NCBI GenBank assembly: GCA_021106765.1
Contig: JAIOTO010000004.1
Span: 1 to 38,216 of the forward strand
DNA: 38,216 nt
Source of the DNA: Methanosarcinaceae archaeon
Lineage (GTDB): Archaea > Halobacteriota > Methanosarcinia > Methanosarcinales > Methanosarcinaceae
Reading direction: 5' to 3'
Numbering within the stretch: the stretch's first letter is position 1; every line of letters starts with the position of its first letter. The notes beneath the pieces were generated by a model. That model did not search any database. It was not told where the DNA came from and saw only the letters and a program-made list of their open reading frames with translations. A program made the position numbers and the translations under genes. This document shows positions 1 to 38,216 of the stretch, one piece after another.

Positions 1-429
1 AACCTCAGGTGAGGGAACCATGTCTGCCTCACTATACACAGTAGATGTGGACGTGAACGCAATGTTGGGAACACAGGACTTACGCATTGATTAGAGCAGC
101 TTATCGGTAGCTGTAATGTTCTGGTCATAATGTACCCGTGTATCCACCGCACCCAGACGCACATCCGGATTGGCCGCCAGATGGAACACCATGTCAACAC
201 CCTTGCATGCCGCATCGATTGCATCGGTATCCAGCAGGTCACCCCTGATCATTGTAAGATCATCGCTGTCGAGATGATGTTCAATAAATTCCATCCGGCC
301 AGAGCTCAGGTTATCGAAAACTACTACACTGGCACCCTTATCTATCAAATGATCCACCACATGGCTGCCGATAAATCCGGCCCCACCTGTTACCAGTACT
401 GTCTTGCCTGTCAGTTCATAATCTGCCAT
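1..429 (-). pseudogene. NAD-dependent sugar-nucleotide epimerase, broken by in-frame TAA and cut by window edge
   Basis: This is a Rossmann-fold extended SDR of the UDP-glucose 4-epimerase/dTDP-glucose dehydratase type, acting on nucleotide sugars for glycans. The N-terminus has the NAD motif GGAGFIGSH, then an acidic residue in VVFDNLSSG, then FHLAANPDVR. After residue 112 (TDKLL) the frame meets TAA at 93-91. The same frame then continues to the window edge with text typical of the family: MRKSCVPNIAF, then TSTSTVYSEAD. Family members usually read LLEAMRKS here, so one change from GAA to TAA explains the stop. The codon is ochre, so pyrrolysine readthrough does not apply. A GGAG ribosome site lies before the start at 429. 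It sits 24 bp behind the MazG-like gene, probably in one operon with hisF. The rest of the gene lies outside the window. A sequencing error is possible. Confidence 0.8.
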
Positions 430-453
430 ATTATGTATATCTCCTATAATTTG

Positions 454-741
454 TTAATCAGTACAGATACAGGGATTCTTGCCACATGTGGGACAGACAT
501 ACGGATACTTTTCAAGGAAGGCCGATTCCAGATCTACCTCGTACAGGTTGGCAAGGGCACCCACCCATGCAAAACAATCCGCAAGTTCCTCCCTGATGTT
601 CTCGTGATCGTCACGCCGGATGGCCTCTGCCAGTTCTCCCATTTCCTCGACCAGCCACAGGGTGGTGGCCGCTGCTCCACGTCGTCGATCATTGTGGGCA
701 TACAGGTCGTACATCAACTGCTGGAACTCCACGATCTCCAT
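454..741 (-). CDS. MazG-like nucleotide pyrophosphohydrolase with C-terminal zinc knuckle
   Basis: This small all-alpha NTP pyrophosphohydrolase (95 aa) of the MazG/HisE superfamily would cleave a nucleoside triphosphate to monophosphate and pyrophosphate in the cytoplasm. The metal-binding signature is visible as E32-E33-x2-E36 followed by E52-x2-D55. The C-terminus adds four cysteines, C83, C86, C91 and C93 (CPTCGKNPCIC), which look like a zinc site not found in housekeeping MazG. It follows hisF by 17 bp and has a GGTGG ribosome site, so it is probably co-translated with it. That position raises the thought of HisE (phosphoribosyl-ATP pyrophosphatase), but the sequence reads as MazG-like rather than HisE. 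The substrate is not known from sequence. Confidence 0.8.
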   Translation of the reverse strand: MEIVEFQQLMYDLYAHNDRRRGAAATTLWLVEEMGELAEAIRRDDHENIREELADCFAWVGALANLYEVDLESAFLEKYPYVCPTCGKNPCICTD

Positions 742-758
742 TCGGCCACCATTATCCT

Positions 759-1577
759 TTAGATGCGTACAGGTATTCCCTTTTTCTTCAGATATTCCTT
801 CACATCCCCCACAGTATATTCGCCGAAATGGAAGATGCTTGCAGCCAGGCCAGCATCCGCCTTGCCGTCAACAAACCCGCCGTACATGTGTTCAGGATTT
901 CCCACACCACCGGATGCGATGATCGGGATGTCAAGTTCCTCAGAGAGGGTACGGGTGATGGGGATATCGAAACCGTCGTAGGTCCCATCCCGATCCATGC
1001 TTGTGAGCATGATCTCCCCGGAACCCAGTTCTTCCACCTTCTTTGCCCACTGGACAGCATCGATGCCAGTGGGTTTACGGCCTCCGTAGATCACGACCTC
1101 ATACCAGGCGGGGGTCCCATCCTCCAGCGTGATCACCGTACGATCCGGAGAATCCACGACCGGGTTGCGCCTGCAATCGATGGACGTGACAATGCACTGT
1201 GATCCGAATATATCAGCCGCCTCCGTTATAAATTCAGGGTTCTTCACTGCCGCCGTATTGATGGTGACCTTGTCCGCACCGGCACGCAGGATCTGCCGTA
1301 TGTCCTCGACCGTATTGATCCCTCCCCCCACTGTCAGTGGAATAAAGACTTCATCCGCCGTGCGTTCGATCACATCGATCATCGTCCCCCGCCCCTCATG
1401 AGAAGCGGTAATATCCAGGAAGACAAGCTCATCCGCACCCTGCTCATTATAACGTTTTGCGAGCTCCACCGGGTCACCCGCTTTCTTCAGGTCCACGAAC
1501 TCCACACCTTTGACGACCGTACCTCCGGCCTCATCCAGGGTCACATCCAGACATGGGATTATTCTTTTGGTAAGCAT
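759..1577 (-). CDS. hisF: imidazole glycerol phosphate synthase, cyclase subunit
   Basis: HisF (272 aa, a usual length near 250-270) takes ammonia from the HisH glutaminase and PRFAR to make imidazole glycerol phosphate plus AICAR in histidine synthesis. The (beta/alpha)8 barrel starts [13 protein letters not shown]11 is the catalytic aspartate, and the second catalytic aspartate is D134 in VTSIDCRRN. Phosphate-binding turns are seen at LTVGGGI and IIASGGVG. I chose the ATG at 1577 rather than an upstream ATG at 1601. The family N-terminus begins there, and a TATA-like CAATTAAAC lies about 26 bp before it, which suits a leaderless message. The partner hisH is not adjacent: it lies about 33 kb away at 34733-35341. 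Confidence 0.96.
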
Positions 1578-1598
1578 GGTAGACCCAATGCACTCATT

Positions 1599-1607
1599 CA
1601 ATTAAAC
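1599..1607 (-). promoter_or_regulatory. TATA-like box for the hisF operon
   Basis: On the minus strand this reads GTTTAATTG, centred about 26 bp before the hisF ATG at 1577. This is the archaeal TATA-to-start spacing expected if transcription begins at the start codon. No strong ribosome site precedes the ATG. Confidence 0.45.
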
Positions 1608-1634
1608 AGTATTTATTCATTGATATGTCTATCA

Positions 1635-2537
1635 TTACTCTGGCCCTTGTTCTTCCTTCATAAGTTCAATGAAGATATCCTCCAGAGATGGCTCGATCGT
1701 CCTCAACTCCAAAATATCCCCCCCTTTGGATGCCACCCAGCGAGTGATATGATTCACATCATCGATGTTCTCGGTCCTGACCAGATAATGACCATTGTCC
1801 TCTTCGATGTTCAGAGAGCCTATGCCCGTGATATCGTCAACCACGAATATGACACGATATGAGATTGTACCGTATTCCTGTCGGATCTGCTCCGGCGTCC
1901 CGAGCGTGATCATTTTGCCATCCTTCATGATCAATACACGATCACACAGACGTTCTACCTGATAGAGATTGTGTGCACTGAACACGATCGTCTTGCCGAT
2001 ACTCGTGAGAGAGGAGATATAATCTGTGATATATTTCGAGGTCATTGGATCCAGCCCGGAGGCAGGTTCATCGTAGATCAGGACTTTTGGATCGTTGATC
2101 AGGGATCGTGCAATGGCAACCTTGCGACGCATGCCCTTGGAGAGGTCGCCGATCTTCTTCCCATCGGAATTCAGGGACAGGTCATAGAGCAAACCGTTGA
2201 TCCTGCTCAGGGACGTGTGTCGATCCACTCCATATAGCTCCGCAAAGAATCGCAGGTATTCTTCCACTTCCATCCCCTCATACAATGGAGATTCTTCGGG
2301 AAGGAATCCCAAAAAGGAACGTATTGTCAGGGGATCCTGCTCCAGATCAAGCCCATTGATGATAATAGTGCCTGTCGTCTGCCGGATAAGGCTGCTGATC
2401 ATCTTCAGGGTGGTGGTCTTGCCTGCACCGTTGGGACCTACGATACCGAAGATCTCTCCTTGGTCTACAGAAAAGCTCAGGTCAGATACCGCAGTGAACG
2501 AACCATACTCTTTTCTCAACCCGGTAACTTTGATCAT
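1635..2537 (-). CDS. ABC transporter ATP-binding protein (NatA/Ccm-like, DUF4162 tail)
   Basis: This is the cytoplasmic ATPase of an ABC-2 exporter (300 aa). It shows Walker A GPNGAGKTT at residues 34-42, an LPEE stretch where many families carry the Q-loop, signature LSKGM at 132-136, Walker B VLIYDE at 152-157 and the switch histidine H189 in FSAHN. The last about 80 residues form the small C-terminal domain typical of NatA/DrrA-like ATPases. The start is taken at ATG 2537 (MIKVTGLRK). An ATG at 2549 is possible, but 2537 fits the family N-terminus and lies about 29 bp from the TATA box shared with the divergent permease operon. The divergent permeases are its likely partners. The cargo cannot be read from this protein. 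Confidence 0.93.
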   Translation of the reverse strand: MIKVTGLRKEYGSFTAVSDLSFSVDQGEIFGIVGPNGAGKTTTLKMISSLIRQTTGTIIINGLDLEQDPLTIRSFLGFLPEESPLYEGMEVEEYLRFFAELYGVDRHTSLSRINGLLYDLSLNSDGKKIGDLSKGMRRKVAIARSLINDPKVLIYDEPASGLDPMTSKYITDYISSLTSIGKTIVFSAHNLYQVERLCDRVLIMKDGKMITLGTPEQIRQEYGTISYRVIFVVDDITGIGSLNIEEDNGHYLVRTENIDDVNHITRWVASKGGDILELRTIEPSLEDIFIELMKEEQGPE

Positions 2538-2561
2538 ATTGGAACTCATTGTTGAACAATC

Positions 2562-2570
2562 CTTTATAAG
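2562..2570. promoter_or_regulatory. single TATA box shared by divergent ABC genes
   Basis: The sequence CTTTATAAG has a palindromic TTATAA core (2564-2569) centred at 2566.5. It lies 26.5 bp before the plus-strand permease ATG (2593) and 29.5 bp before the minus-strand ATPase ATG (2537). Both distances suit archaeal leaderless initiation, and only 55 bp separate the two genes. One box could serve both directions. Confidence 0.6.
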
Positions 2571-2592
2571 AAAGGGTAACATAATAAACATT

Positions 2593-4395
2593 ATGGCTGG
2601 CTGGGTGACCATTGCCAAATGGGAAGTGTTGCGGTCGAAACAGAAATTCGATATACGATCCACTGTCTTTTTAAGCGTGGCTTTGGCCATGCTCTTCCTT
2701 GCTGCCTTTGCTGCCACGAACACTAACATGAGTATGGACCAGAACATCTACCGGGTAGTGATCACTGACCCTTACCTGCAACCGATGATCGATGCCGACC
2801 AGAGGTTCGACATTATGATTGCTGATGAGCAGGACGAGAGAACGATCCTCGCCTATGATACGGAACTGCTGATCATAGGTCGCGATGTATATGTGAAGGA
2901 TACTGAAAAGGGAACCGCTGCAGCAGATGCACTGAAAAGAACATTGAAAAACTATCGTGAGATAGTCCTGACATCATACAATGATATCAATAACAGCCAT
3001 CCTGTCTGGATCACCGTACACTACATGGAGCGTTCTGAAAATTTTCAGATCATGAGTGGGGAACGAAGGGACATAGAGCAAACAGGGTCACCGGGAACAA
3101 CGCCCGGGATGGATCCGGCAGGTACCTCTGACAGCGAAACATTAGCCGGGGTCACCACCAGAGAAGGGGAACGTATTAGGAGTGTGGATGACCTGCAGAA
3201 AATAGGAGAACAGGCATTCTTTGAGAAACAGACGATCGCAACCCCCTCATTCTTCTCACCCCCCATACCGTTCACAGCGATACTCTATTCGTTCCTGTTC
3301 ATATTTCCCATATATTTTGTATCCCAGTTCTACTCATCCACCATCATGGATGAGCGTACAAATAAAAAATGTGAACTTGTGCTGGTGGCTCCCCTGCACG
3401 GCAGAGACATCGTTATCGGGAAGACGATGCCCTATCTGGTTACAATAATGCTAACTCTGGCTGCTGTTACGTTCTACATCAAGGGGATACCCGGATCAAT
3501 GGCTGAGATCCTGACTGTTTTGCAGATCCTCGCCACGGTATTCCCCATCGTGTTGCTTTTCCTCTCACTGTCGTTCTTCTCGGCAATACTGGCCCGAAGT
3601 TTCAAGGACCTAACCTTTGCGATGGTATTCCTGTCAGTGGTGATCACCGGATATCTCTTCTTCCCGGCTATGTTCGCGAACGTGCACACCATCAGCACCA
3701 TATCTCCCATGACGCTCGTAGTACATCTCATTGAAGGTAATGATGTCAGAATGGCTGAATATGTATTCTCGACCCTCCCCTTCTACCTGATCTCCATTAC
3801 CGTGTACGCGTTCGGGACCTTTATCTTCCGTGAGGAGGATCTCTTCACACAAAAACCACTTACTGAAAAGGTACTGGATACCATCGAACGGTTCCTGACA
3901 TACCCTGCAGGTTCCATATTCCTGCTCAGTATCATCTTCATACCCTTTGTATATATGACCCAGCTGATGCTGATAGTCATGCTCTTTAATCTACCGTTAC
4001 CGTATTCTATCCTTGGAATGATCATACTGGCTGCCTTTGTAGAGGAACTGGTAAAATCCATCGGCATTCTCACCCTGGTCAAACGGAAGATGGTTATTCT
4101 TACACCGAAAAGCACGATACGTCTTGCTGTACTTGCGGGCGGCGGGTTCTTTGTCGGAGAGAAACTTATCAGTCTGATCACATTATCAGCGATAGCCTCA
4201 TCCGCATTCGGGTCTGTCATGACACTGGGAGCTCTGCTGCTGATACCCCTGTTGCTCCATGTATGCACCGTCCTTGTCGTGGTATCCGGCCTGTATGTGA
4301 AGAACACACGATGGTACCAGCCGCTGGTACTGCTGGCTAGTCTGCTGCATGGACTCTACAATCTGTACCTTCTCCGGGGGATCATCTATGGCTAA
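2593..4395 (+). CDS. ABC-2 type permease fused to a PrsW-like intramembrane protease domain
   Basis: This 600-aa protein has two parts. Residues 1-410 look like an ABC-2/NatB permease: a first membrane segment near 24-42, then a long outside loop of about 190 residues with a Gly/Pro/Thr/Ser-rich linker, then a membrane block with the typical MDERTNKKCELVLVAP stretch. Residues about 430-600 are a second hydrophobic block with PrsW-family motifs: E484-E485-x2-K488, F519-x3-E523, H556 in a helix, and H586-x3-N590 (HGLYN). PrsW proteins are membrane glutamate-type proteases that cut membrane proteins near the bilayer. The frame is open well upstream of 2593, but the ATG there matches a leaderless start. 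The stop overlaps the next permease by 8 bp. That both parts are active is inference; the residues needed are present. Confidence 0.88.
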   Translation: MAGWVTIAKWEVLRSKQKFDIRSTVFLSVALAMLFLAAFAATNTNMSMDQNIYRVVITDPYLQPMIDADQRFDIMIADEQDERTILAYDTELLIIGRDVYVKDTEKGTAAADALKRTLKNYREIVLTSYNDINNSHPVWITVHYMERSENFQIMSGERRDIEQTGSPGTTPGMDPAGTSDSETLAGVTTREGERIRSVDDLQKIGEQAFFEKQTIATPSFFSPPIPFTAILYSFLFIFPIYFVSQFYSSTIMDERTNKKCELVLVAPLHGRDIVIGKTMPYLVTIMLTLAAVTFYIKGIPGSMAEILTVLQILATVFPIVLLFLSLSFFSAILARSFKDLTFAMVFLSVVITGYLFFPAMFANVHTISTISPMTLVVHLIEGNDVRMAEYVFSTLPFYLISITVYAFGTFIFREEDLFTQKPLTEKVLDTIERFLTYPAGSIFLLSIIFIPFVYMTQLMLIVMLFNLPLPYSILGMIILAAFVEELVKSIGILTLVKRKMVILTPKSTIRLAVLAGGGFFVGEKLISLITLSAIASSAFGSVMTLGALLLIPLLLHVCTVLVVVSGLYVKNTRWYQPLVLLASLLHGLYNLYLLRGIIYG

Positions 4396-5485
4396 ACGAA
4401 AGGGACGGAGCAGGACTATCCAGACCATCGCAAAAAAAGAATACCGTGAGCTGATGCACGAAAGAACATTCGTACTATCGGTGATCATCCAGCTGTTCAT
4501 AGCATCGTTCTCAACATTCCTGGTAATCGGACTTACGTCCTTCTACGACCCCATGGCCATGGGAGATATAGACATAAAGGGTACGAGAATAGCGATCATA
4601 GAATCTAATAACAGTGACCTGTACTCATTTATCGAGAACAGTGGGATCACTCCTCTCCCGTATGCAGATTTTACCCGTGCATCTTCTGCTTTCTATGATC
4701 GAAGAGTGGATGCCATCCTGCTGGTATCAGACGGACCTCCTGACGGACATGACTTGATCAATATTGATCTATATCTGCCGAGATCCGACATCAAAGCTAC
4801 TCTTGTTTCCATGCAGCTAAAGGAACCATTGGAGGAGTTCGAGCAGACTGTACGTGATATACGTACAAAACGCCTTGATGGATATACTCCCCTGGACATA
4901 AATTTCATTGATGACAAGCAGCAAACCTCATCCACATATTTCGAGTTCATTTATGTAGCACTGCTGCCCCTACTGATGTTCACTCCCGCCTTCATCTCCG
5001 GAGGATTGGTGATCGACCTCATTACCGAGGAGTTCGAGAAGAAGACCATTGACCTGTTACTGGTCGCTCCCGTCTCACTGCTTGATGTGATCAATGGGAA
5101 AGTACTTCTCACCGCGATCATCGCCCCCATCCAGTCCCTGGCGTGGATGCTGCTATTGATGGCGAATGACATAGTCATACATAACCCCATACAGATACTG
5201 GCACTGGTATTGGTCATCTCCTTTGTCCTGGTACTGGTGAGCAGTATCATATCGGTATGGTTCAGAGAACGAGGAGTCGGGCAGCTGTATTATTCACTGG
5301 TACTGATCGCCATGTTCCTTGCATCGTACCTGTTCACCAATTCACCCCTCAACCTTGTGACAAGGCTGAGCCTTCAAAGCATCTCTGTGCCTGAATCTGT
5401 CGGATGGATCGTACTGTATACCATGATCGCCCTGGTCCTGTATGCCATGCTGCACCGGAGTATAGGGAAATATAACAAGCTTTAA
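4388..5485 (+). CDS. ABC-2 type transporter permease
   Basis: This second membrane subunit (365 aa) has one N-terminal membrane segment (near 30-50), an outside loop of about 150 residues, and a five- to six-segment membrane block from about 195 onward. The conserved TEEFEKKTIDLLLVAP, close to the MDERTNKKCELVLVAP stretch of the first permease, marks it as the NatB/ABC-2 type. The start ATG lies inside the end of the previous gene (ATGGCTAA overlap), which points to translational coupling. It has no PrsW extension, unlike the first permease. The two permeases would form a heterodimer driven by the ATPase at 1635-2537. Confidence 0.9.
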   Translation: MAKRKGRSRTIQTIAKKEYRELMHERTFVLSVIIQLFIASFSTFLVIGLTSFYDPMAMGDIDIKGTRIAIIESNNSDLYSFIENSGITPLPYADFTRASSAFYDRRVDAILLVSDGPPDGHDLINIDLYLPRSDIKATLVSMQLKEPLEEFEQTVRDIRTKRLDGYTPLDINFIDDKQQTSSTYFEFIYVALLPLLMFTPAFISGGLVIDLITEEFEKKTIDLLLVAPVSLLDVINGKVLLTAIIAPIQSLAWMLLLMANDIVIHNPIQILALVLVISFVLVLVSSIISVWFRERGVGQLYYSLVLIAMFLASYLFTNSPLNLVTRLSLQSISVPESVGWIVLYTMIALVLYAMLHRSIGKYNKL

Positions 5486-5512
5486 ACGGTATGTAAAACA
5501 TAGATAGACCCA

Positions 5513-7300
5513 ATGTCTGCAAGGAATGTGATCCTGACCATCCTTATCCTGATGTTTCTATGCACGCCGGTCCATGCTCCTAATTTTCAGCATGAGGAGA
5601 TCTGGATACATCATGGCACCTTTGACCTGGCAATTGGTGAACGGGCACATGCAGAACACTATACCGTAAAGGTACATGACATACAGACCGAGGGAACGGA
5701 TCATTCTGCCAGCCTTCTGATCTATCTGAGCAAAAACTATAAGGAAATCTTCTTTACGGATGCTCTGGCCAACAATGAACATGTCTATGATGATGAACTG
5801 AAGATCATTACTACTGGTATTGCAGAGGGAAAGGTTTCCATCGAGCTCTACACGCATGAATATGAGAAGGTTTGGATACTCGATATTAACCGGACCAAAT
5901 TGGGAGTCGGCGAGATACTGGACATCACCGATGCCACGATCCTTGTCTCAGGTATAGAGGGGAATAATGTGACCCTTGAAATGAACATCGATGATCTGAG
6001 TACCACGGAAATATATACACAGGGGGTTGCCAGAAAATATTCCGATCAGTTCATGATGAGAATTGCCCATGTGGACAGTAATACTGAAAAAGCTATCATT
6101 GAGATATATCGACCCGGGATCCCCGAACTCCTGATCAGTATCACAGACATAAAGGACATCTACAATCAGGATGAAGATATAAAATTCAAAGCATTTGTCG
6201 AGAACACTGGTACCCTGCCTGTCCGGGGAGTTACAGTCACTGCCTCTTCCAGCAGCGGGAGTCTCGATGAAAACTATCAGACGGTGCCGATCATAGGTGC
6301 CTTCAGTGACCTCCGATTCCCCCTGAGCATAGTACCTCCGACGACTCCCACAGGCGAGACCATAATGCTCAACGCTAGGGTTGAGGGATATGATTACAAA
6401 GGTAACCCATACTCGAACTCCACCATTCGGGAGATATATGTTAACCCGTATCTGTCCATCGCAAAAACTGTGGAACATGAACAGATCGCTCTTGAGAGTA
6501 CCGATGATAGACCCGGCAAGCTCAAGGTCCATCTCACAATCACGAACAATGGTGATCTTGACACCATCATCCATGTGCATGACCAGGTTCCGGCCTCGTT
6601 CTTGCATTCCAGTATGCCATCCCTTGACTGGTCATTCGTACTCAGGGCCTATTCCTCAGAGGACATCACCTACACAGCAATCCCCACCCGTGCCGGCATC
6701 TTTGAACTCGATCCTGCAGTCGTGACATGGGATACCAGCGGGGGAACATACAGAATATCATCCGGAGGACTTAGTAACATATCTGTTGAGGGGACACGGC
6801 TGGTCGTTGAAAAGATAGTTGACCGAGACTATGCCTTTGTTGGAGAAAGCATTGAGATCACCATTCGAATCCACAATGAAGGCACCCGCAATGTAAATAT
6901 ATCGGTATCGGATTCCCTGCCACAGCAAGTTCAACTGATAGAGGGAGATACTGGATGGAATGGACAACTTCCTTCGCAGGAGACGATCGAACTCACATAC
7001 ACAGCGGAAGTACTACAGGAAAGAAACCTGGAACTACCGGCGGCGGAGGTAAGATACAAGGATGGTGTGGGCAAGACCGGAGTGGTACGATCCAGTCCAC
7101 TGATACTACACACATACAAGAATATTGTTGAGACAACTGAAACGCCAGGGGATGGAGAGATGATTACAGATGAGACGTCGGTCACTGGACCTACCCAATG
7201 GGGTATGACCACGTTCCTGATATCTTCATTCATAACACTCTTTTGTGTACTTTCAATCGTACCTGTGACCCTATATTTATATATAAACAGAATACGTTAA
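5513..7300 (+). CDS. secreted, membrane-anchored surface protein with DUF11/COG1361-like beta domains
   Basis: This 595-aa protein has a signal peptide (about residues 1-22, hydrophobic ILTILILMFLCTPVHA), a long extracellular part and one C-terminal membrane segment (about 566-590) with a short basic tail (YINRIR). The middle holds repeated beta-sandwich units of the COG1361 kind, recognisable by phrases such as NTGTLPVRGVTVTAS, VHLTITNNGDLDTIIHVHD and IRIHNEGTRNVNISVSD. These are typical of archaeal cell-surface proteins. Several N-x-S/T sites could be N-glycosylated. It starts 27 bp after the permease stop and is probably in the same operon. It may be the accessory surface part or a substrate of the exporter. 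The function is not known. Confidence 0.85.
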   Translation: MSARNVILTILILMFLCTPVHAPNFQHEEIWIHHGTFDLAIGERAHAEHYTVKVHDIQTEGTDHSASLLIYLSKNYKEIFFTDALANNEHVYDDELKIITTGIAEGKVSIELYTHEYEKVWILDINRTKLGVGEILDITDATILVSGIEGNNVTLEMNIDDLSTTEIYTQGVARKYSDQFMMRIAHVDSNTEKAIIEIYRPGIPELLISITDIKDIYNQDEDIKFKAFVENTGTLPVRGVTVTASSSSGSLDENYQTVPIIGAFSDLRFPLSIVPPTTPTGETIMLNARVEGYDYKGNPYSNSTIREIYVNPYLSIAKTVEHEQIALESTDDRPGKLKVHLTITNNGDLDTIIHVHDQVPASFLHSSMPSLDWSFVLRAYSSEDITYTAIPTRAGIFELDPAVVTWDTSGGTYRISSGGLSNISVEGTRLVVEKIVDRDYAFVGESIEITIRIHNEGTRNVNISVSDSLPQQVQLIEGDTGWNGQLPSQETIELTYTAEVLQERNLELPAAEVRYKDGVGKTGVVRSSPLILHTYKNIVETTETPGDGEMITDETSVTGPTQWGMTTFLISSFITLFCVLSIVPVTLYLYINRIR

Positions 7301-7325
7301 ATTATTGTAAGATCGGGAGACTCAA

Positions 7326-7736
7326 ATGGACATATATGGACTTATCATATCGACGGTGATCTTTGGGATATTTTCTGTCCTTACTCTCTTTGCCCTCATT
7401 AATCTCTCATCCATCATAGCACTGCTGATCCTGATCGGTATGCCCCTTATCGTGGTACTTGTCATACCGAGTGTCGCAACATCGTTCCTGTCGCAACAGC
7501 ATATCATTCTTGCAAATGGGGCAGTGCCCATAAACAACTACCACATCCTTCTGTTGATCTGGTCAACACTCATCGGTATCATCCTGTATACCGAGTTCCT
7601 GACATGGTACATGACAAAAGCGAGACGACCTCGAAAAGATCAAAACGTCTCACAGATGAACGATAATATCCGTAGCACTCTTGACCAGGTCATAAAACAG
7701 ATCAGAGACAGTGCCGGAAGGATCAGGAATCGTTGA
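7326..7736 (+). CDS. small membrane protein of the ABC export operon, unknown function
   Basis: I do not recognise this 136-aa protein. It has three predicted membrane segments (about 5-25, 27-50 and 72-94) and a basic cytoplasmic tail of about 40 residues (KARRPRKDQ, then an amphipathic helix to RIRNR). A ribosome site GGGAG lies 6 bases before the ATG. It begins 25 bp after the surface-protein gene and ends 14 bp before the convergent ABCE1 gene, so it closes the export operon. A structural or assembly role in that exporter is the simplest guess, based on position only. Confidence 0.75.
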   Translation: MDIYGLIISTVIFGIFSVLTLFALINLSSIIALLILIGMPLIVVLVIPSVATSFLSQQHIILANGAVPINNYHILLLIWSTLIGIILYTEFLTWYMTKARRPRKDQNVSQMNDNIRSTLDQVIKQIRDSAGRIRNR

Positions 7737-7750
7737 GCGAGTAAACAATA

Positions 7751-9520
7751 TTACTCTTCCACATTGTAATAGTAGTACTCACCCTTGGATTTCTGCTCTC
7801 GATCCAGATGAGAACCTTTCTTGTTCACCCGTGGACGGGATGTGTCCTCGTCACGCCTGAAAGTGATGTCAAGATTCGATAGGAAATGATTCATACCGGC
7901 CTGCATACTGGTCGGCAAATGAGCCTCACCATAGACCGCAGGCTCGCCCTCGAATACGATCAGGCGTTCGCTCAGCATATCGATCATGTATATGTCGTGA
8001 TCGACCACCATAGCGGTCTTTCCATTGTTCTCCGCAAATCGTTTGATGGTCTTTGTTGCCAGAGAGCGCTGTTCGACATCAAGATGAGCACTTGGCTCAT
8101 CCAGGATGTACATGTCCGCATCCCGTGTCAGACAGGCTGCAATAGCAACGCGCTGCAACTCACCACCACTAAGATCGTTGAGCTGTCTGTCATATAATTT
8201 TTCGAGCTGCAACGGTTTTGCGATCTCTGCCTCATAATAGCTGGTGTCAACCTTACTGGAGATACTACGCAGGAAGTACTTGACCTGCAAGGGCGTATCG
8301 ACCTTGATATACTGCGGTTTATAGGAAATATTGACATCAATATCAAGCTCTCCCTCATCAGGCACGATCTCCCCTGCGAGGATCTTTACAAATGTCGATT
8401 TACCGATACCATTGGGTCCGACGATGCCGATGACCTCCCCTTTTTTCAACGACCCGCCATCGGTACGCAGGGAAAAACCCTTGCTGTAACTCTTTGAGAA
8501 TTTGTCGTATTTCACAAGAGTAGCTACATTGGGACCTGTACGGGGAGGATGGACCTCGAATTTAATTGCATCTGGCCGGACACGCACATTCTCTTCGGGC
8601 AGATAGCCTTTGAGGTACTGGTTGATAGCGACACGCACACTCTTTGGATGGGTCACGACACCATACCCGGCCGGCATACCATAAGCTATGTGGACAACAT
8701 CCGAGAGCATGTCCAGTATGGCAAGATCGTGTTCCACTACGAGAACAGCTTTGTCCTTTGCAAGATCCTGTATAAGCTGGGATGTATTGATACGCTGATA
8801 AATGTCAAGATATGGACTGATCTCGTCAAAGAAATAGAAGTCAACGTCCCTGGCCGCACATGCCGCGATGGCGACCCTCTGCAATTCCCCACCACTGAGT
8901 TCTGTGATGGTACGATCAAGGATATGACCCAGATCGAGACGCTCGACCAGTTCATCCAGAACTCCACGTTCGTCCGTACTTTCAAGCAATTCCCGCGTCT
9001 TGCCCTGGAACGCTTTGGGTATAAGGTCAACATACTGGGGTTTCTGGGATACTTTCAGGCTACCGTCGGCGACCTTCTTGAAGTAATCATAGAACAAGGT
9101 ACCACTATAGTGCTCAAGGACCGTGTCCCAGTCACCCTCATTTTCACCAAAGTTGGGGATCAGAGTGCCGGATAGTATCTGTACAGAAGTACTCTTACCA
9201 ATACCATTCGGTCCCAGCATACCGCTCACCCGACCGGACTGGGGAACAGGCAGGCCATACAGGGCAAACCCGTTAGTTCCATAGCGGTGGGTGGGCACAG
9301 AGAGTTCTTCGGGCAGTCCTATGATCATGATCGCATCGAACGGGCATTTGTTCACACATATACCGCATCCCACACATAGCTCCTCAGAGATTATGGGTTT
9401 ATTGTCCTCACCAAAAACAATGGTCTCATCGCCGGTCCTCACACGTGGACAGTACTTCTCACATTCATGACTACATCGTCTAGGTTGACATCTATCCTTA
9501 TTTAATACTGCAATTCGCAT
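7751..9520 (-). CDS. ABCE1/Rli1 ribosome recycling ATPase
   Basis: ABCE1 splits ribosomes into subunits after termination, using two ATPase domains and two Fe-S clusters. The 589-aa length fits the family. The N-terminal 4Fe-4S cysteines are C11, C16, C20, C24 and C49, C52, C55, C59 (CVGCGICVNKCP). The first Walker A is GPNGIGKST at 103-111, with signature LSGGELQRV and DEISPYLD. The second domain repeats GPNGIGKST, LSGGELQRV and DEPSAHLD. The start is the ATG at 9520, with GGTGA five bases before it. An in-frame GTG at 9529 is less likely. The upstream neighbour on the same strand is an EMC6-like membrane protein. The tail is rich in Lys, Glu and Tyr. Confidence 0.97.
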   Translation of the reverse strand: MRIAVLNKDRCQPRRCSHECEKYCPRVRTGDETIVFGEDNKPIISEELCVGCGICVNKCPFDAIMIIGLPEELSVPTHRYGTNGFALYGLPVPQSGRVSGMLGPNGIGKSTSVQILSGTLIPNFGENEGDWDTVLEHYSGTLFYDYFKKVADGSLKVSQKPQYVDLIPKAFQGKTRELLESTDERGVLDELVERLDLGHILDRTITELSGGELQRVAIAACAARDVDFYFFDEISPYLDIYQRINTSQLIQDLAKDKAVLVVEHDLAILDMLSDVVHIAYGMPAGYGVVTHPKSVRVAINQYLKGYLPEENVRVRPDAIKFEVHPPRTGPNVATLVKYDKFSKSYSKGFSLRTDGGSLKKGEVIGIVGPNGIGKSTFVKILAGEIVPDEGELDIDVNISYKPQYIKVDTPLQVKYFLRSISSKVDTSYYEAEIAKPLQLEKLYDRQLNDLSGGELQRVAIAACLTRDADMYILDEPSAHLDVEQRSLATKTIKRFAENNGKTAMVVDHDIYMIDMLSERLIVFEGEPAVYGEAHLPTSMQAGMNHFLSNLDITFRRDEDTSRPRVNKKGSHLDREQKSKGEYYYYNVEE

Positions 9521-9558
9521 GCTGATCACCCGTAAATATCTATCGTTCGCCCAATATT

Positions 9559-9566
9559 AAAAAAAA
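9559..9566 (-). terminator. T-run terminator after the EMC6-like gene
   Basis: Eight T in a row on the minus strand begin 12 bp after the TAA of the 9579-9980 gene. Oligo-T runs are the usual archaeal intrinsic terminator. The same AT-rich stretch (TTTTAATA) could act as the ABCE1 TATA region about 38 bp before its ATG. Confidence 0.5.
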
Positions 9567-9578
9567 CATAATATCCCA

Positions 9579-9980
9579 TTAATTGAGCATCAATGTCCAT
9601 GTTACAAGACAGAAATCAATTACAAGGAACTCAACGTACAGCCAATCCTTTATACCGAAATCCTTCGGGTCGATCTTGATCAGAGGGAGGATGAGGCGCT
9701 GGGCATAATATGCAAGTATGGCAATAATAGTAAGTATTGCATACCATTTCGTCTCCAGGGCAGAACCTAGCATGAAATATGCCATCATTCCTGCCACAAC
9801 ACCAAGAAAAGAAGCAAACGCGGTCTTCACAATACTATTTAAGTGGTCCGCCCGTTTTTCCACAGGAGTCTTCGCTTTGAACTTACTGACACTGGCACTT
9901 GCCCCGGAATCAGACTTTGAACCCGAGGTAGATCCCTTGCGGTCCTTTTTCCTGGAATTGCTTTTTTCTGTATTCTTCAA
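9579..9980 (-). CDS. EMC6-like small membrane protein
   Basis: This 133-aa protein begins with a hydrophilic Lys/Ser-rich stretch of about 45 residues. Three membrane segments follow (about 53-72, 79-100 and 112-132). The C-terminal pattern DFGIKDWLYVEF, then a segment ending VTWTLMLN, matches what I know of archaeal EMC6-family proteins. EMC6 is a core subunit of the eukaryotic ER membrane protein complex, a membrane insertase. The start appears to be TTG at 9980, with GGAG ten bases upstream; no ATG occurs before the first membrane segment. It lies upstream of ABCE1 on the same strand, which is suggestive for a role near the ribosome. Assignment is by recollection of the family pattern. Confidence 0.72.
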   Translation of the reverse strand: MKNTEKSNSRKKDRKGSTSGSKSDSGASASVSKFKAKTPVEKRADHLNSIVKTAFASFLGVVAGMMAYFMLGSALETKWYAILTIIAILAYYAQRLILPLIKIDPKDFGIKDWLYVEFLVIDFCLVTWTLMLN

Positions 9981-10074
9981 TTGAGGTATTCTCCTGGAGC
10001 AATATTGTGATCTAGATGTTCATACAACAACAAGGACATATATAAACGTTTATTCGTGGTCACTTTGACAATGA

Positions 10075-11100
10075 TCAGGCAAACTCATTACTCAGAACAT
10101 TGCTGATCCCGTCGATGGAAATAGCATCCTTCCCCAGAGACCGCAGATGTGATGCGAATTTTTCCGGACGATCCCCCGAGGGATGATAAACGATCGTGAC
10201 CTCGGGATCGATCGCCTCGACCATATTGACCAGCCCCCCGGCATCCAGATGGTCGCTTATCTGTATCGAAGGATATCGATAATCCGATCTACCTGTCATC
10301 ACATATTTTGCTCTTTTGTGAGGGAGCTTTTTCAGATCCCAGGGAGGTACTATACAAATATCCTCCTCTCCACAATCTTCAAGTCCCACAAGTTCACCTG
10401 CATCCTCAAGCAGACTGCGTGTCAGCTGCAGGGATCTGTCCTCCATTGCAATAGCACCACTATAACCAATATCCCGCAGAAGTTCAACAGCACGCTGGGC
10501 CTTGCCAAAAGCATACGCTCCGAATGCCACGCTGCAATTATTTTCCACAGCATCCCTGAATCCAAAGATATCATCTTCAAAATGACAGGAAGGGTCTGTC
10601 GGGTCCCCATAGTTGGCCTCGGTGATCAGTACATCACATTTGGGAAGGGCTGAGGTATCCTTCACATCACCTGTGACCAGAATGCGAGTCCCCACCTCGT
10701 TTGTCCAGTAGAAAGCAACCGCACCTGCCGTATGGCCTGTGGAATAGGTCTGCACGGTCACACCGTTGACTTCGATGCTCTCCCCCGTACCAACCGTAGA
10801 CCCTTTATACTCCTTATCGTGACGTATTTCAAGCGCAACCGCGGTCTTGTCCGTACATACCGAACGTTCCGAGAGCATGGCCGACTTCCCATGATGATCT
10901 GAATGTGCATGTGTTACAAGATATGCATCCGGTTGGATATGCTTCTTGGGAACGCGAGTGGAATCAATGGAAAAAGTATTGAGGTTACCATCGTCGGATC
11001 TGAAACGTACAGCAAGGTGGGGTTTAAACGTACCACGTGAATTCTTCTGGCGACATGCCAGCACACCCATATCGATCAAACGCTTCAAATCATACCTCAC
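10075..11100 (-). CDS. metallo-beta-lactamase-fold nuclease, RNA 3'-end processing/exonuclease-like
   Basis: This 341-aa protein has the MBL metal motif H64-x-H66-x-D68-H69 (THAHSDHHG), a second histidine in STGHTAGA, an aspartate in LVTGDVKDTSALP and a late SDHLDAGG motif. The late motif resembles the SDH(A)D element of beta-CASP RNA/DNA nucleases such as CPSF73-like and exonuclease-type archaeal proteins. It would bind two zinc ions and cut nucleic acid in the cytoplasm. The insert between the MBL parts is shorter than in full aCPSF1. The start is probably GTG at 11100, inside a 12-bp palindrome. ATG 11070 (MGVLACRQK) is a possible alternative. It is transcribed alone, about 90 bp upstream of the EMC6-like gene. 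Substrate unknown. Confidence 0.82.
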   Translation of the reverse strand: MRYDLKRLIDMGVLACRQKNSRGTFKPHLAVRFRSDDGNLNTFSIDSTRVPKKHIQPDAYLVTHAHSDHHGKSAMLSERSVCTDKTAVALEIRHDKEYKGSTVGTGESIEVNGVTVQTYSTGHTAGAVAFYWTNEVGTRILVTGDVKDTSALPKCDVLITEANYGDPTDPSCHFEDDIFGFRDAVENNCSVAFGAYAFGKAQRAVELLRDIGYSGAIAMEDRSLQLTRSLLEDAGELVGLEDCGEEDICIVPPWDLKKLPHKRAKYVMTGRSDYRYPSIQISDHLDAGGLVNMVEAIDPEVTIVYHPSGDRPEKFASHLRSLGKDAISIDGISNVLSNEFA

Positions 11101-11106
11101 GTGAGG
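11095..11106. repeat. perfect 12-bp palindrome over the nuclease start codon
   Basis: CCTCACGTGAGG is its own reverse complement. Its right half on the minus strand supplies the GTG start of the nuclease gene. It could be a protein-binding site or chance. Confidence 0.5.
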
Positions 11107-11333
11107 AATGGAAGTTCAGGTATTTACGTGTTTTCTTGAAACTGGTTTCTGTTTGACAAAAACACAAGCGGATTGAAGTTCCTGACCAATATAAATAAAC
11201 TCTTCTGAATGAATGAGTTTTTGTGCTTTGTGAACAATGATAGATATATCAGATGCTTAACTCAGGAATACTGAAGTGGATCAAATTATCGATATACAAA
11301 TATTAATGGGACTTTAAAAACTCGGTGACTATA

Positions 11334-12302
11334 ATGTGGACCATAGCAAGATCTTTTCGGATCATGGTAATATTGTCGATCCTTATCGTGTTGATCGTAT
11401 CAAGCGGATGTATTCGAGATTTTGAGGACGAGAGCTATCTCAGTATCACAGCCATGGATATTTCTGCAGAGAGTATCAGGACCAGCTATATGGTCATCAA
11501 TGTTACCACCTATGTTGAGAACCATGGCGGGTCAAGCGGGAATACTTCTATTCTGTTAAAAGCGTTCAACACAGAGACCGATCTCCTTGAGGTGCAGAGA
11601 CTGGATGAGATCAACATCATCGGAAAAGAAAAAACTATAAGCATTCCCCTGACACTTGAACTGCCTAAAAAGGATGGGTACAGGATCATTGCCACGATCT
11701 TTGAAGACGACGTGAAGAAAAGCAGTGGAAAAGTCACGCTCTATAATCTGGAAGAATTGCAGGCGGATGTAATGGACATAGGGATCGAGATCGAGGAGAT
11801 GGATTTCATCGTTCGGGAAGTGGATGGAGGACAGGTTATGATCCAGAATGACATCTACCTCACAAACGAAGGAAGGGATACGAGTGCGGATTATCAGGTG
11901 CTCATAAAAGCACGGGAAATGGATACCAGGCTGATCGTAGACAAGATCTGGACGCACACGGGCAAGATCGAACCTGAGACCACTATCATACAAACTGTGG
12001 AACTAGCAGTGCCGGATCAGCACAATTATGTTGTTGAAGTTATCGTGTGGAGGAATGATACCATTGTCAAACGCGGGGAAGATCATGTACAGCTCAGACC
12101 TGAGATGATAATGGATGAAGATACACACATAGAGACCAAAAATATTGAAACCAGCATCTTTGTACAGGAAGAGGAAGATATGAGCCGGGATTATTACGAT
12201 AAGGCAACACAGGATGAAATGGCGATGCCCGGGTTTGGAGTATTGTTGACAATGGCATCCATACTGTCACTGACGATAATACTGAGGAGGAGAATGAAAT
12301 GA
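11334..12302 (+). CDS. secreted PGF-CTERM surface protein with lipobox-like N-terminus
   Basis: This 322-aa protein has a signal sequence (about residues 1-28, ending LIVLIVSSGC) and an outside part of two beta domains with phrases such as NVTTYVENHGGSSGN and NDIYLTNEGRDTSADYQV. The C-terminus reads MPGFGVLLTMASILSLTI, then RRRMK: a PGF motif, a membrane segment and a basic tail, which is the archaeosortase A (PGF-CTERM) signal. The start is ATG 11334, with GGTGA seven bases before it; an in-frame GTG at 11325 overlaps that site. SSGC resembles a lipobox but has S at -3, so lipidation is uncertain. The next gene overlaps its stop by 4 bp (ATGA). Ligand and role unknown. Confidence 0.85.
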   Translation: MWTIARSFRIMVILSILIVLIVSSGCIRDFEDESYLSITAMDISAESIRTSYMVINVTTYVENHGGSSGNTSILLKAFNTETDLLEVQRLDEINIIGKEKTISIPLTLELPKKDGYRIIATIFEDDVKKSSGKVTLYNLEELQADVMDIGIEIEEMDFIVREVDGGQVMIQNDIYLTNEGRDTSADYQVLIKAREMDTRLIVDKIWTHTGKIEPETTIIQTVELAVPDQHNYVVEVIVWRNDTIVKRGEDHVQLRPEMIMDEDTHIETKNIETSIFVQEEEDMSRDYYDKATQDEMAMPGFGVLLTMASILSLTIILRRRMK

Positions 12303-12535
12303 TAGATACTATTCAGGATAAAAAGCCTAAAATGGAGGAATATTTCAAGAAGGGTATATTTGTCCTTGCCATGATGTTCCTTGTGGTATCCAGTTTTCAG
12401 CTCTATTTTTCAATCGATAGAATACTTCAGACATGGTTTGAATACCAGTATGTCCCCATTTTCAAATCCTTTTACAACCTCGCAGTAGTGGGAATCAGCC
12501 TCTATATAATGAGACTATATTTTGTAAAACGATAA
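12299..12535 (+). CDS. small two-segment membrane protein, unknown function
   Basis: I do not recognise this 78-aa protein. It has a charged N-terminus (KPKMEEYFKKG) and two membrane segments, about 19-40 (GIFVLAMMFLVVSSFQLYF) and 56-74, ending in a basic VKR. It starts in the ATGA overlap with the PGF-CTERM protein gene, so the two are translationally coupled and probably act together at the membrane. Confidence 0.75.
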   Translation: MIDTIQDKKPKMEEYFKKGIFVLAMMFLVVSSFQLYFSIDRILQTWFEYQYVPIFKSFYNLAVVGISLYIMRLYFVKR

Positions 12536-12606
12536 ATATACTGGTAATTCTTAGATCAAAAGGCAATTCTTTTGGCGGAATGACGAAACCTCTGAATTAT
12601 ATCTGG

Positions 12607-12900
12607 TCATCGACGCCAAAAGACCTGATGGGGAAAAAAGGAAAAGGAGTTACAGTACAGTATATCGATGCTGGTAACCCCTGTAAAGCGCTTGACCTCT
12701 GCATCATCTTTCGTAATTATAAGAGTTGGAACCGCATGGATGCCATATTTACCCGCCAGGGCATTATCCTTATCCACATCGATCTCTCTGACATCCACCT
12801 TATCGCCCATTTCCTTTTCGATCTCTTCGAGAATAGGTTTCTGCATTCTGCAGGGGCCACACCATGTTGCACTGAAATCCATTAGTACTACTTCGCTCAT
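12607..12900 (-). CDS. trxA: thioredoxin
   Basis: This small thiol-disulphide oxidoreductase (97 aa) has the active site WCGPC near residues 13-17 and the cis-proline in HAVPTLI near 57-63, within the full beta-alpha core. The start ATG 12900 has a GGTGAG ribosome site seven bases before it; a GTG lies two codons upstream. The C-terminus is odd. After FTGVTSIDIL the protein runs on as YCNSFSFFPHQVFWRR through pyrimidine-rich DNA, with no helix-like pattern. A 5-bp tandem duplication (plus strand TACAG-TACAG, 12651-12660) lies exactly there. With one copy the frame would end after TSIDIL. The promoter region carries a long inverted repeat, noted separately. Confidence 0.92.
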   Translation of the reverse strand: MSEVVLMDFSATWCGPCRMQKPILEEIEKEMGDKVDVREIDVDKDNALAGKYGIHAVPTLIITKDDAEVKRFTGVTSIDILYCNSFSFFPHQVFWRR

Positions 12901-12959
12901 TTTCACTCACCTGTTTATAACTGTATCTTATCTACTTCAATGGTCTGCTTCTGTTATCA

Positions 12960-12988
12960 TTTATACCGCATTATATATTATGCGGTAT
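12960..12988 (-). promoter_or_regulatory. thioredoxin TATA box overlapped by 9-bp inverted repeat (candidate operator)
   Basis: Arms ATACCGCAT (12963-12971) and ATGCGGTAT (12980-12988) are perfect inverted repeats around an 8-base AT spacer. On the minus strand a TATAAA (12965-12960) sits at the inner edge and overlaps one arm. Transcription from it would start near 12936 and give a leader of about 36 bases with the GGTGAG site. A further half-site ATACCGC lies at 13030-13036. A repressor bound here would block the TATA box. A hairpin terminator for the upstream cofE operon is the alternative. Confidence 0.55.
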
Positions 12989-13042
12989 TGTAAGCTTCTC
13001 ACAAAACCACGCATTTATCATATAAAAGGATACCGCTTGTCC

Positions 13043-13792
13043 TCACGATCGTCTGATATTGCTGTAGTACATACACTCATCCCGTGAGAACATCGGCATC
13101 TCCTCCGACCCTTCGACAATCGTTACCGGTGCATTGCGAACCAGTACACAGGGTATTCCCTCGTCTGCCTCACCCATCAGCAATTGTGCTGCAGACACAA
13201 GATTGTCCGCAACGGCCTTGTGCGTTATGTGCAACATCTTCCCGTAGAGATCACGCTCGCCCCTGGCATCCTCCACCGGTACAATGCCCGAGGTGCCCAG
13301 GGCAACCCCTACGCAACCAAGCCGCATGGGCTGGGTCCTGCTATCCCCGATTATCACGCCCACATGGCATCCATAGCACTCTTCGATCCTTTCCCGTATC
13401 ATTGCGGCACTGCGCTGCGTATTCTCGGGCAGGAGCACCACCCATCCATCCGGAGCGTTAGAGCCATCGATACCAGCGTTGGGGGACAGGTTCCCCCCGG
13501 TAATTGTAAGCGCAGCACCGGGTACACCGCCGAATACCTCATCACATTCCTGCAACACAAGCTCCATCTCACGGGGATCCAGTGCATATTGGTCCGCAAG
13601 CTCCCGGGCCCGCTTGCCGGGATGAACATCACACAACTGTACCAGTCTGCCTTCGGCAGTGGCCACTGCCGATTCTGCCAGCACCAATACGTCGCCATCC
13701 TGCGGGCACACGTGTATTTCACCAAAGGACTGCACCAGCACGTCCAGCAGATCATCACCAGCCTTTATGAGAGGGGTCCGTATCCCGAACAT
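13043..13792 (-). CDS. cofE: coenzyme F420-0:L-glutamate ligase
   Basis: CofE (249 aa, usual length) adds one or two glutamates to F420-0 using GTP and divalent metal, finishing the hydride carrier F420 of methanogens. The family signatures are visible: NAGIDGSNAPDGW, which holds metal/substrate residues, and IIGDSRTQPMRLGCVGVALG. The start is taken at ATG 13792 (MFGIRTPLI). A TTG two codons upstream is possible. It follows thiC by 28 bp on the same strand, so metF, thiC and cofE look like one operon. There is no clear ribosome site, so coupling to thiC translation is likely. Confidence 0.95.
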   Translation of the reverse strand: MFGIRTPLIKAGDDLLDVLVQSFGEIHVCPQDGDVLVLAESAVATAEGRLVQLCDVHPGKRARELADQYALDPREMELVLQECDEVFGGVPGAALTITGGNLSPNAGIDGSNAPDGWVVLLPENTQRSAAMIRERIEECYGCHVGVIIGDSRTQPMRLGCVGVALGTSGIVPVEDARGERDLYGKMLHITHKAVADNLVSAAQLLMGEADEGIPCVLVRNAPVTIVEGSEEMPMFSRDECMYYSNIRRS

Positions 13793-13820
13793 CTGCAATG
13801 ACGGAGGCTCAGCTTCCAGC

Positions 13821-15074
13821 TCACACCCCTCCGGACAGATAATCTTTCATGATCTTTATGGCACAATATTCCCCACACATGGTGCATGGCCCTGTCACAG
13901 GACACATATCCTGTGGACGATCCGGATCGATGGATACCTCCATTTGCCCCTGCCAGTCGAACTGTGCACGACGTCTGGCAAGAACTCTGTCCTGCTCATC
14001 GGCACCATACTTCATCGAATCCCCGATATGAGCCGCGATCCTGAATGCGATCAGACCCTCCCTGACCTGTTCGGGCGTGGGAAGTGCAAGGTGTTCGGAC
14101 GGTGTGATATAGCACAGGTAATCCGCACCAGCCCCACTGGCCATGCTCGCCCCCACTGCACCTGCAATGTGATCATACCCCATTGCAATATCCGTAGGTA
14201 GCGGTCCTGCCACGAACAAAGGAAAATCCGAACGGGTGCGGAATAATTCTATATATTCAGGAATGGACTTTGCCTGTACATGCCCACCCATACCTTCAAT
14301 GATCACCTGCACCCCTGCTATGTTGGCCCTACGAGCAAGCTCCACGTTCGCCTCGATCTCCATCAGCTGGGCATCATCACATCGATCATGCACACAACCG
14401 CTGCGCATCGTATTGCCCAGGGAGAGCACCACATCCCTTTCATGCAGGATAGCAAGGACCTCATCAAAGTGTTCGAGGAAGGGGTTCTCACAACCATCCC
14501 TCAGCATCATGACACTGGTAAAAGAACCACCCTTGGACACCATGCCCATGATCCGTCCCGAACCCCTCAGGGACTCGAGCATATCCCTCCCCACACAATG
14601 CAACACCACAGAGCTAACGCCCTCTCTCACATGTTGTTTGAGATATGAAAGAATATCATCTCCTGTTACTGACTCCATGCCACATTCGACGATCGCCTGA
14701 TAGATGGGGACCGTGGTGATCGGGAGTATGGTGTTCTCAAACACCTTTTTCCGTATATCGGAGATCTCACCTCCCATGGATAGATCGGTGATGGTATCAG
14801 CACCGTACTTCTGGGCGATCAGCACTTTTTCGATCTCGGCCTTAGGATCAATACTTGCCGAGGATGTGCCCAGGTTGACATTGATCTTGGTGCTGGCCCC
14901 TTTTCCTATGGCAACCGGTGGGCACTCGTCCCTGACCATAATAACAAGACTCCCATCTGCAACCCTGGAAAGGACTGTATCCTCATCCAGATGTTCCATC
15001 GCTGCGACATGCTCCATCTCAGGTGTCAACCTTCCGTTCCTTGCATGACCTATCTGTGTATCTTTCATGATCAT
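13821..15074 (-). CDS. thiC: phosphomethylpyrimidine synthase
   Basis: ThiC (417 aa) is a radical SAM enzyme that turns the purine intermediate AIR into hydroxymethylpyrimidine phosphate for thiamine. Typical stretches are visible: VNLGTSSASIDP, DLSMGGEI, EGMGGHVQAKSIPEYI and HIAGAVGASMASGAGADYLCYITPSEHL. The Fe-S cysteines at the C-terminus are C397, C400 and C404 (CTMCGEYC), a C-x2-C-x3-C spacing rather than the C-x2-C-x4-C of the well-studied bacterial and plant enzymes. I think this is a variant of the shorter archaeal type, but cannot confirm it. Two ATGs (15074, 15068) follow a GGTGA site, at 4 and 10 bases. It lies 28 bp after metF. Confidence 0.96.
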   Translation of the reverse strand: MIMKDTQIGHARNGRLTPEMEHVAAMEHLDEDTVLSRVADGSLVIMVRDECPPVAIGKGASTKINVNLGTSSASIDPKAEIEKVLIAQKYGADTITDLSMGGEISDIRKKVFENTILPITTVPIYQAIVECGMESVTGDDILSYLKQHVREGVSSVVLHCVGRDMLESLRGSGRIMGMVSKGGSFTSVMMLRDGCENPFLEHFDEVLAILHERDVVLSLGNTMRSGCVHDRCDDAQLMEIEANVELARRANIAGVQVIIEGMGGHVQAKSIPEYIELFRTRSDFPLFVAGPLPTDIAMGYDHIAGAVGASMASGAGADYLCYITPSEHLALPTPEQVREGLIAFRIAAHIGDSMKYGADEQDRVLARRRAQFDWQGQMEVSIDPDRPQDMCPVTGPCTMCGEYCAIKIMKDYLSGGV

Positions 15075-15102
15075 CCATTCACCATATCATTTTTTATATC
15101 CG

Positions 15103-15984
15103 TTATCGCAGTGCGGTCAACCCCGCCATTTCCAACAATTGTGGCGTGTTCATATGCCCTCCGATAGGCATCAGGTGGACCCCACGGCATATACCCCGAA
15201 GTTCCATAATTGTCCCTGCAGCGATCCTGAGACCTTCCTGTACGGGATCGTCCGCATTTTCCATTCGGCGTATGAGATCGTCGCCGACCCGAATACCCGG
15301 GATATTCTCATTCATAAAACGTGCCATGTTAGCCGAACGCAGAGGAATGATCCCTGCAATGACCGGCATCTCAACCGACTCGATCATACCCATGAACTCG
15401 GCGAACTGCTCAACATCATACACCGCCTGGGTCTGTATGAACTGCGTCCCCATACGGACCTTCTTTTTGAGCTTCAGCAACTGCATGGGTTGTTTGGGAT
15501 CGATATTGGACACAGCACCCACTACGAATTCGGGAGCGTCCTCCAGATCGTTACCGGCCAGATCATACCCCTCTTCCATGTTCTGTATCATTGACAAAAG
15601 CTGTATGGAATCCAGGTCGTACACCGGTTTTGCTCCCGGATGGTCACCTTTGGTGGTATGGTCACCGGACATCACGCAGACGTTCCTGAGACCCATTGCT
15701 GCTGCTCCCAGCAGGTCAGACTGAAGTGCTAAACGGTTACGGTCCCTGCAGGTCAATTGCATTATAACTTCATGACCTTCATCAAGCAGCGTTTTGCCAG
15801 CCGCCAATGGGCTCATCCGCATGACCGCCCGCTGGTTATCCGTGATGTTGATGGCATCCACCCATCCCCTGAGACGGACTGCGTCCGAAAGCATTGTCGA
15901 AGTATCGACGCCTTTGGGAGGCGAGACCTCGGCAGTTATGATAAAACGATCTGATCGGAGTGTATCATTGAATGTTGAGTACAT
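15103..15984 (-). CDS. metF: methylenetetrahydrofolate reductase, MetF-type
   Basis: MetF (293 aa, like bacterial MetF) interconverts methylene- and methyl-tetrahydrofolate in the cytoplasm. The TIM-barrel family shows IITAEVSPPKGVD near the N-terminus, AINITDNQRAVMRMSP, MQLTCRDRNRLALQSDLLGA and AMGLRNVCVMSGDH. The frame is open to 16152, but the family begins near ATG 15984 (MYSTFNDTL). A TATA-like CTTTTAAAC lies 27 bp before that ATG, so it is probably leaderless. The usual partner MetV lies at 17520-18134, now cut off by an opposite-strand ATPase gene. metF leads an operon with thiC and cofE. In Methanosarcina, folate serves biosynthesis while tetrahydrosarcinapterin serves methanogenesis; the same split is likely here. 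Confidence 0.93.
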   Translation of the reverse strand: MYSTFNDTLRSDRFIITAEVSPPKGVDTSTMLSDAVRLRGWVDAINITDNQRAVMRMSPLAAGKTLLDEGHEVIMQLTCRDRNRLALQSDLLGAAAMGLRNVCVMSGDHTTKGDHPGAKPVYDLDSIQLLSMIQNMEEGYDLAGNDLEDAPEFVVGAVSNIDPKQPMQLLKLKKKVRMGTQFIQTQAVYDVEQFAEFMGMIESVEMPVIAGIIPLRSANMARFMNENIPGIRVGDDLIRRMENADDPVQEGLRIAAGTIMELRGICRGVHLMPIGGHMNTPQLLEMAGLTALR

Positions 15985-16007
15985 CTTTGGGTAATATGCA
16001 GGTTTGG

Positions 16008-16015
16008 CTTTTAAA
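16008..16015 (-). promoter_or_regulatory. TATA box of the metF-thiC-cofE operon
   Basis: Minus-strand GTTTAAAAG centred about 27 bp before ATG 15984. This spacing supports the shorter metF start and a leaderless transcript. Confidence 0.5.
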
Positions 16016-16163
16016 CTCATCGCGATGAACAGGAGAAGGTGGTGAATAGGTAGAGGACAATCGTTACAGCAATATCGTTGTGTCATTCTATGTTGACACT
16101 TTTTTGAATAAGTTTTCTGTTGTAATGCACAGTTTGTAGCAAATGTTTTCATTCTGAATGAAA

Positions 16164-16174
16164 CTATATATATG
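16164..16174 (+). promoter_or_regulatory. TATA box of the ATPase gene
   Basis: CTATATATATG is centred about 29 bp before the ATG at 16197. There is no ribosome site, so this looks like a leaderless start. Confidence 0.5.
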
Positions 16175-16196
16175 TAGGTACATCCTTGATATTACT

Positions 16197-17462
16197 ATGA
16201 ATACGAAAATACTAAGAGAATTGATCCTGGACCAAAAGGACAGGTTTGAAAGAGAAGACGCACTGGAAAATTTCGTGCCACGAACTGCGTTGCACAAGGT
16301 AGGAGAATATCTCAAATTGCCTCATATACTTGTAATAACAGGCATGAGACGGGCTGGAAAAAGTACTCTGCTCAAACAGATAAAGAAGAGGTTCTACGAT
16401 TCAGAAACGATCTATTATTTTAATTTTGATGATGAGCGTTTGGTCAATTTTACTGTTAATGATTTTGACCTGCTCTATGAGACCTTTATCGAAGTTCAGA
16501 AGAAAAGCAACGTTTTCTTCTTTGATGAGATCCAGAACATAGCGGGCTGGGAAATGTTCGTCAGACGAATGTACGATAATGGTTTTCGTTTTATCATTAC
16601 AGGATCGAACTCTTCCATGCTGAGCCGTGAACTTGGATCCCGTTTGACAGGCCGGTATATGAGTATTGAACTATTCCCGTTCTCGTTTGAAGAGTTCCTT
16701 TGTTTTAAGAATATAGGATGTCCCGATGTGCTGCTTACGCAAGATAGGGGACTGATCAAAAACGCATTTAATGAATACCTATCCGATGGCGGCATTCCTG
16801 AATATCTCATGTATAAGAATGAGGATCTGCTGGCAATTCTGTATGAGAATATATTATATAGGGATATTTTTGCACGATACAATCTCAATGATGAATCATC
16901 CCTGCTAGAACTGGCACATTATCTGTTCTCAAACTATTCGACAGAGATCAGTTATAATAAATTGAGATCCATGTTGGGTCTTGGGAGTGTGAATACCGTT
17001 AAAAATTACCTGAAATACATGGAAAACTCGTATCTGGCCTTTACCATTCCAAAATATGATTATTCCATAAAAAAGCAGGTATATTCAAAGAAGAAAGTAT
17101 ATGTCATTGATAACGCTCTGATCAATGCAGTCTCATTCAAATTTTCAAAGAACAGAGGGAACATTTTAGAGAACCTCGTCTTTGTTGAGCTTAAACGACG
17201 ATACAAGGACATATATTTCCACAAAGGTCAAAATGAATGTGATTTTTTGATCAGGAAGAAATATGACATCGTCGAAGCGATCCAGGTAACCACGAACCTG
17301 AAGAATAACAGGACAAGAGATTATAAAGGACTTCTTGAAGCATTGAATAAGTACAAATTAGACCAGGGGTACATCCTGACCGAAGACGAAGAATATGAAG
17401 AGGTCATTGATGAGAAAAGGATCATTGTTAAACCTGTCTGGAGATGGTTGCTTGATCGATAA
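16197..17462 (+). CDS. AAA+ ATPase with DUF4143-type C-terminal domain
   Basis: This 421-aa protein belongs to the large archaeal/bacterial AAA family with a DUF4143 tail. Walker A is GMRRAGKST (about residues 50-58), Walker B is NVFFFDEIQNI (about 101-111) and the sensor is FIITGSNSSML. The C-terminal half contains NVLENLVF-like text (NILENLVFVELKRR) followed by GQNECDFLIRKK, a nuclease-like EVK/D-x-K fold often seen in this group. These proteins occur in many copies per genome and their function is unclear. The gene is visibly richer in A and T than its neighbours. It is the only plus-strand gene inside the minus-strand folate block, separating metF from metV. That suggests later insertion, though no terminal repeats were found. 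Confidence 0.88.
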   Translation: MNTKILRELILDQKDRFEREDALENFVPRTALHKVGEYLKLPHILVITGMRRAGKSTLLKQIKKRFYDSETIYYFNFDDERLVNFTVNDFDLLYETFIEVQKKSNVFFFDEIQNIAGWEMFVRRMYDNGFRFIITGSNSSMLSRELGSRLTGRYMSIELFPFSFEEFLCFKNIGCPDVLLTQDRGLIKNAFNEYLSDGGIPEYLMYKNEDLLAILYENILYRDIFARYNLNDESSLLELAHYLFSNYSTEISYNKLRSMLGLGSVNTVKNYLKYMENSYLAFTIPKYDYSIKKQVYSKKKVYVIDNALINAVSFKFSKNRGNILENLVFVELKRRYKDIYFHKGQNECDFLIRKKYDIVEAIQVTTNLKNNRTRDYKGLLEALNKYKLDQGYILTEDEEYEEVIDEKRIIVKPVWRWLLDR

Positions 17463-17492
17463 CTGATCCTGCTGATGATACCTTATACTTGT

Positions 17493-17509
17493 GGATCTTG
17501 AGAAGATCC
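17493..17509. terminator. hairpin between convergent ATPase and metV genes
   Basis: GGATCTT and AAGATCC form a perfect 7-bp stem around a GAG loop, in the 57-bp gap between two converging genes. No strong T-run follows, so the terminator role is a guess. Confidence 0.35.
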
Positions 17510-17519
17510 GCCTGTCGGA

Positions 17520-18134
17520 TCACTTCACACCATGCTCCTTCGGTTTGTATATGTTCTCCAGCAGATCGAGCCGCCTGATCCGCTCCAGCCGCTTATATAT
17601 CAATTCCCACGCACAATCCTTCTCCGGATCCACCTCACATATCCCATCCATGGAACCCCCGCAGGGTCCGTTCAGCAGGCCCTTGGGACACTTTGATGAC
17701 GGGCACACGCCACCGAAATCACCGATACTACACTGCCCGCACATAACACACTGATCACGAAGGACTTCATCTCCTGACATTCCCCCCAGAGAATCGGTGT
17801 TGTTCGACGGATAGACTGGGATATCGAACAATTTGGCAACAGTGGAAGCACCGCTACCACACGACATCACAAGGATCGCACCAGCATTCAGGATCTCGGG
17901 ATCGAGGTCTGTGAGCACCTCGGATGAACGCATGTTGCATGCCGCCCGTGGGACGGTCCCGCCGATCACGTGCTTACCTGCCCGGGCAAGCCGCTCGCAC
18001 ATCTCCTTCACCTCAGGCTCCCCGCCCACATGAAGTTTGGCGGCGCACACACTGCATCCCACTACAAATATAGGGTCTTCATCCTTTAGTAGTGCAAGAA
18101 CTTCTTCAAAAGGTTTGGAAGAGGAAATTATCAT
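17520..18134 (-). CDS. metV: MetV-like iron-sulphur/zinc partner of methylenetetrahydrofolate reductase
   Basis: This 204-aa protein matches the MetF C-terminal-domain/MetV family. An N-terminal half has FVVGCSVCAAKLHVGGEP and a redox-like VMSCGSGAS. A cysteine-rich end reads CVMCGQCSIGDFGGVCP, then CPKGLLNGPCGG, MDGICEVDP and CAWELIYKRL. In acetogens MetV forms a complex with MetF and carries metal/Fe-S sites. Its start overlaps the stop of the dihydropteroate synthase-like gene by 4 bp (ATGA). The partner metF lies 1.5 kb downstream beyond the inserted ATPase gene. Electron donor unknown. Confidence 0.9.
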   Translation of the reverse strand: MIISSSKPFEEVLALLKDEDPIFVVGCSVCAAKLHVGGEPEVKEMCERLARAGKHVIGGTVPRAACNMRSSEVLTDLDPEILNAGAILVMSCGSGASTVAKLFDIPVYPSNNTDSLGGMSGDEVLRDQCVMCGQCSIGDFGGVCPSSKCPKGLLNGPCGGSMDGICEVDPEKDCAWELIYKRLERIRRLDLLENIYKPKEHGVK

Positions 18135-19363
18135 GTTTGCCTCATGTGTCGGTATTCCACATCCGAGTCCTGATCCAGGACGTCACGTATCATCACTGCG
18201 ATCCGTGGCAGGTTGCGGGCCTGTCCTTCAAGTTTGTGTGTAAGACGGTGGATCTGCAAAAGCGTGCCCAGGAGGATCACATCCGTATGGTCGGTCTCGT
18301 GGGATACGGCATCACGCTCCAGAGCAGCATCGCCGCCCCGGGCCAGCATCTCCTGTTTAAGGATCAGGGCCTCTGTTGTGGTGACGTTCCTAACGCGAAT
18401 GATTCGGCCTATGCTCTTATTTTTCATTATACCGGCACCTGCAGACGTGCCACCGATCGCACACATGGCAATGGCCGTGTCATCGGGATGTATGATGTCC
18501 AGTATCGATACCTCAAGATCACCATCCCTGGTAATCGGCTGGCGGCTGCGGATGGCAGCAGCCATTTCCACCACATCCACAGTGTGTGCCACATCGTGAG
18601 TGCGGATGATATGTGCCCCTTTCTGCACAACTATAGCCGTGGCAGCCAGGCTTCCATAGAGACGCTGGTCCGGTGGCTTGTCCAGTATCGCACCAATACA
18701 GGACTTGCGAGATACTGCTGCAAGCAGGGGTCTCTCGAATACTTTCAGACGCTCGAACTGGTCAAATATCTCAAGATCATGTATCGGATCCTTGGCCTGC
18801 ACCCATTTACCAATGGCCGGATCCAGTATCAGTCGGTCGGCACCTATACCGCGGGCCTCTGAACGTTCGATTATCGAAGCCAGCGACCGCATGATCGCAT
18901 CCATGCCGATAGGATCTCCCGGCACATTGTCAGAAGCCATCACCACGGCCGGACAGCAATGATCCGCCACCACATCGATCATCCCAGGATCTACTGCAAA
19001 TCCGGATACATCATTTATGATATGAGCACCCTTCTCCAGAGACGCCTGAGCGATGTCCGCAAACATGGTATCCACTGAGATCACAGCATCCACATTGTCC
19101 CTGAGCAGGTCCAGTGCCGGTAGCAGCCGCTCACGCTCTTCCTCTTTGGTGATGGGAGAGGCCAGAGGCCAGGTGGAACGGCCACCCACATCCAGAATCG
19201 TGGCACCTTCGTCCACCATACGGTGGGCAACATCCAGAAGCAGATCCGTTCCCACAACGGACCCTTTATAAAAAGATTCGTGACTAAGATTGATGACACC
19301 CATCAAATGTACAGGGTGTTCGTCGCCCACTTTCAGACCGCATATGTCAACATCGACAGTCAT
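18131..19363 (-). CDS. folP: dihydropteroate synthase-like protein with extra C-terminal domain
   Basis: The pterin-binding TIM barrel (about residues 1-275 of 410) shows MGVINLSHESFYKG, GATILDVGGRSTWP, ISVDTMFADIA, IINDVSGF and AAVSRKSCIGAIL. These are the family's substrate sites, though the usual NVTPDSFSDGG is altered to NLSHESFYKG. It probably joins a pterin to an aminobenzoate-type side chain to make folate. The last about 130 residues form another domain with TTEALILKQEMLARGGDAAL and DVILLGTLLQIHRL. In clostridial-type dihydropteroate synthases I recall such a domain at the N-terminus. A TATA sequence (19394-19403) lies 35 bp upstream, so the gene has its own promoter. It overlaps metV by 4 bp. 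A function on methanopterin-type precursors cannot be excluded. Confidence 0.85.
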   Translation of the reverse strand: MTVDVDICGLKVGDEHPVHLMGVINLSHESFYKGSVVGTDLLLDVAHRMVDEGATILDVGGRSTWPLASPITKEEERERLLPALDLLRDNVDAVISVDTMFADIAQASLEKGAHIINDVSGFAVDPGMIDVVADHCCPAVVMASDNVPGDPIGMDAIMRSLASIIERSEARGIGADRLILDPAIGKWVQAKDPIHDLEIFDQFERLKVFERPLLAAVSRKSCIGAILDKPPDQRLYGSLAATAIVVQKGAHIIRTHDVAHTVDVVEMAAAIRSRQPITRDGDLEVSILDIIHPDDTAIAMCAIGGTSAGAGIMKNKSIGRIIRVRNVTTTEALILKQEMLARGGDAALERDAVSHETDHTDVILLGTLLQIHRLTHKLEGQARNLPRIAVMIRDVLDQDSDVEYRHMRQT

Positions 19364-19393
19364 TGTATTACCAATTCAGAGGTGATGTTATCC

Positions 19394-19403
19394 CTTATAT
19401 ATG
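19394..19403 (-). promoter_or_regulatory. TATA box before folP-like gene
   Basis: Minus strand CATATATAAG centred about 35 bp before ATG 19363. This gives a predicted short leader of about 9 bases. Confidence 0.45.
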
Positions 19404-19425
19404 AATCGTTGATAGTTCTCAATTT

Positions 19426-20283
19426 TTAAGAAATATTACGGGCCGATCTCACCACATGTGTAAGAAGGGTCGATATCGTCAGAGGACCTACGCCACCCGG
19501 CACCGGAGTAACCAGTGACGCCTTCCTGACCACATTCTCGAAATCCACATCCCCGTAAACCTTGCCGTTCTCCTCAGTGATACCCACATCGAACACAACC
19601 GCATCGGCCTTGACCATATCGGCCTTGATCAGATGTTTCACACCTGTGGCAACGATCAGGATATCTGCCTCGCGGGTAAACCTGGCAATGTCATCGGTGA
19701 ACACATGACACACCGAGACCGTAGCATTGCGGTTGACCAGCATCGCGGCCATGGGCTTACCCACAACATTGCTGTGTCCCACAATAACCGCATGCTTGCC
19801 CTGAATATCCACACCATACTCCTCAAGCGCACGGATCACACCACCTGGAGTACAGGGCACCAGACCCTCATTGCCGATCAACAACTTGCCCATGTTCAAT
19901 GGGTGGAAACCGTCAACATCCTTGGTAGGATCGATGGCAAGCATCGCTTCCTGTTCGTTCAGATGCAAGGGAAGAGGGAGCTGCAACAGAATACCATGGA
20001 TATCTTCACGCTGGTTCAGGGACTCTATGAGCTCTATGAGCTCGTCCTGGGTGATCGATGCCACAACAGGTTTGTCCTCTGCGAAGATACCGACACGGTC
20101 ACATGCCTTGTGCTTGAGCCGCACGTACATTTTTGATGCAGGGTCTTCACCCACCAGTATGGTAGCAAGACCCGGCGTGATGCCTGCACTCTTTAGCTCG
20201 TCCACATCTGCCTTGACCTCTGCCTCCATCTTCTTTGCAAGGGCCCGGCCATCGATGATCCTGGACTGCTCACCCTCAGACAT
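19426..20283 (-). CDS. folD: bifunctional methylenetetrahydrofolate dehydrogenase/methenyltetrahydrofolate cyclohydrolase
   Basis: FolD (285 aa, normal length) oxidises methylene-H4folate to methenyl-H4folate with NAD(P)+ and opens it to 10-formyl-H4folate. The catalytic Tyr and Lys are in [12 protein letters not shown]. Family signatures are [42 protein letters not shown] (dinucleotide site) and [15 protein letters not shown]. The start at ATG 20283 (MSEGEQSRI) has a strong GAGGTG ribosome site. The open frame upstream to 20331 overlaps glyA and is not needed. It lies 11 bp after glyA, forming a glyA-folD operon that feeds PurN with formyl units. Confidence 0.96.
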
Positions 20284-20294
20284 AATCCCACCTC

Positions 20295-21539
20295 TTATTT
20301 TAAATGAGAATAGACGGGGAAACCTGCACAAAGCTGCTGCACGTCTGCATTCACCTGTTCAAGGACAGAATCATTATCATAATTCTGTATAACGGTATCA
20401 ATGAACCCTGCGATCTCATCCATCGCCCTCTCGGTCATGCCCCTGGTGGTGCACGCGGGCGTACCGGCCCGCAGACCACTGGTCACGAAGGGACCGCGGG
20501 TCTCGAAGGGTATCGTGTTCTTGTTGATGACAATACCGGCCTTGCTCATGTAGACCTCGGCATCCTTACCCGTCATGTCATACTTATTGAGGTTAAGCAA
20601 CATCATATGGTTGTCCGTACCGCCTGACACGATGTCAAAGTCCCGGTCTTTTAAGCTCTGGCACAGCGCCTGTGCATTTTTGACGGTCTGTTCCTGGTCC
20701 TTCTTGAACCCTTCACTCATGGCTTCCTTGAACGCTACCGCTTTGGCCGCGATAATATGCATGAGAGGTCCTCCCTGTATTCCGGGGAAGACGGAACGGT
20801 TCACATCCTTTGCATATTCCTCTTTGCACATGATCATACCGCCACGGGGACCGCGCAGGGTCTTGTGTGTGGTGGTGGTCACGAAATCAGCATAAGGTAC
20901 CGGATTCGGATGCACACCAGCAGCTATCAATCCTGCAATATGTGCAACATCTGCCAGCAGGTAGGCGTCAACCTCATCCGCAATATCCCTGAACGCTTTG
21001 AAATCAATGGTTCGGGAATATGCCGAAGCACCCACCACGATCATCTGTGGCATGTGTTCCCTGGCCATATCCGATAATGCATCATAATCCAGGGTCTCTG
21101 TGTCCTGATCCACTCCATATGGTACGATATTGTATAACTGGCCTGAGAAACTTACCGGACTACCGTGGGAAAGGTGACCTCCGTGGGAAAGGTCCATGGA
21201 CATGATGGTGTCCCCTGGATTCAGTACCGAAAAATACGCGGCCATATTGGCACCTGATCCGGAATGGGGTTGCACGTTCACATGATCCGCACCGAAAATT
21301 TTCTTTGCCCGCTCGATGGCGAGATCCTCGGCCATATCCACAAATTCGCAGCCTCCATAATAACGCTTGCCGGAGTAGCCCTCTGCATATTTGTTGGTCA
21401 TAATAGAGCCCTGTGCCTCCATGACGGCACGACTCGTGAAGTTCTCTGATGCGATCAGGTTCAGTTTAAAGTCCTGGCGCTCTGCTTCCAGCTCCAGCGC
21501 CCTGGCGATCTCGGGGTCAGTTTCTGAGATATGAGACAT
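20295..21539 (-). CDS. glyA: serine hydroxymethyltransferase
   Basis: This PLP enzyme (414 aa, normal length) moves the serine hydroxymethyl group to tetrahydrofolate, giving glycine and methylene-H4folate. It shows [57 protein letters not shown] and the PLP-lysine motif [14 protein letters not shown]. The near-canonical [10 protein letters not shown] and the folate gene neighbours favour tetrahydrofolate as carrier rather than methanopterin. It starts at ATG 21539, with a TTTTTAAAG stretch about 21 bp upstream and a 26-bp tandem repeat just beyond it. It is the first gene of the glyA-folD pair. Confidence 0.97.
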
Positions 21540-21571
21540 GTTATTCCATCCATTATTTTTAAAGATCTAAT

Positions 21572-21623
21572 CAATGATATTTACAAGTGAATTATGACAA
21601 TAATATCTACAAGTGATTTATAA
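21572..21623. repeat. two tandem 26-bp repeats upstream of glyA
   Basis: Units 21572-21597 and 21598-21623 agree at 22 of 26 bases. They share CAATxATATxTACAAGTGA, and differ at unit positions 5, 10, 20 and 25. They lie directly behind the glyA TATA-like region (about 21556-21564), and the second unit covers the purN stop codon. The placement fits a regulatory site for glyA-folD. A third copy was not seen in the window. Confidence 0.7.
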
Positions 21624-22226
21624 GACTGATACAATCCTACCTTCCACTTTAAGTTTACCCTCAATGAAAAGCTTTACAGCTTCAGGATATATCCGGTGCT
21701 CTTGCACAAGTATCCGATCCGCAAGGGTATCCGCCGTGTCATCCTCGATCACAGGAACACATCTTTGCAGGACGATCGGACCGGTATCCATACCCTCATC
21801 CACGAAATGCACAGTACATCCGGCAACTTTCACACCATACTCGAATGCCTGTCTCTGCGCATGCAGACCCCTGAAGGACGGCAACAGAGCAGGGTGGATG
21901 TTCATGATACGGTTCCTGTATTCCCGGATGATCTGTTTGCCAAGGATGCGCATATAGCCTGCAAGAAGAACAAGGTCCACATCATGCTCTTTCAGGGTCC
22001 TGAGGATGTTTTCTTCAAAGACATGCTTATCCGAATGCTCGGATGGATCAATGAAAACAGCATCTATCCCATGGTCCCTGGCACGTGCAAGTGCGTATGC
22101 ATCAGAGACATCGCTGACGACCACACGAATATTGGCATCCCCGATGTAACCAATCTTAACACTGTCAATTATGGACTGGAGATTCGAACCACGCCCTGAT
22201 ACAAGAACTGCAATGTTGGTAGTCAT
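21618..22226 (-). CDS. purN: phosphoribosylglycinamide formyltransferase
   Basis: PurN (202 aa) transfers the formyl group of 10-formyl-H4folate to GAR in purine synthesis. It shows VLVSGRGSNLQSII for the phosphate site. The catalytic Asn and His are in MNIHPALLPSF, with the following RGLHAQRQA loop, and the Asp is in HFVDEGMDTGPIVLQ. Its use of formyl-H4folate explains its place beside glyA and folD. A TATA sequence (22244-22256) lies about 24 bp before the ATG, so it has its own promoter. The gap to glyA is 78 bp and holds the tandem repeats. Confidence 0.97.
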   Translation of the reverse strand: MTTNIAVLVSGRGSNLQSIIDSVKIGYIGDANIRVVVSDVSDAYALARARDHGIDAVFIDPSEHSDKHVFEENILRTLKEHDVDLVLLAGYMRILGKQIIREYRNRIMNIHPALLPSFRGLHAQRQAFEYGVKVAGCTVHFVDEGMDTGPIVLQRCVPVIEDDTADTLADRILVQEHRIYPEAVKLFIEGKLKVEGRIVSVL

Positions 22227-22243
22227 TGCTCATCCATACGGGA

Positions 22244-22256
22244 TTTTTATATATTA
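22244..22256 (-). promoter_or_regulatory. TATA box of purN
   Basis: Minus strand TAATATATAAAAA is centred about 24 bp before ATG 22226, consistent with a leaderless or very short leader transcript. Confidence 0.5.
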
Positions 22257-22268
22257 GAGTTTTGGAAT

Positions 22269-23240
22269 TCACCGATCGTCCAGATGACATTTTACCCTCT
22301 CAGCTATCAGGGTATCCAGATCATCGGAATCAGCAAGGGAATCCAGCTCTTCACGTTCAATGATCACCGTGTTATCGACATACTTCGACCGACTGTGCCC
22401 TTCTATGATATAGATCGATTGTGTTCTCGTGACATCAGAGATACTACTCATAAGATGTGCTCGTTTGATCATAGCATTGTTGTATTCGTTAACCCCTGTC
22501 AAAAAGGTATGCGTATAATCCTTTGATACCGCCTTGAACGGTGCATGGGACGTTGAGAGCACATCATACCCAAGAGTATGGATCAGGTTCAGAATGATGT
22601 CATCCTTCGGAGGAGAGGACTGTATCTCCTCATTGTGACCAGAAGTGCTCCCGTGCCTTTCAAAAGGCTGCAGGATATCAATGGAACGTGCAAGTGCAAC
22701 GTCCAGCAGGTCCTCAAGATGCAACACGATATCGATCGATGCACTCATCCCACCTTCTTCATACTTGCTGATAGTACGTCTGGATACCCCTAGCTGAGAT
22801 GCGAGAGCTCCCAATGACATTGACACCGTTATTCTGGTCTCGCGCAATACATCGCCATCGATGGATACATACAATCCGCCCGGTGCAGCTGAAACCAGGG
22901 GAGGCACGCCTTCCACAAAACAATCATACAGGGTCTGGAGATTGAAGGCGGGTATATCATAACGCATATATACAACACTGTCCTCCAACATCTGATCGCG
23001 TGTCTTGGCCCCTATAAGGAGAGGAGAACCTCCCAGATATTTAGACAGGGCCCTCATTTCCTGAGCAGTCTCTTCATTCAGACCGTCAATATTGTACAAT
23101 ACTTTACAGAATAGAAGGGTGTCGTCTTGCCTTGCAGCAAGATCGAAACTTCGAGGTCTGATATTACATCGATCCGAGACTACGAAATTGGCTCGCCTCA
23201 GTACATCAATGATCTGATGTATCAGCATCTCTTTTGTCAT
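22269..23240 (-). CDS. archaeal HTH-type transcriptional regulator
   Basis: This 323-aa protein is typical of a conserved archaeal regulator family. It has an N-terminal domain with charged and hydrophobic mix (about 1-120; CNIRPRSFDLAARQDD), then a Cro/C1-type helix-turn-helix near residues 140-170 (MSLGALASQLGVSRRTISKYEEG), then a C-terminal domain of about 130 residues with HTLGYDVLSTSHAPFKAVSK. Such proteins are annotated as putative HTH-type regulators without a known ligand. A TATA sequence lies about 28 bp before the ATG. The adjacent folate genes are on the same strand, but no repeat or shared motif ties it to them. Confidence 0.85.
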   Translation of the reverse strand: MTKEMLIHQIIDVLRRANFVVSDRCNIRPRSFDLAARQDDTLLFCKVLYNIDGLNEETAQEMRALSKYLGGSPLLIGAKTRDQMLEDSVVYMRYDIPAFNLQTLYDCFVEGVPPLVSAAPGGLYVSIDGDVLRETRITVSMSLGALASQLGVSRRTISKYEEGGMSASIDIVLHLEDLLDVALARSIDILQPFERHGSTSGHNEEIQSSPPKDDIILNLIHTLGYDVLSTSHAPFKAVSKDYTHTFLTGVNEYNNAMIKRAHLMSSISDVTRTQSIYIIEGHSRSKYVDNTVIIEREELDSLADSDDLDTLIAERVKCHLDDR

Positions 23241-23265
23241 GACAAATAGTTATGTATTTGCACAT

Positions 23266-23274
23266 CTATATAAG
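23266..23274 (-). promoter_or_regulatory. TATA box of the HTH regulator gene
   Basis: Minus strand CTTATATAG centred about 29 bp before ATG 23240, with no ribosome site. This suggests a leaderless transcript. Confidence 0.45.
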
Positions 23275-23314
23275 AGTGGCTGTTGATGTGAATCTCAGAA
23301 GGATCTGATTCGTT

Positions 23315-23880
23315 TGTTATCTGAACTCTGTCTTATTTATGAACGGGTACATACACTGTCGATCCAGATAATGTTCCTGATCTTTGGGTTTTGAGAGAGA
23401 GAGGGGCTTTTCCCAAGAACATCGATCTTTTAGATTTCGGGTATTGCCTGCCAATAACTGAGAAATGCCTTCCAGGTCGTTGAGATAAAACACATGATGG
23501 CCCCGGTCCTGCCGTCTTTTTCCCCGCAATATTCTTCCCGATAAGGTAGTAGGACCCCTTACGGCCCTCATTCACAGCCACCACATCAATTTCCTCTCGT
23601 TTGAACCACCATTTACCTGCTGAGAAATATTCAGGGATCGGATGATATACTATTTCATTCTCTACGGAACTCAAGTCGTTTTCCAAATATCTTGACATCT
23701 CTGCATGAGCTGAGTTAAAATTGCCTTTTTCGATCTCTTATCTGTGGATATAGACAAAATCAAACCAGAGATCAAATACAAAATTGCAGAGGCATGTTGA
23801 GAGGATCCTGTGCGATCTTCCATTTTCCGGTAACTTTATCAGACTTGTTCCACTAGTATTTCTTCGCATATAACCAGTAT
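23315..23880 (-). pseudogene. decayed C-terminal part of an archaeal DUF234-type ATPase
   Basis: The 677-bp gap between the HTH gene and tiaS holds remains of an archaeal ATPase tail. On the minus strand one frame reads FDLWFDFVYIHR, then a TAA at about 23730, then EIEKGNFNSAHAEMSRYLEN, and later GKWWFKREEIDVVAVNEGRK. Intact relatives read like FRFWFRFVYPNRSEIEKG and WWDKDVEIDIVA at these places. So the TAA looks like one base change in a serine codon. After VVAVNEGRKG the best match seems to move to another frame near 23545 (TTLSGRILRGKRRQDRG, then VFYLNDLEGIS), suggesting a frameshift. The N-terminal ATPase domain is absent; the remnant stops short of the tiaS start. Borders are approximate. 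Confidence 0.65.
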
Positions 23881-23917
23881 GCTGGCATTTAGAAAAAAAT
23901 AACGGCACCCCCTTCCA

Positions 23918-25195
23918 ATGATTATAGGTATAGATGACACGGATTCCAGGGACGGCATGTGTACCACCTATCTGGGTGCGGTCCTCATGGATGAATTGCA
24001 GCAGTATGGAACAGTAATAGGGGACCCTCTGCTGATCCGTCTCAATCCTACCATTCCCTATAAGACCAGGGGTAATGCATCCATTGCCATTCAATTGGAT
24101 ACCGACAGACCCGATGCGGTCATGGAACATGTGACATCACGGATAGAATCCCTGGCAGAAATGGAATGTGAAAAGACGAACCCCGGAGTTGTCTTTTTCA
24201 ATGATACAGACCACGAACACGCAAGGGTGGTACTGGAAGAGTTCTTTATCAGGACTGTCAGGGAGGTTATCTCCATTGACACTGCAAAGGATATTATCCA
24301 TGACCTCGGTATCCCTGCAAAAGGTTATAAGAACGGGCGGGGGTTGATAGGGGCTCTGGCTGCATGCGGGGCCATGATTCGGGAAGGATGGGATCATACC
24401 TATGAGTACCTGGCATATCGACAGAGGACTGTATGGGGGACATCACGGAGTGTGGATGAAGAAAGTGTATGGAAAGCCGACCTGGCCACATATCCGGGTA
24501 CCTGGGATACCATTGACAGGACAAATGATCTCATTGTCTGCGTACCCCATTCACCGGACCCTGTTCTTTTTGGGATACGAGGCAAGTCCGTTGAAGCTGT
24601 AACTTTAGCCTCCAACATGATATTATCCGAACCTATTGAGCGCTATGCTATCTTCCGCACAGATCAGGGCACTGATATGCATCTGATCTCCGTCGAAAGG
24701 ATAGCCGATATCCAGGATATGCATTCATATACCATTGAGGTCAGGGTCTGCGAACTCCCTCATACGATAAGAGGGGGGCATACCATCGTCCCCGTCTGTG
24801 ACAGGGATGGCAGATGTATCGACTGTGCAGCTTTTGAGCCCACAAAGAACTTCCGCAAACTTATACGCAAACTGATCCCTGGTGACATGATACGGGTATC
24901 CGGAAGTGTTAAGGAAGATACCCTGAACATCGAAAAGATCGAGATCATATCACTTGCATGCGCCTACGACATCAGCAATCCTACCTGCCCATCCTGCGGA
25001 AAACGAATGAAATCCGCAGGTAAGGACCAGGGTTACAGATGTAGGAAATGTGGTATGCGATCCGACACCCTTCAGCAAAGTGAGAGGATACGGAACATTA
25101 CACCTGGTATCTACGAGGTTCCCCCATGTGCAAGACGCCACCTGGCAAAACCTCTCATACGCACACATCGACCCAACGAATTTCCATCCAGGTGA
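23918..25195 (+). CDS. tiaS: tRNA(Ile2) 2-agmatinylcytidine synthetase
   Basis: TiaS (425 aa) attaches agmatine to C34 of tRNA(Ile2), so that it reads AUA rather than AUG; it is essential in archaea. The start MIIGIDDTDSRDGMCTTYLG and KTRGNASIAIQL are family signatures, followed by the GRGLIGALAACGA region. Residues about 270-345 form an OB-like domain (GDMIRVSGSVKEDTLNIEKIE). The C-terminal zinc ribbon has CPSCGKRMKSAG, then CRKCG. The gene is complete and has its start at the first ATG. It is followed 29 bp later by the convergent nadE. Confidence 0.96.
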   Translation: MIIGIDDTDSRDGMCTTYLGAVLMDELQQYGTVIGDPLLIRLNPTIPYKTRGNASIAIQLDTDRPDAVMEHVTSRIESLAEMECEKTNPGVVFFNDTDHEHARVVLEEFFIRTVREVISIDTAKDIIHDLGIPAKGYKNGRGLIGALAACGAMIREGWDHTYEYLAYRQRTVWGTSRSVDEESVWKADLATYPGTWDTIDRTNDLIVCVPHSPDPVLFGIRGKSVEAVTLASNMILSEPIERYAIFRTDQGTDMHLISVERIADIQDMHSYTIEVRVCELPHTIRGGHTIVPVCDRDGRCIDCAAFEPTKNFRKLIRKLIPGDMIRVSGSVKEDTLNIEKIEIISLACAYDISNPTCPSCGKRMKSAGKDQGYRCRKCGMRSDTLQQSERIRNITPGIYEVPPCARRHLAKPLIRTHRPNEFPSR

Positions 25196-25224
25196 TGGGA
25201 AGGAGCACGCACACGGTCCGCGGT

Positions 25225-26013
25225 TCAGTTCGACTGGCGAACTTCATCAAGATCCGCAATGGGTGGTGCTATTCTTTTGTGTGTATTGGCATTCACACGC
25301 AAGAGCAAGGAATCGATCTGACCGACAGACGCTCCCAGAACCTGCTGTACGATAACTTTGTCCTCGCCCGCAAACAGCATCTGAAGGATGCGATCGATCA
25401 TATCGTATGACATTCCGAGATCATCCTCATCTGTCTGCCCTTCCCACAACCCTGCAGAGGGGGGTTTGGTAAGGATTCCTTCGGGAACGCCCAGCAGCCG
25501 GGCCATCTCACGCACATCGGTCTTGTAGAGATCCCCGATGGGTTCAATATCCACGCCACCGTCCCCATATTTGGTGAAATATCCGATCAGGATCTCGGTC
25601 TTGTTGCCGGTACCCATAACGATGCTTCCACGAAGGTTCGCATAATAATAGAGAATGGACATCCTCATCCTGGCCTTGAGGTTACCATTCACATGGGAAT
25701 CTGCCTGAACACTATCAGGAATCACGTTCATGAATGACTCCATGAGCTCCCCGATATTGATCACCTTTAACTCGATACCGAGCTCATCGGCAACCTCGGT
25801 AGCATCCAGCACGTCCTCTGCAGGGGTTAAATTGAGCTCAGGTAGGTGTATGCCAAGCACATGATCCTTTCCCAGCGCCTCAACAGCCAGGAATGCAACA
25901 AGCGCCGAATCGATGCCTCCACTGATACCAACCACCGTACCATTGACACCTGCTTCCTTGGCCCGTGTTCGAATGAAATCAACGATCGTATCTTTTGCTT
26001 TCAACATATCCAT
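25225..26013 (-). CDS. nadE: NAD synthetase
   Basis: NadE (262 aa) makes NAD from deamido-NAD, ATP and ammonia in the cytoplasm. The PP-loop is GISGGIDSA near residues 29-37. Others seen are VMGTGNKTEILIGYFTKYGDGGVDIEPIGDLYK (given as two parts here: VMGTGNKTEILIGYF and GGVDIEPIGDLYK) and KPPSAGLWEGQTDEDDLG. There is no N-terminal nitrilase domain, so it should use free ammonia rather than glutamine. Two ATGs, 26013 and 26007, are possible starts. It converges with tiaS and diverges from the KaiC-like gene. Confidence 0.95.
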   Translation of the reverse strand: MDMLKAKDTIVDFIRTRAKEAGVNGTVVGISGGIDSALVAFLAVEALGKDHVLGIHLPELNLTPAEDVLDATEVADELGIELKVINIGELMESFMNVIPDSVQADSHVNGNLKARMRMSILYYYANLRGSIVMGTGNKTEILIGYFTKYGDGGVDIEPIGDLYKTDVREMARLLGVPEGILTKPPSAGLWEGQTDEDDLGMSYDMIDRILQMLFAGEDKVIVQQVLGASVGQIDSLLLRVNANTHKRIAPPIADLDEVRQSN

Positions 26014-26120
26014 AATATCTATTCCCAGTTTATCCGTAATTCTATATCTATATTTCTTGTGATTTCACTGTAATCGATACGGGAACAGCAAAAACTATAT
26101 ATCCTTTTCAATCGAAGATA

Positions 26121-26136
26121 TATTTTAAAATATATT
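26121..26136 (+). promoter_or_regulatory. TATA region of the KaiC-like gene
   Basis: TATTTTAAAATATATT is centred about 22 bp before ATG 26151, with a GGGTG ribosome-site-like sequence between. The precise TATA position is not certain. Confidence 0.4.
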
Positions 26137-26150
26137 ACCCGGGTGCTCCG

Positions 26151-27524
26151 ATGAAATGTGTGAATTCCAATATTCCAGGGCTTGATGATATCCTCAATGG
26201 AGGATTCCAGAAACCCTCTGCCGTACTGATAGCTGGTACAGCAGGTACCGGAAAGACAACAATGGTAATGCAATCGATATACAGTGCTGCTAAAAAGAAT
26301 GAAATTTGCATGTATGTGACATCTCTCAACGAACCGGTCACTATTCTGAACAGCTTCATGTCGAACCACAGTTTCTATGATATCTCACTGATATCAAAGG
26401 GAAACATAAGCTATCTGCCCATAGGAACGGATACCCTGGACAAAGGAATATATTCGTTCATGTGGAATCTGGAAGAAGCCATAGAAAAACTAAAACCCGA
26501 TCGGATCGTGATCGATCCAATAACAATGATCGGAGGCACCCTTGATGGAGAAACCCGGAGTCGGTTCTTCTATGATCTATTCCTCAGGATGAAAAAATGG
26601 GGATCACTGGTCCTTGTGACAGGAGATCTCTCCGAAGATGAACTCGTAAAAAGTAACCTTGGACATGTGGCTGATGGGATCATCTACCTTTCGAACGACC
26701 TGAAACACGATCAGAGGACAAGGCATCTGGAAGTGCTCAAGATGCGTGGACAGGGCTACCTTTCAGGAAGACACAATTTTTCAATCACAGATAAGGGAAT
26801 AACGATCCGTACGGACACTATATCGATGGCAGATCATCAGGTATCTGACCAACGGGTAGCCACAGGAATAACTGGCCTTGACCGGATGACAGGAAGTGGC
26901 CTGCTATCCGGAACAAACACCCTGCTCAGTGGGGACAGCGGCACCGGTAAGACGTGCCTTGGGATACAATTCATCTATCAGGGAGCCAATGATAACGAAC
27001 CCGGGATCATCGTATCCTTTGATGAGAATGAACAACAGATCAAAGCAGCCGCCAGCTCCATTGGACACGACCTTGACGAACATATTACATCCGAAAGGAT
27101 CAGGGTAATCCATGTAGATCCGGCATTACTGGTTACGGATATGCACACGCTGGAACTTGAAACACTTATAGATGAGATGCAGGCAAAGAGGATCGTTCTG
27201 GACGGGATCCATGAACTTGATGCCTCACTGGACAAGATGAATAAACAACAATATATACGGATACTTACAAAACTCTTCACGTCAAAAGGTATAACTGCCA
27301 TATTCACCGACGAAACAGATAGTATCGCATCGATTGTGAATAATATACGTGGAATGGATACGATCATCACAATGCACTATGTTGAGACTGCGTCGCATTT
27401 GAAGAAGACTATAGCGGTACTTAAGATGAGAAGGAGCGAACACGATACACACATACGGGAACTCATCGTCACGAATAAGGGTATCGAAATAGGGTCGCCC
27501 CTCTTCGAACAGGCTGATCAGTGA
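26151..27524 (+). CDS. two-domain KaiC-like RecA-fold ATPase
   Basis: This 457-aa protein has two KaiC-type domains. Domain 1 (about 1-235) has IPGLDDILNGGF, Walker A GTAGTGKTT and Walker B RIVIDPITMIGG. Domain 2 (about 236-457) has TGLDRMTGSGLLSGT, Walker A GDSGTGKTC and Walker B KRIVLDGIHEL. The acidic pair EE after the second strand of cyanobacterial KaiC is only a single E here (SLNEP and FDENEQ). Archaeal KaiC-like proteins are often linked to signalling and motility, but no kaiA/kaiB or sensor lies in the window. It has its own promoter. Partner unknown. Confidence 0.88.
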   Translation: MKCVNSNIPGLDDILNGGFQKPSAVLIAGTAGTGKTTMVMQSIYSAAKKNEICMYVTSLNEPVTILNSFMSNHSFYDISLISKGNISYLPIGTDTLDKGIYSFMWNLEEAIEKLKPDRIVIDPITMIGGTLDGETRSRFFYDLFLRMKKWGSLVLVTGDLSEDELVKSNLGHVADGIIYLSNDLKHDQRTRHLEVLKMRGQGYLSGRHNFSITDKGITIRTDTISMADHQVSDQRVATGITGLDRMTGSGLLSGTNTLLSGDSGTGKTCLGIQFIYQGANDNEPGIIVSFDENEQQIKAAASSIGHDLDEHITSERIRVIHVDPALLVTDMHTLELETLIDEMQAKRIVLDGIHELDASLDKMNKQQYIRILTKLFTSKGITAIFTDETDSIASIVNNIRGMDTIITMHYVETASHLKKTIAVLKMRRSEHDTHIRELIVTNKGIEIGSPLFEQADQ

Positions 27525-27613
27525 GATCCGCGAATGTGCGGAGAACTTTATCCCACATAGTTGGACGCACACCATTATTATGAATTTGATATATAAAAGA
27601 TACAGGGCATAAC

Positions 27614-28093
27614 ATGACACTCTATATCGCAGATTCAGCCGTTTTTATCAACGGATACCATAAGGAGAACTCGCAGTTCATCACCGTACCTGCCGTTGGT
27701 GAAGAACTAAAGAGCAGGGAAGCTCGTATGCGGTTCGATCTTGCTTGTGAAAGAGGAACACGTTCAGAGATACCAGATCCTCTAATTCGGGCAGAGGTTA
27801 TTGGAACAGCACGTCATACACAAGATGCAGAAGAACTGTCTGCAACAGATATTGACATACTTGCAAAAGCACTGGAATATAAGGAAGATGCTGTACTCCT
27901 TACCGATGACTATGCTGTGCAGAACGTTGCCGCTGTCATGGGCATCAATGTAGCACCGATCTCCCAGAAGAAGATAAAGGATGTGCTTGTCTGGGGAAAG
28001 AGATGTACCGGGTGCAGGAGAAAGTTCGATGAAGGTGATGTGTGTCCTGTATGTGGCTCTAAATTAAAGAAGACCAGAAAAAGAAAATTATAA
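27614..28093 (+). CDS. Nob1-like rRNA endonuclease with PIN domain and zinc ribbon
   Basis: This 159-aa protein has an N-terminal PIN nuclease domain with acidic residues in IADSAVF (near D7), LSATDIDIL and LLTDDYAVQN. A C-terminal zinc ribbon follows with CTGC, then CPVCG. Nob1 cuts the 3' end of pre-16S/18S rRNA in archaea and eukaryotes. The length and layout match archaeal Nob1. The TATA-like ATATATAAAAG at about 27588-27598 lies close before the ATG at 27614, so leaderless translation is likely. The gene ends 74 bp before the GfcR-like gene and may be read with it. Confidence 0.9.
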   Translation: MTLYIADSAVFINGYHKENSQFITVPAVGEELKSREARMRFDLACERGTRSEIPDPLIRAEVIGTARHTQDAEELSATDIDILAKALEYKEDAVLLTDDYAVQNVAAVMGINVAPISQKKIKDVLVWGKRCTGCRRKFDEGDVCPVCGSKLKKTRKRKL

Positions 28094-28167
28094 CATGAAA
28101 AAGGTACATATTGGATAGAAGACATCTATAGGTAATAGTTGAAGAACATCTCAGGATAGGGACATAT

Positions 28168-28779
28168 ATGAAAAATATCGAAGAACTTGTCCATAAAGCA
28201 ATGGAATTACAATCCAACGGGCTTGTCACCGGCCAGATAGCAAATGAACTTAATGTATCCAGGGATACCGTTACATGGCTCCTGACACGATCAAAGATAG
28301 AGACCGTGTCTTCTGCCCCAAAGGATATCTCTGTGAACTGGAGTAGTATTGGAAAAAGCTCCTTCAGGCTCAGATATATATCTCAGGCCCTCTGTGACAT
28401 GATGCTTGAATCGATCAGCAAGACCGACACGACTGTGGATATGGTTGTGGGGATCGGTACGAGCGGCATACCCATGGCGATCATGGTGGCCGAAGAGCTC
28501 GGAACCGAGTTTGCCATATTCCATGGATATGACAGCCACAAGGAAAAAGAGAAAAAGCGCGGGATTTTCAGTCATAACTTCGGAAATGTGGCAGGCAAGA
28601 AATGTATTATCGTTGATGATGTGATGTCATCCGGATCTACGATCATCGATGTGATCGATCAGCTTCGCGACACTGGTGCGGATCCTGTGGGAGTTGCGGT
28701 CATCGTTGACAAAATGAATACTGATACCGTGGACGACGTTCCTGTGTGCTCACTGGTGCGGATCGCCAGAGTAGACTGA
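28168..28779 (+). CDS. GfcR-like transcriptional regulator with phosphoribosyltransferase-fold domain
   Basis: This 203-aa protein has an N-terminal HTH (about residues 15-40; [20 protein letters not shown]) and a type I PRTase-fold domain with PRPP motif [13 protein letters not shown] (about 150-162) plus [12 protein letters not shown]. Archaeal GfcR/PyrE-like proteins of this kind control sugar genes in haloarchaea. In methanogens the target is unclear. It probably senses PRPP or a related sugar phosphate rather than catalysing orotate transfer. A hairpin follows the stop. Confidence 0.88.
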
Positions 28780-28787
28780 TGTGAATT

Positions 28788-28811
28788 ACCACCCGTTGGA
28801 ACACGGGTGGT
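28788..28811. terminator. 9-bp perfect hairpin between convergent genes
   Basis: ACCACCCGT and ACGGGTGGT pair around a TGGAAC loop, followed by TTCCTTACATTT. It lies between the ends of the GfcR-like gene (28779) and the DHH gene (28854), so a two-way terminator is likely. The shape and sequence also recall hairpin ends of IS200/IS605-type elements; no transposase is near. Confidence 0.5.
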
Positions 28812-28853
28812 TCCTTACATTTACGCACAGGATGTCAACCAGCGCGAGTGGGA

Positions 28854-30977
28854 TCACTCCACCTGCACTGATCCTACCTTTTCTACAAGTTTTGTGAGCA
28901 CTTCTGTGCGCATTCCTTCTACGAACTTGATGCTGCCGACCACCAGATGACCCCCTCCATTAACACCGGCACCTTTGATCTCATCGTGGAGTTCCCTGAC
29001 CATCTGGGGAATGTTCATCAGGACGTTCTTTGAACGTATCACCGCAAAATCCGGACCATACCCGATGGTCACCACAGGCTTACCCTCGAATTTATGACAC
29101 ATTCTGTCATGGACCTCGCCAGAGGTCTTTCCGGGTGGTGGGAAAGTAAATTTGTGAGCATGGTTCTCAACATCCAGCACATTCAGTACCGCCCCATTGG
29201 GCAGATCCTGGGACTTCACGTTCGGTATACAGGCATCCAGCTGATCATCGATCATACCATTTGCCTGCTCACATAACAGATCCACCAGTTGATGATGACG
29301 TTTATGGTCACCGAGATCCAGGATCTCATCCACAATTTTTCTCCCACTGTTAAACTTTAGCCAATATGCCTGAAAATCGAGAGCAAGGGCAATATCCTTC
29401 AACCGATCCAGTGAATATCTGTCTGATACGAGTTCGATATAGTCATGTGCTTCCGGAGATTCAGATCGATCCCCCACTGCAGCGATCGCCGGCAGATGTT
29501 TGATCTCATCGGTCACATCCGGGTTGATCATCCGGGCGACCTCCGTGGACAGCATGCCGGCAGTGATACCAAAGTCCCCACCCACATGAGCAGGATTGAC
29601 ATGTCCCAGCAGGTACTGGTCAACCACGTCATCGGGATGATGATGATCCACCACGACCATGTTGATACCATATACCTGAGCCTGCCTCATAGCCGGTGTA
29701 TCCTCGTCGGTGGAACCATTATCCACCATGATCACCAGTGGCAGCTTTTGCCCATGTCGTGCAGCATCCTCTAGTGCGAATGAGACATCCCGGGTCACAT
29801 CCATCAATTCGTAGAAAGGTGCCTTTGAAGGAGAACGTTTGTAGTAATAATATTCCGCATCCGGGCCGTTGACCTTCTCTATCAATGGCAGTATAGCCTT
29901 TTCTATGGCAACGGCCGCCGTCATACCGTCTGCATCCGCATGATGACGCAGCAATATGGGCGTGGACAGCATGATGGCCTTCTTTATCTGTTTTGCGACA
30001 TTTTTCATGGCAGGCCGTAATTTTTCCAGGATAGGACTCTTGACCAGGAACTCTATGTCGGTGGCTTCAGCCCTTTTGTCGATGACCGCATCTATGCGCT
30101 CTTTGACAGCAGTCTCCTTTGCGCCCACCAGGCGTTTCATACTCTTTACCTCTATCTGGACCACTTCGCCCCTGAAGGCAACCTCACCGATAACGTTGAC
30201 GATCATGTTCATGTCGATATCGGGATGACACCGCACTCCTGCGCCCTCGAACGCTGCACATGACATGATACCAGCGTCGTCAGATATCGTAAATATCGTG
30301 GGGCCAGAGGTCTGTTTTACCTGAATGACCTCGCCCTCGATCTTCACAAGTCTGCCGGACAGGTCCGAAAGTTCGGAAGACAATCTCACAGGCAGACACT
30401 TTTCGACATCGACTGTCTGATACTCAGATATGGACCGGGGTACAAGGTCCAGCTTCCCATCTGACCTGATCTCGTTCAGCCGAACAATGACATGCTCGCC
30501 CTCTTCAAGTGTTCCCTGAAGATTGCTCGAATGGATAAGGCCGCGCATGTTAGAATTAATGTCTACGAACACACCAAAAGGAGCGGTATTGTTGACCGTT
30601 ACATGATAGAGCTTGCCCGTCTCCAGTTCATTGAGATCACATGAGTCATCAAGCTGATGGACCAGTTCTACACTGCCGCAGCTCTTACACACCTCTTTTC
30701 CATCAATTGGCTTGTCGATGGGTTTTCCACAGATATCACATTTATAGAAAGCACCAGCTCCTTTGCAAACCGGACAGGGATCGGTGATCTTGACCGTACC
30801 ACTGCCACCGCATCGTTCACACACAGAGGCGCCTTCTAAAAAACTGCTCATATCCTTTTTGGACAGATCCATAAGATTTACAGATTTGGCCTTTCCGGAA
30901 CCTTTACACTCTGGACATTTCTCCGTAGCCACTTCTTTGGACCCCTGTCCTTTGCATTCTGTACATTCTTCTTTCAT
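28854..30977 (-). CDS. archaeal RecJ-like DHH/DHHA1 protein with zinc-finger, S1 and OB domains
   Basis: This 707-aa protein has, in order: four DnaJ-type CxxCxGxG repeats (CTECKGQG, CPECKGSG, CERCGGSG, CPVCKGAG; about 5-78), a CxxC-CxxC zinc ribbon (CDICG and CKSCG), an S1 domain (about 118-175; APFGVFVDINSNMRGLIH), an OB-like domain (about 210-285), and a DHH phosphoesterase domain from about 335 with HHADADGM, VDNGS and VDHHHPDD. The C-terminus matches DHHA1 (GAGVNGGGHLVVG). It is the archaeal form often called RecJ-like, a nuclease on DNA or RNA. A TATA-like ATATAAC about 23 bp before ATG 30977 suits a leaderless start. Its exact substrate is unknown. Confidence 0.9.
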   Translation of the reverse strand: MKEECTECKGQGSKEVATEKCPECKGSGKAKSVNLMDLSKKDMSSFLEGASVCERCGGSGTVKITDPCPVCKGAGAFYKCDICGKPIDKPIDGKEVCKSCGSVELVHQLDDSCDLNELETGKLYHVTVNNTAPFGVFVDINSNMRGLIHSSNLQGTLEEGEHVIVRLNEIRSDGKLDLVPRSISEYQTVDVEKCLPVRLSSELSDLSGRLVKIEGEVIQVKQTSGPTIFTISDDAGIMSCAAFEGAGVRCHPDIDMNMIVNVIGEVAFRGEVVQIEVKSMKRLVGAKETAVKERIDAVIDKRAEATDIEFLVKSPILEKLRPAMKNVAKQIKKAIMLSTPILLRHHADADGMTAAVAIEKAILPLIEKVNGPDAEYYYYKRSPSKAPFYELMDVTRDVSFALEDAARHGQKLPLVIMVDNGSTDEDTPAMRQAQVYGINMVVVDHHHPDDVVDQYLLGHVNPAHVGGDFGITAGMLSTEVARMINPDVTDEIKHLPAIAAVGDRSESPEAHDYIELVSDRYSLDRLKDIALALDFQAYWLKFNSGRKIVDEILDLGDHKRHHQLVDLLCEQANGMIDDQLDACIPNVKSQDLPNGAVLNVLDVENHAHKFTFPPPGKTSGEVHDRMCHKFEGKPVVTIGYGPDFAVIRSKNVLMNIPQMVRELHDEIKGAGVNGGGHLVVGSIKFVEGMRTEVLTKLVEKVGSVQVE

Positions 30978-31294
30978 TGTATCGTATTCTAAATTGTTAT
31001 ATGTTAGATTTATGTCTTTGCGTCATGGAATCAATATACCGGACATCGAATATGAAGCAGACGCCTTATTTACAGACACGGGGGGATGTTTGGAATTTCA
31101 CACTTCAAATATACACAGATTAATAAACCATTATAACAATGTTAAAGTGGGTCTGAAACAAACAATCCTTTGCAAAATTTACAATGCTTTCATGTACAAT
31201 CCCCTTAGATATTTCAGGCCCAACTACCTACCTTTTTCTAATGCAATAGCTTTTTATTTAGAAACATCCAACATCATTCAGGAGATAAAAATAC
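30978..31294. other. 317-bp intergenic region with divergent promoters
   Basis: This gap lies between the divergent DHH gene and the stomatin-like gene. It holds the minus-strand TATA near 30997-31002 and a plus-strand TTTTTATTTA near 31249-31260. Between them I see AT-rich DNA with no clear gene, RNA or repeat. A plus-strand frame crosses it, but it is only an extension of antisense to the DHH gene. Confidence 0.6.
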
Positions 31295-32056
31295 ATGATC
31301 GAACAAATAATGTTCCCTGCGCTTATTGTAGGGATCATAATCCTATCCCAGGCTGTCAAGATCGTAAAGGAATACGAACGTGTTGTGATCTTCAGGCTGG
31401 GACGGCTCAGTGGCGTTAAGGGACCGGGGATCTTCCTGATAATACCCATTATTGATACGGTCGTGAAGGTGGACCTGCGTGTGATCACCATAGATGTACC
31501 AAAACAATCAGTGATCACCTATGACAATGTTACAGTAGCAGTGGATGCTGTTATTTACTACAAGGTCATCGATCCTGCCTCAGCTGTGAATGAGGTAGAG
31601 GACTACAAATACGCCACAGCAATGTTATCCCAGACCACCCTGAGAGATGTGATAGGGCGGATCGAACTGGATGAGGTGCTGTCTGAACGTGATACTGTGA
31701 ACAAGGATATTCAGGAAATACTGGATGCTTCCACCGATCCATGGGGTATCAAGGTCACCTCTGTGACCCTGAGAGATGTGACCATCGATGGGACGATGAT
31801 GCGTGCTATTGCCAAACAGGCCGAAGCTGAACGTGAGAAACGTGCCCGTATCATCCTGGCTGATGGTGAGTTCAAGGCCGCTGAGAAGATGAGAGGAGCA
31901 GCTGAAATGTACCAGGATGTGCCCGCAGCCATTAAGTTGCGAGAACTGCAGACCATAGCAGAGGTCGCGCGGGAGAAGAACATGGTGATAATCTCCAATT
32001 CAACCAGTATGGGAGAGATCGCAGCCCTCACCCAGGCCTTTACCAAAAAAAAGTGA
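31295..32056 (+). CDS. stomatin/prohibitin-like (SPFH) membrane protein
   Basis: This 253-aa slipin has an N-terminal membrane segment (about 5-23) and an SPFH domain with EYERVVIFRLGRL, GPGIFLIIPIID and DVPKQSVITYDNVTVAVDAV. A coiled-coil KQAEAEREKRARIILADGE follows, then a short tail. Such proteins assemble in rings on membranes. Its gene is followed 18 bp later by an NfeD-type protease, a known conserved pair in archaea and bacteria, where the protease cuts the stomatin C-terminus in Pyrococcus. An AGGAG ribosome site precedes the ATG. Confidence 0.94.
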   Translation: MIEQIMFPALIVGIIILSQAVKIVKEYERVVIFRLGRLSGVKGPGIFLIIPIIDTVVKVDLRVITIDVPKQSVITYDNVTVAVDAVIYYKVIDPASAVNEVEDYKYATAMLSQTTLRDVIGRIELDEVLSERDTVNKDIQEILDASTDPWGIKVTSVTLRDVTIDGTMMRAIAKQAEAEREKRARIILADGEFKAAEKMRGAAEMYQDVPAAIKLRELQTIAEVAREKNMVIISNSTSMGEIAALTQAFTKKK

Positions 32057-32074
32057 TAGGGAACAGATGATCGT

Positions 32075-33388
32075 ATGAGACATGCCCCACGGTCCTACCT
32101 TCCCTTTTTTTTGATTATCGTAACTATCTTTCTCCTCTCACCAGCCTGTGCCTCATCACAACCCGCAGTGCTGGTGGTGGACCTATCGGATACCATCACA
32201 CCTGCATCGGATGATATCATAAAAGAGGCTCTTGCCACAGCTGAAGGGGGAGAGTTCGAAGCCCTTATCATAACCCTGAACACGCCCGGTGGAGGGTTGG
32301 ATGAGACGCTGACGATCATCGAAGATATGCAGCAATCCAGTGTCCCTGTTATAGGGTATGTGTATCCGGCGGGAACAAAGGCATGGTCTGCGGGCACACT
32401 CATACTGATCAGCACGGATATCGCGGCCATGGCACCTCATACGATCATCGGGTCCGCCCAGCCAGTCAGCATGTCGGCGGGAGGAATCGAGCCGATAGAG
32501 GATGATAAGATCGTGAACGCCCTTGTGGAACGTGCCACCGAGAACGCACGCATGCACGGACGCAATGTGACAGCGACCGAACGGTTCATAACCGAGAATC
32601 TAAATCTAAATGCCCAGGACGCACTGGAATTCGGAGTGATCGAATTCGTGGCATCCGATATTGAGGACCTATTGAACCAGGTGGATGGGCAGATCATTAA
32701 CGATCATGAACTGGACACCAGTGGAGCTGAGATCATATTCCACAAGCCGTCCCTGGGATTGTCTATCATGGATATCATCTCTGACCCGATCATCTCCTCA
32801 TTACTGATGATGCTGGGAATATACGGCATCGTACTGGGGATATCGAACCCGGGATTCGGGGCAGAGATATTTGGAGTGATAGCGATCACCTTGGGACTTA
32901 TCGGGATGGGGTTCGATGTGAACATCGCTGCGCTCTTCCTGATCGGTGTGGGGGTGGTATTAATGGTACTTGAATTACAGGCCCCGGGATTCGGGGTGTT
33001 GGGGATTGCTGGTGTCGTATGTCTTATGGCAGGGAGTATCTTCCTTATTCCCATGGACTTCCCGCGCTGGTATACACCCGCTGATGTACAGCAGTCCATG
33101 ATATTTGCCGTCGTGGTCCCCACGGTAATCGTGGGATTGTTCTTTGCGTTCGCCCTGTACAAGGTGATAGAGGTGCGACACCGTAAACCTGTGATCGGCG
33201 AAGACCCGACCGGAGATATTGCCGAGGCGATCGATCCCATCGGGCCGGACAGACCGGGATATGTCCGCTATAAGGGCGAGTACTGGAAAACACGTTCAGA
33301 AGACGATATTGAGGTGGGTGACAGGGTGGAGATCACTGGCAAGGACGGGCCTGTGCTTCTTGTGAAGATGAGCGATGAGCAGCCCTGA
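32075..33388 (+). CDS. NfeD/1510-N type membrane-bound serine protease
   Basis: This 437-aa protein has a signal peptide (about 1-28), a ClpP-like protease domain (about 29-220), four to five membrane segments (about 225-370) and a C-terminal OB-like NfeD domain (about 385-430; VRYKGEYWKTRSEDDIEVGDRVEI). The nucleophile is the serine in KAWSAGTLI (near residue 108). The catalytic lysine is probably in EDDKIVNAL. ITLNTPGGGLDET holds the oxyanion loop. The domain order matches the Pyrococcus 1510 family that cleaves stomatin, its operon neighbour here. Its stop lies 2 bp from the end of the convergent AIR-synthase-like gene. Confidence 0.94.
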   Translation: MRHAPRSYLPFFLIIVTIFLLSPACASSQPAVLVVDLSDTITPASDDIIKEALATAEGGEFEALIITLNTPGGGLDETLTIIEDMQQSSVPVIGYVYPAGTKAWSAGTLILISTDIAAMAPHTIIGSAQPVSMSAGGIEPIEDDKIVNALVERATENARMHGRNVTATERFITENLNLNAQDALEFGVIEFVASDIEDLLNQVDGQIINDHELDTSGAEIIFHKPSLGLSIMDIISDPIISSLLMMLGIYGIVLGISNPGFGAEIFGVIAITLGLIGMGFDVNIAALFLIGVGVVLMVLELQAPGFGVLGIAGVVCLMAGSIFLIPMDFPRWYTPADVQQSMIFAVVVPTVIVGLFFAFALYKVIEVRHRKPVIGEDPTGDIAEAIDPIGPDRPGYVRYKGEYWKTRSEDDIEVGDRVEITGKDGPVLLVKMSDEQP

Positions 33389-33390
33389 GC

Positions 33391-34713
33391 TCATTCGCTG
33401 CTGCGTATCATCTCAATGACCTTTTTCTTCTTTTCAATGGAACGACGAGCCGCATCATCGACTGCCATCTTCATCTCCTCGAAGTCGCGGGGCTGCTCAT
33501 CTCCGATCATCTTTTTTATGGGCGTGTATGCGGATTCACGGAAACGTGGGGTGAAATCATGTAGCTGACCATCGATAATGACCTCAGCACCACTTCCCTT
33601 TTCCACATTGCCAATGATATCGATATCAACACCGGCATCTTTTACGGTGGTCATGATAGCATCCGCATATTCCGGTGGTGCGATGATAAGCAGGGCATCC
33701 AGGGATACGCCCAGATAGTCTATCTCCAGGGATTCCAGCATAGCGAGTACCTTAGGATTGACCAGGGGACGCATCCGTGACTCGTCAAAGATAAGTTTTA
33801 CACCGGCTGTGCGGGAGATCTCTTTGGCATCGCCGCGAATACCTCCATTGGTCACATCGGTCATGGCGTGGACATTCCTGGTGAGCCCGGAGTCGATAAG
33901 GGCCTCGCAGGCGTCCAGGAACTTGATGTTGATGGTCTCGTCCACCACATCATGCATCTCATAATACAGGGCCGTGGTGGAAATAGTCCCCCCGCCTGCT
34001 CCTTCTGTCATCAGGACGACGTCCCCCACCTGGGTGCTCTCCCTGGCGGTCAGCTCGGAGGTCACACCCACGGCACCCACGCCACCTGTCATACGCTCCC
34101 CGATGACCATGTCGCCACCGATCCGCAGGGTGCTACCTGTGACCAGGGGGATGTTGGTGAGCTCGGAGACGGTGGTGATGCCTGCGATGTGGTCGAATAT
34201 CCTGGCCACATCACCGTCATCGGCCACATGGATATCCGAGAGCAGGGCCGTGGGGCGCGCACCCATGACATACACGTCACGCAGGGAGGCACGTGCCACA
34301 TGGAACCCTGCCAGGAATGGGAAATCACTGAGACGTGAGTGCATGCCGTCCACGGTGATGATGAGATATTCATTGTTGTCGATACTGACCGCACCGGAGT
34401 CGTCCAGATGGGTGGAGTCCACGGCCGCACTGGTCCTGCCTATGACCTCGGCGATCTTCTCGTGGGCATGGAAATCGCCCAATCCACGGGAACCGACCCC
34501 GAACTGGCCCATGGTGACACCGGATATGGTGGATGTAAGGACTTCACCCTGCACGTTCAGGGTGGCCCTGGCTTCCGTGATGGCCGCTCTTGCAAGGTTG
34601 CGGGCATGCCCGGAACTTGTTTCTTTGACCTCCAGTATACGTTCTGTCAGCCGATCCTCTATATCTGTTTCACCCTTGCACAGGGCACGTTTTGCATAAC
34701 CTTCTATATCCAT
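33391..34713 (-). CDS. AIR synthase/HypE-related protein, unknown substrate
   Basis: This 440-aa protein has an N-terminal extension of about 60 residues and then a PurM-type ATP-binding fold. It shows MGQFGVGSRGLGDFHAHEKI, VTSELTARESTQVGDVVLMT, TEGAGGGTISTTALY and VHAMTDVTNGGIRGDAKEI. PurM-fold enzymes activate a substrate oxygen with ATP (purM, hypE, selD, thiL). None of these identities fits well, and the family is known to me mainly from methanogens as AIR synthase-related. No hyp or sel genes are in the window. It precedes no operon partner; hisH upstream starts a same-strand pair, with a gap of 19 bp. Confidence 0.8.
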   Translation of the reverse strand: MDIEGYAKRALCKGETDIEDRLTERILEVKETSSGHARNLARAAITEARATLNVQGEVLTSTISGVTMGQFGVGSRGLGDFHAHEKIAEVIGRTSAAVDSTHLDDSGAVSIDNNEYLIITVDGMHSRLSDFPFLAGFHVARASLRDVYVMGARPTALLSDIHVADDGDVARIFDHIAGITTVSELTNIPLVTGSTLRIGGDMVIGERMTGGVGAVGVTSELTARESTQVGDVVLMTEGAGGGTISTTALYYEMHDVVDETINIKFLDACEALIDSGLTRNVHAMTDVTNGGIRGDAKEISRTAGVKLIFDESRMRPLVNPKVLAMLESLEIDYLGVSLDALLIIAPPEYADAIMTTVKDAGVDIDIIGNVEKGSGAEVIIDGQLHDFTPRFRESAYTPIKKMIGDEQPRDFEEMKMAVDDAARRSIEKKKKVIEMIRSSE

Positions 34714-34732
34714 GATCGATCTTCCTGATAGC

Positions 34733-35341
34733 TTAACACATATTCACGAAATTTCTTAGCATTTGCAGCCCCATGTCCCCGCTCTTCTCCGGGTGGAACT
34801 GGGTCCCTATGACATTTCCGGCCTCGTTGACAACAGAGGCTGCGAAACGGATACCATACTCGCATGATGCGAGGGTGTGGGCAGGATCCGTATCCACGTA
34901 AAAGGAGTGTACAAAATACACAAAGGTCCCATCGGGGATGTTTTTGAAGAACGGATGGTCCTGCTCGATGGTGAGGGAGTTCCAGCCCATGTGGGGAACC
35001 TTCAGGCCCGTGTGTGGGAAACGAACAACATGCCCGGATACCAGATCAAGACCGGTCGTCTTCTGCCCCTCCTCGGAATGGGCCATGAGCAACTGCTGCC
35101 CGAGACAGATACCGAGCATTGGCCTGCCTGATGTCACATATTCATCAATGACATCAAGAAAAGGGACGATATTCTTCATGGCATCGGAAAAAGCACCGAC
35201 CCCCGGAAGGATCACACCATCAGCATCCCTGACGTCTGCCGGATCCTTTGAGATAACGACCTCTGCGCCGGCATGCTCCAGCCCTTTGCGAACACTTCGA
35301 AGATTGCCAAGCCCATAATCGATGATCACGATCTTTTTCAT
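34733..35341 (-). CDS. hisH: imidazole glycerol phosphate synthase, glutaminase subunit
   Basis: HisH (202 aa) hydrolyses glutamine to feed ammonia to HisF. The nucleophile cysteine is in MLGICLGQQLL; the His and Glu of the triad are in IGTQFHPEKSG. The N-terminus VIIDYGLGNLRSVRKGLEHAG is the family start (given in parts: VIIDYGLGNLRS and VRKGLEHAG). The ATG at 35341 was chosen; the frame is open to 35425, but the family begins here. hisF lies far away at 759-1577. The AIR-synthase-like gene follows 19 bp later. Confidence 0.96.
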   Translation of the reverse strand: MKKIVIIDYGLGNLRSVRKGLEHAGAEVVISKDPADVRDADGVILPGVGAFSDAMKNIVPFLDVIDEYVTSGRPMLGICLGQQLLMAHSEEGQKTTGLDLVSGHVVRFPHTGLKVPHMGWNSLTIEQDHPFFKNIPDGTFVYFVHSFYVDTDPAHTLASCEYGIRFAASVVNEAGNVIGTQFHPEKSGDMGLQMLRNFVNMC

Positions 35342-35425
35342 GGGGATTAGAATATGTTTTTGGTACATCAATGTAACGACAAAAATGTTAGGGTGATAGT
35401 CGAAGTTAATGTTACAATCGCACAA

Positions 35426-35435
35426 TTTATATATG
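35426..35435 (+). promoter_or_regulatory. TATA box of the pilin-like pair
   Basis: TTTATATATG lies about 62 bp before ATG 35493. A transcript starting near 35457 would have a leader of about 35 bases holding the GGTGG ribosome site at about -4 to -8. Confidence 0.45.
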
Positions 35436-35492
35436 ATGTGAGAGGATTCCCATCTCCCCTAAAACGCAAATTATGGTTTAAATGGTGGTCAA

Positions 35493-35975
35493 ATGAAATG
35501 CAAAAATAGATTGTTCAATGACGATTCTGCGATAGAGCTTCCGATCAATATCGTGGTGATGCTTGTGGTCGGTATGGTAGCGCTGGCAGCCCTTATTGCC
35601 ATCATACCCCCGCCAACCAAGAACATGTCGGTGGATATACAGGAATCAGGGCTGAGCACCAGTGTCCTCACGTCAGGCAATACGATCATAGTCGATGCCG
35701 TGACCGCCCAGAACCCACTGACGATACTGGTCAAGATCAGGGCAATGGACCCTGATGGCGAGCCTGTCCGTGATGCGAATGTAGTACTGCGCGGACTTGG
35801 TGGTGTGGCTACCAACAGCACGGATATCAATGGAGAGACCACACTGACCACAAATAGCGCCCCCATAGAATTTGGCGCGAACCAGAACGAGGGGACTATG
35901 GACCTGACCATTTCGGCGAACGGTTTCTATGACTATGAGAAAACGGATGCCGTGATGATCATCAAGACAAAGTGA
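35493..35975 (+). CDS. type IV pilin-like protein with Ig-like domain
   Basis: This 160-aa protein has a short charged start (MKCKNRLFNDDS), then AIELPINIVVMLVVGMVALA as one membrane segment (about 13-37), then an outside beta domain of about 110 residues with MDPDGEPVRDANVVLRG and DINGETTLTTNS. This has the look of a carboxypeptidase-regulatory/Ig-like fold. The short charged leader followed by a hydrophobic helix is the class III signal of archaeal pilins, so cleavage near DDS-AIEL is likely. It has a GGTGG ribosome site. The next gene, 10 bp later, has the same architecture. Whether they form a filament is unknown. Confidence 0.75.
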   Translation: MKCKNRLFNDDSAIELPINIVVMLVVGMVALAALIAIIPPPTKNMSVDIQESGLSTSVLTSGNTIIVDAVTAQNPLTILVKIRAMDPDGEPVRDANVVLRGLGGVATNSTDINGETTLTTNSAPIEFGANQNEGTMDLTISANGFYDYEKTDAVMIIKTK

Positions 35976-35985
35976 TGCCAGATCT

Positions 35986-36432
35986 ATGCTGCCACTGAGA
36001 CTTTTTCGCAATGAGAAGGGAGCCATCGGTCTCCCCATCCGCATGGTGGTGCTTACCACCATCGGACTCATCGGTTCTGCCGTGATCCTTGCAGGTATTG
36101 TGAACACGCCGGCTCCGCCACGTCCGATGTATGCAGTATCAAACATAAGCAATTTTTCCATACCATCCGGTTACGGGGATTCACCTCCCATGCTGATCAC
36201 GGTCCGGAATGTGGAGAACATACCTGTGGGAGGATGTAATGTGGTGCTAAGGGACCCTTCCGAAACCGTTGCTGCAGCAGGGGTCACTAATAGCAATGGT
36301 GAGATCATCCTGTCGCTTGATAACGCCAGTCTGTCCCCTGGAAAACATGAAGGATACGTCTCCGTGAAGGCCGTGGCAGGGGGATACGGAGACTACTCGG
36401 ACAGCTATCTGGTTAAGGTAAGAGCTAGCTGA
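35986..36432 (+). CDS. second type IV pilin-like protein with Ig-like domain
   Basis: This 148-aa protein matches its upstream neighbour in plan: a charged leader (MLPLRLFRNEKG), a membrane helix (AIGLPIRMVVLTTIGLIGSA, about 13-38), then an outside domain with NIPVGGCNVVLRDPS and GVTNSNGEIILSLD. The EKG-AIGLP boundary fits archaeal prepilin peptidase sites better than the first protein's. The two were probably made by tandem duplication, as the AIxLPI motif and the NVVLR beta motif are shared. It ends 20 bp before the convergent coiled-coil gene. Confidence 0.75.
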   Translation: MLPLRLFRNEKGAIGLPIRMVVLTTIGLIGSAVILAGIVNTPAPPRPMYAVSNISNFSIPSGYGDSPPMLITVRNVENIPVGGCNVVLRDPSETVAAAGVTNSNGEIILSLDNASLSPGKHEGYVSVKAVAGGYGDYSDSYLVKVRAS

Positions 36433-36452
36433 AGGAGCTTTTCGGGAAGTCT

Positions 36453-37010
36453 TCAGACTACCTTTTTGTTTGCCAGATAGAACTTGACGAACACGCCTGC
36501 GGCCAGTACTCCTGCCAGGGAGAAGGAGAAATAGGGCGAGCGTATGATGTCCCAGCGTTCGGCCATGATCAGGCTGCCGGCAACCAGAAGCATTGCGCCA
36601 CCCAGGATCCCGGAGAGTTCGACGGGGATCTTTATGGATCCGATACTGATACGGTTCTGTTCCTCGATCCGGCTGATACGCGCATTCTGATCATCCGTGG
36701 CCGCATCCAGACGGTCCGATAGCTGGTCGATGTCCTGCCGGAGGGATCCCTGTACCAGAGAAACAAGCTCATCCACATCCCCCCTGATCCTGCGGAGTTC
36801 TTCTGCCATTTTTGCCACTTCCCCGTTCGACGGGGCCGACAGGGTCGGCGGGTGGGATGGCTCAGGGAACGTGCCCAGGTCCTCCGGCGGCACCTCCACA
36901 GACATACGGCGCTCTAACGCCCTCAGGCGCCGCTCCAGACTACGGACGCTCTGGTCAAAGGACTCGATACGACCCTGTACGTCCTCTTTCATTTCCCCGG
37001 AAGTACCCAT
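36453..37010 (-). CDS. coiled-coil membrane protein, unknown function
   Basis: I do not recognise this 185-aa protein. Its N-terminal two thirds are rich in charged helices (SVRSLERRLRALERRMSVEV, EELRRIRGDVDELVSLVQGS and LRQDIDQLSDRLDAATDDQN), split by a Pro-rich linker (PPEDLGTFPEPSHPPTLSAP). Two membrane segments follow (about 129-148 and 158-178), ending ANKKVV. The GGTGAGG ribosome site overlaps the stop of the UDP-sugar dehydrogenase gene, so the two are coupled. The start ATG is at 37010; ATG 36992 is possible. A scaffold role for glycan synthesis is a guess from position. Confidence 0.75.
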   Translation of the reverse strand: MGTSGEMKEDVQGRIESFDQSVRSLERRLRALERRMSVEVPPEDLGTFPEPSHPPTLSAPSNGEVAKMAEELRRIRGDVDELVSLVQGSLRQDIDQLSDRLDAATDDQNARISRIEEQNRISIGSIKIPVELSGILGGAMLLVAGSLIMAERWDIIRSPYFSFSLAGVLAAGVFVKFYLANKKVV

Positions 37011-37017
37011 TGTACCC

Positions 37018-38216
37018 TCACCAGCACAGTCCCACGTAATCGATATCCTGTGAGAGAGTCTCAGGATCGATCAGATGACGTCCATCCAGGACGATACGCT
37101 CTTTCATCTGTCCGAACTCGGAGTCCAGGGCCCTGAACTCGTCCCATTCGGTCATGATCAGGCAGGCATCCGCATTGCTGAGGGCCTCGGTGGCACTGTC
37201 ACAGTAGGTGATCGTATCGAAGAGAGCTTTCATGCCGTCCGCAGCCATGGGATCATAGGCCGCCACCAGGGCGCCTTTCTCCATGAGTTTCCTGATGACC
37301 GGTATTGAGCGGGATTCGCGTATGTCGTCAGTATCGTTCTTGAAGGCCAGGCCAAGCACTGCGATACGTCTGCCGTTGATACTCCCGAGCTTCTCTTCCA
37401 GTAACTCGATCATCTGCAGAGGCTGCAGCTCATTGACCTCGATCACGGATTCGAGCAGACCGGGATAATAATCCATTTCCTTGGCCTTGCCGATCAGTGC
37501 CCGTACGTCCTTGGGGAAGCACGAACCTCCAAAACCCGCCCCTGCATTGAGGAAATGTGGTGAGATCCTGATATCCGCACCGACCGCTTTCATAACCTCA
37601 TAGGTATCGATGTCGAGCTTCTTGCAGATGTTGCCGATCTCATTGGCAAAGGAGATCTTGGTGGCAAGGAAGGAATTGTTGACGTACTTGATCATCTCTG
37701 CCGTCCGGGGGATCGTTTGCGTGATCTCGCAGTCCAGGGCCCGGTACAGTTCGGACACTATGGCCGATGTGCGTTCATCGACTGCACCCACCACGATCTT
37801 GTCGGGATGCATGAAATCATAAATGGCCTTGCCTTCACGCAAAAACTCCGGGTTCATAGCCACACCAAAGTCCACACCTGCACGCTTGCCCGAATGTTCC
37901 TCGATGAGAGGCAGCACCACGGACTCCGTGGTCCCGGGAACGACAGTGCTCTTCACCACAACGATGTGGTATCCGTCCTTCTTCCCGATGGCCTCCCCGA
38001 GGCTCTTACTTGCACCACCCACGATAGAGAGATCGATATTCCCATCCTCATCCGAAGGCGTGCCCACACAGATGAACGAAACGTCCGTGTTCGCAACCGC
38101 ATAATCATAGTCCGACATGGCGACAAGGTTCTTCTGTGAATGCTTGCTCATCAGATCCTCCAACCCCTCCTCCCAGATCGGAGGATACCCGTCATTGATC
38201 TGACGCACCTTTTCCT
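37018..38216 (-). CDS. UDP-glucose/UDP-sugar 6-dehydrogenase, cut by window end
   Basis: The frame is open through the right edge (about 399 codons visible); the N-terminal NAD-binding GxGxxG lies outside. Seen are VRQINDGYPPIWEEGLEDL, FICVGTPSDEDGNIDL, VKSTVVPGTTE, AMNPEFLREG and the catalytic cysteine in GGSCFPKDVRAL, then AVLGLAFKNDTDDIRESRS. This family oxidises a nucleotide sugar to the uronic acid in two NAD-dependent steps. Sequence alone cannot separate UDP-glucose from UDP-ManNAc-type substrates well; VRQINDGYPPIWEEGLE favours the UDP-glucose type. It is coupled to the coiled-coil membrane protein downstream. Confidence 0.93.
   Translation of the reverse strand, partial: EKVRQINDGYPPIWEEGLEDLMSKHSQKNLVAMSDYDYAVANTDVSFICVGTPSDEDGNIDLSIVGGASKSLGEAIGKKDGYHIVVVKSTVVPGTTESVVLPLIEEHSGKRAGVDFGVAMNPEFLREGKAIYDFMHPDKIVVGAVDERTSAIVSELYRALDCEITQTIPRTAEMIKYVNNSFLATKISFANEIGNICKKLDIDTYEVMKAVGADIRISPHFLNAGAGFGGSCFPKDVRALIGKAKEMDYYPGLLESVIEVNELQPLQMIELLEEKLGSINGRRIAVLGLAFKNDTDDIRESRSIPVIRKLMEKGALVAAYDPMAADGMKALFDTITYCDSATEALSNADACLIMTEWDEFRALDSEFGQMKERIVLDGRHLIDPETLSQDIDYVGLCW

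Follow-up and report, generated by a model that had tools for sequence, protein, structure and literature searches.

A conserved archaeal ABC-2 permease carrying a predicted PrsW-type intramembrane protease domain

What would an exporter subunit do with an intramembrane protease of its own? This question is raised by a gene of a Methanosarcinaceae archaeon (2593..4395, + strand, 600 amino acids) that lies in a stretch of 38,216 nucleotides, hereafter the window (assembly GCA_021106765.1, contig JAIOTO010000004.1). The original prediction, made from the DNA letters and their translations, had read the gene product as an ABC-2 permease to which a PrsW-like protease is joined, and had suggested an export-and-cleave unit.

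Results

The fusion gene starts with an ATG at 2593 and its stop codon ends at 4395. Its frame is real and uninterrupted, and our alignment revealed a conserved start, M-x-G-x-x-T-I-A-K-W-E, common to the fusion homologues. The N-terminal ~410 residues constitute the ABC-2 permease and the C-terminal ~160 the PrsW-type domain. For the permease part (residues 1-412, 2593..3828, + strand), two Pfam families were matched: residues 1-430 scored 34.4 bits against PF12679 (ABC2_membrane_2), above the cut-off of 27.2, and 29.9 bits against PF12698 (ABC2_membrane_3), just below the cut-off of 31.6. In the AlphaFold2 model of the whole protein, which is of low confidence at residues 130-225, TM1 (21-43) of this part is followed by an extracytoplasmic alpha/beta region (about 44-225) and then by five TM helices. 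The mean pLDDT of this model was 69.6, and a fold search with it was uninformative. A PDB sequence search with the full-length protein found no relative and a viral fold search no match. We dropped the reading of the fusion as a defence system, since none of the PADLOC defence families matched at E <= 0.1. A sigma-70 promoter scan was set aside as not meaningful for an archaeon.

The C-terminal domain (residues 436-600, five main helices, 3898..4392, + strand) was analysed by profiles and by motifs. Scanned alone, it matched PF13367 (PrsW) with 32.9-33.4 bits at a cut-off of 23.5. Full-length hmmscan of the 600-residue protein against Pfam did not report PrsW, and neither did a full-length NCBIfam search; the likely cause is the HMMER composition-bias filter acting on a long hydrophobic protein. 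The HMM comparison proposed with the original prediction came out in two ways: the PrsW match was recovered with the domain alone (33.4 bits), and CPBP was not, as PF02517 (CPBP/type II CAAX) gave no match to the window domain. Among 39 fused domains, PF13367 matched 20 at E <= 0.01 and PF02517 one, weakly. Profile and motif (EExxK, not EExxxR) ruled out a CPBP/CAAX identity. When we aligned the profile of the fused domains with that of stand-alone archaeal PrsWs (hhalign), the two matched motif on motif with a probability of 96% and E = 1e-9, and the stand-alone proteins have the same invariant residues.

All motif residues named in the original prediction are where it had placed them, and they are conserved far beyond chance. 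They form EExxK (E484, E485, K488; 4042..4056), FxxxE (F519, E523; 4147..4161), the intramembrane histidine of PrsW type (H556; 4258..4260) and HxxxN (H586, N590; 4348..4362), all on the + strand. Each of these eight residues is invariant in 25 full-length homologues that are 40-63% identical to the window protein. With divergent families added, E484, E485, K488, E523, K524, H556 and H586 were found in 28/28 full-length sequences, F519 and N590 in 27/28 each. Among the 39 fused domains, which are 23-69% identical to that of the window, only eight of 165 columns are invariant (39/39), namely E484, E485, K488, E523, K524, L553, H556 and H586; six of these are named motif residues, for which the chance probability is about 1e-9. 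Since the motif residues are invariant in 39/39 divergent domains and in 28/28 full-length proteins, we infer selection for catalysis and not for a mere membrane anchor.

B. subtilis PrsW has EExxK, a histidine in TMH5 and a final HxxxD, while in type II CAAX proteases the motifs are EExxxR and HxxxN and the extra histidine is absent (PMC4602095). The window domain displays the PrsW features EExxK and extra histidine, together with a final HxxxN that it shares with Rce1/CPBP and mostly also with the archaeal stand-alone PrsWs compared. EExxK, FxxxE, intramembrane H and HxxxN/D follow each other in the same order and spacing as in the PrsW family (PF13367; B. subtilis PrsW, MEROPS M82). Unlike members of that family, the domain is joined to an exporter subunit and has a shorter helical core. 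By motif, profile and score, the C-terminal domain belongs to the PrsW family and is a predicted protease.

An AlphaFold2 model of the domain only, built from the 39-sequence alignment, reached a pLDDT of 89 and a pTM of 0.84, with helices at domain residues 3-29, 36-62, 70-96, 115-135 and 137-158. In a fold search against 350,542 PDB chains, the top two matches of this model were APH-1, with probabilities of 0.93 and 0.38 at non-significant E-values (0.46 and 0.86). APH-1 is a known relative of the PrsW/CPBP superfamily (PMC3482391, PMC4602095). Counts of K+R per sequence were 2.7 in the loop H2/H3 and 2.0 in H4/H5, versus 0.2-0.5 in H1/H2, H3/H4 and the C-terminus. By the positive-inside rule, these counts place the loops H2/H3 and H4/H5 in the cytoplasm, so that the domain would go into the membrane from the cytoplasmic side, in agreement with the six helices of the permease preceding it. 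With the model helices and this topology, E523, H556 and H586 would lie 6-8 residues from the outer helix ends and E484 13 residues. Judged from secondary structure and loop charges, the motif residues of four helices would sit at much the same depth, in the half of the membrane that faces outward, where the active site would then lie.

The fusion gene is flanked by two further exporter genes. Divergent to it lies the gene of a NatA/DrrA-like ABC transporter ATPase with an ABC_tran and a DrrA1-3 C-terminal domain (1635..2549, - strand; PF00005 99.9 bits, PF13732 41.7 bits), whose Walker A, signature and Walker B motifs are intact. An alternative start of this gene is at 2537; its longest ORF, to 2747, would overlap the fusion gene. 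On the other side, a second, NatB-like ABC-2 permease gene (4388..5485, + strand; PF12698, 63.6 bits) likely starts with the ATG at 4388 and then overlaps the fusion gene by 8 nt; the longest ORF starts at 4349. Because the fusion gene is situated between the genes of a NatA-like ATPase and a second ABC-2 permease, we assign its product to the core subunits of a predicted heterodimeric exporter. The locus encodes a predicted ABC-2 exporter of permease, ATPase and partner permease.

At all loci that we compared, the second permease gene adjoins the fusion gene; the ATPase gene does so at nearly all. Where the flanking sequence was long enough, this triad was almost always found, phylum-wide; two loci (L137, L145) were without a recognised ATPase within the stretch compared. 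The ATPase gene is divergent or co-directional depending on the lineage (L139, L140, L141, L142 and others), and the fusion and second permease genes stay adjacent.

In Methanosarcinaceae only, the triad is usually followed directly by a DUF11-type gene, which is not linked to it outside this family. The window copy (5513..7300, + strand) encodes a secreted protein (PF01345 43 bits, PF13584 32 bits) that contains BatD/DUF11/CARDB-like repeats and, at its C-terminus, a TM anchor; hydrophobic segments lie at both the N- and the C-terminus. Next to it, and conserved with it, is the gene of a small membrane protein of 136 amino acids (7326..7736, + strand), which has a charged tail at the C-terminus and matched no family. 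The DUF11-type protein is a possible lineage-specific partner of the triad, as extracytoplasmic adaptor or as protease substrate, and the 136-residue membrane protein is a plausible one. Beyond the triad the neighbours differ among loci (for example radical SAM, aldo/keto reductase, penicillin amidase and argininosuccinate synthase genes). We found no precursor-peptide gene or modification enzyme conserved next to the triad across families. A phylum-wide operon dedicated to peptide maturation was rejected, as no additional gene is conserved beside the triad. Elsewhere in the window (11325-12302, + strand), a DUF7490 protein ends in a C-terminal PGF-TM-RRR tail (MPGFGVLLTMASILSLTIILRRRMK) that resembles the PGF-CTERM archaeosortase signal.

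How widespread the fusion is had been left open by the original prediction, and a search in other archaea now found it to be very widespread within the phylum. Covering sampled genomes of the window's own phylum and plasmids, the profile of the fusion family matched 205 of 394 genomes and 84 of 137 genera; the plasmid search gave one haloarchaeal match. Of the 205 matches, 203 had E <= 1e-31 and two (G118, G262) were weak and partial; full length and motifs were checked in an aligned subset. Named carriers are Methanosarcinaceae archaea, Methanolobus, Methanomethylovorans, Methanosalsum, Ca. Methanoperedens and Haladaptatus. Many relatives are without the fusion, so it is dispensable, and some relatives possess stand-alone PrsWs only. 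In a tree made by a quick method from a limited sample, with some long branches, the fused domains lay on one side of a branch (SH-aLRT 97), apart from ten stand-alone PrsWs. Given this split, the simplest reading would be one fusion event followed by losses. Six Methanoperedens-like genomes (G050, G058, G087, G108, G109, G110) possess both the fusion and a separate PrsW-like protein of ~200 amino acids. At one locus (L143, G264:C5:38500-52500, 5441-7193), the fusion gene is in two overlapping frames, a frameshift that is either an assembly error or a decayed copy.

Discussion

Taken together, our comparisons show the fusion gene to encode a predicted half of a heterodimeric ABC-2 exporter, in which the last helix of the permease is followed by a complete, strongly conserved PrsW-type domain. 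Retention of the fusion in about 200 of 394 genomes and the phylum-wide triad seem to favour functional coupling of the two parts. The export-and-cleave unit of the original prediction is compatible with all findings and is the reading that we favour. Tentatively, we picture a machine that cuts and ejects, combining intramembrane cleavage of peptides with ATP-driven expulsion of the fragments. The PrsW-type domain would be active, and its active site would lie beside the permease, nearer to the outer than to the inner face of the membrane. It would cut peptides embedded in the membrane, be they what is left of signal peptides or TM segments or else further hydrophobic peptides. Driven by ATP, the pair of permeases would expel the fragments to the outside. 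With both activities in one complex, the permease could pull out the products of the protease. The varying neighbours beyond the triad would suit a general substrate better than a dedicated one, and the lack of a conserved substrate gene would fit a housekeeping role. Whether one such complex clears signal-peptide and TM remnants outward throughout the phylum, perhaps supplying archaeal peptide signals, is more doubtful, and we put it forward as a possibility. Against this reading, many relatives do without the fusion, and within Methanosarcinaceae the DUF11-type partner could hint at a more specific role.

Other explanations have to be weighed against this one. The fusion might serve maturation and export: one particular precursor, be it a peptide, a lipopeptide or a surface protein, would lose its leader or membrane anchor through PrsW during export, in a PCAT-like manner but by an intramembrane protease. 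PCATs show that peptidase-exporter fusions evolve for leader removal (PMC7018657), and the Methanosarcinaceae copies adjoin a secreted protein with C-terminal TM anchor that is a possible substrate. However, no small precursor gene or modification enzyme is conserved beside the triad across families, and outside Methanosarcinaceae the DUF11-type gene is unlinked, so that we consider such a function rather unlikely; leader removal from exported peptides, an example given in the original prediction, is only one option. The domain might also act in regulation, the transporter half sensing flux or bound peptide and PrsW cleaving a regulator, or a partner of the transporter, in the manner of a site-1 protease. 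There is a precedent in B. subtilis PrsW, which performs the site-1 cleavage of RsiW (PMC9263693, PMC4602095). An active site at the depth proposed here, in the outer membrane half, would suit such a cut. However, to our knowledge archaea are without sigma/anti-sigma systems, and no regulator-like membrane protein is conserved beside the triad, which makes regulation unlikely.

It is improbable that the complex detoxifies peptides by destroying and expelling membrane-active antimicrobials such as archaeocins. PrsW and CPBP proteins have been linked to antimicrobial-peptide resistance and bacteriocin processing (PMC4602095), but the triad is stable and broadly present in methanogens and haloarchaea, not patchy like a resistance gene. 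Nor was there a defence-family match. If, on the other hand, catalysis had been lost, the PrsW domain would serve the permease for structure or docking only. Its best PDB match, at a non-significant E-value, is APH-1, a non-protease scaffold subunit of gamma-secretase. The domain is also short, its five main helices comparing with eight reported for most PrsWs (PMC3482391). Yet the core motif residues are all invariant in a domain whose identity otherwise falls to about 23%, and we regard lost catalysis as very improbable. Finally, it is hardly conceivable that faulty sequencing or assembly made one gene out of two. Nothing in the window speaks for this artefact, for which only the frameshifted relative L143 could be cited; it is ruled out by the uninterrupted architecture in independent assemblies of numerous species, among them genomes on a single contig and one complete plasmid.

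Known systems resemble the cut-and-eject machine that we favour in different respects. The bacterial family NF041647 (ABC_perm_CPBP) likewise combines an ABC-2-type permease with a C-terminal intramembrane protease of the same CPBP/PrsW/APH-1 superfamily, but the protease is of CPBP type there and of PrsW type in the archaeal fusion. NF041647 (636 positions, cut-off 435 bits) did not match the fusion protein or its parts. The unfused second permease scored 39 bits against its permease half, and the best score in the window's genome was 47 bits, elsewhere. Since only the partner permease matched and the fusion's own permease half did not, the bacterial and the archaeal fusions look as if they had arisen independently.

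Functionally, the archaeal machine would be a one-complex counterpart of Firmicute proteins, namely the S2P metalloproteases Eep/RasP and the ABC exporters EcsAB/PptAB, which work in one peptide-processing pathway but are separate proteins. In S. aureus, the processing and export of peptides from lipoprotein leaders require both Eep and EcsAB (PMC7157817), and the B. subtilis Ecs transporter also affects intramembrane proteolysis (PMC2996298). The comparison concerns function only, because the fusion permease had no match to the EcsB family. The triad shares with NatAB/DrrAB-type exporters the DrrA-type C-terminal domain of the ATPase and an extracytoplasmic domain between TM1 and TM2 (ABC2_membrane_3), but differs from them in having two unequal permeases, one of which carries a protease. 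As in PCATs (C39 peptidase-containing ABC exporters), the peptidase is within the exporter polypeptide; theirs is a cytosolic cysteine peptidase, N-terminal and on another exporter fold, whereas that of the archaeal fusion lies within the membrane and follows an ABC-2 permease on its C-terminal side. For toxin-linked PrsW fusions, the PrsW domain was proposed to couple cleavage with membrane passage; there it is N-terminal to toxin domains (PMC3482391), whereas the archaeal fusion is without a toxin domain.

A conserved exporter with a built-in intramembrane protease is a candidate machine for the fate of archaeal signal peptides, membrane stubs and released peptides, and its carriers are haloarchaea and methylotrophic methanogens, some of them culturable. 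If our reading is true, ABC exporters were repeatedly coupled to an intramembrane protease in evolution, as separate proteins in Eep-EcsAB, as bacterial permease-CPBP and as archaeal permease-PrsW. The concept is not wholly new, as NF041647 has the same design; among open-licence papers, we found no description of an ABC-PrsW fusion. Hydrophobic fusion proteins of this kind reveal a blind spot of annotation: the protease was missed by the full-length HMM scan, and in the NCBI annotation the plasmid-borne Haladaptatus homologue (WP_227356692.1) is named 'ABC transporter permease subunit' only.
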